From contig JAKLJL010000004.1 in assembly GCA_023151185.1 (NCBI GenBank), positions 197,586 to 261,585 of the forward strand: a stretch of 64,000 nt of DNA. The letters are read 5' to 3'. The DNA comes from Bacteroidota bacterium. GTDB lineage: Bacteria; Bacteroidota; JABWAT01. The translations under genes were made by a program, and so were the position numbers. Position 1 is the first letter of the stretch. Each line of letters begins with the position of its first letter. Under the pieces are notes generated by a model, which saw only the letters and a list, made by a program, of their open reading frames with translations, was not told where the DNA came from and ran no database searches. Below, piece by piece: positions 1-64,000 of the stretch.

Positions 1-798
1 CTGCGGCGGAATGTGGATACCCTGATCGTGATCCCCAACAACCGGCTGATGGCGGTTACAGACCGGTCTGTAACCCTTACGGATGCCTTTAATATTGCCA
101 ACAACGTTCTGTATGATGCCGTTAAGGGAATTTCGGACCTGATCAACATTACCGGACTTGTTAACCTCGATTTTGCTGACGTCAGAACAGTCATGAGCGG
201 AATGGGAGATGCCCTGATGGGAATTGGCCGGGCGTCGGGTGAAAACCGGGCAGTTGAGGCGGCTCAGATGGCTATTTCGTCACCGTTGCTCGACGGAATT
301 GATATTTCGGGATCGCAGGGAGTTCTGGTGAATATTACCGGCGGAAAAAACACTACCCTGTATGAAATCAATGATGCCTCGACGGTGATCATTCAGGCAG
401 CAGGTGAAGAAGCCAACGTGATTTTCGGGTCGGTGATTGATGAATCTCTTGAGGATGAAATCATGGTAACGGTAATCGCAACCGGATTCAACAAGAAAAG
501 GGCCCAGGTTCAGCCGCAGGCACCTGCCCGGCCCGCTGCACCTCAGGTCCAGACTCCGAAAGCTCCGGCGCCGATTCTGAAAATGAATCCGGAAGAGAAT
601 CAGGTCACCCTGCCGTTCCCCGATCCGGGTAAAACCGGATTTCAGGGAGGACTGGAAGGCCTGATTCCCAAGGATACACCGGCTTATGTCAGAAAAGGGA
701 TTGATATCAGCAGTTCGGGAGAGCCCCGGGAAACCCGTGACCGTATTTCGAAGGAAGATCCGGATAAACCGGCCTTCCTGAGACGGATTATGGATTAA
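1..798 (+). CDS. ftsZ: Cell division protein FtsZ, C-terminal part (5' end outside window)
   Basis: This is the tubulin-like GTPase that polymerises into the division ring. Only the C-terminal part is present; the reading frame is open from base 1, so the P-loop-like GTP-binding half lies upstream. Visible are the end of the GTPase domain (TLIVIPNNRL, then the helix around LTDAFNIANNVL), the second domain with the conserved LVNLDFADVRTVM and the GIGRASGENRA segment, a Pro/Ala-rich linker, and a C-terminal peptide DKPAFLRRIMD of the kind that binds FtsA or ZipA-like partners. An apparent GTG start at base 13 is internal and should be ignored. The gene ends just before a strong hairpin. Identification is firm. 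Confidence 0.97.
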   Translation: MRRNVDTLIVIPNNRLMAVTDRSVTLTDAFNIANNVLYDAVKGISDLINITGLVNLDFADVRTVMSGMGDALMGIGRASGENRAVEAAQMAISSPLLDGIDISGSQGVLVNITGGKNTTLYEINDASTVIIQAAGEEANVIFGSVIDESLEDEIMVTVIATGFNKKRAQVQPQAPARPAAPQVQTPKAPAPILKMNPEENQVTLPFPDPGKTGFQGGLEGLIPKDTPAYVRKGIDISSSGEPRETRDRISKEDPDKPAFLRRIMD

Positions 799-800
799 GC

Positions 801-827
801 AAAAGGGCGGTTCAACCGCCCTTTTTT
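801..827 (+). terminator. Rho-independent terminator after ftsZ, probably bidirectional
   Basis: AAGGGCGGTT, a short CA-containing loop, then AACCGCCCTT followed by a T run. It sits between the converging ftsZ gene and the sorting-domain gene, whose stop codon lies in the T run, and the A run on the left side lets it serve both strands. Confidence 0.9.
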
Positions 828-1629
828 ATTTCAGAAGTGTCATTTTCCGGGTTTCGACCTGGCCGTTCCAGGCAACCGACCAGAGGTAACTGCCCGACGG
901 CAGATCAGAAAAGTCGAAGGAACGGCTAAACAGTCCTGCCGGAACTGTTTCTTCTGCCAGAGTCCGGATGGTCTTGCCCTGAATATCCCGGAGATAGATC
1001 ACAACCCGGCCGGTTTTCGGAACCGAAAAGGAAAGGGTTGTCGCCGGATTAAAGGGATTGGGGTAATTGTCATTGAGTGAAAATCCGGAGGGATTTCCGG
1101 TCTCACCGACACCGGTCGATGAGGTTATGGTAATGGATTTCTCCGGGGCATGATTCCACTGATCCCCGATACTGTTGCCATTGGCATTTACACTGTTGGA
1201 AGTGGCATACAGGGTGGCTGTTCCTGCTGAGGCGGGTGCTTTGTAGATAAAGTCGAAGGTGACCGTCCCTGAAACCGGTGCTTTGGGTGAGACGTGGGTC
1301 AGTTCACTTCCGATAGTCTGCAGCCCGGAACCCGGAGTCAGGGTACTGCCGGCTGAGGCTGCAATATCCACACCTGCTTTTGCCAGAGGTCCGCCGGTAA
1401 CTGTAACCGTAAAGGCAGCCGTTTGCCCGGCGGCGACTTCCGAAGGTCCGTTGATAGACACGGTCACATTACTGCTCTGGCTGCCGTGACAGGAGCATCC
1501 CTCTCCTCCGGTTTTAGTGGTCAGGCCCGTCATCCCGGTACTGTGAGCAGAAACCGTCCAGACAAAATAGCCGGTTCCGGCAAAAACGAGAGCTGCTGCA
1601 GATAGTTTAGTGGTCGAAAAATACCTCAT
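826..1629 (-). CDS. Secreted protein with type IX sorting domain
   Basis: A 267-residue exported protein of unknown role. An N-terminal hydrophobic segment (about residues 8-28) acts as signal peptide. A short motif GCSCHG at 45-49 follows, then an Ig-like/beta-sandwich region rich in Thr, Val and Gly (about 55-170), as in choice-of-anchor or Reeler-like domains. The last 80 residues are a type IX secretion C-terminal sorting domain, with the hallmark NYPNPFNPAT, an LRDIQGK strand and a final RKMTLLK. The Cys-His motif is CxCH and not the CxxCH of c-type cytochromes, so heme binding is not supported. The ATG start is preceded by AAAGGA on the minus strand. It is monocistronic and converges on ftsZ. 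Confidence 0.88.
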   Translation of the reverse strand: MRYFSTTKLSAAALVFAGTGYFVWTVSAHSTGMTGLTTKTGGEGCSCHGSQSSNVTVSINGPSEVAAGQTAAFTVTVTGGPLAKAGVDIAASAGSTLTPGSGLQTIGSELTHVSPKAPVSGTVTFDFIYKAPASAGTATLYATSNSVNANGNSIGDQWNHAPEKSITITSSTGVGETGNPSGFSLNDNYPNPFNPATTLSFSVPKTGRVVIYLRDIQGKTIRTLAEETVPAGLFSRSFDFSDLPSGSYLWSVAWNGQVETRKMTLLK

Positions 1630-1881
1630 CCCGGATCCTTTCTAATTGATTTCTAATCTAATATGAATCAGGAATTCTTTGTGTGCAAACCGAAAGCAGA
1701 AACCGGTCAGATTTTGTGATGAAAATTGCCGGGCGGGATCATTTACTTCAGTAATGTTTTTTTTGGGGGCTAAAGGAAAAAGTGGGACTATTTCAATCGG
1801 GACATTTTGAAGCGGAGGTTGTGCCGGGTCCTAAAATTGTCCTTTTAAAATCATTCATTGTTATTTTAGGTTATATCGTTT

Positions 1882-2523
1882 TTAAAAATTATACTTAAAA
1901 ACAAAGGCTCCCTGCCAAACACGTCTTTTCTGGGCACCTGATTCAATTTTGTCCTTCGTGTCTTGTACATCCCGTTCATCCTTGTAATAGCAGATCCCAG
2001 AGCCAAAGCCAATGCCGGAGCTAAAAGACTGGGAAAAGTTGAATAAGTACAAAACATCAACCTGAAAATACTTTTCGTCAGTAAAATTGACCGGTCCAAG
2101 CCCGGCCCAATATTTTCCGTAAGTGATTTCACCCGAAAGATTAGACCTTTTACTAAAATAAAGTCCATTTATGATTTTAACATCAACCCAGTACCCATTT
2201 ATAAACAAGCCGGAGGAAAGCTTCAGATTCACCGGATGATTCAAAATGGAAAACAGATGTTTTTGAAAACCCAGTTGAATGGTTGGTAAGCCCAAGCCCA
2301 GAGTGAGTGAGTAGTTTGCTGAATCGGCGTAGGTATACTTCATAGATCCCAATGCCATATAATCAGGTAAATGTAGTCCTATTGAGTGACCTTTATCAAT
2401 CCAGGCTGACTCATAATTCAATAGTGGGTAAAAGACATTAGATTTGTATTGGACCAATAATTCTTCTGCGGAAAGCGGAGAATTAAATAATAGGAAAAAT
2501 AAACTTACAGAAAACCACTTCAT
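1882..2523 (-). CDS. Small outer-membrane barrel-like protein, paralogue 2
   Basis: 213 residues with a clean signal peptide (cleavage near LSAEE) and then alternating hydrophobic strands ending in an aromatic residue (FVFKYNF), typical of an outer-membrane beta-barrel. Its first half aligns by eye with the upstream neighbour at 2526-3191: both have YKS-VF-P--YESA, PDY-A-GS, a GLP--Q-G-QK stretch and P-NLK-S. They are therefore tandem duplicates, now strongly diverged. Two bases separate the two genes, so they are cotranscribed. Base composition is clearly more AT-rich than in core genes nearby. The function is unknown. Confidence 0.75.
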   Translation of the reverse strand: MKWFSVSLFFLLFNSPLSAEELLVQYKSNVFYPLLNYESAWIDKGHSIGLHLPDYMALGSMKYTYADSANYSLTLGLGLPTIQLGFQKHLFSILNHPVNLKLSSGLFINGYWVDVKIINGLYFSKRSNLSGEITYGKYWAGLGPVNFTDEKYFQVDVLYLFNFSQSFSSGIGFGSGICYYKDERDVQDTKDKIESGAQKRRVWQGAFVFKYNF

Positions 2524-2525
2524 GT

Positions 2526-3191
2526 TTATTTACTCCCAAAAAAATATGTGATTGTGCCGGCAAGCTGCCAGGTCATTCTATTTTTATGAACTCTATGGTA
2601 GGTATTTAATTCATTTGGATCAGGTTCCGATTTTGTATAAAAAATGTTACTAACCCCGATTCCGCCTCCTAAATCAATTCTTTTCCAAATTTTATTTGTC
2701 ATGTAAAGACCATATTGGACATATTGCTCGACAGGGCTGTCCATGAAATCGCTTGTGTGGCCCCCGATTGTAAAATCAGTTGAAATAGTCATTGAATTAG
2801 TTTTATAAATTCCAACAATGATTTTGCCGTCTAAGTTTAATAAATAGGCCAATGCGGTTCCTCCCGATATTTTAAGGTTAATTGGCATTCCATAAAACTT
2901 AAAAAGAGTCTTCTGAATACCGAATTGTAAGCTTGGCAACCCAATGCCAACGGAATAGGATACATTGTCTTCATAAGAAATGATATACCGCACTGATCCA
3001 TAAGCAAAATAGTCAGGAGCCTGAAGTATAAACTGATTTTCGTCCCCAATAAAGGCGCTTTCATAGCTCATAATAGGCCAGAACACACCACTTTTGTACC
3101 AATTTGTTGTCTGGGCAAAATTAAGGTTTGGAAAAAGGCAAATACAAAAAACACTAAAAAAGTTCGACAGAGAAAAAATTGTTTTCATCAT
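2526..3191 (-). CDS. Small outer-membrane barrel-like protein, paralogue 1
   Basis: 221 residues: signal peptide (about residues 1-26, cleavage after NFAQ), then predicted beta-strands, with a terminal ITYFFGSK. It is a paralogue of the next gene downstream. Its start ATG overlaps by 4 bases the stop of the 77-codon gene at 3188-3421, so three small genes form one unit read from right to left. AT-rich composition and unusual codon use suggest a lineage-specific or transferred module. No enzyme motif is seen; a surface or adhesion role would be a guess. Confidence 0.75.
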   Translation of the reverse strand: MMKTIFSLSNFFSVFCICLFPNLNFAQTTNWYKSGVFWPIMSYESAFIGDENQFILQAPDYFAYGSVRYIISYEDNVSYSVGIGLPSLQFGIQKTLFKFYGMPINLKISGGTALAYLLNLDGKIIVGIYKTNSMTISTDFTIGGHTSDFMDSPVEQYVQYGLYMTNKIWKRIDLGGGIGVSNIFYTKSEPDPNELNTYHRVHKNRMTWQLAGTITYFFGSK

Positions 3192-3421
3192 TCAGCTCCG
3201 GCATAGGTAGTTGGTAGAAACAGAATCCCGGGATCCTGATCTGACAAAAAGGAGTTTAGCACGACCACATTTTCACCGGAATCATCCTGACCCACATAGT
3301 GAATGGCCTTCCACCATAAATCGGTATCCACCTGCACATCCTTTGCCAGATTTCGGAACTGTTCATAAAAAAAGGTAGAAGTGAAATTCGGGACATGAGT
3401 GTCCATGGTAAATGTACTCAT
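3188..3421 (-). CDS. Short hypothetical protein, first gene of the barrel-protein unit
   Basis: 77 residues, not recognised. There is no signal peptide or membrane segment; it is acidic with several Trp/Phe/Tyr residues (DLWWKAIHYVGQ). Support for coding comes mainly from its 4-base ATGA overlap with the next gene. An in-frame stop lies 15 bases upstream of the ATG, so it cannot be extended. It could be the surviving 3' end of a larger gene, because proteins this short rarely end in such a loop-rich tail, but no upstream remnant is visible. Confidence 0.45.
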   Translation of the reverse strand: MSTFTMDTHVPNFTSTFFYEQFRNLAKDVQVDTDLWWKAIHYVGQDDSGENVVVLNSFLSDQDPGILFLPTTYAGAE

Positions 3422-3515
3422 CGATGACTTGGAAATTCATAGGCAAATTCCCGACACAGGCTATGAAATCCAAATATATTTTAATATTATATATTAAGTT
3501 TTTATTAAATAAAAA

Positions 3516-3527
3516 GCCAATATTGGC
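3516..3527. promoter_or_regulatory. 12-base perfect palindrome in the AT-rich fumC upstream region
   Basis: GCCAATATTGGC is perfectly self-complementary and lies between the divergent barrel-protein unit and fumC, just right of a long A/T tract (about 3470-3512). It could be an operator for either direction. There is no T run, so it is not a terminator. Confidence 0.25.
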
Positions 3528-3613
3528 AGGTATCCGAATCAGTTTAACTTTAATTCCCGGTTAGAATTTGCCCTTTGCCCGGCATTCCGGATGATTTCAT
3601 CTTTTTACCGGAC

Positions 3614-3621
3614 TATTTTTG
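3614..3621 (+). promoter_or_regulatory. Bacteroidota-type -7 element of fumC
   Basis: TATTTTTG matches TAnnTTTG. It lies 33 bases before the fumC ATG, and the ribosome binding site AGGAGA (3645-3650) is in the resulting leader. No good TTTG is seen at the expected -33 distance, so the upstream element is weak. Confidence 0.5.
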
Positions 3622-3654
3622 CACCGCAATAACCCAAGCTAAACAGGAGATTTT

Positions 3655-5034
3655 ATGTCATTCCGGATTGAAACAGATTCCATGGGAGAAATTCAGGTAG
3701 AAAATTCCCGGTATTGGGGGGCCCAGACTCAGCGGTCTCTGCAAAACTTCAAAATAGGCCGGTCCCACTTTCATCCCGATTTCATTGCCTCTCTGGCCAT
3801 GGTAAAAAAGGCCTGCGCCACCGTCAATTTTAAAATCGGGAAACTTGAGAAGGATGTTTATGAAGCCGTTGTTCAGGCTTCAGATGAGGTGATTTCCGGG
3901 AAGTTCAATGAACATTTTCCTCTGGTGATTTACCAAACCGGCTCGGGAACCCAGACCAACATGAATTCGAATGAAGTGATTGCCAACCGGGCCAATGAAA
4001 TTCTGGGTTTCCCTTTGGGATCCAAAAAACCGGTTCACGCCAATGATACCGTCAACAAATCCCAATCTTCGAATGATGTCTTCCCGACGGCCATGCATGT
4101 TGCCGTTGCCCGGTATACCGAAAGCCATTTCATCCCCAAACTGGAATCCTTAATCCGGGTCTTTGAAGAAAAGGAAAAGGAATTTTCATCCATTATCAAA
4201 ATCGGACGGACTCACCTTCAGGATGCCACCCCGATTACCCTGGGGCAGGAATTTTCGGGCTATGTTGCCCAGATGAAAACGGCTCTGGCTCAGATCAACC
4301 TGGCCAAGGATTCCCTGCTGGATCTTGCAATCGGTGGAACTGCAGTCGGAACCGGCCTCAATGCACCGAAAAACTTCGACAAAATGGTTTGTGATGAACT
4401 TGCGTCCCTGACCGGACTGAAATTCCGTCCCAACCCGAATAAATACCAGGGACTTGCCGGGCATGAACAGCTTGCCTTTTTCCACGGGTCACTGAAAGCC
4501 CTGGCAACCGGACTCATGAAAATCGCCAACGACATCCGGTGGCTGGCATCAGGTCCCCGGGCCGGAATCGGTGAGCTGAATATTCCTGAAAATGAGCCGG
4601 GATCCTCCATCATGCCGGGAAAAGTCAATCCGACCCAGTCTGAAGCCATGACCATGGTCTGTGTTCAGGTTTTTGGAAATGATGCGGCTGTGGGATTTGC
4701 TGCCTCGCAGGGTAATTTTGAACTGAACGTGTTCAAGCCGGTAATCCTTCATAATGTGATGGAATCTCTGGAACTGCTGGGAGATGTCTGTGATTCATTC
4801 GAGCACAATTGTGCTTACGGAATCGAAGCCAATCTGCCAAAGCTGAAGGAAAACATGGAAAAGTCGCTGATGCTGGTTACGGCACTGAATCCGTACATTG
4901 GCTATGACAATGCTGCGAAAATTGCCAAGAAAGCCCATAAAGAAGGTACGACTCTGAAAGAAGCCGCCCTGGCGCTGGGACTTCTGACCGAAGAGCAGTA
5001 CAAAGAATGGGTTGATCCGGCCAAGATGGTTTAA
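3655..5034 (+). CDS. fumC: Class II fumarate hydratase
   Basis: Converts fumarate to L-malate in the TCA cycle; an iron-independent, oxygen-stable homotetramer. At 459 residues it has the full family length. Diagnostic segments are [18 protein letters not shown] (about 95-112), [12 protein letters not shown] (137-148), RTHLQDATP with the catalytic-site His187, and the superfamily signature [11 protein letters not shown] at 316-326. The ATG is preceded by AGGAGA at good spacing. The gene stands alone with its own promoter and a downstream hairpin. The combination of QSSND and [11 protein letters not shown] with the N-terminal DSMGEIQV distinguishes it from aspartase and argininosuccinate lyase, although aspartase is the closest alternative. 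Confidence 0.95.
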
Positions 5035-5045
5035 GGGTTTGATAT

Positions 5046-5081
5046 CTCCCTCCGGGCCCCGGGTGATTCGACCGGAGGGAG
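5046..5081 (+). terminator. Hairpin terminator after fumC
   Basis: CTCCCTCCGG and CCGGAGGGAG form a perfect 10-base stem around a 16-base loop, 11 bases after the fumC stop. Only a short T-containing stretch (ACTTTCTG) follows, so termination may be partial. Confidence 0.6.
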
Positions 5082-5324
5082 ACTTTCTGAAAGTCCGGCC
5101 GCTGATGGATACCGAGCGGCACGGTTCTGGTTCTTCATGTTATTCCGATACGACTCACTGCATTCGCCACCCGATGACCGGTTCTTCCCTCCGCCCAAAA
5201 TCCGATCCAGTCTAACACCAGTAGTGACCCTGAGTTTTTCCACTTATTGTTATTATCGGTAATAATTATTACCACTTATGATAGTTTGTGGTTATTTTTT
5301 ATGACCACTAAGGGTGGGGTTAAC

Positions 5325-6652
5325 GTGAACAAAACCGATGTGCTTAAGGAAATCATTCTTGAATTCCTTGAAAGTGATTTACAACAAAAAGCAGAACGGT
5401 AGCTGAAGTTTTCACATCTGACAGGTAAAGCACCTATATTGATTGGTGTCCGGCGGTGCGGAAAATCAACATTTATGTATCAGATTATTAACCAGTTGCT
5501 TCGGGCCGGGATCGATAAATCAACTATTCTCTTTTTGAATTTTTTTGATGACCGCTTACATTTTTTGCGGGAATCGGGCCTTGAGATCATCAATGAAGCG
5601 TACTTTTCATTGTATCCCGAAAAAAAGATACGCCAAACAGTCTATTATTTCTTTGACGAAATACAAATGATTCCCGATTGGGAGAATTTTGTAGACCGTG
5701 TCATGCGCACCGAAAATTGTGAAGTGTACCTCTCCGGATCGTCTGCAGTCATGTTGTCCCGGGAAATTGCAACTCAAATGCGGGGGCGTTCGCTTTCCCG
5801 GGAATTGTTTCCATTCTCATTCAGTGAATTTCTGAGAGCAACCGGAGTGGTCTGGAAATTTCCGGTTTCCCCCGGAAAAAGATATGAAATTCAAAAGGCA
5901 TTTGATTCTTTTTGGGAAACCGGTGGGTTTCCTGAGGTGATCGGCTTACCGCCTTTACTTCGGATAAAAATTCATCAGGACTACTGGAACGGCATTTTAT
6001 TCCGCGATCTGATTGAACGGCACAATATTTCGGCACCGCGCGCATTAACCGATCTGGCACATAAACTGGCCAACAACATTGCCTCCATGTATACAATCAA
6101 CTCCCTGACCGGTTATTTAAAATCGTTGTGACATAAAGTACCAAAGACAACCGTTGCCGATTTCGTGAACTGGTTTGAAGATTCGTACTTTTTATTTACT
6201 GTTAAGCTTTATGATGCCTCAGCGAACAGGTCCAATGTAAATCCAAAAAAAATATACTGCATTGATCATTCAATGGTCAGATCGGTCTCATCCGGAATTT
6301 TAGTAAATTCGGGGCATTTGCTTGAAAATCTGGTGTTTAATGCATTGAGGCCGGTTGCACCGGATATCTTTTATTATCGAACCAAATCCGGAAAAGAGGT
6401 CGATTTCATTTTAAAAAGGAAAAGGGCACCTGGGAATTGATTCAGGTATCTGAGACTTTAAGTCAGGAACAGACCCGACGCCGTGAAATTGTTGCATTGG
6501 ATCAGGCAATGAGTGAAACCGGGGTACAGTCAGCCACAATTGTAACCCGGTCGGAAGAAGATGAATTTTTATCAGATGCAGGTCTGATCCGCATTATACC
6601 TGCATGGAAATTTTTACTGGAAACAACATTAACGGCCAACGTGTCAGTATAA
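5325..6652 (+). pseudogene. Decayed AAA ATPase with DUF4143 C-terminus
   Basis: Family members are about 380-450-residue ATPases of uncertain role, often found near toxin-antitoxin or defence genes. Starting from GTG 5325 (preceded by AGGGTGGGG), the frame runs through a TAG at 5400-5402 directly into the ATPase core: LIGVRRCGKST is the Walker A region, YYFFDEIQMIPDWE the Walker B and LSGSSAVMLS a sensor-like strand. A second in-frame stop, TGA at 6129-6131, interrupts the DUF4143 part, which continues in the same frame (KVPKTTVADFVNWFEDSYF, SGKEVDFILK). Near 6412-6426, in an A-rich run, one base appears to have been lost and the last segment (ELIQVSETL to the end) is in another frame. Two stops and a frameshift indicate genuine decay. 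The region is AT-rich and flanked by non-coding sequence, consistent with past acquisition. Confidence 0.85.
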
Positions 6653-6792
6653 AACTGAGATAAACAGAACCCGAAGACCGGTTACCCCGGTCGGCGGGTA
6701 TCCCCCAAAAACCGCCAATCACACTCCGGCAAACTTCCACAGGCAACTCTCCCGGACAGCCAATGCAAATTCAGAAAACCAAGGATCAGAAA

Positions 6793-7713
6793 TCAGGGCT
6801 GACTAACTTCTTTCCTGTGCCGGTAATAAGTAAACAGCATTTCAGCAGAAAGAAGCCAGTAAAGTCCAACCGTGGCCGGGTGAGAGGTCAGTAAAATCGG
6901 GATAATGGCTCCCTTATGAGAGTAAACCGAGAAGGGAAGAAAAAATAACAGAAGTCCGCCGGCGAGAATCCATTTCGGATGCAGGGTTTCCCGGTTGATC
7001 CAATAAATCAGACCTGCAAGTATCAGAGAGAGAAGCGAAATCCATTCTGCATAGTCAGTGGTGAATTCCAGCCTGGAATCCGAAAAGGAGAAAGATACAG
7101 GGACGAGGATTAAAAAGAGGAAACTTCCATATTTCAGGTTTTTAAGTGCAGTCATAACAAAGCGCCTTTCGTTTTGGTGATTTGCAAGTTTACGCCAAAA
7201 CAGGAACGCAGTACTACCACCCGGCGGTGGATTTTGGGTGGAGACCGGGGGTGGAATTTTTTCTCCACCCCAGTCATGGGCGGATCCGAACCTGGACCGG
7301 ATTTCATCCCGTGACCGGGTTCCGAGTGTTTTATTCAGGTTGTTGATGTGGGTTTTAACCGTACTGACTTCTATAAACAGATTCTCAGCAATTTCCTTGT
7401 TCGACTTACCGGACAGAATCAGATCCAGTATAATCCGTTCCCGGCCAGAAAGTTCTGACCTCATCCGGTCTTTACTGCCTGAACCCGGCAGACGGGGCAG
7501 GCGGTCAAGATGAATCCAGATCCGGGCTGAGTAGATGGCTGCGAGAATGAGGAGGATTCCCACCCAGGGCTGGTCGGTCCAGAACCACCTGACGGACTGA
7601 TTGTGAAAGGAAAATCCGGCAGCAGAGAGCACCAGAACCAGAATCAGTCCGGACAGGATTTTTTTATTCCTGTCTGCTGAAGTGGCTATAAATGAGGAAA
7701 ATAAGTGCTTCAT
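6793..7713 (-). CDS. Membrane-anchored LuxR-type regulator fused in frame to a four-helix membrane protein
   Basis: 306 residues. The N-terminal part has two membrane segments (about 18-36 and 48-66) and a LuxR/GerE helix-turn-helix (about 88-140, containing SGRERIILDLILSGKSNKEI and VSTVKTHINNLNKTLG). Residues 145-186 look like translated spacer: Pro/Gly-rich, then a stretch with no domain character. From Met187 (ATG at 7153-7155, preceded by AAAGG at proper spacing) a hydrophobic protein with about four membrane segments begins. Small membrane LuxR proteins next to small membrane genes are familiar in this superphylum, so this may be two genes whose separating stop was lost, or a real fusion. 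It lies 17 bases after the TPR gene and is probably cotranscribed with it. Confidence 0.7.
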   Translation of the reverse strand: MKHLFSSFIATSADRNKKILSGLILVLVLSAAGFSFHNQSVRWFWTDQPWVGILLILAAIYSARIWIHLDRLPRLPGSGSKDRMRSELSGRERIILDLILSGKSNKEIAENLFIEVSTVKTHINNLNKTLGTRSRDEIRSRFGSAHDWGGEKIPPPVSTQNPPPGGSTAFLFWRKLANHQNERRFVMTALKNLKYGSFLFLILVPVSFSFSDSRLEFTTDYAEWISLLSLILAGLIYWINRETLHPKWILAGGLLLFFLPFSVYSHKGAIIPILLTSHPATVGLYWLLSAEMLFTYYRHRKEVSQP

Positions 7714-7730
7714 TAATCGTGTATCAGGGT

Positions 7731-8900
7731 CTATTTTTCATCCTCAATCCGGATTCCCAGTCCGGCAAGGCCGTCCTTGGCCCGCCGGTGACTGTTGGAA
7801 TATTCCTTGATGGTCAGGATCTGGCGGAACCGTTTTTCAGCTTCTTCCCGAAACCCGAGCCGGACCATCAGATTGGCCCCGCGGATCATGCAGTACACAT
7901 AATAATTTTCAGTTTCCCTGTGGATTTCGGGTTCCACCGGTTTCAGGGCTTCTTCGTAAAAGGTAAAGGCCAGTTCCGGGTTATTTCTGCTTTCGGCAAT
8001 CAGTCCCCGGATGTAATAAATGTATCTGAGCTGATGCGGGAAATAAAACGGCTGGTTTGAGGAGATGCGGGCTTCCATTACCGCCATGCAGGAATCGGCA
8101 TCCCGGTAATCGCCGGTTTGGTAGGCCAGGCTGCCACGCCAGTAAAGAAACCGGGAATTCCGTGGGTATTTGATACTGATTTCCCGGAAATACTTCAACG
8201 CCTGAAACGGATCCTTTTCCTGTCCCGAATAAATCATCCCGAGATAGTATTTAGCCTCGGTCTGGGTAAAAAGCCCGCCTGCGGCAGCTTCCTTTAGCAG
8301 ATCAAGGCCTTTTTTCCGGTCGCCTTTGGGGTAAAACCAAAGCAACGGTTTAACCATTGGGTACTCTTTCGGGATGACATCGGCATAGTAGTAATAAACG
8401 CCGGCACCGAATTTGGCATCTCCGTTTGAGTACTTTCCGTCGATAGCCTCTTCAATTCCGTCCAGTGCTTTAATACCAAACCGGGCAGCAGAAAACCAGT
8501 TTTCCCGGTTTCCGTAAAGCCGGGCCTTGAACCCGATTGCCCCCGATTTGTAAAAGGCGGCAATGGTTTTGAGGCTGTCTTCTTCTTCGATTTCTTCGCA
8601 CCGGTCAATCACCTCATCCATTTTTGCCTGAAATTCCCCATCCAGAAACGGATTGTAAATATCCACAAATAGCTGAACCCACAGGTTCATACCCTGCAGG
8701 AAGTATCCCTCCGGGCGATGGGGATATTTTCCCTGCCAGATTGCCAGGCGTTTTTCGGCCCGAACAAACTCCATGCTGTACATAAGATCCACAATGGTGT
8801 CAATTTCGGCTTTATCCGGCGGAATCCAGGTTCGGTCCTGGGCGTGCAGAAAGGCTGGGGAGAGAAGTAAAAGGAAAACGGCAGGGAGCAGTTTGTTCAT
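7731..8900 (-). CDS. Exported tetratricopeptide-repeat protein
   Basis: 389 residues from the ATG at 8898-8900, chosen because it starts a perfect signal peptide (MNKLLPAVFLLLLSPAFLHAQ); a longer open frame would run into the upstream CBS gene. The mature part is helical with several TPR-like units, for example around AKYYLGMIYSGQEKDPFQALKY, SRFLYWRGSLAYQTGDYRDA and PELAFTFYEEALKP. It probably serves as a periplasmic or outer-membrane-associated scaffold. The specific role is unknown. It lies 13 bases downstream of the CBS gene and 17 upstream of the LuxR gene, so the three appear to form an operon. No convincing Shine-Dalgarno precedes the start, which fits translational coupling. Confidence 0.8.
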   Translation of the reverse strand: MNKLLPAVFLLLLSPAFLHAQDRTWIPPDKAEIDTIVDLMYSMEFVRAEKRLAIWQGKYPHRPEGYFLQGMNLWVQLFVDIYNPFLDGEFQAKMDEVIDRCEEIEEEDSLKTIAAFYKSGAIGFKARLYGNRENWFSAARFGIKALDGIEEAIDGKYSNGDAKFGAGVYYYYADVIPKEYPMVKPLLWFYPKGDRKKGLDLLKEAAAGGLFTQTEAKYYLGMIYSGQEKDPFQALKYFREISIKYPRNSRFLYWRGSLAYQTGDYRDADSCMAVMEARISSNQPFYFPHQLRYIYYIRGLIAESRNNPELAFTFYEEALKPVEPEIHRETENYYVYCMIRGANLMVRLGFREEAEKRFRQILTIKEYSNSHRRAKDGLAGLGIRIEDEK

Positions 8901-8913
8901 ACAGCAACGACTG

Positions 8914-9615
8914 TCAGGGTTCAATAAACCTGAGGAGTTCCTGGGCCCGTTCCCTGAGTTCCTCTTCATGCACGTTTTCATCGGTTCCCTGAAGACGGAC
9001 GACATAACCGGCACGTTCAAGGAGGGATTTTATCCGGCTGCCGTCGAGAACACTCAGCTTGATTTCGATCCGGTGCACATCGCTGCCACGGCTGGCAGGA
9101 AGCGAGTTCAGTGACAGAATCCTGGCGTCATTATCCTCAATAATTTTAATCACTTCGGCCACAGAATAATACAGGGTGGAAAAATTCAGTTCAAGAACGC
9201 ATCCGATCTCATTAACCGACAGCAGGTCGCCGGTTACCCCAACCAGTTCCCGTTCTGTAACGCATCCCAGATATCTAAGATCCACATCCAGAACCGGAAG
9301 CAGGTCATGCTCAGTATGACTGAACAGCCTTAGAGCTTCATAAACCGAGTCTCTGAGGGTCAGGTGAACCGAGGTTTTTTCAACCAGATTTTTTACTGAT
9401 GGCGATACCAGACGTTTTCCCTGCGGTGACGGCTTCCGGGATTTGTTCAGATGGGTCAGCAGCCGTTCATCAGACAGCATTCCGGAAAACAGACCCGAAT
9501 CGACAACCGGCAGTGACCGGATGTGATGGTCCTTCATCAGGGACAGTGCCTTCTCGGGCAGTTCATTTCTGCTGATGGCGGGGACGGTGAAATTAATTAC
9601 ATAGTCAATGGTCAT
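8914..9615 (-). CDS. Tandem CBS-domain protein with C-terminal ACT-like region
   Basis: 233 residues, cytoplasmic. Two CBS motifs occupy about residues 1-125: ALSLMKDHHIRSLPVVDSG with FSGMLSDERLL, and DSVYEALRLFSHTEHDLLPVLD with LGCVTERELV. CBS pairs usually bind adenosine nucleotides and act as energy sensors. The C-terminal 85 residues (VLELNFSTLYYSVAEVIKII, DVHRIEIKLSV) look like an ACT or similar alpha-beta ligand domain. It has no catalytic motif, so a regulatory role is likely. It is the first gene of the minus-strand operon ending at 6793. Confidence 0.85.
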   Translation of the reverse strand: MTIDYVINFTVPAISRNELPEKALSLMKDHHIRSLPVVDSGLFSGMLSDERLLTHLNKSRKPSPQGKRLVSPSVKNLVEKTSVHLTLRDSVYEALRLFSHTEHDLLPVLDVDLRYLGCVTERELVGVTGDLLSVNEIGCVLELNFSTLYYSVAEVIKIIEDNDARILSLNSLPASRGSDVHRIEIKLSVLDGSRIKSLLERAGYVVRLQGTDENVHEEELRERAQELLRFIEP

Positions 9616-9669
9616 AGGAGCCCGGGGAAAAGCCCGTTCGTTAGTCAGTAAATCCGGTTACTTTACGGT

Positions 9670-9698
9670 AGTTTACATTAAAACAGTAAAAGTGTCAA
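9670..9698 (-). promoter_or_regulatory. Sigma-70-like promoter candidate for the CBS-TPR-LuxR operon
   Basis: On the minus strand a perfect TTGACA (plus-strand 9693-9698) is followed 17 bases later by TAAACT (9670-9675), 55 bases before the CBS start codon. The -10 matches TATAAT at only four of six positions, and other promoters in the window follow the TAnnTTTG pattern, so this is tentative. Confidence 0.3.
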
Positions 9699-9756
9699 GA
9701 AAATTCAGATTTGCGCCTTTTTCCATCCTGAAAGTGTGACCGGGGCCGTCCTGCGG

Positions 9757-12426
9757 TCAGAAAAAGGAGTGACCGATGTTCAGGTAGACATGAACCGGTC
9801 CCAGGCCAATATCGGGTGACGGCACTGAATAGATCCTGAAGGCCCTGCCGGCTGCGACACTCACCGGCCCGATCGGGGTTGCCAGAGTCAGTCCGAATCC
9901 GAATCCATGTTTCATATCCGAAATTTTAATGGTTTCCTGCTTCTGCCAGACATTTCCCAGATCATACCGGGCATGAAGAATCACATCAAAAATAAAAGTG
10001 CTTGGGGTGAACCATCTGAGTTCGAGATGAGAAAGAAACATTTGCCGGCCTGCAAGGTCAAACTCCCGGTACCCATAAAAAGAGGAGACACCGCCTGCCA
10101 TGAAATATTCCTGAACCGGAAGGCCGATATCAGCACTTCCCAGATCGACACGGGGTGTCAGTGTCACCCTTGGCAGGAAGGGAAGGGTTGCTTCGAGACG
10201 GGCATATATTTTACTGTACGTCAGATCGGACCACAACCGTTCATTTGAGTTTTCATAGTAAAAATCAAAAAATTGACCGGTTTGGGTCATTGTCGGGTCA
10301 TTCCGGCTGTCGAACTGGGTCTGAAGCCGCAGGGTGGTTAAATGATTAGAGTTTTCGCCGAAATCGGGTTCTGTGTAAAATCCGGAAAGCTGGGCCATTT
10401 TTGAAAATTTCCGGGTCAGTTCCAGGCGGATTTCGCCGTATCGGGCAAACTGCCGGCCGAGTGAAGTTGCGACTGAATAGACTTCCCGGTTGGTTTCCCC
10501 CTGAAGAATGGCCTTTGGGGTTTTCCGGCCGTTTTTTTCGGTAAACAGATAGTCGTAGTGCAGACGGATCAGACTTTCATATCCGATCCGGGTTTCGGCA
10601 GAGAAGAAAGATTCCAAAATCCGGTCACTGTGATAGAGCAGTTCTCCATTGAAATTCCGGTCACCGCCCATCAGTGTTACCCCCAGTTTATTTCCGGCGC
10701 CGAACAGATTTTCATTCCGGATGTTCAGCAGATATTGGGTGTGGTAGGATTCAGATGCAGAAAGGCCGGCTCTGAGGAAAACCGGCAACTTTTCCTGAAC
10801 CCGGTAGGTCAGCAATGTACCCTTTCCGGTCGGTTCTGCCAGCAGACTCACCTGCTGGAAAAGATCGGTTGAGGAAAGATTATCCAGAGAAAAAGCAATT
10901 TTATCCTGACGGAACAATTCTCCCGGCCGCACATTGGCTTCTCTGAGAATGGTGGATTTCCGGGTCAGGGTATTGCCGGTCACGGCGGTTCTGTCTACAT
11001 ACCCCTCCTCAATCCAGACGTCGAGATGACGGGTCTGCGGCTCATACCGGAAGGAATCAATCCGCGCCAGCGGAAAGCCGGCTTCCCGGTAAACCGAAAT
11101 CAGTGCGGAAAACCGGCGGATCAGATCCCGGTTGTTGACCGGCCGGTCCAGTACGGGTTCAAGCAGCGGTTCAATCAGGCGGCGGGGAAGAAGATTAACC
11201 CGGTTCAGGCTAATAGTCGAAATCCGGGGGAACCCGTGTGCCAGCAGAATAAAGCCCGAATCAGCCGGAACCAGTTCGTAATTCTGAACCCAGCCGGTAC
11301 TGCTTAAAATCCGGATTGCTTTCTGGAAATGAACGGGAAAAGTAAAAAGTCCGGTTGGTAAACTATCCCGGATTTCCGGGTCCGGAAGTACGGCCGAAAT
11401 TTCCTTCCCGAACCGGTGGGTTCTGAAATCAATCAGGGTATCAATCAAACCAACAGCAGATTTTGCCTGCTGGTATCCATCCTCAATCACCGTATCCAGC
11501 CGTGAAAAGTCAAATCCGTCAAACTCTTTCAGTGAAGAGGAAATAACCACGTCCGATTGGTTCAACTGGAGCTGGTTAGACAGTTTCATCATGATGGCCA
11601 CAACCTGGTCAACTGTATGCCACGGTGCTTTGACGTCGGAGCCGGGCCTGAGGGTTCCTGTGGCATCGACCGAGATAACCACACCGCAGCCAGCCTCACG
11701 GGCAACATCTGCCGGTATGTTGGTCAGAACGCCGCCATCCACCAGCCGGACATCCCCGATTTCATACGGTGTAAACAGCAGCGGGAATGCCATGCTTGAC
11801 CGCATAGATTCCATCAGACTGCCCTCGCTGAAAATGTACTTTCTGCCGGTTTCCAGATTGGTTGCAACCGACCGGAACGGAATTTTTAGCCGGTCGAACC
11901 CACCGATGGGGTGATACGGGGCCATCAGCGTCAGTTCGTTCAGTTTGGTGGTGAGCTTCTGTCCGGAAGAAACCGCCAGCGGAATCCGGGGTTTCCATCC
12001 GTCCAGTTCAAGGGTGATGAGTGTCCGGTCGAGCAGTTTTTTCTGGCCAAGGAAAACATTGCTCCGTTCAACGTCACTTTCAAGAGCCAGCAATTCCTGC
12101 CAGTTCAGGGTTTTCGCCAGAACTTCGAGATCGGCTACACTGTAGCCCGAAGCATACAACCCGCCGACAATACTTCCCATCGACGTGCCAACAACAAAGT
12201 CAACGGGTATCCGGTTTTCTTCGAGGGCCTTCAGAACTCCGATCTGGAAAATCCCCCGGGCGCCGCCACCACTAAGAACCAGCCCCACCTTCGGTCCCAG
12301 CGAGGTTTCCCAGGTAAAGGGAGACATCTGGTCCTTGCGAAGAGCAGTCTGGGTGTGGCCCGTACCGGGAGTAAGCAGTCCGGCAGCAATCAGAACTGGA
12401 AATAGGAACCGGGCAGATAGTTTCAT
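9757..12426 (-). CDS. Patatin-like phospholipase with POTRA-type linker and outer-membrane barrel
   Basis: 889 residues with a signal peptide (about 1-25). The patatin domain (about 45-320) has the oxyanion segment SGGGARG (52-58), nucleophile Ser82 in GTSMG, and Asp230 in DGG, forming the Ser-Asp dyad of this lipid acyl hydrolase family. The middle part (about 340-560) resembles POTRA modules (SINRVNLLPRRLIEPLLEP; YVDRTAVTGNTLTRKSTILREA). The last 330 residues form a BamA/surface-antigen barrel (SRNDPTMTQTGQFFDFYYE; final strand ending HSFF). The order is that of type V-d secreted patatins such as PlpD, so the hydrolase is probably displayed on or released from the cell surface. It is monocistronic; no terminator is obvious. 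Confidence 0.9.
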   Translation of the reverse strand: MKLSARFLFPVLIAAGLLTPGTGHTQTALRKDQMSPFTWETSLGPKVGLVLSGGGARGIFQIGVLKALEENRIPVDFVVGTSMGSIVGGLYASGYSVADLEVLAKTLNWQELLALESDVERSNVFLGQKKLLDRTLITLELDGWKPRIPLAVSSGQKLTTKLNELTLMAPYHPIGGFDRLKIPFRSVATNLETGRKYIFSEGSLMESMRSSMAFPLLFTPYEIGDVRLVDGGVLTNIPADVAREAGCGVVISVDATGTLRPGSDVKAPWHTVDQVVAIMMKLSNQLQLNQSDVVISSSLKEFDGFDFSRLDTVIEDGYQQAKSAVGLIDTLIDFRTHRFGKEISAVLPDPEIRDSLPTGLFTFPVHFQKAIRILSSTGWVQNYELVPADSGFILLAHGFPRISTISLNRVNLLPRRLIEPLLEPVLDRPVNNRDLIRRFSALISVYREAGFPLARIDSFRYEPQTRHLDVWIEEGYVDRTAVTGNTLTRKSTILREANVRPGELFRQDKIAFSLDNLSSTDLFQQVSLLAEPTGKGTLLTYRVQEKLPVFLRAGLSASESYHTQYLLNIRNENLFGAGNKLGVTLMGGDRNFNGELLYHSDRILESFFSAETRIGYESLIRLHYDYLFTEKNGRKTPKAILQGETNREVYSVATSLGRQFARYGEIRLELTRKFSKMAQLSGFYTEPDFGENSNHLTTLRLQTQFDSRNDPTMTQTGQFFDFYYENSNERLWSDLTYSKIYARLEATLPFLPRVTLTPRVDLGSADIGLPVQEYFMAGGVSSFYGYREFDLAGRQMFLSHLELRWFTPSTFIFDVILHARYDLGNVWQKQETIKISDMKHGFGFGLTLATPIGPVSVAAGRAFRIYSVPSPDIGLGPVHVYLNIGHSFF

Positions 12427-12590
12427 CCCGTTAAAGTAGGATTTTCGCCCTGAAAAATCGAATTCAATCCGCCTGCCTGCACGAAAATTCGCTTAAAACC
12501 GGTACAAGTTGTAATTTGAACTGAAACAACCCGGATGGGACAACCCCAAACTCTCCTGTTCCCGAACCGGTAAGAACGAACCCAGGTGCC

Positions 12591-14471
12591 ATGAATTTTC
12601 TGAATCCACTTTTTCTTGCCGGACTTTTTGCAGCTTCAATTCCGGTGCTGATTTATCTTTGGTTCCGCCGGAAAAAACGGATTACACCGTTTCCCTCCCT
12701 GTTTCTGTTCAAGCGGATCGAGCAGTCCTCAATCCGCGCCGTGAAAATTACCGAACGCCTGCTGCTTTTGCTCAGGATTCTGGCGATTATATTTCTGGTT
12801 CTTGGTTTTACCCAGCCGCTGATCACCCCAACTGAGACTGAGCAGCCGGCAGACGGAATTCTTGTGGATGAGTCTCCCTGGATGATGATCAGGGGAACGA
12901 CTGATGAATCTGAAAGCATCAGAAGCCGGATCAAACCCTGGATATCCGCCAGACTGAACCGTTTTCCCGAACTGAAGGTTTACTCAACAGATTCCCTTGG
13001 CGGATACCGGTTTCAGACTGCCGGTTCTTCCCGGCCGGTGTCCTGGTTTCACTCCGTCCCGGAACTTCCGCCCGGCGGCCGGTGGATGGTTATATCAAAA
13101 AAGGGATCGCCGGTTCTGAAGAAACTGGAAGAAAAACTCGCTGCCGATTCGCTCAAATCTGTCACAGTTCTGGCTCTGGAAGATGAAGCCCTGCCCCGGA
13201 ATACCGGGATTCAGTCGGTTTCTTTTGATCCGCTGATCTGGCAGCTTAATGCTCCGAATCCGGTTACCGTGATGTTGGGGCACTCAGGAAAAGAACCCGG
13301 TCCGGCAGATCTTGATCTGTTTGTTGATGATCAGTTCATTCAAACTTACCGGATTGATACCCAGCCTCCGGTGACCCGCATTCAGGTTCCGGTTCAGGTT
13401 TCTTCACGTGGCTGGCACTCGCTTACCCTGAAGCTCCGGGTTTCTGATTTTGCACCTGACAATGAGTGGAACGGCGGATTTTACCTTCCGGAGCGGATTC
13501 CTGTAACCCTTACCGGCAGCAGCGGACTGGCAGGATTTTCTACCAGTCAGTTTCTGTCTGCGGCTGCCGGGACCGGGGTTCCGCTGGCACTTTCCGGTTC
13601 AGTTGTTCAGGCAGAGACCGGCAGTGTCTGGATGAAATCCTCCTCAGCCGGGACTTTGGATCAGTATCCGGATGCAGCCGGTGGTCTGATCTGGTTTCCC
13701 GATTTCCAGAATCCGGAATCCGTCAGCCGGGATCTTGCTGCAGCAGGTATTCCGGTCAGCCGCCAGATTCCCTCTGAAACCTGGCTCGGGAGTACAGCAA
13801 ACGACCCGTTCTGGTCCTTTCTTTCAGAAAAGGGGCCCGGAGTTCATCCGGAAGCCGTTTCATTCGGGCTGATTGAAGGAGCCATTCCTCCCGGTACCGT
13901 TGTTCTGGCCCGGAACGAACAGAACAAACCTCTGATTCTCGCCAGTTCCTTCAGGTCCAGACCGGCGATTCTGTTTCTTACCCAACCCTTCCGGGCGGGC
14001 AGTATTCCGGCCCCCTGGGCATTGGCCTCCGTGCTGCAATCGGTCCTGCGTCTCGGGTCCCAATCTTCCGGTGAATCAGGGTTTCATGCCTGGACGTTTC
14101 AACCCGGTTCCCGCCCGGGCTATCCCGGCACCGGCGGCCGGGTCGGTGTCAGGCTGGCTGAACGAAACTGGACACTGGAACTGACCGGAAGTCTCCCTTT
14201 AACCCTTCCGCCTGAGTCGGTCCCGTTTCCGGGACTCATGACCTTTACAAGAGAGGAAAAAACCCAGGCGGTTATCGGAATTAATGTACCGTTTTACCGG
14301 GCCGCCGGTAACCTTTCCTCACGGTTTGATGTTATAGACTGGCAGGAAAGCACCGGTCTTCCTGACGGCAGGTCTTTCTGGACGGATTCACTTTCATTTT
14401 TCTTTTTCGGACTGGCACTTCTGTTCTTTTTACTTGAAACCTGGATTTCAAAAGGCAGGAAGCCAGCCTGA
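12591..14471 (+). CDS. BatA-like membrane protein
   Basis: 626 residues. The N-terminus is the Bat aerotolerance N-terminal region: MNFLNPLFLAGLFAASIPVL, then LIYLWFRRKKR and a second helix LLLLLRILAIIFLVLGFTQP. A long periplasmic, beta-rich segment follows without a metal-binding MIDAS (DxSxS) motif. A C-terminal helix (SFFFFGLALLFFLLETW) ends in a basic tail. Related proteins often sit in moxR-bat clusters, but no MoxR ATPase or von Willebrand gene is adjacent here, so its partner is unknown. The start ATG is preceded by AGGTG. It is probably the first gene of a unit running through the 14513 gene, hflX and the reductase gene. Confidence 0.8.
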   Translation: MNFLNPLFLAGLFAASIPVLIYLWFRRKKRITPFPSLFLFKRIEQSSIRAVKITERLLLLLRILAIIFLVLGFTQPLITPTETEQPADGILVDESPWMMIRGTTDESESIRSRIKPWISARLNRFPELKVYSTDSLGGYRFQTAGSSRPVSWFHSVPELPPGGRWMVISKKGSPVLKKLEEKLAADSLKSVTVLALEDEALPRNTGIQSVSFDPLIWQLNAPNPVTVMLGHSGKEPGPADLDLFVDDQFIQTYRIDTQPPVTRIQVPVQVSSRGWHSLTLKLRVSDFAPDNEWNGGFYLPERIPVTLTGSSGLAGFSTSQFLSAAAGTGVPLALSGSVVQAETGSVWMKSSSAGTLDQYPDAAGGLIWFPDFQNPESVSRDLAAAGIPVSRQIPSETWLGSTANDPFWSFLSEKGPGVHPEAVSFGLIEGAIPPGTVVLARNEQNKPLILASSFRSRPAILFLTQPFRAGSIPAPWALASVLQSVLRLGSQSSGESGFHAWTFQPGSRPGYPGTGGRVGVRLAERNWTLELTGSLPLTLPPESVPFPGLMTFTREEKTQAVIGINVPFYRAAGNLSSRFDVIDWQESTGLPDGRSFWTDSLSFFFFGLALLFFLLETWISKGRKPA

Positions 14472-14512
14472 TCCGGTCTTGCCGGATATCAAAAAAAACG
14501 GTATTTTTCTGC

Positions 14513-15079
14513 ATGCTCACCATCAACTCATTTATCAGTCTGTCTGTCATCCTGAATTTTACCGGATTTGGTATTTCGGCCGGGCTTTTATTTTTTCTGC
14601 TGTATAAAAAAACGAGGCTGCAGCCGGTCACTTTTTCCTGGTACTCGGGGCTTCTGTACGGACTTCCGTTTTTCCCGGTTATGCTTCTGGTTCTGGGGTT
14701 TGCTGCAACCGGTTCAGCCCTGATTCTGGATGCAGAACTTGTCGTTCCGGCCTTGTTTTTTACCCTGAATTCACTTCTGCTTTCCTCGGCTGGCTGGCTT
14801 GCCGTTCAGAAAACCCTGACCCAAACCCACCTGATTCTGAATCCGTTTTTAAAATCGGCTGAAATTCCGGTTACCGATATCACCGATTATTTCTTTAAAA
14901 CCACCGGATTCGTTTCTGAAGTGACCCTGCTGGTTAAAACGGATAACGGAATCAAAAGAAAAAGCTTCCTGCTGCCCAGCCGGTATGTGAAACTATTCGA
15001 CCAGATTCTTGATCAGAGAATGAAACGCCGGTTACCCGATCCATCCGAAATTCTGCAGAAAGTACAAAAGCTCAATTGA
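14513..15079 (+). CDS. Membrane protein with C-terminal cytoplasmic domain, function unknown
   Basis: 188 residues. Three or four hydrophobic segments occupy residues 5-105. The C-terminal 80 residues (DITDYFFKTTGFVSEVTLLVKTD, SRYVKLFDQIL) have the strand-strand-helix look of a small PH-like membrane-associated domain. I do not recognise the family. The last codons overlap the TTG start of hflX by 4 bases, indicating translational coupling. TATTTTTC at 14502-14509, right before the start, is one mismatch from TAnnTTTG and could give a nearly leaderless transcript. Confidence 0.65.
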   Translation: MLTINSFISLSVILNFTGFGISAGLLFFLLYKKTRLQPVTFSWYSGLLYGLPFFPVMLLVLGFAATGSALILDAELVVPALFFTLNSLLLSSAGWLAVQKTLTQTHLILNPFLKSAEIPVTDITDYFFKTTGFVSEVTLLVKTDNGIKRKSFLLPSRYVKLFDQILDQRMKRRLPDPSEILQKVQKLN

Positions 15080-16374
15080 GTTATCTCTATACCGATCCGC
15101 AAAAAGAAAAGGCCATTCTGGTTGGGATTATTACCGACGGCACAACCGAAGCTGAAGTTCTCGAAAATCTGGATGAACTGGAACGCCTGGCCGATACAGC
15201 CGGTGCCCTGGTAACCTCCCGGATTACCCAAAACAGGGCTGCACCAGAGCCCTCCACTTACATCGGAAGGGGAAAACTCGAAGAGCTTGCTGCCCAGAAG
15301 GAGTACGATCAGGCAGATCTGGTTATTTTTGATGAGGAGCTTTCACCCCGGCAGGTAAAAAATCTCGAAACCTTCCTGAAGTGCAAAGTCATGGACCGGA
15401 CAGGGCTGATTCTGGACATTTTTGCTTCGAATGCCCGGACTTCTGAATCCAAGACCCAGGTCGAAATGGCCCAGCTTGAGTATATGCTGCCCCGGCTGAC
15501 CCGGATGTGGACTCACCTAAGTAAGCAGAAGGGCGGAATCGGAACGAAAGGCCCGGGGGAAACCCAGATTGAAACAGACCGCCGGCTGATCAGAATCCGG
15601 ATAACAACGCTTAAGGAAAAACTGGCCAAAATCCAGACCCAGAAACTGACCCAGAGGAAAAGCCGGAATGAACTGGATCAGGTTACCGTTGTCGGGTATA
15701 CCAATGCCGGAAAATCGACTCTTATGAATATGCTGACCAATGCCGAAGTCCTGGTCGAGGACCGGTTGTTTGCAACCCTTGATTCAACTACCCGGCTTAC
15801 TTTTCTGGATTCCAACAAAAAAATTCTGCTGACCGATACGGTCGGTTTTATCCGGAAGCTGCCGCATCACCTCGTTGCCTCGTTCAGAAGTACACTCGAT
15901 GAAGTCAGAAATGCAGATGTTCTGGTTCATCTGGTCGACCTGTCCCATCCGAATTTCAGGGAACATATTGCTGCCGTTCATGAAACCCTGAAAGACCTCG
16001 AAATTGACAGCAAGCCGGTTCTGCTGGTGTTCAATAAAGTTGATCAGGTACACGATCCGGAACTGCTGCACCAGATCCGGATGGAATATCCCGGTTCTGT
16101 GCTGGTCAGTGCTTACCGGGGAATCAACATCCCTGAACTGAAAAGCGAACTGCTTCATGTTCTCGAGAACGGCTATACCGAACTTACCGCCGAACTGCCT
16201 CTCGATGCCTCTAAGGCATTGGCATTTATCCACTCGATCAGCCAGGTGAAGGAAATCCACTATACTGAACAGGTCGTCCGGATCCGGTTCCGCCTGAATA
16301 AACGTCACGAAGCCGGAGTTAGAAGCATGCTCGACTCCTATCAGCGGGCAATCCTCATCCAGTCGTTTCAATGA
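15076..16374 (+). CDS. hflX: Ribosome-associated GTPase HflX
   Basis: A 432-residue GTPase that binds the 50S subunit and splits stalled ribosomes. The N-terminal HflX domain (AILVGIITDG, TYIGRGKLEEL, DLVIFDEELSPRQ) and the family signature GGIGTKGPGETQIETDRR (about 153-170) precede the G domain with the P-loop GYTNAGKST (207-215), DTVGFIRKLPHHL switch II and NKVD. The start is TTG at 15076, inside the stop of the preceding gene (TTGA overlap); no ATG is available before the first conserved strand. It overlaps the following reductase gene by an ATGA. Confidence 0.95.
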   Translation: MSYLYTDPQKEKAILVGIITDGTTEAEVLENLDELERLADTAGALVTSRITQNRAAPEPSTYIGRGKLEELAAQKEYDQADLVIFDEELSPRQVKNLETFLKCKVMDRTGLILDIFASNARTSESKTQVEMAQLEYMLPRLTRMWTHLSKQKGGIGTKGPGETQIETDRRLIRIRITTLKEKLAKIQTQKLTQRKSRNELDQVTVVGYTNAGKSTLMNMLTNAEVLVEDRLFATLDSTTRLTFLDSNKKILLTDTVGFIRKLPHHLVASFRSTLDEVRNADVLVHLVDLSHPNFREHIAAVHETLKDLEIDSKPVLLVFNKVDQVHDPELLHQIRMEYPGSVLVSAYRGINIPELKSELLHVLENGYTELTAELPLDASKALAFIHSISQVKEIHYTEQVVRIRFRLNKRHEAGVRSMLDSYQRAILIQSFQ

Positions 16375-17258
16375 CCGGACCCCGTTCTGTTCTCGTTACC
16401 GGCATGACCGGACTTTTAGGTCCCTGGTTAGCTTTTACCTTTCGGGCAGCAGGCTGGCAGGTGACCGGGATTTCACGCAGGCCGGTGCCGGGAAGCACGG
16501 TCAGTACCTTTTCTGAAAAAGAACTCAGAACCGTGATTTCAGATTGTCGTCCGGAATTGATTCTGAATGCAGCAGCCATGAGCCAGCCTGCTGAAGCAGA
16601 ACGGTCTCCTGAAGAAGCAGAAAAATCCAATATCCGGCTCCCGGTTTTATTGGCCGGGCTGGCCCGGGAAGCCGGTTCCCGGTTTTTTCACTGCTCTACG
16701 GATCTGGTTTTTGACGGACTTACCGGAGGTTATTCTGAAACCGATCCGGTTTCGCCCTGTCACGTGTACGGAAAGACAAAAGCTGAAGCCGAACGTCAGA
16801 TTTTCACCTCAAACCCTGATGCTGTCATTTTCCGTCTGGCACTGCTGATCGGGTTTTCTGAAGACGGGGCACATGGTTTCCTGGATTCTTTTTCCGGTTC
16901 ATTAACTGCCGGGAAGCCGGTTTCTGCTTTTACCGATGAATTCAGGACAGCAGTTCCTGTAAAGGTTGCTGCTGATCTGTTTCTTCTGGCTGCAGAAAAA
17001 AGGATCCTTCCGGGACTTTATCATCTTGCAGGGGATGACCGGCTGAACCGGTATGAACTTGCCCGGATACTGGCCCGTCACCTGGGTGCACGTGAAGACC
17101 TCATTAAACCGGCCGTTCTGGCAGAGTTTACGGGCAGCCCGGCACGCCAGCCCGACGTCAGTATGAGAAACCAAAAACTGAAATCGGCCCTCGGAATAGA
17201 AAAAATACCCGGTATCATCCACCCTGATGTGCTCAACCGCATTCCGGCCCGATTTTAA
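16371..17258 (+). CDS. NAD(P)-dependent sugar-nucleotide reductase family protein (RmlD-like)
   Basis: 295 residues of the extended short-chain dehydrogenase superfamily, closest by eye to dTDP-4-dehydrorhamnose reductase. The N-terminal Rossmann motif is VTGMTGLLGPWLA, followed by LILNAAAMSQPAEAE, the STDLVFDG segment and the catalytic YGKTKAEAE (YxxxK). RmlD-like features are the lack of a long C-terminal domain and the segment GLYHLAGDDRLNRYELARIL. No other rhamnose genes are nearby, so the substrate is uncertain. The start ATG overlaps the hflX stop by 4 bases. Confidence 0.8.
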   Translation: MTGPRSVLVTGMTGLLGPWLAFTFRAAGWQVTGISRRPVPGSTVSTFSEKELRTVISDCRPELILNAAAMSQPAEAERSPEEAEKSNIRLPVLLAGLAREAGSRFFHCSTDLVFDGLTGGYSETDPVSPCHVYGKTKAEAERQIFTSNPDAVIFRLALLIGFSEDGAHGFLDSFSGSLTAGKPVSAFTDEFRTAVPVKVAADLFLLAAEKRILPGLYHLAGDDRLNRYELARILARHLGAREDLIKPAVLAEFTGSPARQPDVSMRNQKLKSALGIEKIPGIIHPDVLNRIPARF

Positions 17259-17275
17259 TTCCCCGTTGCCTGTTG

Positions 17276-17283
17276 TACCTTTG
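17276..17283 (+). promoter_or_regulatory. -7 element of the queD operon
   Basis: TACCTTTG matches TAnnTTTG exactly, 21 bases before the queD ATG, and the same 11 bases TACCTTTGTGG recur before typA. AAAGGA lies in the short leader as ribosome binding site. Confidence 0.6.
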
Positions 17284-17304
17284 TGGTAAAGAAAGGATTT
17301 CAGA

Positions 17305-17730
17305 ATGGATACGTTTAAAATCTCAAAAATATTTCATTGGGAAATGGGACACCGCCTGCCGTTTCATTCCCGTGGCTGCCAGAATATCCATGGCCATTCC
17401 TATGAAATGAAAGTGGAGCTGGAAGGAACAAAAAATGATCAGGGCATGATTCTGGATTACAGTGATCTGAAATCGGCAGTGAAGCATATTATCGATAAAT
17501 GGGATCATTCCTTTCTGGTGGATGACAAGGATGAGCTTATGCTCAACTTCCTGAAATCAAACGGAATGAAGTTTGTTGTGTTCAAAGGAAATACAACAGC
17601 CGAAAACCTGGCCCACTATCTCTGTGAAGTTCTGAAAAACATCCTGGCATCCAACAAGAATCTGGTGGCCATCGAAGTCACCGTCAGGGAGACCCAAACC
17701 TCTGAAGCCGTTGCCTGGAGGAAATTCTGA
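17305..17730 (+). CDS. queD: 6-carboxytetrahydropterin synthase family protein
   Basis: 141 residues of the PTPS/QueD family, which forms 6-carboxy-tetrahydropterin from dihydroneopterin triphosphate for queuosine (7-deazaguanine) synthesis. Zinc ligands are visible: an early His in FHWEMGHRLPF and the HGHSY pair. The catalytic Cys lies four residues before it (GCQNIHGH). WDHSFLVDD, NTTAENLAHYL and VTVRETQTSEA are further family segments. The CxxxHGH arrangement fits QueD better than eukaryotic PTPS. Other queuosine genes are not in the window. It is followed two bases later by hemH. Confidence 0.92.
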   Translation: MDTFKISKIFHWEMGHRLPFHSRGCQNIHGHSYEMKVELEGTKNDQGMILDYSDLKSAVKHIIDKWDHSFLVDDKDELMLNFLKSNGMKFVVFKGNTTAENLAHYLCEVLKNILASNKNLVAIEVTVRETQTSEAVAWRKF

Positions 17731-17731
17731 C

Positions 17732-18799
17732 GTGACGGCCCCGGATAGTCCGCCGGCCTTCAGCGGTAAGACCGGGGTTCTTCTGGTTAATTTGGGATCT
17801 CCGGATGCACCTGATACTCCGCCGGTCCGGAACTACCTCCGGCAGTTTCTTTCCGACAGCCGGGTTATTGACCTGCCTGCTCCTGCCCGCTTTCTTTTGC
17901 TGAACCTGGTTATTCTGCCGTTCAGGTCACCCCGTTCAGCCCATGCTTACCGGCAGATCTGGATGCCGGAGGGGTCACCGCTGGTGGTTCATACCCGTAA
18001 CCTGACCCGTAAAGTTGCCGCTGAACTGGACCGGATTTCTCCCGGAAAGCACCGGGTCTTAGCTGCCATGAGGTATGGAAACCCGTCACTGAAGGCAGCA
18101 TTGGATCATTTCCGGGAAGAAGGGATTCACCGGATCTTTCTGCTTCCGCTTTTTCCCCAGTATGCAACCGCCACCACCGGCAGTCTTCTGGCCGAAATTT
18201 ACCGTCTGGCCGTCACCCGGTGGGATCCGCCGGAACTGACCGTTCTGCCGCCGTTTTTTGCAGAGTCTTTTTTTACCGATGCCGTAGCGGCCCGTGGCCG
18301 GGATTTGATCCTTACTGACCGGCCGGACCATATCGTGTTCAGTTTTCATGGAATTCCGGAAAGGCAAATCAGGAAATCAGATCCGGATTCGGAAATCTGC
18401 CGGATTTCTGACGGGTGCTGCTCGGAAATTTCGGAACGGAACTTCAGATGTTACCGTGCCGCCTGTTTCGAAACCGCACGGCAGATTGCCGGCAGGCTAA
18501 ACCTTCAGCCCGGCACCTGGACAGTCGCCTTTCAATCGCGTTTGGGACGGACGAAGTGGATCGAACCCTACACGGACAGGGTCATCCGGGATCTGGCCGG
18601 AAAGGGACATAAACGGGTTCTTGTTTTTTCACCCTCTTTTGTTGCCGACTGCCTCGAAACCCTTGAGGAAATCGGACTTCGGCTGAATGACGAGTTTCTC
18701 TCGTGCGGCGGCAGTTCCCTGACTTTGGTACCGTCACTGAATGACGGCGATGACTGGGCTGCCGGGCTTGCCGGCTGGATTTCATCCCGGATTTCCTGA
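17732..18799 (+). CDS. hemH: Ferrochelatase
   Basis: Inserts iron into a porphyrin in the last steps of heme synthesis. The start is the GTG at 17732, with GGAGG inside the end of queD; a longer frame reaching back to 17711 has no support. The product is 355 residues with GVLLVNLGSPDAP, RNYLRQFLSD, PLFPQYATATTGS, the catalytic FSFHGIPERQI and the late SPSFVADCLETLEEI containing the conserved Glu. A Cys-rich stretch (EICRISDGCCSE, FRCYRAAC) could hold an iron-sulfur cluster, as in some bacterial ferrochelatases; that is inference. hemB is elsewhere in the window, in another unit. Confidence 0.93.
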   Translation: MTAPDSPPAFSGKTGVLLVNLGSPDAPDTPPVRNYLRQFLSDSRVIDLPAPARFLLLNLVILPFRSPRSAHAYRQIWMPEGSPLVVHTRNLTRKVAAELDRISPGKHRVLAAMRYGNPSLKAALDHFREEGIHRIFLLPLFPQYATATTGSLLAEIYRLAVTRWDPPELTVLPPFFAESFFTDAVAARGRDLILTDRPDHIVFSFHGIPERQIRKSDPDSEICRISDGCCSEISERNFRCYRAACFETARQIAGRLNLQPGTWTVAFQSRLGRTKWIEPYTDRVIRDLAGKGHKRVLVFSPSFVADCLETLEEIGLRLNDEFLSCGGSSLTLVPSLNDGDDWAAGLAGWISSRIS

Positions 18800-18914
18800 C
18801 AGGTTTCAAAAAACCACTGCTTTCCTCTTTTTTTATGGGCAACCGTTCAGGCAGATTGGTTTCCCGCTGCCCGGTTTTGTATTTTCCGGAAAATCCACCG
18901 ACCATGGAGTGCTT

Positions 18915-20129
18915 ATGCTGTCAGAAACCCTGAAGACCTCAAAAGATTACATTGCCCTCGAAGACCATCTGGGCGCCCATAATTACCATCCGCTTGATGT
19001 CGTGATCAAAAAGGCCAAAGGCATCTGGGTGTGGGATGTGGACGGAAATAAATATATGGACTGCCTGGCCTCTTACTCGGCCGTTAACCAGGGCCACTGC
19101 CACCCCAAGATCCTGAAAACCCTGACTGCCCAGGCTGGCCGGGTGACGCTGACTTCACGCGCATTCCGCAATGATAAACTGCCCCTTCTATACCAGAAAC
19201 TTTATGAAACCACCCTGATGACTCAGTTTCTTCTGATGAATTCGGGCGCCGAAGCGATTGAAACGGCAGTTAAGGCTGCACGTAAATGGGGATATACCAA
19301 AAAGGGAATTCCTGAAAACCAGGCCGAAATTATTGTTGCTGCCAATAATTTCCATGGCCGGACAACAACCGTTATTTCCTTCTCAACCGAGCAGCAGTAC
19401 CGGGATGGGTTTGGTCCGTTTACACCCGGATTCAAAATTGTTCCCTTTGGTGATGCTGATGCCCTTGAGAAGGCCATAACTCCCAATACGGCAGCCTTTC
19501 TGGTTGAACCGATTCAGGCAGAAGCCGGAATTATCATCCCGCCCGAAGGATATCTGAAAGCAGTTGAAAAAATCTGCAAAAAGAACCGGGTACTCCTGAT
19601 TGTGGATGAAATTCAGACCGGACTTGGCCGGGCCGGCCGGTTTTTTGCCCACTATTATGAAAAAGTCGTTCCGGATATGATCGTTATCGGAAAGGCACTT
19701 TCCGGCGGATATTATCCCGTGTCGGCTGTGCTGTCGACACCCGAAATTCTGGGAGTGTTCAAACCGGGGGATCACGGATCCACTTTTGGCGGAAATCCGC
19801 TGGGATGTGCAGTTTCGGTTACCGCACTGAATGTAATTCTTGAAGAAAATCTGGCCGAGCGGTCTGCTGAATTGGGCGCTTATTTCCTCGAAAAGTTACA
19901 GGCGATCCGGAATCCCAAAATCAAAGAAGTCAGAGGCCGCGGACTTTTAATCGGTTTTGAACTGACGGTGAAAGCCCGCCCGCTGGTCGTCCGCTTGCAG
20001 GAACTGGGCATCCTCTGCAAGGATACCCACGAGACGACCATCCGGTTCACGCCTCCGCTGGTCATCACCCGGGCTGAAATAGACTGGGCAGCAGAACGGA
20101 TAGAAAAGGCCCTGAAAGTTCTCGGCTGA
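18915..20129 (+). CDS. rocD: Ornithine--oxo-acid aminotransferase
   Basis: A PLP enzyme moving the delta-amino group of ornithine to 2-oxoglutarate. From the ATG at 18915 (GGAG just upstream) it is 404 residues, the usual length; a longer frame back to 18741 overlaps hemH and is not credible. Class III aminotransferase features are NSGAEAIETA (about 109-118), FHGRT, VDEIQTGLGR with Asp231 and the PLP lysine Lys260 in VIGKALSGG. HYHPLDVVIKKAKG-like N-terminal sequence and DCLASYSAVNQGHCHP are typical of ornithine rather than acetylornithine transaminase. Distinguishing it from other class III members is reasonably but not fully certain. Confidence 0.88.
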   Translation: MLSETLKTSKDYIALEDHLGAHNYHPLDVVIKKAKGIWVWDVDGNKYMDCLASYSAVNQGHCHPKILKTLTAQAGRVTLTSRAFRNDKLPLLYQKLYETTLMTQFLLMNSGAEAIETAVKAARKWGYTKKGIPENQAEIIVAANNFHGRTTTVISFSTEQQYRDGFGPFTPGFKIVPFGDADALEKAITPNTAAFLVEPIQAEAGIIIPPEGYLKAVEKICKKNRVLLIVDEIQTGLGRAGRFFAHYYEKVVPDMIVIGKALSGGYYPVSAVLSTPEILGVFKPGDHGSTFGGNPLGCAVSVTALNVILEENLAERSAELGAYFLEKLQAIRNPKIKEVRGRGLLIGFELTVKARPLVVRLQELGILCKDTHETTIRFTPPLVITRAEIDWAAERIEKALKVLG

Positions 20130-20160
20130 TCAGCTTGCCGGTCAGCACCACGGGGCCCAG

Positions 20161-20197
20161 CAGAAACTGATCAGCACCCGCAGCCGGTCAGTTTCTG
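20161..20197 (+). terminator. Hairpin after ornithine aminotransferase gene
   Basis: CAGAAACTGA and TCAGTTTCTG form a perfect 10-base stem with a 17-base loop, 32 bases after the stop. There is no strong T run, so it may be a weak terminator or an mRNA-stabilising 3' hairpin. Confidence 0.4.
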
Positions 20198-20316
20198 TTC
20201 AGTCCATCCCTTTTCCTGCCCGATTCACCCTTCCGAAAAGAAACCCGTCCCTTCCTCTGTCATTCAGATTCAGTTTCCCTGCCATTTTGTCTATCTTTAA
20301 AGCTATTGAAGATGAA

Positions 20317-21666
20317 ATGGTGAGTATGGAAGACGCAAAAGGGAAAGTCTATTTCGAAACGTATGGCTGCCAGATGAATTTCAGCGATACGGAACTGGTT
20401 GCAGGAATTCTGGCCAAAGATCACTACGAGGTTGTTCAGGATATCAACGATGCCGACCTGATTTTTATCAATACCTGTTCAATTCGTGACAATGCAGAAC
20501 AACGGGTTTTTTCACGCCTGCAGCATCTGAGGGGGCTCAAGCGGCGAAAGGGGAAGGAACTGGTTGTCGGGGTGATGGGCTGCATGGCCGAACGCCTGAA
20601 AAAAGATCTGATCGAGAAGGAAAAACTGGTAGATGTAGTCGTCGGCCCTGATGCGTACCGGGATGTTCCCCGGCTGATTCAGATGGCTAAACTTGGCGAG
20701 AAGGGAATTAATACCCTCCTTTCCCTCGAGGAAACCTACGAAGACCTGACTCCGTTGCGCACCGAAGGCGTCTCTGCCTGGCTTACGGTAATGCGCGGCT
20801 GCGATAATTTCTGCACGTTCTGTGTGGTTCCGTTTACCAGAGGCCGTGAACGCAGCCGGCCGGTCGGTTCTGTCGTAAGCGAAACTGAACTCATGTCCAG
20901 AGAAGGACGGATCCGGGAAATTACCCTGCTTGGGCAGAATGTGAACTCCTACAACGACAATGGCCGTCAGTTTGCCGACCTGCTTCAGGCGGTTGCCGCA
21001 GTCGACAGGTCCATCCGGATCCGGTTTGCAACTTCCCATCCCAAAGACTTTTCTGACGATGTTCTGAGGGCAGTCAGAGATAACGAAAATATCTGCAAAT
21101 ACATTCATATCCCGTTTCAGGCAGGTGCTAACCGGGTTCTTGAAGCTATGAACCGGACGTATACCCGTGAAGAATATCTGGACCTGATCGCCCGGATGAA
21201 ACAGATGATTCCCGGCGTGTCGGTTTCGACCGACGTCATGGTGGGGTTCCCCGGCGAAACCGATGAGGACTATGAACAAACACTGGATCTGATGCGGCAG
21301 GTCCGGTTTGATACCGCCTTCATGTTTAAATATTCACCCCGTGAAGGAACGAAAGCCTGGAAAATGGGGGATACGGTTCCCGAAGAAGTCAAAGCCGACC
21401 GTCTTCAGAAACTGATTGATCTGCAGGAACGGATTTCTTACGAAAATAATCAGAACCGGATCGGCACAACTGAATTTGTTCTGATAGAAGGTGAAGCCCC
21501 GAGAGGAGACGGATTCCTGAGAGGGAAAACTGACTCCAATATCTTCTGCGTTTTCCCCGGCGAACCCGGAATGAAACCCGGCGACCTTGTCAGAGTCAGA
21601 ATCACCGGAGCAACCGGGCATACCCTGAAAGCTGAAGTTCTGAAAGAGGAACCTGTCACGACCTGA
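20317..21666 (+). CDS. miaB: tRNA-2-methylthio-N6-dimethylallyladenosine synthase
   Basis: A radical SAM methylthiotransferase acting on A37 of tRNAs. The UPF0004 domain has three cluster cysteines (FETYGCQMN, INTCSIRDNA, GVMGCMAERL). The radical SAM domain has GCDNFCTFCVVP (CxxxCxxC), and the C-terminal TRAM domain follows (about the last 65 residues). The open frame begins at a TTG (20287), but a promoter-like TATCTTTA at 20292-20299 lies inside it, so the real start is the ATG at 20317 or the one at 20326. I use the first, which gives 449 residues. It starts a run of closely spaced genes ending at 24385. Confidence 0.94.
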   Translation: MVSMEDAKGKVYFETYGCQMNFSDTELVAGILAKDHYEVVQDINDADLIFINTCSIRDNAEQRVFSRLQHLRGLKRRKGKELVVGVMGCMAERLKKDLIEKEKLVDVVVGPDAYRDVPRLIQMAKLGEKGINTLLSLEETYEDLTPLRTEGVSAWLTVMRGCDNFCTFCVVPFTRGRERSRPVGSVVSETELMSREGRIREITLLGQNVNSYNDNGRQFADLLQAVAAVDRSIRIRFATSHPKDFSDDVLRAVRDNENICKYIHIPFQAGANRVLEAMNRTYTREEYLDLIARMKQMIPGVSVSTDVMVGFPGETDEDYEQTLDLMRQVRFDTAFMFKYSPREGTKAWKMGDTVPEEVKADRLQKLIDLQERISYENNQNRIGTTEFVLIEGEAPRGDGFLRGKTDSNIFCVFPGEPGMKPGDLVRVRITGATGHTLKAEVLKEEPVTT

Positions 21667-21675
21667 AACGGAAAT

Positions 21676-22413
21676 ATGATGAACCGTCTGATTTTTATTC
21701 TGACCTTTTTACTTGCCGGTTCAACCGGACTGCTGGCTCAGGAGTATGTTTTTATCCAGCCGCTGACCGATATGCTCGATCAGGGGCGGGCCGGTGAGGT
21801 CAGAAGGCTACTGCCTGCTCTGACGGCAGAACACCCGGGAGATCCGGGTATTGAGTTCCTTCAGGCTGTTTTTATGCCCGATGCAGACGAAGCGGTTTCT
21901 GTTTACCGGTCTGTGGTCGAAAAGCATCCCGCCTCCTTTGCAGCCATCAAATCGGCTGAACGTCTGGTAAATTACTACACCCAGAAAAATGATCCTGCCT
22001 CCGCCCGTCAGTATCTCGATTTTCTGGGTAAAGAACCTGTTCAGGCCGTGACGGTTATTCCTTCGGTTCCCGCAGAAAAACCGGCTGCGGTGCCGGTTAA
22101 GGAAACACCTCTGCCAAAATCCGGAAAAAAGGAACCGGTTAAAAAGCCGGCCGCAGAAGAAAAACCCGCCGCTGCCCCAGCCGGGAAATATTTCATTCAG
22201 GCGGGTGCCTTTGCGATGATGAACCAGGCCGATAAAGTGCTCAAAAAAGCCAAAGCCAAAGGATTTTCCGGCAAAGTGATCAAGGAAGTTACCAACAACA
22301 AGATTTTCTACAAAGTCAGAATCGGCCCCTACCCGACCGAAGAAGAAGCCGAAACCGGTGTCAGTCTGCTCAAGACAAAGCTATCGATCAACGGTTTTGT
22401 TGTGGAAGACTGA
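21676..22413 (+). CDS. Exported SPOR-domain protein
   Basis: 245 residues: a signal peptide (cleavage near LLAQE), a TPR-like helical part (about 25-125), a Lys/Pro/Ala-rich linker (about 130-168) and a C-terminal SPOR domain (about 170-245: GKYFIQAGAFAMMNQADKVL, FYKVRIGPYPTEEEAE). SPOR domains bind peptidoglycan denuded of stem peptides, often at the septum. The stop shares one base with the ATG of the next gene (TGATG), showing translational coupling to the hydrolase. Confidence 0.87.
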   Translation: MMNRLIFILTFLLAGSTGLLAQEYVFIQPLTDMLDQGRAGEVRRLLPALTAEHPGDPGIEFLQAVFMPDADEAVSVYRSVVEKHPASFAAIKSAERLVNYYTQKNDPASARQYLDFLGKEPVQAVTVIPSVPAEKPAAVPVKETPLPKSGKKEPVKKPAAEEKPAAAPAGKYFIQAGAFAMMNQADKVLKKAKAKGFSGKVIKEVTNNKIFYKVRIGPYPTEEEAETGVSLLKTKLSINGFVVED

Positions 22414-23165
22414 TGGGATCCGTTCGGATGACCTTTACCGGAACTGCATCCGGATTTCCGGAACCCGGCCGTTTTTTTTCGGGTTATCTGGCAGAAACCC
22501 AGACCGGCTGCCTCCTGCTGGATGTGAATGAGCAGTCGGTGAAATCTCTGGTTCACAGGTTTAAAGACACACCGGATCATCCTTTTTCCTGTTTTATCTC
22601 ACACACCCATCCTGATCACTGGCCGGGCCTGTTTCTTCTGATCCAGTTTTTTCATCAGATCCGGCGGACGAAACCCTGGTACTTATATGTACCGCCCGAG
22701 CTTGACGGGAAGGTTGGTGAACTGGCCAGACTGCATCACCTGTATCCGGCCAGACTTTCTGTTTTTCCTGACATCAGAAGCATAACCGGTGAAACCATTC
22801 CGGCTTTACCTGATCTGGAGGTGCAGCCGGTTGAATCTTCTCATATGGATAAATACCGGGACTGGTCCGGAAGTCAGCCGTGCAGCAGCTTTGGCTTCCG
22901 GCTGGTAAATCCGGAAACCGGCAGACGGATTGTCCTGACCATGGATGTAGGATCACCGGAGGATGTTCTCCGGCTGGCCGGCGACAGAAAACCTGAATTT
23001 CTCGTTCTGGACGGAAGCCACCTGTCACCGGCAGAAATCCGGGAACTGGCAACCCGGCTGGATCCGGTGTCCTGGATGATCAGTCACTATGATCTGGGTC
23101 TGAAGCAGGAATTTCCCTTTCATTACCTGGCCGGAGACGGACAGGAACTTGAGGTTATTTTATGA
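22413..23165 (+). CDS. Metallo-beta-lactamase-fold hydrolase
   Basis: 250 residues, cytoplasmic, with the RNase Z-like MBL core. The metal motif is SHTHPDHWPG (HxHxDH), further ligands are probably His in VESSHMD, Asp in LTMDVGSPED and His in SHYDLG. The beginning (MTFTGTASGFPEPGR) resembles the RNase Z/phosphonate-type opening, but the exosite arm of RNase Z is absent and the substrate is unknown. It is coupled on both sides: TGATG with the SPOR gene and ATGA with the sigma-54 activator. Confidence 0.8.
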   Translation: MGSVRMTFTGTASGFPEPGRFFSGYLAETQTGCLLLDVNEQSVKSLVHRFKDTPDHPFSCFISHTHPDHWPGLFLLIQFFHQIRRTKPWYLYVPPELDGKVGELARLHHLYPARLSVFPDIRSITGETIPALPDLEVQPVESSHMDKYRDWSGSQPCSSFGFRLVNPETGRRIVLTMDVGSPEDVLRLAGDRKPEFLVLDGSHLSPAEIRELATRLDPVSWMISHYDLGLKQEFPFHYLAGDGQELEVIL

Positions 23166-24385
23166 TATCCGCAGAAGAAATCAAAAACAGATTCGACATT
23201 ATCGGCAACAGCCGTCAATTAACTGACATCCTGAAGCTGATTCCCCAGATTGCCCGGACGGATATTTCAGTCCTGGTTACCGGCGAGTCGGGAACCGGAA
23301 AGGAGGTGATTGCCCATGCCATTCACGGACTTTCACCCCGGGCCAATGACAAACTGATGATCGTGAATTGCGGTGCCATTCCGGAAGGAATTCTCGAATC
23401 TGAGCTGTTCGGTCACGAAAAAGGGGCTTTTACAGGCGCCATTGAAGCCAGAAAAGGGTACTTTGAACTGGCAAATAACGGCACCCTGTTTCTGGATGAA
23501 ATCGGGGATATGCCGTTGGGTGTTCAGGTAAAACTGCTCAGAGTTCTTGAGAGTGGTGAATATATGCGGGTCGGGTCCTCCCAGATCCGGAAAACGGACG
23601 TCCGGGTAGTTGCCGCCACCAACAAGGACCTGCTCTACGAGGTTCAGGCTAAAAAATTCAGGGAAGACTTATACTTCCGTCTGCGGGCGGTACAGCTTCA
23701 TCTGCCGGCACTTCACGAACGCCGTGAGGACATCCCGCTTCTGTTTCAGGCGTTCTGGCAGGAATTTGCCAGAAAGTACAACATCCATCCAGCAGGACTT
23801 ACCCCTGATGCCCTTGATCTTCTGGTGAATTATCATTGGCCGGGAAATGTGCGGGAACTCAGAAACCTGGCAGAAAGTGTTCTGGTTCTGGACGGAACCC
23901 GTCCTGTTGACGGGACTGTCATCCGGAAGTACCTGATTCAGAATTCACAGAGTTCCGCTTCACGTCTGCCGGCAATTCCGGATAAATCCGCGCCCGGGCA
24001 TGAGAAGCTGGAAATGGAATATGTGTACCGGATGCTGCTGGATCTGAAAACCGAACTGCTTGATATCAAGAATATTTTACGGCATCTGTCCGCCCAGCAG
24101 CCGTCGGTCGGGCCGGTTGTTACCGCTGCGCCGGTTGTTTTTGATCCCTATGCGGGAAAGCTGCTTCCGGCCGCCCAGGGGTTTACCGAATTTCATGTTG
24201 AAAAGGAAACTGAGGCCCAGAAACCGAAGGAAGAACAGCCTGTTTCTCTGACGGATATGGAACGGAAAGCGGTTGAAGAAGCGTTGGCCCGTCATGTGGG
24301 CAACCGCCGCCGGGCCGCCGAGGAACTTCAGATTTCTGAGCGGACACTTTACCGGAAAATCAAGGAATTCGGTCTGGAATTGTAA
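23162..24385 (+). CDS. Sigma-54-dependent transcriptional activator without sensor domain
   Basis: 407 residues. The AAA+ domain begins almost immediately: Walker A GESGTGKE (41-48), the sigma-54 contact loop GAFTGA (88-93), Walker B TLFLDEIGD (108-116), and a later NWPGNVREL-like segment (HWPGNVRELRNL). A linker of about 110 residues (about 255-365) separates it from a Fis-type helix-turn-helix at the C-terminus (GNRRRAAEELQISERTLYRKIKE). There is no receiver, PAS or GAF domain, so activity must be set by another protein or by expression level. Coupling to the SPOR and MBL genes hints at cell-envelope signalling, which is inference. Confidence 0.9.
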   Translation: MISAEEIKNRFDIIGNSRQLTDILKLIPQIARTDISVLVTGESGTGKEVIAHAIHGLSPRANDKLMIVNCGAIPEGILESELFGHEKGAFTGAIEARKGYFELANNGTLFLDEIGDMPLGVQVKLLRVLESGEYMRVGSSQIRKTDVRVVAATNKDLLYEVQAKKFREDLYFRLRAVQLHLPALHERREDIPLLFQAFWQEFARKYNIHPAGLTPDALDLLVNYHWPGNVRELRNLAESVLVLDGTRPVDGTVIRKYLIQNSQSSASRLPAIPDKSAPGHEKLEMEYVYRMLLDLKTELLDIKNILRHLSAQQPSVGPVVTAAPVVFDPYAGKLLPAAQGFTEFHVEKETEAQKPKEEQPVSLTDMERKAVEEALARHVGNRRRAAEELQISERTLYRKIKEFGLEL

Positions 24386-24386
24386 T

Positions 24387-24409
24387 TTTAAAATGGTTTT
24401 CATTTTAAA
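24387..24409 (+). terminator. AT-rich hairpin after the sigma-54 activator gene
   Basis: TTTAAAATG and CATTTTAAA form a 9-base stem with a GTTTT loop, two bases after the stop. The low GC makes it a weak terminator; it could also be a protein-binding palindrome. Confidence 0.3.
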
Positions 24410-24536
24410 GGAAGCCAGCTGTGGAAAACCCTGGGAATATTATATTATAATTAGTAATGTTTATCATTGTTAATATCTGATTCAGATTTTCCCCGAAAAA
24501 GTTTATACTTGGCCTCACTTTAATCCGGAGTACTCC

Positions 24537-25268
24537 ATGAAGAAAATTTTTTCCCTGGTTTCACCATTATTATTTGTAACCTTTTCACTGTCGGCTCAAA
24601 CGGGCCCAGTTGCTTCCTTTCATTTTGGATTCCCGTTATCAGGCACAAACGTTGGTTACCAGTTTGGCAACCTGGTTCCTTATGCTGGTATTGATTTGAT
24701 CAGATTATCCTGGGATGACAACTCCGAAAATGAATACTATTCAACTGACTATCAATCACATAAGTTGTACTTGGCAACGAAAAGGGACCAATCATCAAAC
24801 GGCTCAGTCTTGCTTGTCATTCCAAAAGTTGGCGCCAGATTCTACTTTTCAACCGGAGAAACGGGATCAATTGCCTGGTATGTAAAGGGCGATGTAATGA
24901 AAATTATCCCCAGCTTTGAGGGTGAAAATCGGTCATCCTATATTAGTTACCTGCCCAACGGTACTATAAATTATCAGGGATCAAGTAAATCAAAAATGAC
25001 GAATGAGGAAAAAGAACGTCAGGCAGATATGATCGATTACTGGGGGTTTACAATTGGTACCGGTGTTGAGTACTTTTTCAGCAACAAATTTGCACTTGGT
25101 GGCGAATATGGTATTCGTCTCTTCTTGAATGAGTACAAAGATGACCATGATGAAACATTTGGCGACTCATATTATCAGTACAGAGATAAATCAAGCGATG
25201 AAGTTTCAAATGCCCTTAATTTAAGTTACACTGAGGTCACTCTAAACTATTATTTTGGAAGGGAATAA
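24537..25268 (+). CDS. Outer-membrane beta-barrel protein
   Basis: 243 residues: a signal peptide (cleavage near LSAQ), then amphipathic strands such as PKVGARFYFSTGE, GFTIGTGVEYFFSNKFALGGEYGIRL, ending with TEVTLNYYFGRE. The pattern is an OmpW/OprF-like small barrel. Composition is more AT-rich than surrounding genes, as for the other barrel genes. TATACTTG, one mismatch from TAnnTTTG, lies 20-30 bases upstream and GGAG precedes the ATG. It converges on the next gene with a single base between. Confidence 0.8.
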   Translation: MKKIFSLVSPLLFVTFSLSAQTGPVASFHFGFPLSGTNVGYQFGNLVPYAGIDLIRLSWDDNSENEYYSTDYQSHKLYLATKRDQSSNGSVLLVIPKVGARFYFSTGETGSIAWYVKGDVMKIIPSFEGENRSSYISYLPNGTINYQGSSKSKMTNEEKERQADMIDYWGFTIGTGVEYFFSNKFALGGEYGIRLFLNEYKDDHDETFGDSYYQYRDKSSDEVSNALNLSYTEVTLNYYFGRE

Positions 25269-25269
25269 T

Positions 25270-25698
25270 CTACCCTTCTATTTCCGGCCGGTGGGTGGCA
25301 TAGGCAACCGCAATACAGTAATCCTGAATAACCTGGATGCCGTTTGCTTCCAGTTGTGCCCCAACCTCTTCACTTGATATTCCCTGCTGGAACCAGACAA
25401 CGCCCGGCAGGGGATTCATCTTCAGGATATCTTCAACATGAAGATGAAGATGTTCAGAAGCTCTGAAGACATCCACAATATCAATTTGTCCCGGAATTTC
25501 GGATAAAGTGCCATAAACCGGTTTATGGGCAATGTAGGTCCCGGCGAACTTCGGGTTCACTCCCACCACATCAAATCCTTTATCAATCAGAAAATGGAAA
25601 ATCTGATTCGAGACCTCCATATGTCCGGGTTTTAACCCTAAAACAGCAACCCGTTTATGGGTTTTGAGAATTTCGGGAATGGTATAGGGCTTCTTCAT
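25270..25698 (-). CDS. CoA-binding domain protein (YccU-like)
   Basis: 142 residues forming a single Rossmann-like CoA-binding domain, as in stand-alone homologues of the succinyl-CoA synthetase alpha N-terminal domain. Seen are KRVAVLGLKPG, VVGVNPKFAGTYI, VYGTLSEIPGQIDIVDVFRAS and VVWFQQGISSEE. The last part, QVIQDYCIAVAYATHRP, has the conserved Asp-x-Cys. The biochemical role of the family is not established. It lies downstream of the TatD-radical SAM gene with a 47-base gap and is probably cotranscribed. Confidence 0.88.
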   Translation of the reverse strand: MKKPYTIPEILKTHKRVAVLGLKPGHMEVSNQIFHFLIDKGFDVVGVNPKFAGTYIAHKPVYGTLSEIPGQIDIVDVFRASEHLHLHVEDILKMNPLPGVVWFQQGISSEEVGAQLEANGIQVIQDYCIAVAYATHRPEIEG

Positions 25699-25745
25699 GT
25701 CAGACCTTTGGTTGAACTGATTAATTCCGGGGTTTCCTGTCTTTC

Positions 25746-27137
25746 TTACAGAAAATCTAGCGGCCGGTGCCGGAAACGAACCCCTGTCTCCTCTTCGGCA
25801 AACCGGCGATAGTCAGAGACATCGGCATCGAGCGGGGCAACGACACTCATGGTTACTTCGGGGATGACGGATCTGGCGTCACGGGCAAACTGAATCATTC
25901 CCTGATAAAACCCTTTGCCGGCAGGTAGCCGCATGACTGAATTGTATTCGGTTTCATCCAGGGAATTGAGACTGATGGATATTTTATCGACCAGTCCCTG
26001 AAGTTCAGGAAGAATGTTCCGTTTGTGGATCAGGTTCCCGTGACCGTTTGTATTCACCCGGATGGTGGCCCCTTTTGCTTTTAACACGGAGGCAATTTTT
26101 TTGAGTTCCTCCAGCCGGATCGTCGGTTCCCCGTATCCGCAGAAAACAAACTCCCGGTAGGCAGACGGGTCGGGAATCTGGCTCAGAATCTCGTCAGCAG
26201 TCGGTTCCCGGTCAATTTTCAGATTGTATCCCTGAATGGTGGCATTGTCCTTCCGGTCACAGAAAACACAGTCGGCAGAACACCGGTTGGTCAGGTTGAT
26301 GTACAGATTGTGACCGATCGGGTATGTCGTTACCGGTTCCGGCTTTTTCCCGATTCCGAATAATTTCCAGGTATTAAAGGTAACGTTCCGGTTAATATCG
26401 GCTTCGGTCACCTGATACTGTCCGGCAAGGAACCTGGTTACCAGGGTAACGTAGGCCGGTTCATTCCGCTTTCCTCTGAACGGATGGGGCGAAAGGAAAG
26501 GCGCATCGGTTTCGGTTAGCAGCCGTCCCAGTGGCAAATAGGGTAAAATTTCCTTGAGTTTGCTGTTTTTAAACGTGACCGGTCCGGCAATGGAGATATA
26601 GAACCCGGTTTTAAGCGCCTTTTCAAGAAACGGACGGTCCCCCGAAAAACAGTGAAATACGCCCGTCAGACCGGTTCCTGCATACTCAGTCAGAATCTGG
26701 ATCAGATCGTCATCTGAATTCCGGTTATGGATAATTACAGGTTTCTTAAGCCGGAGGGCAAGCTGAAGCTGCTGGTGGAAAAACCGTTTCTGTTTTTCGG
26801 TGAAGGACTTATCCCAGTAATAATCCAGCCCGATTTCACCTACAGCCACCATTTTAGGCTGGGAAAGGAGCCGTTCCAGCTCCTCCAGATACCCTGTTTC
26901 ATCCGTCTCTTTCACATCCGACGGGTGGATTCCCGCTGCACCGTACAGATTGGGATACTGACCCACAAGTGCCGCAACCCGTGCAGAGGTTTCAAGATTG
27001 GTTCCCGGGACCAGAATCGTTCCTACATTTTCAGCTTCTGCCCGTGCAAGAATTTCTTCCACCGGTTCCACATAATCTTCCCAGTACAGGTGCGCATGGG
27101 TATCAGTTGCCGGCCAGTTCAGTGTGTTTTTTTCCAT
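25746..27137 (-). CDS. TatD-family metal hydrolase fused to radical SAM enzyme
   Basis: 463 residues. The N-terminal 260 form a complete TatD-type amidohydrolase: His14 and His16 in DTHAHLYW, Glu101 in VGEIGLD, His137 in VIIHNRN, His162 in VFHCFSG, and Asp211 in TETDAPFL. These are the metal-binding residues of TatD nucleases. The C-terminal 190 form a radical SAM domain with Cys286, Cys290 and Cys293 (CSADCVFC) and a GYGEPT SAM-binding turn. The two correspond to the TatD protein and the 'TatD-associated radical SAM' protein known as neighbours in other bacteria. The product is unknown. TATCTTTA, one mismatch from TAnnTTTG, lies six bases before the ATG, so the transcript may be almost leaderless. 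Confidence 0.9.
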   Translation of the reverse strand: MEKNTLNWPATDTHAHLYWEDYVEPVEEILARAEAENVGTILVPGTNLETSARVAALVGQYPNLYGAAGIHPSDVKETDETGYLEELERLLSQPKMVAVGEIGLDYYWDKSFTEKQKRFFHQQLQLALRLKKPVIIHNRNSDDDLIQILTEYAGTGLTGVFHCFSGDRPFLEKALKTGFYISIAGPVTFKNSKLKEILPYLPLGRLLTETDAPFLSPHPFRGKRNEPAYVTLVTRFLAGQYQVTEADINRNVTFNTWKLFGIGKKPEPVTTYPIGHNLYINLTNRCSADCVFCDRKDNATIQGYNLKIDREPTADEILSQIPDPSAYREFVFCGYGEPTIRLEELKKIASVLKAKGATIRVNTNGHGNLIHKRNILPELQGLVDKISISLNSLDETEYNSVMRLPAGKGFYQGMIQFARDARSVIPEVTMSVVAPLDADVSDYRRFAEEETGVRFRHRPLDFL

Positions 27138-27239
27138 TTAAAATAAAGATACCGGAATTTCAGTAATATGTCATCCGCCGGGTGCGGCAAACCTCACCAA
27201 AATGCCAGAAAAACTTCCATTTTCTGCTTCCAATTTTTC

Positions 27240-27259
27240 TGCGGATAACCTGTGGATAA
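27240..27259 (-). promoter_or_regulatory. Pair of DnaA boxes
   Basis: On the minus strand these read TTATCCACA (plus 27251-27259, an exact match to the strong DnaA box) and TTATCCGCA (27240-27248, one mismatch). Their starts are 11 bases apart, placing both on the same helix face. A third box is at 27459. Confidence 0.5.
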
Positions 27260-27290
27260 CTTGTGTGCCGGATTCTCACTTTTAACATGA

Positions 27291-27306
27291 TGTGACGTAA
27301 ATCAAA
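27291..27306. promoter_or_regulatory. Crp/Fnr-like imperfect palindrome
   Basis: TGTGACGTAAATCAAA matches TGTGA-N6-TCACA at nine of ten conserved positions. It lies about 155 bases upstream of the TatD start and 215 before the carB promoter. A perfect site of the same type is at 62684. Confidence 0.3.
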
Positions 27307-27458
27307 TAAAATCAAACGGTCAGGGCGGGATGCACGAAAAACACGATTTTCTGTAAGTCATGTAATAACAATATTTTGAATGAAATATTCCGGATTTAGG
27401 TGTCAGGAATTGACTTTTAAAAAGAGAATCGGTATGCGCCCGGCCGGATTTCCGGATT

Positions 27459-27467
27459 TGTGGATAA
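27459..27467 (-). promoter_or_regulatory. Third DnaA box
   Basis: TGTGGATAA on the plus strand, the exact complement of TTATCCACA, in the same orientation as the pair at 27240-27259 and 53 bases upstream of the carB -7 element. Confidence 0.5.
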
Positions 27468-27519
27468 CCCGTGAATGAATTTCCTTCTGCACAAATCTGA
27501 CTTCACCCGGCGAAAATTC

Positions 27520-27527
27520 TATATTTG
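27520..27527 (+). promoter_or_regulatory. -7 element of carB N-half gene
   Basis: TATATTTG matches TAnnTTTG; TCTG lies exactly 20 bases upstream as a degenerate -33 element. It is 43 bases before the GTG start and decides against the longer upstream start. Confidence 0.6.
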
Positions 27528-27570
27528 TAAAACTGAAACCGGTCTTTTGACTGAAAAAACGAGGAAAAAC

Positions 27571-29043
27571 GTGCCAAAACGTAAAGATCTTTCGTCAATT
27601 CTGCTGATTGGCAGCGGTCCGATTGTCATCGGCCAGGGGTGCGAATTTGACTATTCAGGGACCCAGGCCTGCACGGTTCTGAAACGGGAAGGGTACCGGG
27701 TTATTCTCGTCAACAGCAATCCTGCCACCATCATGACCGATCCGGAATTTGCAGATGCGACTTACATTGAACCCCTGACGGCTGATTTTCTCGAAAAGGT
27801 GATCGAAAAGGAAAAACCCTCTGCCATCCTTCCGACCATGGGGGGGCAGACCGCCCTGAATCTGGCTGTGGAACTTGCCGAAAGCGGTGTTCTGGACAAA
27901 TACGGGGTTCAGCTCATCGGGGCCAACCTGAAGGCCATCAAAAAAGCTGAAAACCGGTCCGAGTTTAATGAGGCCATGAAAAACTGCGGGGTAAAAACCA
28001 TTACCGGCCAGTTTGCCTATACCCTGCAGGAAGCCCTGAAAATTGTTGAAAAGATCGGGTTCCCGACCATTATCCGGCCGTCTTTCACGCTGGGCGGATC
28101 AGGCGGCGGTATTGCCTACAACATGGAAGAGTTCCGGGAAATCATTCACCGGGGCCTGACTTTGTCGCCTACAAGTGAAGTCCTGGTCGAAGAATCCGTC
28201 ATCGGCTGGAAGGAATATGAACTTGAAGTGATGCGGGATAAAAAAGACAATGTGGTGATTGTCTGCTCCATCGAAAATTTTGACCCGATGGGGGTTCATA
28301 CCGGCGACTCCATTACCGTGGCTCCTGCCCAAACCCTGACAGATAAAGAATATGAGCGCCTCAGGGATTATTCAATCCGGATTATCCGTGAAATCGGAGT
28401 TGAAACCGGCGGATCCAATATCCAGTTTGCTGTGAACCCCGCCAATGGCGAGGTCAGGGTTATTGAAATGAACCCCCGGGTTTCACGGTCATCGGCACTG
28501 GCCTCGAAGGCAACCGGATTCCCCATCGCAAAAATTGCCGCCCGGCTGGCGGTGGGCTACACTCTGGACGAAATTCTGAACGACATCACCCGGGTCACAC
28601 CGGCCTGTTTTGAGCCGACCATTGATTACACGGTTGTTAAAATTCCCCGGTGGGATTTCGAAAAGTTCAAGGCAGTTAAACCGAAACTGGGTATCCAGAT
28701 GCAGTCGGTCGGCGAAGTCATGTCTTTTGGCCGGAATTTCAGGGAAGCCCTGAACAAGGCAATCCGGTCTCTCGAAACCGGCCGGATGGGATTGGGCGCA
28801 GACGGAAAAGACAAATTTGATCCCCGGACCATGGATCCGTCAGAAAAAGATCTGTTTATTTCGGATCTGAAAGAAAAACTGGCCGTTCCCAATCCGCAGC
28901 GATTGTTTTACCTGCGGTATGCCTTCCAGCTCGGTTATACAACCGAAGACGTGTTCCGGATCACCGGCATCGATCCCTGGTTTCTCCATCAGATTCTCGA
29001 TCTGGTCGAACTGGAGGATCAGCTCAGCGCCTACACCGTGTAA
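27571..29043 (+). CDS. carB: Carbamoyl-phosphate synthase large subunit, N-terminal half (separate gene)
   Basis: 490 residues from GTG 27571, preceded by GAGGAAAAAC; the sequence then begins [23 protein letters not shown] as in standard CarB. It contains the carboxyphosphate ATP-grasp domain ([50 protein letters not shown]) and part of the oligomerisation region, ending at [10 protein letters not shown]. In E. coli these correspond to roughly the first half of a 1073-residue chain. The other half is the gene at 30644. The chain ends at a normal stop in a linker, not in a conserved block, so the split is a natural arrangement. It makes carboxyphosphate and carbamate from bicarbonate, ATP and ammonia delivered by CarA, which is not in the window. 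Confidence 0.95.
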
Positions 29044-29116
29044 TCCGGTGTGCACCCGGGAACCCTAACCCCGGAATCACAGTACAAGACGGTATCAACC
29101 CGAAAAAGGAATTCCC

Positions 29117-30538
29117 ATGAAAACGCTGACTTTCTTACTGACCACACTTCTGACTGCAGCCGGCCTGACCGCACAGGACCAGACCAGCACCCAGTCTGAC
29201 CGGACGTCCGTTTCGGTTACTATCTATAATGCCGGGATGGGTCTTGTCAGAGAAACCCGAAAAACCGATTTGAAAAAAGGCATTCTGTCCCTCCGGTACG
29301 AAGATGTAGCCTCACAAATCATTCCCCAAACCGTCCGGATTAAATCACGGTCCAATCCGGATAAGCTAACCGTTTTTGAACAGAACTACGAATATGATCT
29401 GATTTCCTCGGGCCGCCTGATGGATAAATACATCGGCAAAGAGGTGAAATTGTTCAGGCTGAATGAGAACGGAACGGAAACCGAATACAAAGCAAAGCTC
29501 ATTTCCAACAATGACGGGCCTGTTTATCAGATCGGAAGCGAAATTTCACTCGGCTTTCCGGGCCGGGTAGTTGTACCGTCGATTCCCGATAATCTGTTTG
29601 AACACCCAACCCTGATCTGGAAGCTGAATAACCAAAACAGCGGCAGCCAGGAACTTGAAGTGTCTTACCAGACCAACGGCATGAACTGGTCTGCTGATTA
29701 CATTCTCATACTGGATGAATCCGAAAAAACCGCAGACCTGGCCAGTTGGGTCACTCTGGATAATCAGTCGGGTGCCCGGTTCGAAAATGCCACCCTGCAG
29801 CTTGTGGCCGGTGAAGTGAAACGGGCGAATGAATATACGGTTACGGCCTATGCCCCATTGGCAAAGGGAAGAATGAATGAAGAAATTTTTTCGTCAGATT
29901 TGAGAGCACCGCAATTTGAACAGGAAAATCTGTCTGAATATTATCTCTATACGCTCGATCAGCCAACCACAATCGGGATGAACCAGACCAAACAGGTTCA
30001 GTTATTTTCAACCGGCGGGGTTTCTGTACTGAAGCGGTACATTTTTGAGAATCTGCCCATGTATTCAGGTGAGGAGAAAAATTTCAATAAAGCCGAAATC
30101 CGGTATGAATTCAAAAACTCGAAGGATAATCAACTTGGGCGGCCGTTGCCGAAAGGAACCATCCGGGCATACAAAGCCGATTCGAAAGGCCGTCAGCAAT
30201 TGCTTGGTGAAGACCTGATCGACCACACCCCGAACGATGAACTGGTTAAAATCACAACCGGTGAGGCGTTTGATGTGGTAGCAAACGGTAAACAGCTTTC
30301 CTATGAAAATTTCAGTATCGGGTCTGGTTATCATGCCGATTATGAAGTCAGCCTGAGAAACAGAAAAACCGAAGATATTACCATCCGGGTATATGCAAAT
30401 CTGGCCGGAGACTGGAAAATAACCGAATCAAACCACAAGGCCGTGAAGGAGTCTGCCTTCAAAGCTTATTTTGATGTCCCGGTCAAAGCCGGTGCCGAGG
30501 TGAAGCTAACCTATTCGGTCAAAGTCAGCTATAAGTAA
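29117..30538 (+). CDS. Exported DUF4139 protein
   Basis: 473 residues with a signal peptide (cleavage near GLTAQ). The DUF4139 domain covers most of the chain: VTIYNAGMGLVRETRKTDL at the start, the central PTLIWKLNN and SYQTNGMNWSADYILIL, LASWVTLDNQSGARFENATLQLVAGEV, and a C-terminal Ig-like segment. The family is widespread, secreted and functionally uncharacterised. It sits between the two carB halves, 73 bases after the first and 105 before the second, apparently without its own recognisable promoter, so it probably shares their transcript despite having no obvious link to pyrimidine or arginine synthesis. Confidence 0.88.
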   Translation: MKTLTFLLTTLLTAAGLTAQDQTSTQSDRTSVSVTIYNAGMGLVRETRKTDLKKGILSLRYEDVASQIIPQTVRIKSRSNPDKLTVFEQNYEYDLISSGRLMDKYIGKEVKLFRLNENGTETEYKAKLISNNDGPVYQIGSEISLGFPGRVVVPSIPDNLFEHPTLIWKLNNQNSGSQELEVSYQTNGMNWSADYILILDESEKTADLASWVTLDNQSGARFENATLQLVAGEVKRANEYTVTAYAPLAKGRMNEEIFSSDLRAPQFEQENLSEYYLYTLDQPTTIGMNQTKQVQLFSTGGVSVLKRYIFENLPMYSGEEKNFNKAEIRYEFKNSKDNQLGRPLPKGTIRAYKADSKGRQQLLGEDLIDHTPNDELVKITTGEAFDVVANGKQLSYENFSIGSGYHADYEVSLRNRKTEDITIRVYANLAGDWKITESNHKAVKESAFKAYFDVPVKAGAEVKLTYSVKVSYK

Positions 30539-30643
30539 CCCGGAATGCCCTTACAGGTGGCGGCTAACCGGGCAGAATAACCACCCGTGGCCCTTCTTTG
30601 CAATTAAGGGAAACAGGAAACACACTTAACGTACAGGAATAAA

Positions 30644-32431
30644 ATGGCATCCATCCCCAGTGATCTGCTGCAGAAAGCCAAAGAATATGGCTTCAGCGAC
30701 AAACAGCTTTCTGTTTTGCTGAAGGCGACAGAAGATCAGGTCAGGCAGCGCCGGCTTGAAGACGGTATTGTTCCCGGATTTAAATCGGTGGATACCTGTG
30801 CGGCCGAATTTGAGGCTTACACGCCTTACTTTTATTCGACCTATGACGGGAATACGGAGCCCAAACCTTCCGGACGGAAAAAAGTCATTATCCTGGGAGG
30901 TGGCCCAAACCGCATCGGACAGGGAATTGAATTCGATTACTGCTGTGTGCATGCTGTGTTTGCCCTGAAGAATAAAGGGTTCGAAGCGATCATGGTAAAC
31001 TGTAATCCGGAAACAGTTTCGACGGATTATGACACGACCGACCGGCTTTATTTTGAACCGCTGACGTTCGAAGATGTTATGAACATCATCGATTTTGAAA
31101 AGCCCGACGGGGTCATCGTGACATTTGGCGGGCAGACACCGTTAAAACTGGCCCAACGGCTGTATGATGCCGGCGTTCCGATTCTGGGAACTTCGCCCGA
31201 GGGAATTGCCCTGGCCGAAGACCGGAAACTGTTTGGAAACCTGATCACCGAAATCGGGATTCCTGCTCCGGAGTGGGGCACTGCCTTTTCGTTTGAAGAA
31301 GCCCGGGTCATTGCAGAAAAAATCGGGTATCCGGTGCTGGTCAGGCCGTCGTTCGTTCTTGGCGGACGGGCAATGCAGATTGTGAACACCACCTCTGAAC
31401 TCGAAACTTACATGAAATTTGCGGTCGAGGTAAGTGATGAGCACCCGGTTCTGATCGATAAATTTCTTGAAAACGCCACAGAATTTGATGTGGATGCGGT
31501 TTGCGACGGTGAAGATGTTTACATCGGCGGAATTCTGGAACACATCGAGGAGGCCGGTATTCACTCCGGGGATTCAACTTCAGTTCTGCCCCCGCAGTTT
31601 GCCACCCAGAAACTGGATGTGATCCGGGAGTACACCGTCCGGATAGCCAGGGCGCTGAAAGTTGTGGGTCCGCTGAATATCCAGTTCGCCCAGCAAAACG
31701 GCACTGTTTATGTTCTTGAAGTTAACCCGAGAGCATCCAGAACGGTTCCGTTTGTTTCCAAGTCGACCGGCGTACCGCTTGCGAAAGTTTCGGCCCGGAT
31801 CATGACCGGTGAAAAGCTGAAGGATCTCCATTTGCCGGAATTCACCTACCGGGGCTACATCACGGTCAAATCATCAGTGTTTCCGTTCAGCAAGTTTCCT
31901 ACTGCAGGGGTTTTCCTCGGTCCTGAAATGCGGTCAACCGGCGAAGTCATGGGAATTTCACCAAACTTTGGGGGGGCCTTTGCCAAAAGCCAGCTATCCG
32001 CAGGGAACCGGCTTCCGAAAAAGGGATCCGTGTTCATTTCGGTTAACGACCGGGACAAAGGAGACCGGCTTCTGCAGGCGGTTGACGGATTGGCCCGGTT
32101 CGGATTTAAACTGAAGGCCACCCAGGGAACGGCTGGTTATCTTCGGGAAAAAGGGTATGAGGTGGAGACAGTTTTCAAAGTCAATGAAGGCCGCCCGGAT
32201 ATTGTGGATATGATCAAAAACGGTGAAATCGCCATGGTTATTAACACCCCGCTCGGGGCTTCTTCCCGGTTTGATGAAAACGCCATCGGTTCTGCTGCCA
32301 TTCTGCACCGGGTTCCTGTCATTACCACGATTTCAGGAGCCCAGGCTGCTGTAAAGGGCATTTACCGGACACTCGAAGAAAACTGGGTGGTCAGGTCCAT
32401 TCAGGAATACTACCGGTACGATCAGGTCTGA
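30644..32431 (+). CDS. carB: Carbamoyl-phosphate synthase large subunit, C-terminal half (separate gene)
   Basis: 595 residues from an ATG with CAGGA upstream. The first 60 residues complete the oligomerisation domain ([16 protein letters not shown]). They are followed by [20 protein letters not shown], the carbamoyl-phosphate ATP-grasp domain ([47 protein letters not shown]), and a methylglyoxal-synthase-like regulatory domain (from about 462: [30 protein letters not shown]) where UMP or ornithine bind in other species. With the 27571 product it sums to a normal CarB. The short gap upstream contains CTTCTTTG, a poor -7-like element. Confidence 0.95.
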
Positions 32432-32633
32432 GGAATTTCAGGCTGATTTTTGGCCGGAAACCTCACAAAATTAAGTTTCTGCTTCCGCTATTTTTCTTTC
32501 TTATTCCATCTGCCCGGATGAAGGTTAGAAATTCATTGGGATTTTCGGGGAATCTTTGAAAAACCTGTGAATTCCCGTAATTTCGAGTCCGCTTTTTATA
32601 TTCCAAAACAGCTGATGACAGATTAAGAAAGGC

Positions 32634-32933
32634 ATGAAAGTGGAAGCAAAATCAGAGCTGTACACCCAGCGGGTCCGTGCAGGAAAAAGAACCTACTTTT
32701 TCGATGTCAAATCAACCCGCCAGTCTGAACACTACATCACCATAACCGAAAGCAAACGGGTCGGCGAAACCGATTATGAAAAACACAAGATTTTCATTTA
32801 CCGGGAAGATTTTGAAAAGTTTCTTGATGCCCTCAACACCACGGTTGATTTCATCAAAAATGACCCGACCCAGCAGAACCTTCCGGATCACTTTTCCCAC
32901 CATTATACAGAAGAAGTTGAAAAAGTAGTCTGA
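32634..32933 (+). CDS. PUR-alpha-like nucleic-acid-binding protein (DUF3276)
   Basis: 99 residues in one PUR repeat: [49 protein letters not shown]. Family members in Bacteroidota and spirochaetes bind single-stranded DNA and RNA as dimers. It precedes the nuo operon by only 19 bases before the nuoA start and may be cotranscribed with it. TATATTCC lies upstream as a poor -7 element. An acidic/His tail follows the domain. Confidence 0.9.
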
Positions 32934-32952
32934 AACTGGTAACTTGCAGTTT

Positions 32953-33420
32953 ATGGAAAATCAGATTACTCAATTTGGCTATGTTCTTATCTTCATGGTC
33001 ATCGGGGTGTCGTTTGTCGGAATTGGTTTTTTAACCTCCTGGCTTTTACGTCCCGACCGGCCCAACGATGAAAAACTCTCCTCCTACGAATGCGGTGAAG
33101 AGGTTGTCGGCTCAAGCTGGGTGCAGTTTAACATCCGGTTTTATGTTGTGGCCCTGATCTTTATTCTGTTCGATGTGGAAGTTGTTTTTCTGTTTCCCTG
33201 GGCAACCGTTTTCAAAGAATTCGGAACCTACGGGTTTCTCACCGGACTTTTCTTTCTGGGTGTCCTGATAGTCGGTATGCTGTATGAATGGCGTAAAGGC
33301 GATCTGGAATGGGTCCGTCCTCATCCGGTGATTCCTTCCCTTGAACCAAAACAGATCAAAGCCAGACAACTCCGTGAAGAAAAGCCGGTAACTGAACCGG
33401 ATCCTGCAGCAGCAGAATAA
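32953..33420 (+). CDS. nuoA: NADH-quinone oxidoreductase subunit A
   Basis: A membrane subunit of respiratory complex I, 155 residues from the ATG at 32953 (a TTG nine bases earlier is possible). Three membrane helices are seen, with the conserved [19 protein letters not shown] loop and [22 protein letters not shown]. The C-terminal tail of about 30 residues ([15 protein letters not shown] onward) is longer and more charged than usual. It is first of eleven nuo genes in the order ABCDHIJKLMN. Confidence 0.95.
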
Positions 33421-33439
33421 TTTTATCAATTGGACGTGT

Positions 33440-33937
33440 ATGGGATTACTGGATAAACAGATTGACTCCGGCGGTGTGGTGATCACGACTGCCGAGAACG
33501 TTTTGAACTGGGCCCGCCTGTCATCCATGTGGCCGATGGGATTTGGTTTGGCCTGCTGTGCCATTGAAATGATGGCAACAATGGCATCAAATTATGACCT
33601 GGACCGGTTCGGGATTATTCCCCGTCCGTCACCCCGCCAGTCGGATGTGATGATTGTGGCCGGTACGGTTACTTTCAAAATGGCCGAACGGGTGAAACGT
33701 CTGTACCAGCAGATGCCTGAACCGCGGTATGTGCTGTCAATGGGCTCCTGTTCCAACTCGGGCGGACCGTACTGGCAGCATGGGTACCACGTGGTAAAAT
33801 CGGTCAGCCGGATTATCCCGGTTGATGTTTATGTTCCCGGTTGCCCGCCCCGGCCCGAAGCCCTTATTGGCGGCCTGATGCTGCTCCAGGAAAAAATCCG
33901 CAAGGAAAAATTCGGGGTGAAGCATGAAGCCGTCTGA
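33440..33937 (+). CDS. nuoB: NADH-quinone oxidoreductase subunit B
   Basis: 165 residues, carrying iron-sulfur cluster N2, the last electron carrier before quinone. Ligands are seen in [10 protein letters not shown] (Cys39, Cys40), [12 protein letters not shown] and [11 protein letters not shown]. The end overlaps the start of nuoC by 14 bases. Confidence 0.96.
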
Positions 33938-34406
33938 AATCGTTGACCTGCTGAAACAGCAGGAATTCGGGGATAAAATCCTCTCCTTCGAAGAAAACAC
34001 CTTTCAACCCGGTATCCAGATCAATCCGCTGTGGATCGAGGACATTTTTTATTTTCTGCGGGATGATGACCGCCTTGCTTTTGATTCCCTGTCCTGCCTG
34101 TCGGGGGTGGATTACGGTGCCGGAAAAGAACTTGGGGTTGTTTACCATCTGTTCTCCATGAAACACAACCACTGGTTAGTTGTGAAAGTGAAACTGGACC
34201 GGGAATCGCCCCACGTCCCCACAGTTGAGCACATTTACAAGGCAGCCAACTGGCATGAACGGGAAACGTTCGATATGTACGGAATCGTGTTTGATTTCCA
34301 TCCGGATCTCAGAAAAATTCTGCTTCCCGATGACTGGGAGGGGTATCCTCTCCGGAAAGATTATCAGGTTCAGGAACTGTATCACGGAATCAAAGTTCCC
34401 TTTTAA
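33924..34406 (+). CDS. nuoC: NADH-quinone oxidoreductase subunit C
   Basis: 160 residues, a peripheral-arm subunit that docks to NuoD. The signature is [21 protein letters not shown] followed by [18 protein letters not shown]. It is separate from nuoD, not fused as in E. coli. The ATG lies within the end of nuoB. Confidence 0.95.
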
Positions 34407-34466
34407 TCCCGCACCGGGTATTTCCGGAACGGGTCTTTTCTTAAGAAATACATAACCAGTGACAGT

Positions 34467-35594
34467 ATGCCGCATTTAAAAACTGAAGAAATGATCATGA
34501 ATATGGGTCCGCAGCACCCGTCGACTCACGGCGTGCTCAGGCTCGAACTGGTCACTGACGGCGAAGTGGTGAAAAGCATCACCCCGCACATCGGATATCT
34601 TCACCGGTGTTTCGAAAAGCACGGCGAAGAACTGACCTACCCGATGATCATCCCGTTTACAGACCGCCTGGACTATCTGGCCTCGATGAATAACAACCAT
34701 GCCTTTAATCTGGCTGTTGAAAAACTGCTGAATCTCGAAGTTCCCCGTAAAGTCGAATTCATCCGGGTTATTGTGGCAGAACTTCAGCGGATTGCTTCAC
34801 ATCTGGTTGCAATCGGGACATTTGGTGCCGACATCGGTGCTGTAACGCCCTTCCTCTGGACCTTTCGTGACCGGGAAGTCATTCTGAATTTATTCGAAAA
34901 CCTGACCGGTGCCCGGATGCTGTATAATTATATGTGGCCCGGCGGCGTGGCCCGTGATTTCCCGAAGGGATTCCGGGAAGAAATCGGTGCGTTTATTACC
35001 TATTTCAGGCCCAAAATCAGGGACCTGAATAACCTCCTGACCGGTAACCACATTTTTATATCCAGAACGGCCCATGTCGGGGTTCTTCCTGCTGATGTTG
35101 CGGTGAATTACAATTGTACCGGCCCGGTTCTGAGAGGATCGGGTGTGAAATGGGATCTCAGGAAGAATGATCCGTATTCCATCTATCCGGAATTTGAATT
35201 TGATATTCCCGTCGGTCAGGGAACCATGGGAACCCTTGGGGATACCTGGGACCGGTATTACATCCGCTGCCAGGAAATGGAACAGTCACTGAATATTATC
35301 GAACAGGCACTGGCCAAATTCCCGGTTGAGGATGCCACCGACGTTCAGGCTGCTGTTCCCCGCCGGATAAAACCCCCGGCCGGAGAAGTCTATGCCCGTG
35401 CTGAAAATCCCCGCGGCGAGCTGGGATTTTATATTATTTCGGATGGCGGAACCAAGCCGTTCAGAGTCAGAGCCAAATCACCCTGCTTTGTGAACCTGGC
35501 TGTTCTGCCGGCTTTGGGCAAGGGAATTATGGTTTCTGATATCGTTGCCATTCTCGGTTCCATCGATATCGTTCTCGGAGAAGTGGACCGGTAA
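34467..35594 (+). CDS. nuoD: NADH-quinone oxidoreductase subunit D
   Basis: 375 residues, the hydrogenase-large-subunit relative that forms the quinone pocket. Family blocks: [41 protein letters not shown], and the C-terminal [18 protein letters not shown]. The ATG at 34467 has only a poor ribosome site, so the Met ten codons later is an alternative start. Confidence 0.96.
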
Positions 35595-35634
35595 GCTCCG
35601 GGCCGAAACTATTCACCTTTAATTCCATTTTGCC

Positions 35635-36681
35635 ATGCATGATTTAGTACTGAAAACTCTGGGAATCGGCGATCTACTGGCCTGGCTGGGTGTTCCGGAC
35701 GGGAGCCTGGTGTATCCGGTTGTGGCGTCTGTTTTTCCGCTGGTCTTTCTGATCATCTTTGCCCTTCTGGCGGTTTATGCCGAACGGAAAGTCTCTGCCC
35801 TGATTCAAAACCGTCTGGGACCGATGGAAACCGGCCCCTGGGGACTTTTCCAAACCACTGCCGATATTCTGAAACTGATTCAGAAAGAAGATATTACCCC
35901 GAAAGCAGCAGATAAAATTCTGTTTTTCGTGGCTCCGGTTCTTGTTTTTACCGGAACCTACGCCTCTCTGGCCGCCTTTCCCTGGTCAAGCGGTTTTGTG
36001 GGTGCGGATCTGAATGTGGGGATTTTTTACCTGCTGGCAATCAGTTCCCTGGTAGTTGCCGGACTTCTGATGGCCGGCTGGGGATCCAATAATAAATGGT
36101 CCCTTTACGGTGCCGTCCGGTCAACAGCCCAGATTGTGTCGTATGAGATTCCGGCCGGACTGGCCGTTCTGACTGCCATTGTGACCACAGGAACTCTGAG
36201 CATGAACGGGATCATCCGTCATCAGGAAGGAATGTGGTTCGGACTTCTGTTTCAGTCACCGTTTTTATTCGTTGCGTTTATCATTTACCTGATTGCCTCT
36301 CTTGCCGAAGTTAACCGGACACCTTTTGACCTGCCTGAAGCAGAGTCTGAACTGGTCGGCGGGTATCATACCGAATATTCCGGGATGAAATTTGCCATGT
36401 TTTTTCTGGCAGAGTACGGCAATATGTTTATCGTTTCGGGCATTGCCGTTGCCGTTTTCATGGGCGGCTGGCTGACACCCTGGGGAACAGAGCCTTCAGT
36501 CCTGATGGGCGTTGTCTGGATGATTCTGAAGTCTTTGTTTTTTGTGTTTTTCCAGATGTGGCTGAGGTGGACGCTTCCCCGGTTCCGGGTGGATCAGCTC
36601 ATGTATCTCTGCTGGAAAGTCCTGATTCCGATTGCCTTTGCCTGTCTGATCGGTCAGGCGGCAGTCGAAGTGTATCTGTAA
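35635..36681 (+). CDS. nuoH: NADH-quinone oxidoreductase subunit H
   Basis: 348 residues, about eight membrane helices, linking the peripheral arm to the proton-pumping arm. The loop [15 protein letters not shown] and the segment [20 protein letters not shown] are diagnostic. It is transcribed within the nuo operon. Confidence 0.96.
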
Positions 36682-36701
36682 TTTAACGGGAAAGTGAACA
36701 C

Positions 36702-37301
36702 GTGGGTTACTTTAAAGATATTTACCGTGGAGTTTCTTCCACACTGACGGGGATGACCCTGACTGCCAGAGAACTGGTACGTCCCGATCATATCGTCACG
36801 ATTCAGTATCCGAAAGAAAGCATACCGGTCCCCGAAACCGGCCGGTACCGCCTTCATAACAATATTGATGAGTGTATCGGATGCAATCAGTGCGCAAATG
36901 CCTGTCCCGTAAGCTGCATTGAAATCAAATCCTTTAAACGGATGGACAAGGATGTCGAAACCGTAAAAGAAACCCAGAAAAAAAGGCTGTGGGTTGAGCA
37001 GTTTGATATTGATATGTCGAAGTGTATGTTTTGCGGACTGTGCACCTGGCCCTGTCCGACCGAATGCCTGACCATGACTTCGGTTTATGATTATTCAGCC
37101 TACGATTTTAAAGAGCATATTTTTAAATTCAGCAAACTGACACCGGCTGAGGCTGAACAGAAAAAGGCCGAGCTGGAAGCCTGGACGGCTGAACAGGCTG
37201 CCCTGAAGGCGGCTGCAGCAGCAAAAAAAGCAGCAGAAGCACCAGCAGTAAAACCCGAAACACCGGCAGCTCCACCTGCTGAAAAGCCTGCGGAAGGATA
37301 A
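36702..37301 (+). CDS. nuoI: NADH-quinone oxidoreductase subunit I with extended C-terminal tail
   Basis: 199 residues from a GTG start. It carries clusters N6a and N6b through CIGCNQCANACP and CMFCGLCTWPCP. After the usual end near FKFSKLTPAE, about 55 more residues follow, very rich in Ala, Lys, Glu and Pro, a low-complexity tail that ordinary NuoI lacks. A normal core with an unusual tail suggests an added docking or spacer element. Confidence 0.95.
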   Translation: MGYFKDIYRGVSSTLTGMTLTARELVRPDHIVTIQYPKESIPVPETGRYRLHNNIDECIGCNQCANACPVSCIEIKSFKRMDKDVETVKETQKKRLWVEQFDIDMSKCMFCGLCTWPCPTECLTMTSVYDYSAYDFKEHIFKFSKLTPAEAEQKKAELEAWTAEQAALKAAAAAKKAAEAPAVKPETPAAPPAEKPAEG

Positions 37302-37304
37302 CCC

Positions 37305-37811
37305 ATGGAAGTTGCTATTTTCTGGTTGCTGGCGGTGATTATTATAGCTTCGGCGGCGGCAACTGTTTTCTCGAAGAATATTATTTACTCTGCCTTCTCC
37401 CTGCTTTTTTCCTTTCTGGGTGTCGCCGGGATTTATGCCATGCTCAGTGCTGATTTTCTGGCCGTAACCCAGATCATGGTCTACGTTGGCGGGATTCTGA
37501 CCCTGATCCTGTTCGGGGTGATGCTGACCAACCGGATCACCATGATGAGCCTGAAAACTGATGTCTTCAATTTCATTCCCGGTCTTACGATTGCAGCCGT
37601 AATGCTTGCCGGTTTGCTGTATGTCATCTGGGTAACCGGAACCTGGGCCAGTGACTCACCGGCTGCCTGGGATACTACGGTCGAAACCATCGGAACCCTG
37701 ACGATTACCCGGTTCCTGCTCCCGTTCGAAGTGGTTGCCATTCTGCTGTTGATCGCTGTGGTAGGCGCCTCCTTTATCGCCAGGAAAGACAAACAAAAAA
37801 TACAATCCTGA
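37305..37811 (+). CDS. nuoJ: NADH-quinone oxidoreductase subunit J
   Basis: 168 residues with five membrane helices; family segments are NIIYSAFSLLFSFLGVAGIYAML, ADFLAVTQIMVYVGGILTLILFGVML and VVAILLLIAVVGASFIARK. It starts three bases after nuoI. Confidence 0.94.
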   Translation: MEVAIFWLLAVIIIASAAATVFSKNIIYSAFSLLFSFLGVAGIYAMLSADFLAVTQIMVYVGGILTLILFGVMLTNRITMMSLKTDVFNFIPGLTIAAVMLAGLLYVIWVTGTWASDSPAAWDTTVETIGTLTITRFLLPFEVVAILLLIAVVGASFIARKDKQKIQS

Positions 37812-37827
37812 AAAAAGGTGTAACGCA

Positions 37828-38136
37828 TTGGAATCTTTAACTTTAAATCACTTCCTGACACTGAGTGCTGTCCTGTTTTCACTGGGGGTATTCGGGGTGA
37901 TGACCCGCCGGAATGCGGTGGTGGTCCTGATGGGAATTGAGCTGATGCTGAACTCGGCCAACATCAACCTGATCGCCTTCTCAAGGTATAACGGGAATAT
38001 GGACGGGCAGATGCTGGCCATTTTTGTGATCGTTCTGGCCGCTGCCGAAGCTGCAGTAGCTCTTGCCATAATTCTGAATCTGTACTCCAACTATAATACG
38101 GTCAACCTCGACGAAGTTGATCAACTGAAAGAATAG
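37828..38136 (+). CDS. nuoK: NADH-quinone oxidoreductase subunit K
   Basis: 102 residues from a TTG start preceded by AAAGGTG. Three helices; GIELMLNSANINLIAFS and EAAVALAIILNLY hold the conserved membrane Glu residues of the proton path. Confidence 0.94.
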   Translation: MESLTLNHFLTLSAVLFSLGVFGVMTRRNAVVVLMGIELMLNSANINLIAFSRYNGNMDGQMLAIFVIVLAAAEAAVALAIILNLYSNYNTVNLDEVDQLKE

Positions 38137-38140
38137 ACTG

Positions 38141-40096
38141 ATGACGCAGGAAACATTAATTCAGGCTGCCATTGCCGTTCTTTTACTTCCCCTGGTCAGT
38201 TATCTGGTTCAGCTTGCTGCCGGAAGGCGCCTGCCACGCCAGGGAGACTGGCTTGCAACGGGATTCCTGGGCCTTGCTTTTGTTCTGGCCTTAACCATTG
38301 CGCTTTATTTCCTATCGGCCTTTGACCAGACATTGGTTTATTCGGCCAACTTTCAGTGGCTGAATCTGGGTAAAGACTGGTCCATCCAGATCGGGCTGAA
38401 GCTGGATAATCTGTCAGCGGTCACACTGGCAATGGTAACACTGATCTCCTTTCTGGTCCACCTGTTCTCAATCGCCTATCTGCATGATGACGACCGGTAT
38501 GCCACCTACTTCGGTTATCTTGGATTGTTTACCTTTTCCATGCTCGGGATTGTTCTTTCGGATAACCTGTTCAGCATGTATATGTTTTGGGAACTCGTCG
38601 GTCTTTCCTCTTATCTGCTCATCGGATTCTGGTTTCACAAAAAAGAAGCTGCTGCTGCTTCGACCAAGGCATTTGTGACCAACCGCATCGGGGATATCGG
38701 AATGTGGCTGGGGATTCTGATTCTCTGGAGTCAGTTTTACACAGTCAATCTGGATGAAATTGCATCCGGTATACAGAACGGACAGTTCACCTTAAGTACC
38801 GGCTGGCTGACCCTCGGCGGAATCCTGCTGTTTATGGGGGCCGTCGGGAAATCTGCACAGTTTCCCCTTCACGTCTGGCTTCCGGATGCAATGGAAGGCC
38901 CGACCCCGGTTTCGGCTCTGATTCACGCAGCAACAATGGTTGCCGCCGGCGTCTATTTCATCGCCCGTGTGTTCATCATTCTGACTCCCGATGCCCTGAC
39001 GGTGATTGCCGTTGTCGGGGCATTTACTGCTTTTATGGCGGCCACAATGGCGCTTACCCAGAACGATATCAAACGGATTCTGGCGTATTCAACCGTCTCC
39101 CAGCTTGGCTATATGATCATGGGGCTTGGAGTTGGTGCCTATTCGGCTGCTGTATTTCACCTCTTCACCCATGCCTTTTTCAAGGCAGCGCTGTTTCTGG
39201 GTTCAGGTGCGGTAATTTATGCCATGCACCATGAACAGGACATCCGGGAAATGGGCGGATTGCGGAAAAAACTGCCCGTCACCTTTGTAACCTATCTCAT
39301 TGCAACTTCTGCTCTGGCCGGGCTGCCGCTGTTTTCGGGCTTTCTCTCTAAAGATGCCATTATTGCCGGCGGATGGGGCTGGGCTTCCTTCCAGGGTGGC
39401 GGATGGTATACCCTGATTCCGTCGCTGGGCCTGGCTGCTGCCCTGCTTACCGCCTTTTATATGGGCCGGCAGGTTTTTCTGGTCTTCTTTGGCGAACCCA
39501 GAAATCAGGATAAGTTCGATCATGCCCACGAAGTTCCTGCTGTAATGTGGATTCCGCTGGTGGTGCTGTCTGTTTTATCTCTGTTTCCGGTTTTCAGTCT
39601 GAATCCGCTGGCAGGTGACTCCGGTTGGTTCATGAACCTGATTCCGTCTCTGCAAAGTGTTGTCCCCGGGGTTGACGGGGCAGCCCGTCTTGCCGGTCTG
39701 GCTGAACTGACTCACCATGCTCACTGGACAACGGTTGTTTCTTCGATTCTGATGACCCTGACCGGTCTGGCAATTGCCTTTGTTATTTACATGAAAAAAG
39801 CCGTTGATGCAGACAAACTTGCCGCATCACTGCGCCCGCTTTATCTCATGAGCTTCAATAAATGGTACTTCGATGAACTTTACGAAGTTACCGTTGTCAG
39901 AGGAAATATTGTACTTGCCAAGGTTTCAGCCTTTTTTGATACGTTTGTTATTGATTTCCTGGTGAATGTGACCGGGTTTATTGTTGGATTTTTTGGCCTG
40001 CTGGTCAGAAAGTTCCAAACCGGGAAGGTACAGTCTTACATCGCATTTGCCGTCATCGGCATTTTGGTCTTTTTCGTTTTAAAAGGGATTCTGTAA
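38141..40096 (+). CDS. nuoL: NADH-quinone oxidoreductase subunit L
   Basis: 651 residues, the distal antiporter-like proton pump with the long lateral helix at its C-terminus. Seen are ELVGLSSYLLIGFW, GKSAQFPLHVWLPDAMEGPTPVSALIHAATMV, AYSTVSQLGYMIMGLG and HAFFKAALFLGSGAVIYAMHHEQDIREMGGL. The operon continues to nuoM after about 100 bases. Confidence 0.96.
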   Translation: MTQETLIQAAIAVLLLPLVSYLVQLAAGRRLPRQGDWLATGFLGLAFVLALTIALYFLSAFDQTLVYSANFQWLNLGKDWSIQIGLKLDNLSAVTLAMVTLISFLVHLFSIAYLHDDDRYATYFGYLGLFTFSMLGIVLSDNLFSMYMFWELVGLSSYLLIGFWFHKKEAAAASTKAFVTNRIGDIGMWLGILILWSQFYTVNLDEIASGIQNGQFTLSTGWLTLGGILLFMGAVGKSAQFPLHVWLPDAMEGPTPVSALIHAATMVAAGVYFIARVFIILTPDALTVIAVVGAFTAFMAATMALTQNDIKRILAYSTVSQLGYMIMGLGVGAYSAAVFHLFTHAFFKAALFLGSGAVIYAMHHEQDIREMGGLRKKLPVTFVTYLIATSALAGLPLFSGFLSKDAIIAGGWGWASFQGGGWYTLIPSLGLAAALLTAFYMGRQVFLVFFGEPRNQDKFDHAHEVPAVMWIPLVVLSVLSLFPVFSLNPLAGDSGWFMNLIPSLQSVVPGVDGAARLAGLAELTHHAHWTTVVSSILMTLTGLAIAFVIYMKKAVDADKLAASLRPLYLMSFNKWYFDELYEVTVVRGNIVLAKVSAFFDTFVIDFLVNVTGFIVGFFGLLVRKFQTGKVQSYIAFAVIGILVFFVLKGIL

Positions 40097-40198
40097 ACCT
40101 GACTTTCAGGACGGAAAACCGGTTCTTTTGATGGATGCCAGTCCGGCCTTTGCCAATTTGCCGGTCTGTGAAAGGATTACCGAAAGGAAAACCGTTAC

Positions 40199-41779
40199 GT
40201 GATACTCAGTGCTTTGATTTTTATTCCGATGCTGGCAGCTTTGCTGCTCATCCTGGTTCCGAAGGAAAAAACAGATCTGTTCAGGTGGATTGCACTGGCA
40301 GCATCTTCCATCCAACTGGTTCTGGTGGCGTTTCTGATCCAGAATTACGATCAGTCCCTGGCGGGGATCAACCAGGCAGAGACCTATCAGTTTGTCGAAA
40401 AATTCGACTGGATCCGGGTTTCAGCCGGTTCATACGGGATTCTGGAAATTACTTATTTCCTCGGCGTAGATGGACTTTCCCTCCCGATGCTGATTCTGAC
40501 GGCTCTTGTCGGTCTGATCGGGGTAATCTCCAGTTTTACCATTGATAAGCACGTCAAAGGCTACTTCATCTCTTATCTGATTTTGCTTTCGGCCATGACC
40601 GGTGTCTTTGTTGCCCTCGATTTCTTCCTGTTCTATCTGTTCTGGGAACTGATGCTGATACCCATGTATTTCCTGATCGGAATCTGGGGCGGACCCCGGC
40701 GGGAATATGCAGCTATCAAATTTTTTCTCTATACCTTTATTGGCTCACTGCTGATGCTGCTGGTCATTATCGGTCTGTATTTCAGTTATGTTACCAATCC
40801 GGGTGCTGCGCCAGAGCAAATGGTTCATTCCTTCAGCATGGTTTCCATGATGAATCAGCAAAACCTGCTTCCGGGGTCACTTTTATCTGCCGAACATTGG
40901 CGGCACATTGCCTTCCTGCTGATGTTTCTCGGGTTTGCTGTTAAAATCCCGATGTTCCCGTTCCATACCTGGCTTCCCGATGCCCACGTCGAAGCACCAA
41001 CTCCCATTTCGGTAATTCTGGCCGGTGTTCTTCTTAAAATGGGCACATACGGTCTCGTCAGGGTAATGATGCCGGTTTTTCCGGAATCCTGGCTGTATTT
41101 TGCCTGGGGAATCGGACTGTTCGGAGTGATCAATATCCTGTACGGCGCACTTGCAGCAATGGGTCAGACTGATCTGAAAAAACTGATCGCCTACTCGTCG
41201 GTTTCCCACATGGGATTTGTCCTTCTCGGACTTGCAAGTCTGTCGACCGAAGGGGTTACCGGTGCAGTCTATCAGATGTTCAGTCACGGTCTGATTTCTG
41301 CTATGCTCTTTTTAGCTGTAGGCGTGATTTATGACCGGGCCCATCACCGTGAAATTGACGGTTTCGGCGGACTGGCCAAACAAATGCCGGTTTATGCCGG
41401 GTGGACTCTGTTTGCCTTCTTTGCATCACTGGGATTGCCTGCTTTGAGCGGGTTTGTTGCCGAGGCCCTGGTTTTTATGGGGTCCTTTTCACAACCCGTT
41501 ACCCAAAACCTGGCAATTGTTTCGACACTCGGCATGCTGATCACTGCAATTTATTACCTGTGGACCTACCAAAAAGTTTTCACCGGTGAGTTGAATCCGA
41601 AATACGCCGGCTACCCCGATCTGACCGGCCGGGAACTGACTATGCTTTCGGTTCTTGGTGCGGCCATTCTTATCGCCGGAATTTACCCCTCTTTACTGAC
41701 GGACCTGATGACCAGTTCCGTCAATCATCTTAACGATCTGGTAAAATCGGCAGGAACTGCATCTGCCGGCTTGAATTAA
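40199..41779 (+). CDS. nuoM: NADH-quinone oxidoreductase subunit M
   Basis: 526 residues from a GTG start, an antiporter-like subunit. Blocks: ELMLIPMYFLIGIWGG, FAVKIPMFPFHTWLPDAHVEAPTPISVILAGVLLKMG and AYSSVSHMGFVLLGLA. The Glu in ELMLIPM and the Lys in FAVKIP are the conserved proton-path residues. Confidence 0.96.
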   Translation: MILSALIFIPMLAALLLILVPKEKTDLFRWIALAASSIQLVLVAFLIQNYDQSLAGINQAETYQFVEKFDWIRVSAGSYGILEITYFLGVDGLSLPMLILTALVGLIGVISSFTIDKHVKGYFISYLILLSAMTGVFVALDFFLFYLFWELMLIPMYFLIGIWGGPRREYAAIKFFLYTFIGSLLMLLVIIGLYFSYVTNPGAAPEQMVHSFSMVSMMNQQNLLPGSLLSAEHWRHIAFLLMFLGFAVKIPMFPFHTWLPDAHVEAPTPISVILAGVLLKMGTYGLVRVMMPVFPESWLYFAWGIGLFGVINILYGALAAMGQTDLKKLIAYSSVSHMGFVLLGLASLSTEGVTGAVYQMFSHGLISAMLFLAVGVIYDRAHHREIDGFGGLAKQMPVYAGWTLFAFFASLGLPALSGFVAEALVFMGSFSQPVTQNLAIVSTLGMLITAIYYLWTYQKVFTGELNPKYAGYPDLTGRELTMLSVLGAAILIAGIYPSLLTDLMTSSVNHLNDLVKSAGTASAGLN

Positions 41780-41793
41780 GGATTTCTGCTGAT

Positions 41794-43308
41794 ATGAATC
41801 TGGATGCTTTGATAACCTACACTCTCACCAGCACAGCCCTTTTACAGCCCGAGCTGTTGGTTGCAGTTGGACTTATGCTGATTCTGGTGACCGACCTGTT
41901 TCTTAAAAAAACAGTCCAAAAATGGATTTCAGTTCTGTTTTTCCTGGTGATGGGACTGGCTCTCATTTCTCTGTCCCGGCAGTCTGAAGTGCAGGCTCAG
42001 GTATTCTCAGGAATGATTTCAATCGACGGTTATTCCGTATTTTTTAAGTACCTGTTTGTTGTTTCGGCACTTCTGGCGGGAGTGATGAGTTTGTTTTCTG
42101 AAGAACTGAATCAGAACAGGCGCCGTTTGGGGGAATATTTTATCGTCATGACCGGCATGGTTCTGGGCATGATGCTGATGGCCGGTGCTGCCAATCTTCT
42201 TATGATGTTTGTTGCCATCGAACTGGTTTCCCTGTCTTCCTACATCCTGGTGTCCTACCTGAAAGATGACAAAATCTCGAATGAATCGGGTGTAAAGTAC
42301 ATTATTTACGGTTCCTTTTCTTCCGGGTTGATGATTTACGGTATTTCCCTGATTTACGGAATTACCGGAACACTATCTCTTTCCGAAATGAATGCCGTTC
42401 TGCAGAATCCGGCCGCCACCATCGACCCGGTTACCCTGACGATTGCCGTTCTTCTGGTTCTTGGTGGTTTGGGGTACAAAGTCGCTGCTGCCCCGTTCCA
42501 TTTCTGGGCACCCGATGCTTACCAGGGTGCACCAACTCCGGTTGCTGCTTTTCTTTCTGTTGCTCCGAAAGCAGCAGGATTTGCCATGATGCTCCGGTTT
42601 TTTAAAACGGTCTTTTTTGGATCGGCAACACAGGATGGATACGTTCCGCTTGCTTCACTTGACTGGGTATCAATTCTGGCGGTCATCTCGGTTCTGACCA
42701 TGACCATCGGAAATGTAACCGCCCTGTGGCAGCAGAATGTCAAACGGATGCTGGCCTATTCGTCCATTGCCCATGCCGGATACATTCTGATGGGAGTTTT
42801 GCTGCTGTCAGACTCTGGTATTGCAGCGATGATGTTCTATCTGGCCTATTACCTGATCATGAACCTCGGTGCCTTTTACGTGACGATGCTCCTGGGTGAC
42901 CGGGTTCAGTCTTATGAACTGGATGACTGGCGCGGGCTGGGATTTCGTGCGCCGGTACTTGCGGTACCGATGGTGATTTTCCTTGCCTCCCTGATTGGCA
43001 TCCCGGGAACGGTTGGGTTTACCGGCAAGTTTCTTCTGTTTGTGGCTGTTCTGCAGCAGGGAAGCCTGTATTTCTGGCTGGCTCTTATCGCCGTTGCCAA
43101 TTCTGTTGTGTCTGCATTTTACTACTTCAAAGTTGCCAAAATCCTGTTCTTAAAAAAATCGGCAGATCCGCATGCAGAGCCTGTAACAGCTCCCGTGCCG
43201 GCCGTTGTGCTTCTTTTCGTTTTTGCCGTTCCCACAATTGTTCTGGGTATCTGGTGGTCACCCCTTTATAACTGGGCCATGGCTTCAGTCAGGATGATTA
43301 CCGGCTGA
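41794..43308 (+). CDS. nuoN: NADH-quinone oxidoreductase subunit N
   Basis: 504 residues, the third antiporter-like subunit. Blocks: VAIELVSLSSYILVSYLK, GYKVAAAPFHFWAPDAYQGAPTPVAAFLSV and AYSSIAHAGYILMG. It is last in the operon; a terminator follows. No nuoE, nuoF or nuoG is present on either side. Confidence 0.96.
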   Translation: MNLDALITYTLTSTALLQPELLVAVGLMLILVTDLFLKKTVQKWISVLFFLVMGLALISLSRQSEVQAQVFSGMISIDGYSVFFKYLFVVSALLAGVMSLFSEELNQNRRRLGEYFIVMTGMVLGMMLMAGAANLLMMFVAIELVSLSSYILVSYLKDDKISNESGVKYIIYGSFSSGLMIYGISLIYGITGTLSLSEMNAVLQNPAATIDPVTLTIAVLLVLGGLGYKVAAAPFHFWAPDAYQGAPTPVAAFLSVAPKAAGFAMMLRFFKTVFFGSATQDGYVPLASLDWVSILAVISVLTMTIGNVTALWQQNVKRMLAYSSIAHAGYILMGVLLLSDSGIAAMMFYLAYYLIMNLGAFYVTMLLGDRVQSYELDDWRGLGFRAPVLAVPMVIFLASLIGIPGTVGFTGKFLLFVAVLQQGSLYFWLALIAVANSVVSAFYYFKVAKILFLKKSADPHAEPVTAPVPAVVLLFVFAVPTIVLGIWWSPLYNWAMASVRMITG

Positions 43309-43331
43309 CAGGATTCGGTTTTATGAAGGTG

Positions 43332-43367
43332 AAAGGCTGTTCTTGACGGACGGCCTTTTTCGTTTTT
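43332..43367 (+). terminator. Terminator of the nuo operon
   Basis: AAAGGC-TGT pairs with ACG-GCCTTT around a 9-base loop, followed by a T-rich tail with one interrupting CG. Confidence 0.85.
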
Positions 43368-43444
43368 AGGGAAACCCGGTAACCAATTTCCGCTGGGACT
43401 TTGCCGGGTAAGTCAGTCAATTTTAAACCAAATCAGGGAATCTT

Positions 43445-45583
43445 ATGAACGTGAGGTCTTTTCTGCTTGCACTGATCCTAGTTTTATCTGTTACCGGATA
43501 TGCTGAGGAGGGAATGTATCCGCTTAGTGAGCTTAAAAAACTAAATCTGAAAAAAGCCGGTATTCAGCTCACGCAACAGGATATTTATAATCCGAAGGGA
43601 ATCAGTCTGGTTGATGCACTCGTGTCTGTCAGCGGGTGTTCCGGCTCGTTTGTCTCGGCTGATGGTCTGATTATCACCAATCACCATTGTGCCTTTGGTG
43701 CCGTTCAGGCGGCGTCTTCCACAGAAAATGATTACATCACAAACGGATTTCTTGCCGGTTCACGGGAACAGGAAATTGAGGCCCGGGGCATTACCGTCCG
43801 GATCACAGTGGGATACCGGGATGTTTCTTCAGAAATTATCCGTGCGGCAGAGACCGCCGGCTCACCCGCTGACCGAAACAAACTGATTTCCGCAAAAATG
43901 GCAGAACTGGTTAAGGCAGAAGAGACCGCATCACCGGGAATTAAGGCCGAAGTCAGTGAAATGTTTGCCGGAAAATCTTATGTCCTGTTCCGGTATCAGA
44001 CCATCCGGGACGTCCGCCTGGTTTACGTTCCGCCAAGAAGCATCGGTGAGTTCGGCGGCGAGTCAGATAACTGGGTCTGGCCGCGCCATACCGGCGATTT
44101 TTCATTCCTCAGGGCCTATGTGGGTAAAAATGGCGAGCCAGCACCCTATTCAGCAGAGAATATTCCGTTCAAACCCAAAAAATTCCTGAAAGTAAATGCC
44201 TCGGGCGTGAAGGAAAATGATGCGGTTTTTATTTTGGGATATCCGGGCAGAACCTTTCGTCATCAGCCTGCCGGATTTATGGAAATGCAGGAAAACTTTG
44301 ACCTGCCGGTTATTTCAGAGCTTTATGAGTGGCAGATCAGAACAATGGAAGAGGAAAGCCAGAAAGACCCTGCTGTTGCCATCAAACTTGCCGCCCGGAT
44401 CAAGAGTCTGGCCAATGTGATGAAAAACTTCAAAGGGAAGCTGAAAGGGTTAAACCGGCTAGAGTTAACCGCAGCCCGGCAGGAAGAAGAAAAGCAGCTT
44501 CAGACCTGGATTGAGGCAGACCCGGCACGGAAGGCCCGCTTCGGTACACTTATCGCAGAAATCAATGGGGTTTATGCCGAAATGCAGGGTGAGGCCCTAA
44601 GGACACTTTGGTTCCGTGAAGTTTACCGGTCCTCAACTCTCCTGAATTTTTCCAGAACACTGAACGAACTGACAAAATGGTCGGGCCTGGCGGACTCGCT
44701 CCGGCCTTCCGGGTATCAAACCAAATCCTACCCGGCGATAACCGCCCTGGTAACCCGCCTTGACGGAAATCTGCATCTGCCGGTTGAGAAGGCGTTTCTG
44801 AAGCGGTTACTTCAGGATGCGCTGGCCTTGCCTGCCGGATTGCAGGTTGAGGCAGTCAGGGAATTGGCCAGTCAGGTGAATTCAGGATCAAAGCTGGATT
44901 CACTGGTCAATGAGTTTTTTAAACCGGAAAATCTGATTTCAGCAGACGATATCAGAAGTATTCTTACCGGAAATCCGGTGCCGGCAAAAACGACACCCTG
45001 GCTGAAACTGGCGGCCGGAATCGAGGCCCAATCAGGTCCGCTTGCGGCCCGAAGGGAAGCCTGGTCAGGAACCCTGAACAAGCTTCTTGCAGATTATGTA
45101 GAAGTTAAACAGCAGTGGAAAGGCGAAGGCTTTATTCCGGATGCCAATTCAACACTTCGGTTTACTTACGGCCGGGTGAAGGGGTACAGCCCGGCAGACG
45201 GATCCTGGTACCACCCGGTTACCCATTTGGCCGGTGTACTTGAAAAGGCTGCCGACAACGGTGACTACTTCATGGAAAAGAGACTCCAGGTTCTGTATTC
45301 AGAGACTGTTGCTGCCGGGAAAAACATGCCGGTCGCTGTATTGTACAATACCGATACAACCGGAGGAAATTCAGGCAGTCCGGTACTGAACGCAAAGGGA
45401 GAGTTGGTTGCGGTAAATTTTGACCGGTCTTTTGAAGCCACTATAAATGACTATAACTGGAATGAATCTTACAGCCGGTCGATGGGTGTGGATATCCGCT
45501 ATGTTCTTTGGGTGACTGAAAAAGTTGGCGGGGCCGGCTACCTGCTAAGCGAGATGGGTGTTCCTGGGGCAGGAAAAAGGTAA
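43445..45583 (+). CDS. S46-family dipeptidyl-peptidase, probably acidic-residue specific
   Basis: 712 residues with a signal peptide (about 1-20). S46 serine exopeptidases remove dipeptides in the periplasm of Bacteroidota and relatives. The chymotrypsin-like triad is visible: His81 in TNHHC, Asp in GGESDNWVWPRHTGDF, and Ser643 in GGNSGSP. Arg661 in NFDRSFE occupies the position that in Porphyromonas DPP11 is Arg673 and selects Asp/Glu at P1; DPP7 has Gly there. The assignment to DPP11-like specificity is inference from that residue. Monocistronic, with a good leader after the nuo terminator. Confidence 0.9.
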   Translation: MNVRSFLLALILVLSVTGYAEEGMYPLSELKKLNLKKAGIQLTQQDIYNPKGISLVDALVSVSGCSGSFVSADGLIITNHHCAFGAVQAASSTENDYITNGFLAGSREQEIEARGITVRITVGYRDVSSEIIRAAETAGSPADRNKLISAKMAELVKAEETASPGIKAEVSEMFAGKSYVLFRYQTIRDVRLVYVPPRSIGEFGGESDNWVWPRHTGDFSFLRAYVGKNGEPAPYSAENIPFKPKKFLKVNASGVKENDAVFILGYPGRTFRHQPAGFMEMQENFDLPVISELYEWQIRTMEEESQKDPAVAIKLAARIKSLANVMKNFKGKLKGLNRLELTAARQEEEKQLQTWIEADPARKARFGTLIAEINGVYAEMQGEALRTLWFREVYRSSTLLNFSRTLNELTKWSGLADSLRPSGYQTKSYPAITALVTRLDGNLHLPVEKAFLKRLLQDALALPAGLQVEAVRELASQVNSGSKLDSLVNEFFKPENLISADDIRSILTGNPVPAKTTPWLKLAAGIEAQSGPLAARREAWSGTLNKLLADYVEVKQQWKGEGFIPDANSTLRFTYGRVKGYSPADGSWYHPVTHLAGVLEKAADNGDYFMEKRLQVLYSETVAAGKNMPVAVLYNTDTTGGNSGSPVLNAKGELVAVNFDRSFEATINDYNWNESYSRSMGVDIRYVLWVTEKVGGAGYLLSEMGVPGAGKR

Positions 45584-45596
45584 CAAGGCCAGGGGG

Positions 45597-46103
45597 TTAT
45601 CTGAACCAGATCAGGATGGCTCCCGAACCGCCCATGTCAGGCGGGGCAGTCTGCCAGCGGTCAATCCGCTTTTTGTAGGTCCCGTTCAGTTCTTTTTCGA
45701 TCATGGGTTTGATCCTTGCCTGAAAGCGGTCAGACCCCAATCCTTTTCCGGTAATGACGAGAGCCTTTTCAGGATCGTCCTGAACCAGACAGGTTTCCAT
45801 AAACCGGATGAATTCTTCCCTTGCTCCGTCTACCGTAAGAAGGTGCAGATCCAGAACAGGCAAGGCACTTTTTTTTCTGAAACTAACCGGGCTGGGTTTG
45901 TCTGCTTCCTTGGGCTCCGGTTCCGTTTCTGCCATCATCCGGATGAGTTCTTCTCTGGAAACTTCGGGTATTGACCGGGAAATTGCCCGTGGTGCCGCCG
46001 GATCCTCCTTACCCCGGTTTTGGTTTTTTTTCTGTACCGGCTGGTCTTTGGGTTCTGCAGGAAGGTACTCTTCCATCAGTTTTTTCAGATCTTCACCAGT
46101 CAT
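45597..46103 (-). CDS. Smr-domain protein
   Basis: 168 residues. The N-terminal half is charged and disordered-looking; the C-terminal 90 residues are a Smr (MutS2 C-terminal-like) domain with DLHLLTVDGAREEF, VITGKGLGS and GAILIWFR. Smr domains can nick DNA or cleave RNA, in newer work on collided ribosomes. LDLH and TGKG are present, consistent with activity. The ATG overlaps the stop of the upstream gene (ATGA), so the two are cotranslated. Confidence 0.85.
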   Translation of the reverse strand: MTGEDLKKLMEEYLPAEPKDQPVQKKNQNRGKEDPAAPRAISRSIPEVSREELIRMMAETEPEPKEADKPSPVSFRKKSALPVLDLHLLTVDGAREEFIRFMETCLVQDDPEKALVITGKGLGSDRFQARIKPMIEKELNGTYKKRIDRWQTAPPDMGGSGAILIWFR

Positions 46104-46432
46104 CAGTATCGCCTGGAATCTTCACAGACATGACAGGTCCAGTACTTTCCTCTGGGAGGCTGTGGATGGTCGTCCGATTCAAGAAAGTCATTTTTCCTGT
46201 GATAATGCCATGCCTCGCACAATTGCTGCCAGGCGGCCTTGTCACCGGCGGCAGATTTAAACTCAAAGAACTCATATTTCGGATGGATGAGCTTCTGAAG
46301 TGTTTCGGCAAGATCGGTCTCTGCCATTCCTACCCGCTTCACGTCTCCTCTTTTGTTCATGAGTTTAAAAATACCGGGAGTTTTTGGTGGGATGGCTTTC
46401 GTAATTTCTTCCGGATTTAACGGATGCATCAT
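46103..46432 (-). CDS. Small degenerate GIY-YIG-like protein
   Basis: 109 residues. PPKTPGIFKLMNKRGDVKRVGMA resembles the GIY-YIG opening (G-I-Y becomes GIF, YVG becomes RVG), and the helix with LCEAWHYHRK fits the position of the catalytic Glu. The catalytic Arg expected after the YIG strand is absent (ETDLAETL), so nuclease activity is doubtful and the domain may only bind nucleic acid. The C-terminus has one CxxC (YWTCHVCED). It is sandwiched between the barrel gene (11 bases) and Smr gene (overlap), so all three form one operon. Confidence 0.6.
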   Translation of the reverse strand: MMHPLNPEEITKAIPPKTPGIFKLMNKRGDVKRVGMAETDLAETLQKLIHPKYEFFEFKSAAGDKAAWQQLCEAWHYHRKNDFLESDDHPQPPRGKYWTCHVCEDSRRY

Positions 46433-46443
46433 GTCTGGAAATC

Positions 46444-47280
46444 CTATTTTCTGAAGTCGAAATAAAAACGGGCAGTGGCTCTGAATCCGCTGAAATCGGA
46501 GGCACGGGAAAAAACTGAGGCCTCATCTGTTGCGTTAACATTCGGCGCAATATCCACCCGGAGGTCAAAACTGAACCAGTTGTGGCTTTCGGGAAGATAA
46601 AGGAAATTCATTCCGAGAATAACGGTTGCAACGGGGTTCCAGTAATAGTAAGACAGGGCTTTGGTGTCAAGCTCAGAAGAAACCCCGCTGACACCGTCCT
46701 GCCAAACCGTAAGGGCAGTAAGGCGGCCGGTTTCCCTGACCTTCATGACCCCGGCTCCCAGGCCGAAATAGGCATACCGCAGGGGTAAAATGACAGACCG
46801 GTAATCACTGTAAACCAGACTGATCATAATAAGCTGATGGTCGACCGCTGCATCGGTGACAGACCGGGTTTCGATACCCGTCAGAGAGCCGTTTGTCCGG
46901 TACCGGTCAGGAGGAGTATACGCCACATCTGTATTCATCTGGTGAAATTCCCAGCTGGCTTCGGCCAAAATCCCCGACTTGTACTTCCAGCCGGCCTGTA
47001 TACCGAACCCAATAAATCCGGGATAGGAACTTTTGGTTTTTCCGTCGAACAGAGTCCCGAAATTGAAATTAAACCCGGCAAAAAGATCACCGTACCGGCT
47101 GGTTCCCGAAAAAATGGGATGTACAGAGGATAGCTGAAGTTTCTTTTCAAAAAAGTCGGTGGTATCAACCGAGACCGAATCCCGGGGAACAATCAGGAGC
47201 CGGAGAGAATCGGTCTGGGCCAGACTTTCTCTTCCCGTAAGTAAAAGCAGAATAAGAAGTAAACCCGCTGATCTGATCAT
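46444..47280 (-). CDS. Outer-membrane beta-barrel-like protein
   Basis: 278 residues from the ATG at 47278-47280; a TTG six bases further out lies inside the promoter element and is rejected. The signal peptide is SAGLLLILLLLTGRESLAQ. Later strands (FAGFNFNFGTLF, GFGIQAGWKYKSGILAEASWEF, YAYFGLGAGVMK, FSFDLRVDIAP, FRATARFYFDFRK) alternate and end in an aromatic-rich C-terminus. The function is unknown. It is the first gene of the unit with the GIY-YIG-like and Smr genes. Confidence 0.78.
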   Translation of the reverse strand: MIRSAGLLLILLLLTGRESLAQTDSLRLLIVPRDSVSVDTTDFFEKKLQLSSVHPIFSGTSRYGDLFAGFNFNFGTLFDGKTKSSYPGFIGFGIQAGWKYKSGILAEASWEFHQMNTDVAYTPPDRYRTNGSLTGIETRSVTDAAVDHQLIMISLVYSDYRSVILPLRYAYFGLGAGVMKVRETGRLTALTVWQDGVSGVSSELDTKALSYYYWNPVATVILGMNFLYLPESHNWFSFDLRVDIAPNVNATDEASVFSRASDFSGFRATARFYFDFRK

Positions 47281-47283
47281 TTC

Positions 47284-47291
47284 CAAAGATA
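47284..47291 (-). promoter_or_regulatory. -7 element of the barrel/Smr operon
   Basis: On the minus strand TATCTTTG, an exact TAnnTTTG, with CTTG exactly 20 bases upstream (plus 47312-47315). Only three bases separate it from the ATG, so transcription would begin at or next to the start codon (leaderless mRNA). Confidence 0.55.
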
Positions 47292-47372
47292 GGATAATGC
47301 CGGAATCCCGACAAGCCGCCTGAAAGTAACTTCCCGGAATTTATTGCCTTGTTTAGATGAATTCCAGATTGA

Positions 47373-47404
47373 TTTGACTTTTGGGACAACAGTCTCTAAT
47401 TTAG
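47373..47404 (+). promoter_or_regulatory. Promoter for a short transcript upstream of typA
   Basis: TTTG (47373-47376), 20 bases, then TAATTTAG (47397-47404), one mismatch from TAnnTTTG. This is the best-spaced two-part promoter in the window. No gene starts close behind; a terminator lies about 50 bases downstream. Confidence 0.45.
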
Positions 47405-47416
47405 AATAATTCTAAA
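47400..47416. promoter_or_regulatory. Fur/PerR-type palindromic operator
   Basis: TTTAGAATAATTCTAAA is a perfect 8+1+8 palindrome. Its core differs from the PerR box TTATAATnATTATAA only by one symmetrical base pair change. It overlaps the -7 element and presumed start of the short transcript, an arrangement expected for repression. Confidence 0.5.
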
Positions 47417-47488
47417 TATAGTCTTGAGTTTGCCTCGATCAACCAACCCTGCCTGCCGGTCCTTAAAGCGCCGGCAGGCTATTTTTTA
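47408..47488 (+). ncRNA. Candidate small RNA, about 80 nucleotides
   Basis: The interval lies between the promoter at 47373-47404 and a strong intrinsic terminator. The first 40 bases are unstructured by eye and A/U-rich, then the GC hairpin. A frame starting at a TTG exists but has no ribosome site. It could also be an attenuated leader of typA, but typA has its own promoter at 47562. Confidence 0.35.
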
Positions 47489-47489
47489 G
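47451..47489 (+). terminator. Strong intrinsic terminator upstream of typA
   Basis: GCCTGCCGG and CCGGCAGGC form a perfect 9-base stem with an 11-base loop, followed by TATTTTTTAG. No annotated plus-strand gene ends here, so it must serve the short transcript or insulate typA. Confidence 0.85.
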
Positions 47490-47561
47490 CCAGTTCGGGC
47501 GATTTTCGGGTTCATTTTGGGTTAATCCTGCACTGAATTCGCCTATGAAACTAAAAACTCC

Positions 47562-47569
47562 TACCTTTG
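47562..47569 (+). promoter_or_regulatory. -7 element of typA
   Basis: TACCTTTG matches TAnnTTTG exactly and TTCG lies 20 bases upstream. It is 25 bases before the typA ATG, with CAGG as the ribosome site. Confidence 0.6.
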
Positions 47570-47594
47570 TGGCTATTCTAAAAAACAGGTTTGT

Positions 47595-49430
47595 ATGCAG
47601 AGACGGGATGATATCCGAAATATAGCCATTATTGCCCACGTAGATCACGGCAAAACCACCCTGGTAGATGCGATTCTCCAGCAGACCGGGACGTTCCGTG
47701 AAAATCAGAAAATTGAACGCCGGGTCATGGATTCCAACGACCTGGAACGGGAACGCGGAATTACCATTTTCAGTAAAAATGCCTCCTTTCACTACAAAGA
47801 CCACAAAATTAACATTGTTGATACACCGGGCCACGCCGATTTTGGCGGCGAAGTGGAACGGATTCTCTCCATGGTGGATGGCGTTCTGCTTCTGGTTGAT
47901 GCTTTTGAAGGACCGATGCCCCAAACCAAATACGTCCTCAGAAAATCCCTTGAGGCCGGGTTAAAGGTTCTCGTTGTTATTAATAAAATTGACCGCCCCA
48001 GAAGCCGTCCCGTAGAAGTTCATGACATGGTCCTCGATCTGTTCATTGAACTGGGGGCCCATGAAGATCAGCTTGATTTCCCTTATGTGTTTGCATCGGC
48101 AAAACAAGGGTTTGCCAAACACAAAATTGATGATCCGGATGAAACGATTTTCCCGCTGATAGACAAAATTATTTCTGAAATCCCGGCACCGGTGGCGCAT
48201 GTGGAAGATCCTCTTCAGATGCTGGTGACTTCGATTGATTATAACGAATATCTGGGCCGGATAGCCATCGGGAAGATTTACAAAGGGTCCATCCGGTCGG
48301 GTCAGCAGGCAGCCAGAATCAAAGCGGATGGAAAAACCAACACGTACAAAATTGCCCGTCTGTTCGGATTCGAAAAACTGACCCGGGTCGAAATTGAATC
48401 GGCTTCTGCAGGAGATATTGTTGCACTTGCAGGAATTGAAGACATTACCATCGGTGAGACGATTGCCGATCCTGAAAATCCGGTAGCTCTGCCGTCGATT
48501 ACGATTGACCAGCCGACCATGACCATGAATTTTATGGTAAACAATTCCCCGTTTGCCGGCAAGGAAGGAAAATTTGTAACCAGCCGCCACCTCAGAGACC
48601 GGTTGTATAAGGAACTGCTTTCGAACCTGGCACTCCGGGTAGAAGACACCGAATCTGCCGATGTATTTAAAGTCTCGGGCCGGGGTGAACTTCACCTGTC
48701 GATCCTGATTGAGACCATGCGGCGTGAAGGCTATGAGTTTGCTGTTTCTGCCCCAGAAGTGATTCTGAGGGAAATTGAGGGTAAGCAATGTGAACCGATC
48801 GAGGAGTTAATCTGTGACGTTCCGGAAGGCTCGATGGGTGTGGTTATCGAAAAACTGGGACAGCGGAAGGCAGATATGATGAATATGCATCATATTTCGG
48901 ATACGGTGATCCGTCTGACGTTCCACATCCCGACCCGCGGACTTCTTGGCTACTCCAATGAATTTAAGACGGATACCCGCGGTGAAGGAATTATGACTCA
49001 CACCATTCACGGCTATGAACCGTTTAAAGGTGAAATCAAAGGCCGGAAGGCCGGTGCCCTTATTGCCATGGAACATGGAGAGGCGGTCGGTTATTCTCTG
49101 TCGAACCTGGATGACCGGGGAATCTTTTTCATCAAGGTTGGTACGCCGATTTACCCGGGAATGGTGGTCGGTGAAAACTCCCGTGAGTTTGATATGGTGG
49201 TGAACCTGAATAAAAACAAGAAACTCACCAACATGCGGGCTTCCGGTACCGATGAAGCACTGAAAATTACCCCTCCCCGTCTTCTGACCCTTGAAGAAGC
49301 GCTTGAGTGGATCAATGACGACGAACTTATTGAGGTGACACCGCAGTCCATCCGCCTTAGAAAGCGGGTCCTGGATGAAAACGAACGGAAAATCTGGGAA
49401 AAACGACGGAAATCGGCTTCTGAAGTATAG
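47595..49430 (+). CDS. typA: Ribosome-associated translational GTPase TypA/BipA
   Basis: 611 residues, an EF-G-like GTPase involved in 50S maturation and stress growth. Motifs: [12 protein letters not shown] (P-loop), RGITI switch [15 protein letters not shown], and [10 protein letters not shown]. The BipA-specific C-terminal part begins about residue 485; [29 protein letters not shown] is characteristic. It has its own promoter and a strong terminator, so it is monocistronic. Confidence 0.97.
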
Positions 49431-49433
49431 GAA

Positions 49434-49465
49434 AAAGGCTGCCCCGGAAAGGCAGCCTTTTTTTT
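49434..49465. terminator. Bidirectional terminator between typA and nhaA
   Basis: AAAGGCTGCC and GGCAGCCTTT with a 7-base loop, an A run on the left and a T run on the right; the nhaA stop codon lies in the T run. Confidence 0.9.
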
Positions 49466-50792
49466 ACCGCTTTCTGAGGATCAGCCAGCCTGCAGCTCCG
49501 GCAAGAAGTGAGCCTGCCACAATACCGGCTTTGGCTGCATTCAGAACATCACCTTCGGGAAATGCCAGTCCGGCAATAAACAGCGACATGGTAAAGCCGA
49601 TTCCGGCAACCGCAGATACCCCCCAGATCTGGCGCCAGGAAACTCCATCCGGCAGACCGGCCAGATTCATCCGTACAAAAATCCAGGAAAAAAGGAGAAT
49701 TCCCGCCTGCTTTCCGGCAAAGAGACCGGTAAGAACCCCGATACTCACCGGATGAAACACAATTCCGGAAAGGCCGGACGAAAAAGTGATCCCGGCATTG
49801 GCAAGCGCAAACACCGGCATGATCAGCCAGGTGACCCAGGGGTGTAGCTGATGTTCGAGGCGCTGGGCGGGACTTTCAGATTCCTGAATAACCGTTTTCA
49901 GGGCACTGAGAGCCGAGGCCTGCGTTTCCTTCATTTCTTCACCCCGCACTGGCTGAACGGAAGGCTTAAAAAAAGAGATCAGCCGTGTGAAGGTGGTATA
50001 AATCCCCTCACGGTCAATCCGGGTAGTAGAAGGAATTGTCAGGGCAAGCAGAACGCCGGCCAGTGTCGCATGAATTCCGGATTTCAGAAAGGCGGCCCAA
50101 AGGAAAAATCCGGCAAAAAGATAAAGTCCGGGAGCCCTGATTCCGATGCGGTTAAATACAACCAGAACCAGAAGTATCCCCCCGGCAGCCGCAAGACTGG
50201 TCCAGCCGATATCACCGGTATAAAACAGGGCGATAACCAGCACCGCACCCAGATCATCGATAATGGCCAGAGCTGTCAGGAAAATTTTTAAACTCAATGG
50301 AACCCGGTTTCCCATCAGAGTCAGAACACCGAGGGCGAAAGCAATATCGGTTGCCATGGGAATTCCCCAACCGGCTGTAAAGGGAGTATCCCGGTTAATC
50401 AGAAAATAAAGTCCGGCCGGAAGGATCATGCCGCCGATGGCAGCAGCAGCCGGTAGGGCCGCCTTTTTAATGGAGTTCAGTTCGCCATACAGCAATTCCC
50501 GTTTGATTTCCAGCCCGGCAACAAAGAAAAAGACCGCCATCAACCCGTCATTGATCCACAGAAAAAGGGGTTTCGAGATGACAAAGGTACCTGCCCCGAG
50601 CGTAACCGGAATGTGAAGAAGCCGGTTGTAAGAATCGGAAAAAGGAGAGTTCGCCCAGATCAGGGCGGCTATGGCGGCAAGAATCAGTAAAATTCCGCCC
50701 GAGGCCTCGATGGCGGCAAACTGCTGAAAGGGTTTCAGCAGATGATCAACCGGCCGGCGTGAAAAGGGGGTAAGTTCTGATGGAAAGTTCAT
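49464..50792 (-). CDS. nhaA: Na+/H+ antiporter NhaA
   Basis: 442 residues with about twelve membrane helices. It exchanges protons for sodium across the inner membrane and protects against salt and alkaline pH. Key residues are the paired Asp in LAIIDDLGAVLVIALFYT (E. coli Asp163/164) and Asp in PMATDIAFALGVL (E. coli Asp133). A cytoplasmic loop of about 50 residues in the middle (SVQPVRGEEMKETQ) is longer than in E. coli. It is monocistronic. Confidence 0.95.
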   Translation of the reverse strand: MNFPSELTPFSRRPVDHLLKPFQQFAAIEASGGILLILAAIAALIWANSPFSDSYNRLLHIPVTLGAGTFVISKPLFLWINDGLMAVFFFVAGLEIKRELLYGELNSIKKAALPAAAAIGGMILPAGLYFLINRDTPFTAGWGIPMATDIAFALGVLTLMGNRVPLSLKIFLTALAIIDDLGAVLVIALFYTGDIGWTSLAAAGGILLVLVVFNRIGIRAPGLYLFAGFFLWAAFLKSGIHATLAGVLLALTIPSTTRIDREGIYTTFTRLISFFKPSVQPVRGEEMKETQASALSALKTVIQESESPAQRLEHQLHPWVTWLIMPVFALANAGITFSSGLSGIVFHPVSIGVLTGLFAGKQAGILLFSWIFVRMNLAGLPDGVSWRQIWGVSAVAGIGFTMSLFIAGLAFPEGDVLNAAKAGIVAGSLLAGAAGWLILRKR

Positions 50793-50848
50793 GAGGCTCC
50801 TTTGGTGACTTACCGGTTAACACCCAAGTCTGATCCGGGATTCCGGAA

Positions 50849-50886
50849 CAAAAAAAAAGCCGTTCCAACAGCTTGAAACGGCTTTG
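50849..50886 (-). terminator. Terminator of the 62-residue small gene
   Basis: On the minus strand AAAGCCGTT, a 12-base loop, AACGGCTTT, then a T run of eight or more. It lies 18 bases after the small gene's stop. Confidence 0.88.
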
Positions 50887-50904
50887 GGGAAAAATCCGAG
50901 GGGA

Positions 50905-51093
50905 TTATTTCAGAACGGGAACTTCATCCAGTTCGTGCATGAGCCGGCGGAGGAGGGCCTCCTTGCTTTTCAGATAATCTCTGAAATCCATAGAATCAGT
51001 ATGGGAAATTTCCATCCGGAGATCGTTGAAATAAGACTGGAAAATATCTTTCAGAAGTTCGGCTTCTTCTGCGGTAAGTTCAATATTAAACAT
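50905..51093 (-). CDS. Small helical protein, function unknown
   Basis: 62 residues from the ATG at 51091-51093, which has AGAGG upstream; a longer frame to 51150 is unsupported. The sequence (MFNIELTAEEAELLKDIFQS and KSKEALLRRLMHELDE) predicts two amphipathic helices with many acidic residues and no export signal. Its own ribosome site and strong terminator argue for a real, independently expressed gene. Confidence 0.7.
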   Translation of the reverse strand: MFNIELTAEEAELLKDIFQSYFNDLRMEISHTDSMDFRDYLKSKEALLRRLMHELDEVPVLK

Positions 51094-51264
51094 GGCTATA
51101 ACCTCTTTCTTCACTTTCACTTGCGATTTTGCTCTGTTGGCTGTTTCCAATCAGACCAAGTGCAAGTTATCCTTCTTTTTTTTCTGGTGCAACCGGTTCC
51201 AATTAAAGCATAATTAGAGAAATTCAGACAGAAGAAAGAAAGCGGTCAGAATTCTGTTCACTTT

Positions 51265-51762
51265 TTAATGCTCAGGACCGCCGGTTTCCTTGCCGGTAAT
51301 CTGGCTGACGGCATGCGGAATCAGAGGAAGAAGCCACTCTGTGCAGTCTTTGCTGCCTTTCGGACTTCCCGGAAGATTCACAATCAGTGTCTGGTTGTAA
51401 ACGACCGCAGTCCCCCTCGATAAAACGGCGAAAGGAGTTGACTCCTGAGATTTTCTTCTCAGGAACTCTGCAATTCCCGGAACCGGTTTTCCGGCCAGGC
51501 CTTCGGTTGCTTCCGGGGTCACATCCCGGGGTGACAATCCTGTTCCGCCCGATGTCAGGATCAGATCTGACTGGGAGGAAAGAACAATCAGGGTTTTCCG
51601 GATTGCCTCATAGTCATCCGGAATAACAGTTACGGTAACGAGCCGGTAGTGACTTTCACTAAAAAGCGGCAGCAGGGCAGGGGCTGTTTCATCCATTCTC
51701 CGGCCGGTATGAGCCCGGTCAGAAACAATCACCAGTGAAACGGAAATTTTTTCAGCAGCCAT
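51265..51762 (-). CDS. mog: Molybdopterin adenylyltransferase (MogA/MoaB family)
   Basis: 165 residues, activates molybdopterin by adenylation before molybdenum insertion. Family motifs: VIVSDRAHTGRRMDE, ILTSGGTGLSPRDVTPEA and NLPGSPKGSKDC. It lies 17 bases after thiL. No other molybdenum cofactor genes are in the window; MogA and MoaB cannot be separated by eye. Confidence 0.88.
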   Translation of the reverse strand: MAAEKISVSLVIVSDRAHTGRRMDETAPALLPLFSESHYRLVTVTVIPDDYEAIRKTLIVLSSQSDLILTSGGTGLSPRDVTPEATEGLAGKPVPGIAEFLRRKSQESTPFAVLSRGTAVVYNQTLIVNLPGSPKGSKDCTEWLLPLIPHAVSQITGKETGGPEH

Positions 51763-51779
51763 TTTCGGGTTTGTTAACC

Positions 51780-52811
51780 TCAGGTAAAGTGATTCCAGCC
51801 CTGCTTTTCAATCTCAGTCCGGGTTCCTTCTGCTTCTTCGAGGAGAAGGGAGTCCGGTTCAGAGGTGATTGCCCCGATAATGGAAAGTTCTTCATATTCT
51901 TCAATTACGGTGCGGTGTTCAGGAGAAACAGTCATCAGCAGTTCATAATCCTCGCCGCCGAACAGAGCCCACCTGACAGCTTCCTCATCAAACTGATCGG
52001 CCAGTTCCCGGATCTCACGGGTAACCGGAATGCTCAGTTCTTCCAGAACTGCCCCGGTTCCTGACTGGTGGCAAATATGAAAAAGATCGCCCGCAAGTCC
52101 GTCACTCAGATCAATCATGGCCGTCGGGCGGATACCAGCCTGTTTCAGCCAGGTTAAAACCCCGGTCCTGAGTCTGGGGGCAATATGGCGTTCAATGCAC
52201 CAGGAATGCCGGTCAAGTGTGGGGGCAAAATTATCGGGATCAGACAGGTAAAATTCCTTTTCCCGCAGAAGTACCCTGAGTCCGGCATAACTGCGCCCGG
52301 GATTTCCGGTAACGACAATCAGATCGCCCGGCTTTGCGCCGCTGCGGTAAACAAGGTCATTCTTTTCTGCATACCCTGTAACGGTAACCGAAATGAACAG
52401 GTTGGCCGAGGAAGCAGACAGATCACCGCCAATAACCACAACATGATATTCCCGGCAGGCTAAATGAACGCCTTCATAAAACTCCTGCAGAAGTTCCACC
52501 GAGATTTTCTGTGGAAGGGCCAGGGCAAGGGTGAGATACTGAGGTGTTCCGTTCATAGCCAGAATATCGCTGACATTGACCGCAACCGTTTTGTAACCCA
52601 GATGCTTCATTGACTGAAAGGTCAGGTCAAAATGAATTCCTTCGACAAGGCAATCGGTCGAAATGAGCTGTTCAGCTCCGGCAGCCGGATGAAATACTGC
52701 AGCATCGTCACCGATCGCTTTCAGAACATCAGAATCCTGAAGCGGGACCCAGGTTTTAATTTGTTCGATCAGGCCGAATTCGCCAAGAGAAGAGACGGGA
52801 GTTTTGGACAT
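51780..52811 (-). CDS. thiL: Thiamine-monophosphate kinase
   Basis: 343 residues, phosphorylates thiamine monophosphate to the diphosphate. Motifs: IKTWVPL near the start, AIGDDAAVF, STDCLVEGIHFDLTF, LGYKTVAVNVSDILAMNGTP, VIGGDLSAS, MIDLSDGLAGDL and LFGGEDYELLM. AIR synthase-related fold; the VEGIHF and GGDxS segments separate it from other members such as SelD and PurM. It is probably cotranscribed with mog downstream. Confidence 0.94.
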   Translation of the reverse strand: MSKTPVSSLGEFGLIEQIKTWVPLQDSDVLKAIGDDAAVFHPAAGAEQLISTDCLVEGIHFDLTFQSMKHLGYKTVAVNVSDILAMNGTPQYLTLALALPQKISVELLQEFYEGVHLACREYHVVVIGGDLSASSANLFISVTVTGYAEKNDLVYRSGAKPGDLIVVTGNPGRSYAGLRVLLREKEFYLSDPDNFAPTLDRHSWCIERHIAPRLRTGVLTWLKQAGIRPTAMIDLSDGLAGDLFHICHQSGTGAVLEELSIPVTREIRELADQFDEEAVRWALFGGEDYELLMTVSPEHRTVIEEYEELSIIGAITSEPDSLLLEEAEGTRTEIEKQGWNHFT

Positions 52812-52831
52812 GGTTTTTCTGATAAACGGGG

Positions 52832-52876
52832 TAAAAAATACCGGCCGGAAGGTATTGGGAACCTCCGGCCGGAAAA
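52832..52876 (-). terminator. Terminator of the hemB-anmK unit
   Basis: On the minus strand CCGGCCGGAGGT pairs with ACCTTCCGGCCGG (one bulge), followed by TATTTTTTAC. It separates anmK from thiL. Confidence 0.85.
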
Positions 52877-52883
52877 GACAGGC

Positions 52884-54035
52884 TCAGGGTTCAGCAATAA
52901 GGCCAAGTTTGACCGGCTTTCTGGCCCCGGTCACTTTAGGCAGGTTCCCGAACTGATTCTGGGTTCTTAAAAACCCGAGAACAGCAAAAGCAATTGCTTC
53001 CTTGTAAACCGCCGACACTCCGGCTTCATCGGTAAGCTGGATGACCGGTTTCCCTTTAAAGGCAGCCGAAATTCTTTCCATCAGGAACAGATTCCGGGTT
53101 CCGCCGCCAGAGGCGTAAAGGCGTTTGGGGAAAACAGCAGAATATTTTTTTACTCCGGTATAAATAGCCTGGGCAGTCAGTTCGGCGGCGGTTGCCAGAA
53201 AATCATGCTTGGTCGCTTCTGCGGGAAAGAGATCCAGCCAGTTTTCAATCCAGTCTTCCGAGAAAAGCTCCCGGCCGGTCGACTTTGGAGGTTCCTTTTT
53301 AAAGAAAGGATCTGCCATGGCGGCTTTAATCATTTCAGGAAAAACCTTTCCGGTCGCAGCCAGTTTGCCGTCTGCATCAAAAGGTACTGAAAAAAACCGG
53401 TTGGCAATATAATCCAGAATGATATTTCCCGGACCGCAATCGAAACCGGTGGTCCACTCGTTTTCAGCCAGAAGGGTCAGGTTGGCAATGCCGCCAATGT
53501 TCAGGACAGCACAAGGTGCCTGTGACGAAAACAGCAATTCGTCAACTTTCGGAACCAGAGGGGCTCCCTGGCCACCGGCAGCAAGATCGGCCTGCCGGAA
53601 CCGGAAAATGACGGGAATATCCAGTTCGGCAGCCAGACGCTGTCCGTTCAGAATCTGCCAGGTTCCCCGAACCTGATTGGTTTGCGAAACAGGGTCCGGA
53701 TTATGGTAAATAGTCTGACCGTGGCAGGCCAGATATTCCGGCTTGATCATCAGGCCTTTCTGGTGTTCTCTGAAGGAATCCCGGTAAAAATCGGTAACCA
53801 GTTCTTCAGCTCTGAAAAAATCCTGAGCCGACTGGGATTTTCCGTTGATGACATCAAACAGGAGTTGTCTGAGTTCAGCAGGGTAAGGAATTGAGGATCC
53901 GTGGAGAAATTCAATCTGGAGCGGTGGATTTTCCATTCTGATCTGGACTGTCACCCAGTCGACTCCGTCCATTGACGTTCCCGACATGGCCCCCGATAGA
54001 ATCATGTACTGTTTCGGTTTTATCAAAGGTTTCAT
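52884..54035 (-). CDS. anmK: Anhydro-N-acetylmuramic acid kinase
   Basis: 383 residues, recycles peptidoglycan anhydro-sugar by hydrolysis and phosphorylation to MurNAc-6-phosphate. Motifs: SGTSMDGVDW at the N-terminus, CHGQTIYH, GFDCGPGNIILD, YASGGGTRNLFLM and DEAGVSAVYKEAIAFAVLG. Its ATG overlaps the hemB stop by four bases, so the two are cotranslated although metabolically unrelated. Confidence 0.95.
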   Translation of the reverse strand: MKPLIKPKQYMILSGAMSGTSMDGVDWVTVQIRMENPPLQIEFLHGSSIPYPAELRQLLFDVINGKSQSAQDFFRAEELVTDFYRDSFREHQKGLMIKPEYLACHGQTIYHNPDPVSQTNQVRGTWQILNGQRLAAELDIPVIFRFRQADLAAGGQGAPLVPKVDELLFSSQAPCAVLNIGGIANLTLLAENEWTTGFDCGPGNIILDYIANRFFSVPFDADGKLAATGKVFPEMIKAAMADPFFKKEPPKSTGRELFSEDWIENWLDLFPAEATKHDFLATAAELTAQAIYTGVKKYSAVFPKRLYASGGGTRNLFLMERISAAFKGKPVIQLTDEAGVSAVYKEAIAFAVLGFLRTQNQFGNLPKVTGARKPVKLGLIAEP

Positions 54036-55006
54036 TTTTTAAGCCATTCTGCTGCTTCGCGGGCGTGATAGGTCAGAATAAGATCTGCGCCAGCCCGTTT
54101 AAAAGCGGTTAGTGATTCCAAAACACATTTTTTATAGTCGATCCAGCCATTCAGGGCGGCGGCCTTCAGCATGGCATATTCACCTGAAACATTGTAAACA
54201 GCTACCGGAACCGAAGAAATTTCTGCAACAGCCTTCAGAACATCCAGATAAGGAAGTCCAGGCTTAACCATGACCATATCGGCACCTTCGGCAATGTCGA
54301 GGGCAACTTCACGGAGGGCCTCCCGGCTGTTGGCAGGATCCATCTGATAGGTTTTTTTATCTCCCTTTTTAGGTGCGCTGTCGAGGGCATCACGGAACGG
54401 GCCATAAAAGGCGGAGGCATATTTTGCCGAGTATGCCAGGATTCCGGTCGTTGTGAATCCGGCCGCATCCAAAGCCCGGCGGATAACTTCAACCCGTCCG
54501 TCCATCATATCTGATGGTGCCACACTATCAGCACCAGCCTGGGCCTGGGCAACCGCCATCCGGGCCAGAACAGGCAAGGTTTCATCATTGACAATGTCGC
54601 CGGCTTCGTTTACAACGCCGTCATGTCCGTCTGAACTGTACGGGTCAAGGGCTACATCCGTTATGACGACCAGTTCTGGGAGTTCCTTTTTTATCCGGCG
54701 GATGGCGGTCAGGTACAGTCCCTCAGGATTGACCGATTCTGTCGCCATTTTATCTTTTTTGGAGTCATCGAGGGCGGGAAAAAGGACAACCGCCTGAATA
54801 CCCAGCGAGACAAGATACCGGCACTCTTCAAGAAGAAGATCAGGCGAGTATCTGAAAATTCCGGGCATAGAAACCACTTCCGTTTTCCGGTTGGAACCGT
54901 CCTGAACAAACAGAGGCATGACCAGATCCTGTACCGAAAGTGTATGTTCCCGAACGAGAGTCCGGATGCCTTCACTGGCCCGGTTTCGTCTTCCCCGGAT
55001 GAGCAT
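54032..55006 (-). CDS. hemB: Porphobilinogen synthase
   Basis: 324 residues, condenses two 5-aminolevulinates in heme synthesis. Schiff-base lysines are Lys195 (AYSAKYAS) and Lys248 (MVKPGLPY). The metal region reads DVALDPYSSDGHDG (118-130), without the Cys cluster of zinc enzymes, so it belongs to the magnesium type. The leader contains AGGAGAG. It uses the promoter at 55024. Confidence 0.96.
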   Translation of the reverse strand: MLIRGRRNRASEGIRTLVREHTLSVQDLVMPLFVQDGSNRKTEVVSMPGIFRYSPDLLLEECRYLVSLGIQAVVLFPALDDSKKDKMATESVNPEGLYLTAIRRIKKELPELVVITDVALDPYSSDGHDGVVNEAGDIVNDETLPVLARMAVAQAQAGADSVAPSDMMDGRVEVIRRALDAAGFTTTGILAYSAKYASAFYGPFRDALDSAPKKGDKKTYQMDPANSREALREVALDIAEGADMVMVKPGLPYLDVLKAVAEISSVPVAVYNVSGEYAMLKAAALNGWIDYKKCVLESLTAFKRAGADLILTYHAREAAEWLKK

Positions 55007-55023
55007 TTTCTCTCCTTTTTTTG

Positions 55024-55031
55024 CAAAGTTA
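55024..55031 (-). promoter_or_regulatory. -7 element of hemB-anmK
   Basis: On the minus strand TAACTTTG, an exact TAnnTTTG, 17 bases before the hemB ATG. No clear -33 element. Confidence 0.5.
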
Positions 55032-55158
55032 GGATATTTTGGATAATATTTGTGCCATTTTATTGTAAATAGGCTAATTTTATAAATTTTAACGAACCTG
55101 CAACCGGATGTCAGAGGCAGGCGTAAAACCGGAAAACAATTTAATTAAACGGAGTGTT

Positions 55159-55866
55159 ATGAAACGTCTTGTTCTTGTTCTGACCGCTGCTGCGTTTGCA
55201 GGTGCCGCCCATGCCCAGGATCCTCATTTTACAATCGGAGCCAATGTTACTGTCGCCAACCCGCAGGGTGAATTTGAGAAAGTAACAGCAAACAAAAACA
55301 TGTGGGGCGGGTCGGTCGAAGGGTTTGCCGGTTTGGGCTGGGCCAATATCGGATTGAATCTGGGATATCTGTACCGGGGAGGGGCAACTTCTTCCAAAGC
55401 CCTTTCAACTACTCTGAAGGTCAATACTGACGAGGACATCACGAACAGTTTGTTTAATCTGCAGTTGGTGGGCCGGCTGATGTATCCGGAAGGCATGTTC
55501 CGGCCCTATGTGGAAGGGTTTGCCGGCGGTTCTTTTTTCAGCACATCAACATCGGTTAAAAACCGGGATACGGGCGAAGAAATCGTCAGTGATACCAATC
55601 AGGAAGATTTAACAGGGTGTTACGGGTATTCTGCCGGAGCACTGTTTAAAGTCTGGGAAGATCAGGCGAACGTGATGAACCTGATGAAACCCGGTACCCT
55701 GTTTATTGACTTTAAAGTTAAAAATACCTTCGGCGGAAATGCCGAGTACCTGTTGTCCTCCGAAGATATTTATTTTGACAATTCCTCCAGCACCTGGAAA
55801 ACCAAAACCTCCCAATCCGAAACGGATTACCTGTCCTGGCATGTTGGTGTTTCCCTGATTTTCTGA
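55159..55866 (+). CDS. Outer-membrane beta-barrel protein
   Basis: 235 residues from the ATG at 55159 with GGAG upstream; a longer frame from 55108 would put residues before a perfect signal peptide (MKRLVLVLTAAAFAGAAHAQ). The mature chain has barrel strands (VEGFAGLGWANIGLNLGYLY, LFNLQLVGRLMYPEGMFRPYVEGFAGG) and ends LSWHVGVSLIF, with the typical final aromatic. Function unknown. Confidence 0.82.
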   Translation: MKRLVLVLTAAAFAGAAHAQDPHFTIGANVTVANPQGEFEKVTANKNMWGGSVEGFAGLGWANIGLNLGYLYRGGATSSKALSTTLKVNTDEDITNSLFNLQLVGRLMYPEGMFRPYVEGFAGGSFFSTSTSVKNRDTGEEIVSDTNQEDLTGCYGYSAGALFKVWEDQANVMNLMKPGTLFIDFKVKNTFGGNAEYLLSSEDIYFDNSSSTWKTKTSQSETDYLSWHVGVSLIF

Positions 55867-56202
55867 TGATTCGTTCCCGCCGGTCCTGCCGGCAGGAACT
55901 GACCTTCCCCGAAAAACTGCCCGACACCTTAATTCTTTGTAATCCTGCCCCAAAAGGGGGATTCGAAGATTAAAATCACCTTTCTGTTTTGTTCCCATTT
56001 AAACTCCGTGTTAATTTTGTCACAAAATCGACACTCATTTTCAGAAATTCATCGAACCAGATAAGTTCAGTTTTTGAAGTTTCAGAAAACAAGCTAAATT
56101 TTTCGCAGTCAGTGCCCGGTTCCAGATCTTGATAACCTTCCGGAAGCGATAACCCGGTTCCGGAAATGATACCCAGAACACAAACTCCGGATAAAACAGA
56201 AT
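55867..56202. other. 336-base gap without a supported gene
   Basis: Contains a short inverted repeat (GTTCC 55873-55877 with GGAAC 55895-55899 and inner CCGG pairs) that may be a weak terminator for the barrel gene. A minus-strand frame of 79 codons (55976-56215) has a signal-like start but only a GTG, a poor ribosome site and an overlap with the kinase start. Confidence 0.4.
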
Positions 56203-57678
56203 ATGCGGTTTTCACCTTCTGCCGTGGATTTTTTTCTGCCGCAAAGCCCGGTTTTTAATGAACCCGGATTCCCTGACGGAATTCTGCTGTTCAGAAACGG
56301 CCGGTTGGCCGATTTTAACCGGACGGCAGGCGATCTGCTGGGTCTTTTGCCTGAAATTCTGGATTCCCCGCCGGATCTGAGAGAATTAATTGCTGCACCT
56401 GATTTTGCTCTGACCGAAATTCTGCTGCCAACCTTAACCCAAACTGCCTTTACCAATTTACAGCTTCATCTGAAAGGAACCGGTTCCCGGCTCCTTTGGG
56501 CTGATGCCTATCTTAAAATCTCCCGGTCAGAAGAACAGGACCTGCTGGTGATTCTGTTCCATGATATCTCGGCCTTCAGGCAGGTTCAGGAAAAACTGAC
56601 TTTGATCTATCAGGCCATCCAGCAGTCAGCCGATACCTTTGTTATAACCGATCTTGACGGCCATGTGGAATTTGTCAATTCAGCCTTTACCCAGGCAACG
56701 GGTTACCGGCTGGATGAAGCGCTGGGGAAAAATCCGCGCGTGCTGAAAAGCGGGAAAACCCCGAAGGAAGTGTTCGACGATCTCTGGAAAACCATAAAAT
56801 CGGGACGGGTCTGGAAAGGAGAGGTCATCAACCGCCGGAAAGACGGCTCATTTTATGAGGTTGAACTGGTTATTGCCCCGTTTTTTAATGAAGAAGGGGA
56901 ACTCTCGAAATTCATCGGCTGTCACCGGGATATCACGGCCAAGAAAAAAATGCAGGAAGAACTGGTTTTCCTTGAAAAACTGAGTGTTGCCGGTGAGCTG
57001 GCGCCTAAAATTGCCCATGAAATGAACAACCAGCTGGTGGTCATCAGCGGAAAGGCACAAAAGGCGCTGTTCCTGGCCGGAAATCCCGAGAAATCGGCTA
57101 AAGCGCTTGAAGAAACCCTGGCCGAAATTGAAGCCATGGCCCGACAGATTAAAAACCTGATGAATCTGGGAAAGCCGCCGGTGTTTGAAATCAGGGAATT
57201 TTCGCTCGACGAAGTTTTTACCCATTCCATTCAGGCAATCGATACGACCGGACTTTTAAAACACATTACCCTGAACTGGCATACAGATCAGCAAAACCAC
57301 CGTATCCGCGGGGATTTTCAGTCACTGTGCCAGGTAGTGAACAATCTGCTCATCAATGCAAGTCATGCCATGCCAAGACCCGGAAGGCTTCATCTGGGCG
57401 TTCGCCGGAACGGGAACCGGATTGTCGGATTCATCTCGGATAACGGACACGGCATCCCCGAAGAAACCGGAAGGCGGATTTTTGACCCGTTTTTCACCAC
57501 AAAAGCAGAGGGCAAGGGAACCGGCCTGGGGCTGGCAATCAGTAAACAGATTGTGGATGCCCACAAAGGTGAAATCTGGTTTTCGAGCCGGCCGGGAAAA
57601 GGTACTATTTTCTTTCTGGAATTCCAGGAAGTGATCAACTCTGAAGAAACCGATAAGGATTCAGGCTATGTCAGTTAA
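56203..57678 (+). CDS. Soluble PAS-domain histidine kinase
   Basis: 491 residues with no membrane segment, so a cytoplasmic sensor. A diverged PAS-like region (about 20-125) is followed by a classic PAS-PAC (about 132-248: ADTFVITDLDGHVEFVNSAF, RRKDGSFYEVELVI, GCHRDITAKKKM). The phosphoacceptor is His272 in KIAHEMNNQL. The ATPase domain has NNLLINASHAM (N box), [17 protein letters not shown] and GKGTGLGLAI. No receiver is attached; the gene's last 11 bases overlap the next gene, which begins with a receiver, so these are a cognate pair. Confidence 0.92.
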   Translation: MRFSPSAVDFFLPQSPVFNEPGFPDGILLFRNGRLADFNRTAGDLLGLLPEILDSPPDLRELIAAPDFALTEILLPTLTQTAFTNLQLHLKGTGSRLLWADAYLKISRSEEQDLLVILFHDISAFRQVQEKLTLIYQAIQQSADTFVITDLDGHVEFVNSAFTQATGYRLDEALGKNPRVLKSGKTPKEVFDDLWKTIKSGRVWKGEVINRRKDGSFYEVELVIAPFFNEEGELSKFIGCHRDITAKKKMQEELVFLEKLSVAGELAPKIAHEMNNQLVVISGKAQKALFLAGNPEKSAKALEETLAEIEAMARQIKNLMNLGKPPVFEIREFSLDEVFTHSIQAIDTTGLLKHITLNWHTDQQNHRIRGDFQSLCQVVNNLLINASHAMPRPGRLHLGVRRNGNRIVGFISDNGHGIPEETGRRIFDPFFTTKAEGKGTGLGLAISKQIVDAHKGEIWFSSRPGKGTIFFLEFQEVINSEETDKDSGYVS

Positions 57679-59428
57679 AATTCTGTTTGCTGATGATGAA
57701 CCCAAAGTCAGAGCTACGGTAACCGATATTCTGGAAACGCTGGGATATGAGGTGACGACGGCAGTCAATGGCTCAGAGGCCCTGCAGAAACTGGAGAAAC
57801 AAACTCCCGATCTGATCATCTCGGATCTGGAAATGCCGGTTCTGGACGGGTTGGGATTTCTTCGGGAAATCAGGAGCCGGCCGGTGCTTTCTGACGTTCC
57901 GGTTCTGATTCTTACAGGATATTCTGAGCAGTTTTTTTCCTGCATTCAGTCGGGAGCAGATCTGTATATGCTAAAGCCGTTTATGGATATGAAACGGCTG
58001 TCCAGAAAGATCCAGAGAATTCTGGACCTGCATGCCCGGCAGGCCCCGGTTGACTCGCTTCAGAAAGACCTTCCCGATATAGAGGTGGATGAACTTCTGT
58101 CAGCTCTCAGGGTTACAAAATGGTCAGGCACAGCCCTTGTCAGATTTAAAAAAGAAAAAGCAGTGTTCGAACTTCATTCGGGTCAGCTGACCATTCTGAC
58201 CTGCGAGGGTAAAACGGATGAAGAAGCGTTCGAACATGTTCTGGAGTGGATGCCCGGCAGCTACACGCTGGAATTCCTGCCGCAAACAGTGAAAAAAACC
58301 GAAGAAACGGAGACTCAAATGGAAACCCCAGATTTAACCAAACCCGTTCCCATTGGCAAAGATACCTGGTGGGTTGGCTACCGGAACCCGGATACCATGC
58401 TCCAGATGAATGTATATCTGAGAGTATTCAAAAGTGATAAAGGACGTATCAATTATGTGATTGACCCTGGTGCCCCGGTTGACTTTCCAGAAGTCAGTCA
58501 GAAAATCGGGCAGATTATCGGGGATATTTCCAAAGTCGGGGTAGTGAGCCTGAACCATCAGGACCCGGATGTATGCATGAATACGGTTTACATCAAAGCT
58601 GCCAATCCGAAACTGCTCTACATCTGCACCGAGGATACCTGGCGTCTGGTTTATCACTATGATCTGGATCCGAAGAATGTGAGAATGGTCAATAAGTTCA
58701 AAGATTTTGAACTGAATTTGACTACCGGCCACCGCATCAAATACCTGCTGTCGCCTTACTGCCACTTCCGGGGTGCGTTTTTGACATACGACCCCGAAAC
58801 CCAGATTCTGTATACCGGAGATCTTTTTGCCGGACTCAGTTTGGGAGACCGGATCAGGAACCTCTGGGCAGACGAAAAGTCCTGGGAAGGAATGGCCATG
58901 TTTCACCGGATCTATATGCCGTCAAACAAAGCTATCAAACTGGTGATTCAGCAGATCAGAAAACTCTCTCCCAAAGTGAAAATGATTGCGCCTCAGCACG
59001 GGGATATTATCCCCGAAAACCAAATTGAGTTTTTCCTGTCCTCCCTTGAAAAACTGGAAGTCGGTGTCGATCTGCTGAAAGAAGAAACCGCCAAAGAGGA
59101 TACCCGGCCGTATGTGGATGCCCTCAATGAAATTCTGGAGGGGACGTATAAACGGATTGCCCCCGAAGTTGCCGCTGCACGGATTCAGGCCGATCCGGTT
59201 TTAAAAACCGGGATGACCCTGGCCGGCGGAAAAGTGACTAAACTCGAAGGGACAGCTCAGGTTCTGGTGGAACGGATGATTACTGCGGTTCTGGCCGATG
59301 AGCCGGTTGCTGTTTCCAATTACATCAAATCGCTGGTCGTGAAAGCCCTGGTTATGCGGCGGCTTCCTGCCGTTACCATTAACTGGGAAGGCAATGAATC
59401 TGAGACCGTTATTGACCAGACCGTTTAA
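57668..59428 (+). CDS. Receiver-DUF4388-ODP fusion: response regulator with di-iron MBL domain
   Basis: 586 residues. Residues 1-120: receiver with Asp53 as phosphoacceptor and Lys103. Residues 135-205: a DUF4388 (PATAN-like) domain (VDELLSALRVTKWSGTALVRF, ELHSGQLTILTCEGKTDEEAFEHVL). Residues 225-470: a metallo-beta-lactamase domain of the ODP/flavodiiron type. Probable metal ligands are His297, Asp299 and Asp301 (NHQDPD), His366 (SPYCHFRGAF), Asp385 (YTGDLF) and His444 (APQHGDI). The flavodiiron HxExDH reads HxDxDV here, as expected for ODP, and no flavodoxin follows. The last 110 residues are helical and unrecognised. There is no DNA-binding domain, so output is by protein contact. ODP in Treponema binds oxygen at a di-iron site; oxygen sensing here is inference. 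Confidence 0.85.
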   Translation: MSVKILFADDEPKVRATVTDILETLGYEVTTAVNGSEALQKLEKQTPDLIISDLEMPVLDGLGFLREIRSRPVLSDVPVLILTGYSEQFFSCIQSGADLYMLKPFMDMKRLSRKIQRILDLHARQAPVDSLQKDLPDIEVDELLSALRVTKWSGTALVRFKKEKAVFELHSGQLTILTCEGKTDEEAFEHVLEWMPGSYTLEFLPQTVKKTEETETQMETPDLTKPVPIGKDTWWVGYRNPDTMLQMNVYLRVFKSDKGRINYVIDPGAPVDFPEVSQKIGQIIGDISKVGVVSLNHQDPDVCMNTVYIKAANPKLLYICTEDTWRLVYHYDLDPKNVRMVNKFKDFELNLTTGHRIKYLLSPYCHFRGAFLTYDPETQILYTGDLFAGLSLGDRIRNLWADEKSWEGMAMFHRIYMPSNKAIKLVIQQIRKLSPKVKMIAPQHGDIIPENQIEFFLSSLEKLEVGVDLLKEETAKEDTRPYVDALNEILEGTYKRIAPEVAAARIQADPVLKTGMTLAGGKVTKLEGTAQVLVERMITAVLADEPVAVSNYIKSLVVKALVMRRLPAVTINWEGNESETVIDQTV

Positions 59429-59491
59429 AACCGGTTCTATGCCGGGGTTCCAGCCGGACCCCGGCCACTGAATCCAAAACCAAAAACAGAA

Positions 59492-62400
59492 ATGACCAAA
59501 AAAGAGGCACCAGAACCCGGCCGGGACCCTGAAAATGCATCCGGTTCTCCACCGGAACCTGCCGGTTTGCCTGCCGGTCACTTCCGGCTAATTGCTGATT
59601 TGTCGCCCGACTGGATTTTCTGGATGAACCCGGATAAAACTCCGGTTTACTGCTCACCCTCCTGTGAAACTCTAACAGGATACCCGCCTGAAGCTTTTCT
59701 TTCGGATCCTGCTTTGTTTTTTTCGCTGATTCATCCGGATGATCAGGAACAGTTTAATTCCCACTTTTCCCTTGCTGACAGCAGCCAGAAGCCAGGAAGC
59801 TGCCGGTTCAGGATTCTGACCCGGTCCGGCGAAGTAAAATGGATTGAGCATACCTGTACCCCGGTTCTGGACAGCGGCGGGCAGTTTTTGGGGATGAGGG
59901 GCAATAACCGGGATGTTTCATCGGTCAGGAAAACAGAATCCGAACTGGAGCAGAAAGAAGAGCTCCACCGGGCTTTGTTTGATGCCGCCAATGACCTCAT
60001 TTCGGTTTACACTCTCGAAGGCCGGTTTATTTACCTGAATCCGGCTGTAACTGCACTTTTAGGATATACACCTGAAGAGGCTTCACGGCTGTCGGTTTTG
60101 GACATTATCCCGCCTGATCACCTGGAGGCTGCATCCCGCAGGCGGGAGAACCGGATAAACCAAAATACCGATACCTACCGCTACGAAATTGACCTGTTTC
60201 ACCGGGATGGCCGCCGGGTACCGTTTGATGTGAACTCTTCTGTTTTTAAAACCCAGGAGGGAGAACTGCTGAATCTTTCGATTGCCCGGGATATTTCAGA
60301 TCGGAAGGCAGCAGAGAAATTACTGGTCGAAGCAGAAGAGAAATACCGGTCGCTGGTCGACAATCTTCAGGAAGGAATTTTCAGATGTACGGCAGATGGC
60401 CGGCTTCTGATGGCAAACCCGGCCTTTTACCGGATTCTTAAACTCCCGGTTCTGGAGGGCGATTCCCCTTCAGTCCTTTGCCACTATGAGGATCCGCAGG
60501 CACGGGCCCGGCTTATGGACCAGCTGGTTACCACGGGTCATGCAAGCGGATTTGTAAGCAGGGTCAGTTGCCGGGATGGGTCTAAAATCTGGATTTCTGA
60601 AAACATCCGTCTGATCAGAACCGATGACGGGACGCCCGGCTATCTGGAAGGAACTCTGACCGATATTACAGCCAAGATGGAAACCGAGGAACGGCTCAGA
60701 GAAATTATAACCGAGTTCGGCTCCCTGACCGAGGCCATCCCGGATGCAATTTTTTTCAAAGACAGCGAAGGCCGGTGGCTGATCATCAACTCGGCTGCAA
60801 AAGCACTTTTCAGGCTTGGCGAAACCCTCTGGCAGGGGAAAACAGACCTTGAACTGGCTGACCTGAACCCAGAATTCAGGCATGTTTATGAGGCCTGCAT
60901 CCAATCGGATCAACTGGCCTGGAAAGCCGGGCACCGGATTGATGTCGTCGAAACCCTGGCGGATGAAACCGGCCAGCTTCACTATTTTGATACGACCAAA
61001 ATCCCCCTTTTTGATGAGGGTAAACCGGTCGGCCTGGTCATCATCGGGCGGGATACAACCCTGCAGCGCATGGCTGGGGAACGGATTCAGGAGCAGGGAT
61101 TTCTGCTCGATCATGCCAGTGATGCCATTATTGTGACCGACCTGAACCGGAATATTCAATACTGGAATAAAGGAGCCGAAAAACTTTACGGCTGGGTGCT
61201 GGCAGATGTTATCGGGCAGAATTTTGAGAAACTGACCGTCAAATCGGATCCGGGTTACATTGGCGCTGAAATTCCGGAATCCCAATGGATTGGCGAACTG
61301 GTTCAGTTCAGCAGGGACGGGGAAGAACTGATAACGGAAAGCCGCCAAAACCGGATTCTGGGAGCCGACGGGAAAGCCAAATCGATACTGTACATCAATT
61401 CGGATATTACCGAAAAGAAAAAACTGGAACGGCAGTTTCTCCGGTCGCAGCGGATGGAAAGCATTGGCCGGATGGCCAGCGGCATTGCTCATGATCTGAA
61501 TAATATTCTGTCCCCGATTCTCATTTCGGTCCAGAGATTCAGCGAACTGCACCGTGAAACCGAGCATCAGAAATGGATCCAGCTTCTCGAGACCAACGTC
61601 AACCGGGCTGCGGGACTCATGAAGCAGCTTCTGATGTTTTCGAGAGGTGCCGAAGGAACCCGAATTCTTGTCCGGCCGGAGGACATCCTCCGGGAAATAG
61701 AGAAAATTGTCCGGTCAACCTTCCCCAAGAATATCACCATAATCTGCCGGTTTGCCGAGGAATTATGGCCGGTCCTGGCGGATTCCACCCAGATTCACCA
61801 GTTGCTTCTGAACCTGTGCGTGAATGCCCGGGACGCCATGCCGGAAGGCGGAACGCTGACCCTTGAGGCTGAAAATGTGGTTTTTCATGAGGATTATGTT
61901 TACCGGACTTCTGAAGGACGGCCCGGGAATTACATTCTGATCAAGGTCTCGGATACCGGAACCGGGATCCCGCAGGGCATCATCGACCGCATTTTTGATC
62001 CTTTTTTCACCACCAAGGACCTGGATAAAGGAACCGGGCTGGGGCTCTCTACTGCTGCTGCCATCACCAAAAGTCATAACGGGCTGATCAATGTTTACAG
62101 TGAACCCGGTTTCGGAGCACAGTTTAAAGTGTACCTGCCGGCAGTTGGTGAAACAGTAACTGACCAGACAGAAGAAACAGCCCGGGTTGCCTATGATGGC
62201 AAAGGAGCTGCTGTTCTGGTTGTGGATGATGAAGAACCGATTCTAAGCATGCTTTCTGCGGTTCTGGCGGATTATAAGTACACCGTACTGACTGCAACCG
62301 ACGGCATTCAGGCAATCGGGATGTTTACCTCCAGACCGGATATCCGGGTCGTGATTTCAGACGTCAATATGCCGAAAATGGATGGTCCGACCCTGATCAG

Positions 62401-62566
62401 AACATTAAAAGCCATCCGGCCGGAAATTGACATCATTGCAACCAGCGGACTTACCGACAGGGAAATAACCCGGGATGACGTCCGCCAGATGATCCGGTGT
62501 TTTCTTCAGAAACCCTACCGGACAGAACTTCTTCTTGCCGAACTCCACCAGATCATTTCAGAATAA
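59492..62566 (+). CDS. Soluble hybrid histidine kinase with five PAS domains and C-terminal receiver
   Basis: 1024 residues, no membrane segment. Five PAS domains lie at roughly 30-150, 155-275, 285-395, 405-525 and 530-650 (for example [72 protein letters not shown]). The HisKA helix carries [12 protein letters not shown] with its phosphoacceptor His. The ATPase domain has [29 protein letters not shown] and KGTGLGLS. The receiver (about 905-1022) has [16 protein letters not shown] and QKPYR. It lies 63 bases after the ODP fusion gene and is probably cotranscribed. Confidence 0.93.
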
Positions 62567-62622
62567 CCCACCTTTACTTGAACTGCTTTGCGTGATCATT
62601 AGAATTGATCTCAATTTATTTT

Positions 62623-62637
62623 ACTACATTGTGTAGT
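62623..62637. promoter_or_regulatory. Palindrome, possible operator
   Basis: ACTACATTGTGTAGT has perfect 6-base arms around TTG. It resembles BlaI/MecI-type TACA-n-TGTA operators but with a three-base centre. Located 57 bases after the hybrid kinase stop. Confidence 0.3.
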
Positions 62638-62683
62638 TGTTTTGTATTAAACTATTTTTATGGATATTATTGTCTGTGTATTA

Positions 62684-62701
62684 TTGTGATTTAAATCACA
62701 A
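62684..62701. promoter_or_regulatory. Perfect Crp/Fnr-family (HcpR-like) binding site
   Basis: TTGTGATTTAAATCACAA is a perfect 18-base palindrome. It fits TGTGA-N6-TCACA (Crp) and the wider TTGTGA-N6-TCACAA reported for HcpR, a nitrosative-stress regulator of this family. It is 200 bases upstream of the roadblock gene. Confidence 0.65.
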
Positions 62702-62900
62702 CATCAGCACAACCTTACGCTTTGTAACAAGTTTTGGTTTTTTGTTTGTGTTTTTTCGGAAAAAAAGTAATGTAAAAAATGATGTACGCCTAAAAACCAA
62801 TTACACTACAGTGAATAATATATGAAATCCATAATTGGCATGGTTGTTGATAAAAACGTCCTTGAACTTTCACAAAAACAAAAAATGAATTGGAGAAATT

Positions 62901-63272
62901 ATGAACGTTCCTGAATTAGAAAGAATTCTTGGTGAAATGCGGACAAACGTTCCAGACGTTGAATCTGCTGCCATTATCTCATCTGATGGTTTGGTTTTGG
63001 TCTCTACCTATGGGCAGAATGCCAGATATGATGAATCCAGGGTTGGGGCCATGGTATCAGCACTGCTTTCTCTTGGAAACAGAGCCTCAGTTGAACTTGC
63101 GAGAGGGACACTGGAGCAGGTACTTGTTAAGGGTGCAAATGGCTATGTGGTCATTGAAAGTGCCGGTCCGGACACCGTTCTGGCGATTGCAACAAATTCA
63201 AATGCAAAACTTGGAATTATATTTTTTGAAACAAAGCGGTTGACTGAGAAAATTGAAAAAGCCCTGATGTGA
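62901..63272 (+). CDS. Roadblock/LC7-domain protein
   Basis: 123 residues, a single roadblock domain: LERILGEMRTNVPDVESAAIISSDGLVLVSTY, an AMVSALLSLG helix, VLVKGANGYVVIESAG and VLAIATNSNAKLGIIFFETKRLTEKI. Such proteins, for example MglB, regulate small Ras-like GTPases such as MglA in polarity and motility. No GTPase gene is visible before the window ends. GGAG precedes the ATG, and the following hairpin suggests a separate transcript. Confidence 0.9.
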   Translation: MNVPELERILGEMRTNVPDVESAAIISSDGLVLVSTYGQNARYDESRVGAMVSALLSLGNRASVELARGTLEQVLVKGANGYVVIESAGPDTVLAIATNSNAKLGIIFFETKRLTEKIEKALM

Positions 63273-63277
63273 TGTGA

Positions 63278-63307
63278 AGTGCCCCAGCAGGTAACTGCTG
63301 GGGCACT
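63278..63307 (+). terminator. Strong hairpin after the roadblock gene
   Basis: AGTGCCCCAGCAG and CTGCTGGGGCACT form a perfect 13-base stem with a GTAA loop, five bases after the stop. The tail is A-rich (AAATAAAAATTAAAG), not T-rich, so it may be a processing or stability element as much as a terminator. Confidence 0.6.
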
Positions 63308-63356
63308 AAATAAAAATTAAAGTGCTAGTTATGTTTATTCAAGTCGGGTCTATTTT

Positions 63357-64000
63357 ATGAGTTTTGAGCGATTGTATCAGTTTAATAGAATTTTGGATCA
63401 TTTCGCATCAGACCAATTTTTGTCCGTACATATTTACCCAACCTATTCAGGGAGATTTTCAGAAGTAACATTCAATGTGTCGAAAAATCTTGCCTACTTC
63501 GATATTGACCCTTCGCTTTTTAGAAATGCTTTTTATGAGTATCTGCAATCCAATGGCTCAATTGGCATATCCAGACAAAAAATTGAATTTGATGTTGAAT
63601 ATAAGACCTTGATTGATATTGAAACCCTTGTTTCAAATACCATCAGATCCTATACAGAATCCGAGCTTTTTACAATCTTGGGTTGGAAAAAAGAATTTTC
63701 AATATACCAACCAGAAAACCGGAAAAATTTGGGATATGGAAAATTCAGATCTCAAATCGATGTTCTGGTTTACTCTTTTTGTTTTAGGACAAAAAAATCT
63801 ATAACTGACATTATCAGAAACTTACCGGGTCAACAATCACTGGAGATTTACCGGTCGGCATTAACACTGAGCCTTCTTGGATATCTCAAAATTGAGGACT
63901 CACACAATTCACCCGAAAGAGTTGAAAAAATGGAACAACCTAAAACTCTTAATGACAATCTTCCACCAGTAAAAGGTACTACTGAAAATAAGAATGGCGA
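63357..64000 (+). CDS. Partial protein with DUF4388-like character (3' end outside window)
   Basis: The frame is open from ATG 63357 to the window end, at least 214 residues. No signal peptide or membrane helix. The middle (RSYTESELFTILGWKKEFSI) resembles the 'SEEALYELLTW' region of DUF4388 domains, and SITDIIRNLPGQQSLEIYR with LGYLKI resembles the winged helix that often follows it. A low-complexity, polar tail begins near EKMEQPKTL. AT-rich codon use like the preceding gene. DUF4388 next to roadblock proteins fits MglA-type GTPase systems, but similarity is weak and the call is tentative. Confidence 0.5.
   Translation, partial: MSFERLYQFNRILDHFASDQFLSVHIYPTYSGRFSEVTFNVSKNLAYFDIDPSLFRNAFYEYLQSNGSIGISRQKIEFDVEYKTLIDIETLVSNTIRSYTESELFTILGWKKEFSIYQPENRKNLGYGKFRSQIDVLVYSFCFRTKKSITDIIRNLPGQQSLEIYRSALTLSLLGYLKIEDSHNSPERVEKMEQPKTLNDNLPPVKGTTENKNG

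Follow-up and report, generated by a model that had tools for sequence, protein, structure and literature searches.

We found that the promoter, operator and terminator lying between an outer-membrane-type protein (OMP) gene and typA in this Bacteroidota genome are best explained as a Fur-controlled region of the OMP/porin type, in which the promoter has been orphaned by a rearrangement and now faces a terminator, and from which any RNA probably lacks a selected trans-acting role. We prefer this reading with some reservation, as it appears somewhat better founded than its competitors taken together. The relevant features of the window (the whole 64-kb stretch of DNA that was analyzed) are as follows.

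45597-46103, minus strand: Smr-domain gene, in an order conserved in relatives
46103-46432, minus strand: small gene downstream of the OMP gene, no Pfam match, order likewise conserved
46444-47280, minus strand: OMP gene encoding 278 aa without a Pfam match, divergent from the site and paired with the porin operon in relatives
47284-47291, minus strand: probable OMP -7 element TATCTTTG, just upstream of the ATG, with TTG 20 nt further upstream
47352-47368, no strand assigned: second, imperfect Fur box s1 (TTTAGATGAATTCCAGA), 48 bp from s2
47373-47376, plus strand: -33 element TTTG, aligned with the porin promoters of contig C3 and of genomes G001-G003
47397-47404, plus strand: -7 element TAATTTAG, overlapped by s2 and identical in the C3 porin promoter
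47400-47416, no strand assigned: Fur box s2, the perfect 17-bp palindrome TTTAGAATAATTCTAAA, within the 19-mer ATTTAGAATAATTCTAAAT at 47399-47417
47410-47488, plus strand: predicted short transcript of about 78 nt, from an inferred start site
47451-47487, plus strand: intrinsic terminator, with a 10-bp stem at 47451-47479 and a T run at 47482-47487
47562-47569, plus strand: -7 element TACCTTTG of typA itself, about 75 nt past the terminator
47595-49430, plus strand: typA, 611 aa

The rightward promoter is of the Bacteroidota -33/-7 type, with exactly 20 nt between TTTG and TAATTTAG, and the s2 palindrome overlaps its -7 box. About 35 weakly structured bases separate the palindrome from a hairpin of 10 pairs that is followed by ATTTTTT, and no plus-strand gene ends at this terminator. 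A sequence-only reading of the same DNA had described a well-spaced promoter, a perfect 17-base palindrome on its -7 element and a strong intrinsic terminator that ends no plus-strand gene, and all three elements are confirmed here; the weaker box s1 was absent from that reading. Hairpins of the terminator class number 5 in the window, compared with 2 in ten simulated windows (0.2 per window), and two of the other four are both strands of one hairpin between the convergent ends of typA and nhaA. We considered whether the hairpin could be a repeated element and rejected this, as its stem was found at just one other place (C27:78690), with a differing loop. A derivation from the terminator of the porin operon or of the M28-peptidase gene was also rejected, as the hairpin did not match the sequences downstream of those genes.

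The 3.74 Mb genome contains exactly two occurrences of the s2 palindrome core and none of a reversed control pattern, and the only exact copies are the window site and the porin promoter on contig C3. A site with one mismatch (C11:722387) was set aside, as it lies inside coding sequence. Using a Fur-box matrix trained without the window, from fur promoters alone, we found that s2 ranked first and s1 second among all window positions, and that no position of a simulated 4 Mb sequence reached the score of s2. Across whole genomes, a loose Fur-box pattern was not enriched over its reversed control, and single loose matches therefore carry little weight. A weaker Fur-box-like site (ATTAGAATTGATCTCAA) at 62598-62614 precedes the gene at 62901 (123 aa) by about 290 bp and is within chance expectation.

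Judging from its sequence, the palindrome at 47400-47416 is very probably the Fur box of this lineage and not a PerR or DtxR site, and there is good support for control of the site by a Fur-type metal regulator. When reverse-complemented, the 19-mer gives exactly the Fur box ATTTAGAATTATTCTAAAT predicted in Riemerella anatipestifer, and is thus identical to it on the opposite strand; the Fur protein of that organism bound selected promoters in gel shifts (PMC5609570). The Fur-repressed promoters of R. anatipestifer likewise carry the box on a -33/-7 promoter and the motif lies near iron-acquisition genes, whereas in the window a terminator stands downstream of the predicted box instead of an iron gene. 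The genome (G000) has one Fur-family gene, which is located beside feoAB, and the closest solved relatives of its product, by sequence, are mostly Fur proteins. This product has Glu where Bacillus subtilis PerR has Asp (position 104), and Asp at that position is diagnostic of PerR. The Fur part of the Fur/PerR control proposed earlier is thus retained on the strength of the single gene by feoAB and the Glu in its product, and the PerR part is not. As the 7-1-7 palindrome is common to Fur, PerR and Zur boxes, its form is not unique to Fur; however, a PerR or DtxR/MntR operator seems very improbable given the match to a Fur box tested by gel shift, the position and Glu residue of the sole Fur-family gene, the occurrence of similar sites in the neighborhood of iron genes (imelysin, TonB receptor), and the fact that no DtxR-family repressor (C-terminal) domain was found in G000 or in its three close relatives, G001-G003.

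Versions of TTTAGAnTnAnTCTAAA are found upstream of fur in G000, G001, G002, G003, G010, G014 and G018, being perfect in G014, and the Fur-box motif occurs at porin-ApbE, imelysin and TonB-receptor loci of the same lineage. In G001 and G012, TonB-dependent receptor genes are preceded by sites that match the motif or nearly do so.

Several of these loci, and others, can be described individually. In G000, fur is directly upstream of feoAB (L077:4580-7306, contig C23), and its start codon is immediately preceded by an imperfect Fur box. Elsewhere in this genome (L106:1383-5145, contig C27), a near-perfect Fur box (TATAGAATAAATCTAAA) is located just upstream of porin-like, imelysin (Peptidase_M75) and di-haem oxidoreductase genes, which probably form an iron-uptake operon. 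At corresponding places, G001 and G002 have the Fur-box-like palindromes TTTAGATTGAGTCTAAA (L101:5295) and TTTAGACTGAATCTAAA (L103:5644), the former just upstream of a ferredoxin gene. In G012, a distant member of the phylum, a TonB-dependent receptor gene is preceded at a distance of about 210 bp by an exact Fur box (L108:4466, contig C2).

The origin of the rightward promoter is indicated by comparison with relatives. Homologues of the OMP gene in G001, G002 and G003 (43-59% identical) are divergent from an operon encoding a porin (Porin_O_P), an FMN_bind protein, a small protein and ApbE. In all three, two Fur boxes 47-49 bp apart lie between the OMP and porin genes, and the porin-proximal one overlaps the -7 element of an xTTG-20-TAnnTTAG promoter. 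The porin operon of G000 itself is on contig C3, where the porin is 51% identical to that of G002, the two-site layout of the relatives is preserved, and the promoter is TTTG-20-TAATTTAGAATNATTCTAAA, as in the window. Among all loci compared, TTTG-20-TAATTTAGAATTATTCTAAA (center base aside) was found only at the C3 porin promoter and in the window. Translation of the DNA adjoining the C3 sites, in one frame, yielded no recognizable fragment. The window aligns with both sites of these control regions (L075, L097, L098 and L099), with their spacing and with their promoter, and the rightward promoter is therefore the porin operon's own promoter or a copy thereof, no longer followed by the operon. 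The s2 box is identical to the C3 copy at 16 of 17 positions and the promoter is intact, while the spacer has diverged to 8/20. What distinguishes the window from the porin control region is that the porin operon is missing and that the terminator and typA follow, such that typA occupies the place of the porin while both Fur boxes and the promoter are retained.

We then considered the gene order on both sides of the palindrome, which in the window is S46 peptidase, Smr, DUF, OMP, Fur boxes, terminator, typA and NhaA. In the three relatives typA is elsewhere, away from the OMP-porin pair. A misassembly at the 18-19 bp palindrome shared with the porin promoter was considered and judged unlikely: the S46 peptidase on the left and typA on the right are linked in G002, with one gene between them, and Smr on the left and NhaA on the right are neighbors in G001-G003, where NhaA adjoins Smr-DUF-OMP. 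That both old linkages survive across the palindrome makes a false join less credible and favors a genuine rearrangement.

The conservation of s2 and the promoter alongside a diverged spacer suggests that something still selects them, either OMP control or a functional RNA, and this counts against the orphaned-promoter reading. Control of the leftward OMP-Smr operon by the Fur boxes, with the rightward promoter silent or negligible, would be in keeping with the retention of the sites beside the OMP gene despite loss of the porin, with the distance of about 70 bp from the OMP gene to s1 in both the window and G001, and with a second possible leftward promoter (TTG-19-TATATTTAG) that overlaps s2. 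Nevertheless, we consider this reading unlikely, as the OMP gene has its own promoter-like element by its ATG, about 60 bp beyond s1, while it is the rightward TTTG-20-TAATTTAG that matches the C3 porin promoter exactly, and the terminator faces right.

Since the unit precedes typA and shares its strand, it has a placement that could also be expected of a typA leader or attenuator. However, the separate typA promoter past the terminator makes this extremely improbable: its -7 element TACCTTTG has conserved counterparts, equally far from typA, in G001 and G002, neither of which has a Fur-box unit there. The Fur-box/terminator unit is not a typA leader, and the terminator would insulate typA from upstream transcription.

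Given this anatomy, the unit likely produces a Fur-repressed RNA, about 78 nt long, under iron limitation, and it is plausible that this is a short terminated transcript distinct from a typA leader. The layout, in which a predicted Fur-controlled promoter is followed by a terminator with no ORF, resembles those of RyhB, PrrF, NrrF and IsrR, where a Fur-type operator on the promoter likewise precedes a short RNA with an intrinsic terminator. The earlier proposal of a RyhB-type small RNA is thus upheld with respect to its promoter-operator-terminator architecture. The RyhB-like reading itself is not, and such a function is possible but unsupported. Conservation of the RNA in relatives was not found, as the transcribed part had no match in 40 relatives (three of them close) and only the palindrome itself was seen outside G000, in G012. 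The region encoding the 78-nt RNA had no Rfam match, and Hfq (PF17209) is absent in G000-G003. The RNA has a folding z-score of -4.05, mostly from the terminator stem, and in a low-power test of its pairing with gene starts (50 genes of the window), 89% of shuffled RNAs did at least as well.

These results bear on whether the unit encodes a functional Fur-repressed sRNA (about 78 nt) whose pairing with iron-protein mRNAs would spare iron, as in the case of RyhB, PrrF and IsrR. The presence of a promoter, a Fur box and a terminator without a gene between them is what one would look for in such a gene, s2 and the promoter are intact while their flanks have diverged, and Bacteroides species have sRNAs without Hfq (PMC7366714). 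Still, we regard this function as rather unlikely, since the promoter and operators are accounted for as a porin control region, the 40 relatives gave no homologue and Rfam no match, the low-power test on 50 genes gave no target signal, and Hfq was not found. In these respects, as well as in its origin from an orphaned operon promoter, the unit differs from RyhB and its analogues. It is distinctly unlikely, in our view, that by joining the Fur-controlled promoter of the porin operon to a terminator the rearrangement gave rise to a new iron-responsive sRNA gene in a Bacteroidota lineage without Hfq.

According to the orphaned-promoter reading, the region corresponds to the Fur-controlled one that in relatives separates the OMP gene from the divergent porin-FMN_bind-ApbE operon. 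After rearrangement, the OMP gene would have kept two Fur boxes and a rightward porin-type promoter, the porin operon being located elsewhere under an equivalent promoter. When iron is present, Fur at s2 would cover the -7 box and repress transcription; when iron is absent, the promoter would make the RNA of about 78 nt ending at the terminator, which would shield typA from read-through. This RNA would most likely have no selected trans-acting role, or none yet. The sequences directly show the motif, its identity with a known Fur box, its occurrence at fur promoters, the homologous architecture, the changed gene order, the strength of the terminator and the separate typA promoter, while we infer Fur binding at s2, the existence of the transcript, its being functionless and the succession of rearrangement steps.

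Should the RNA prove functional, it would become a candidate for iron sparing in a phylum from which our literature searches retrieved no such RNA. For this uncultured Bacteroidota lineage, the analysis yields a Fur box with good support and part of a Fur regulon, and it indicates that a promoter-operator-terminator unit resembling an sRNA gene can arise from an operon that has moved.
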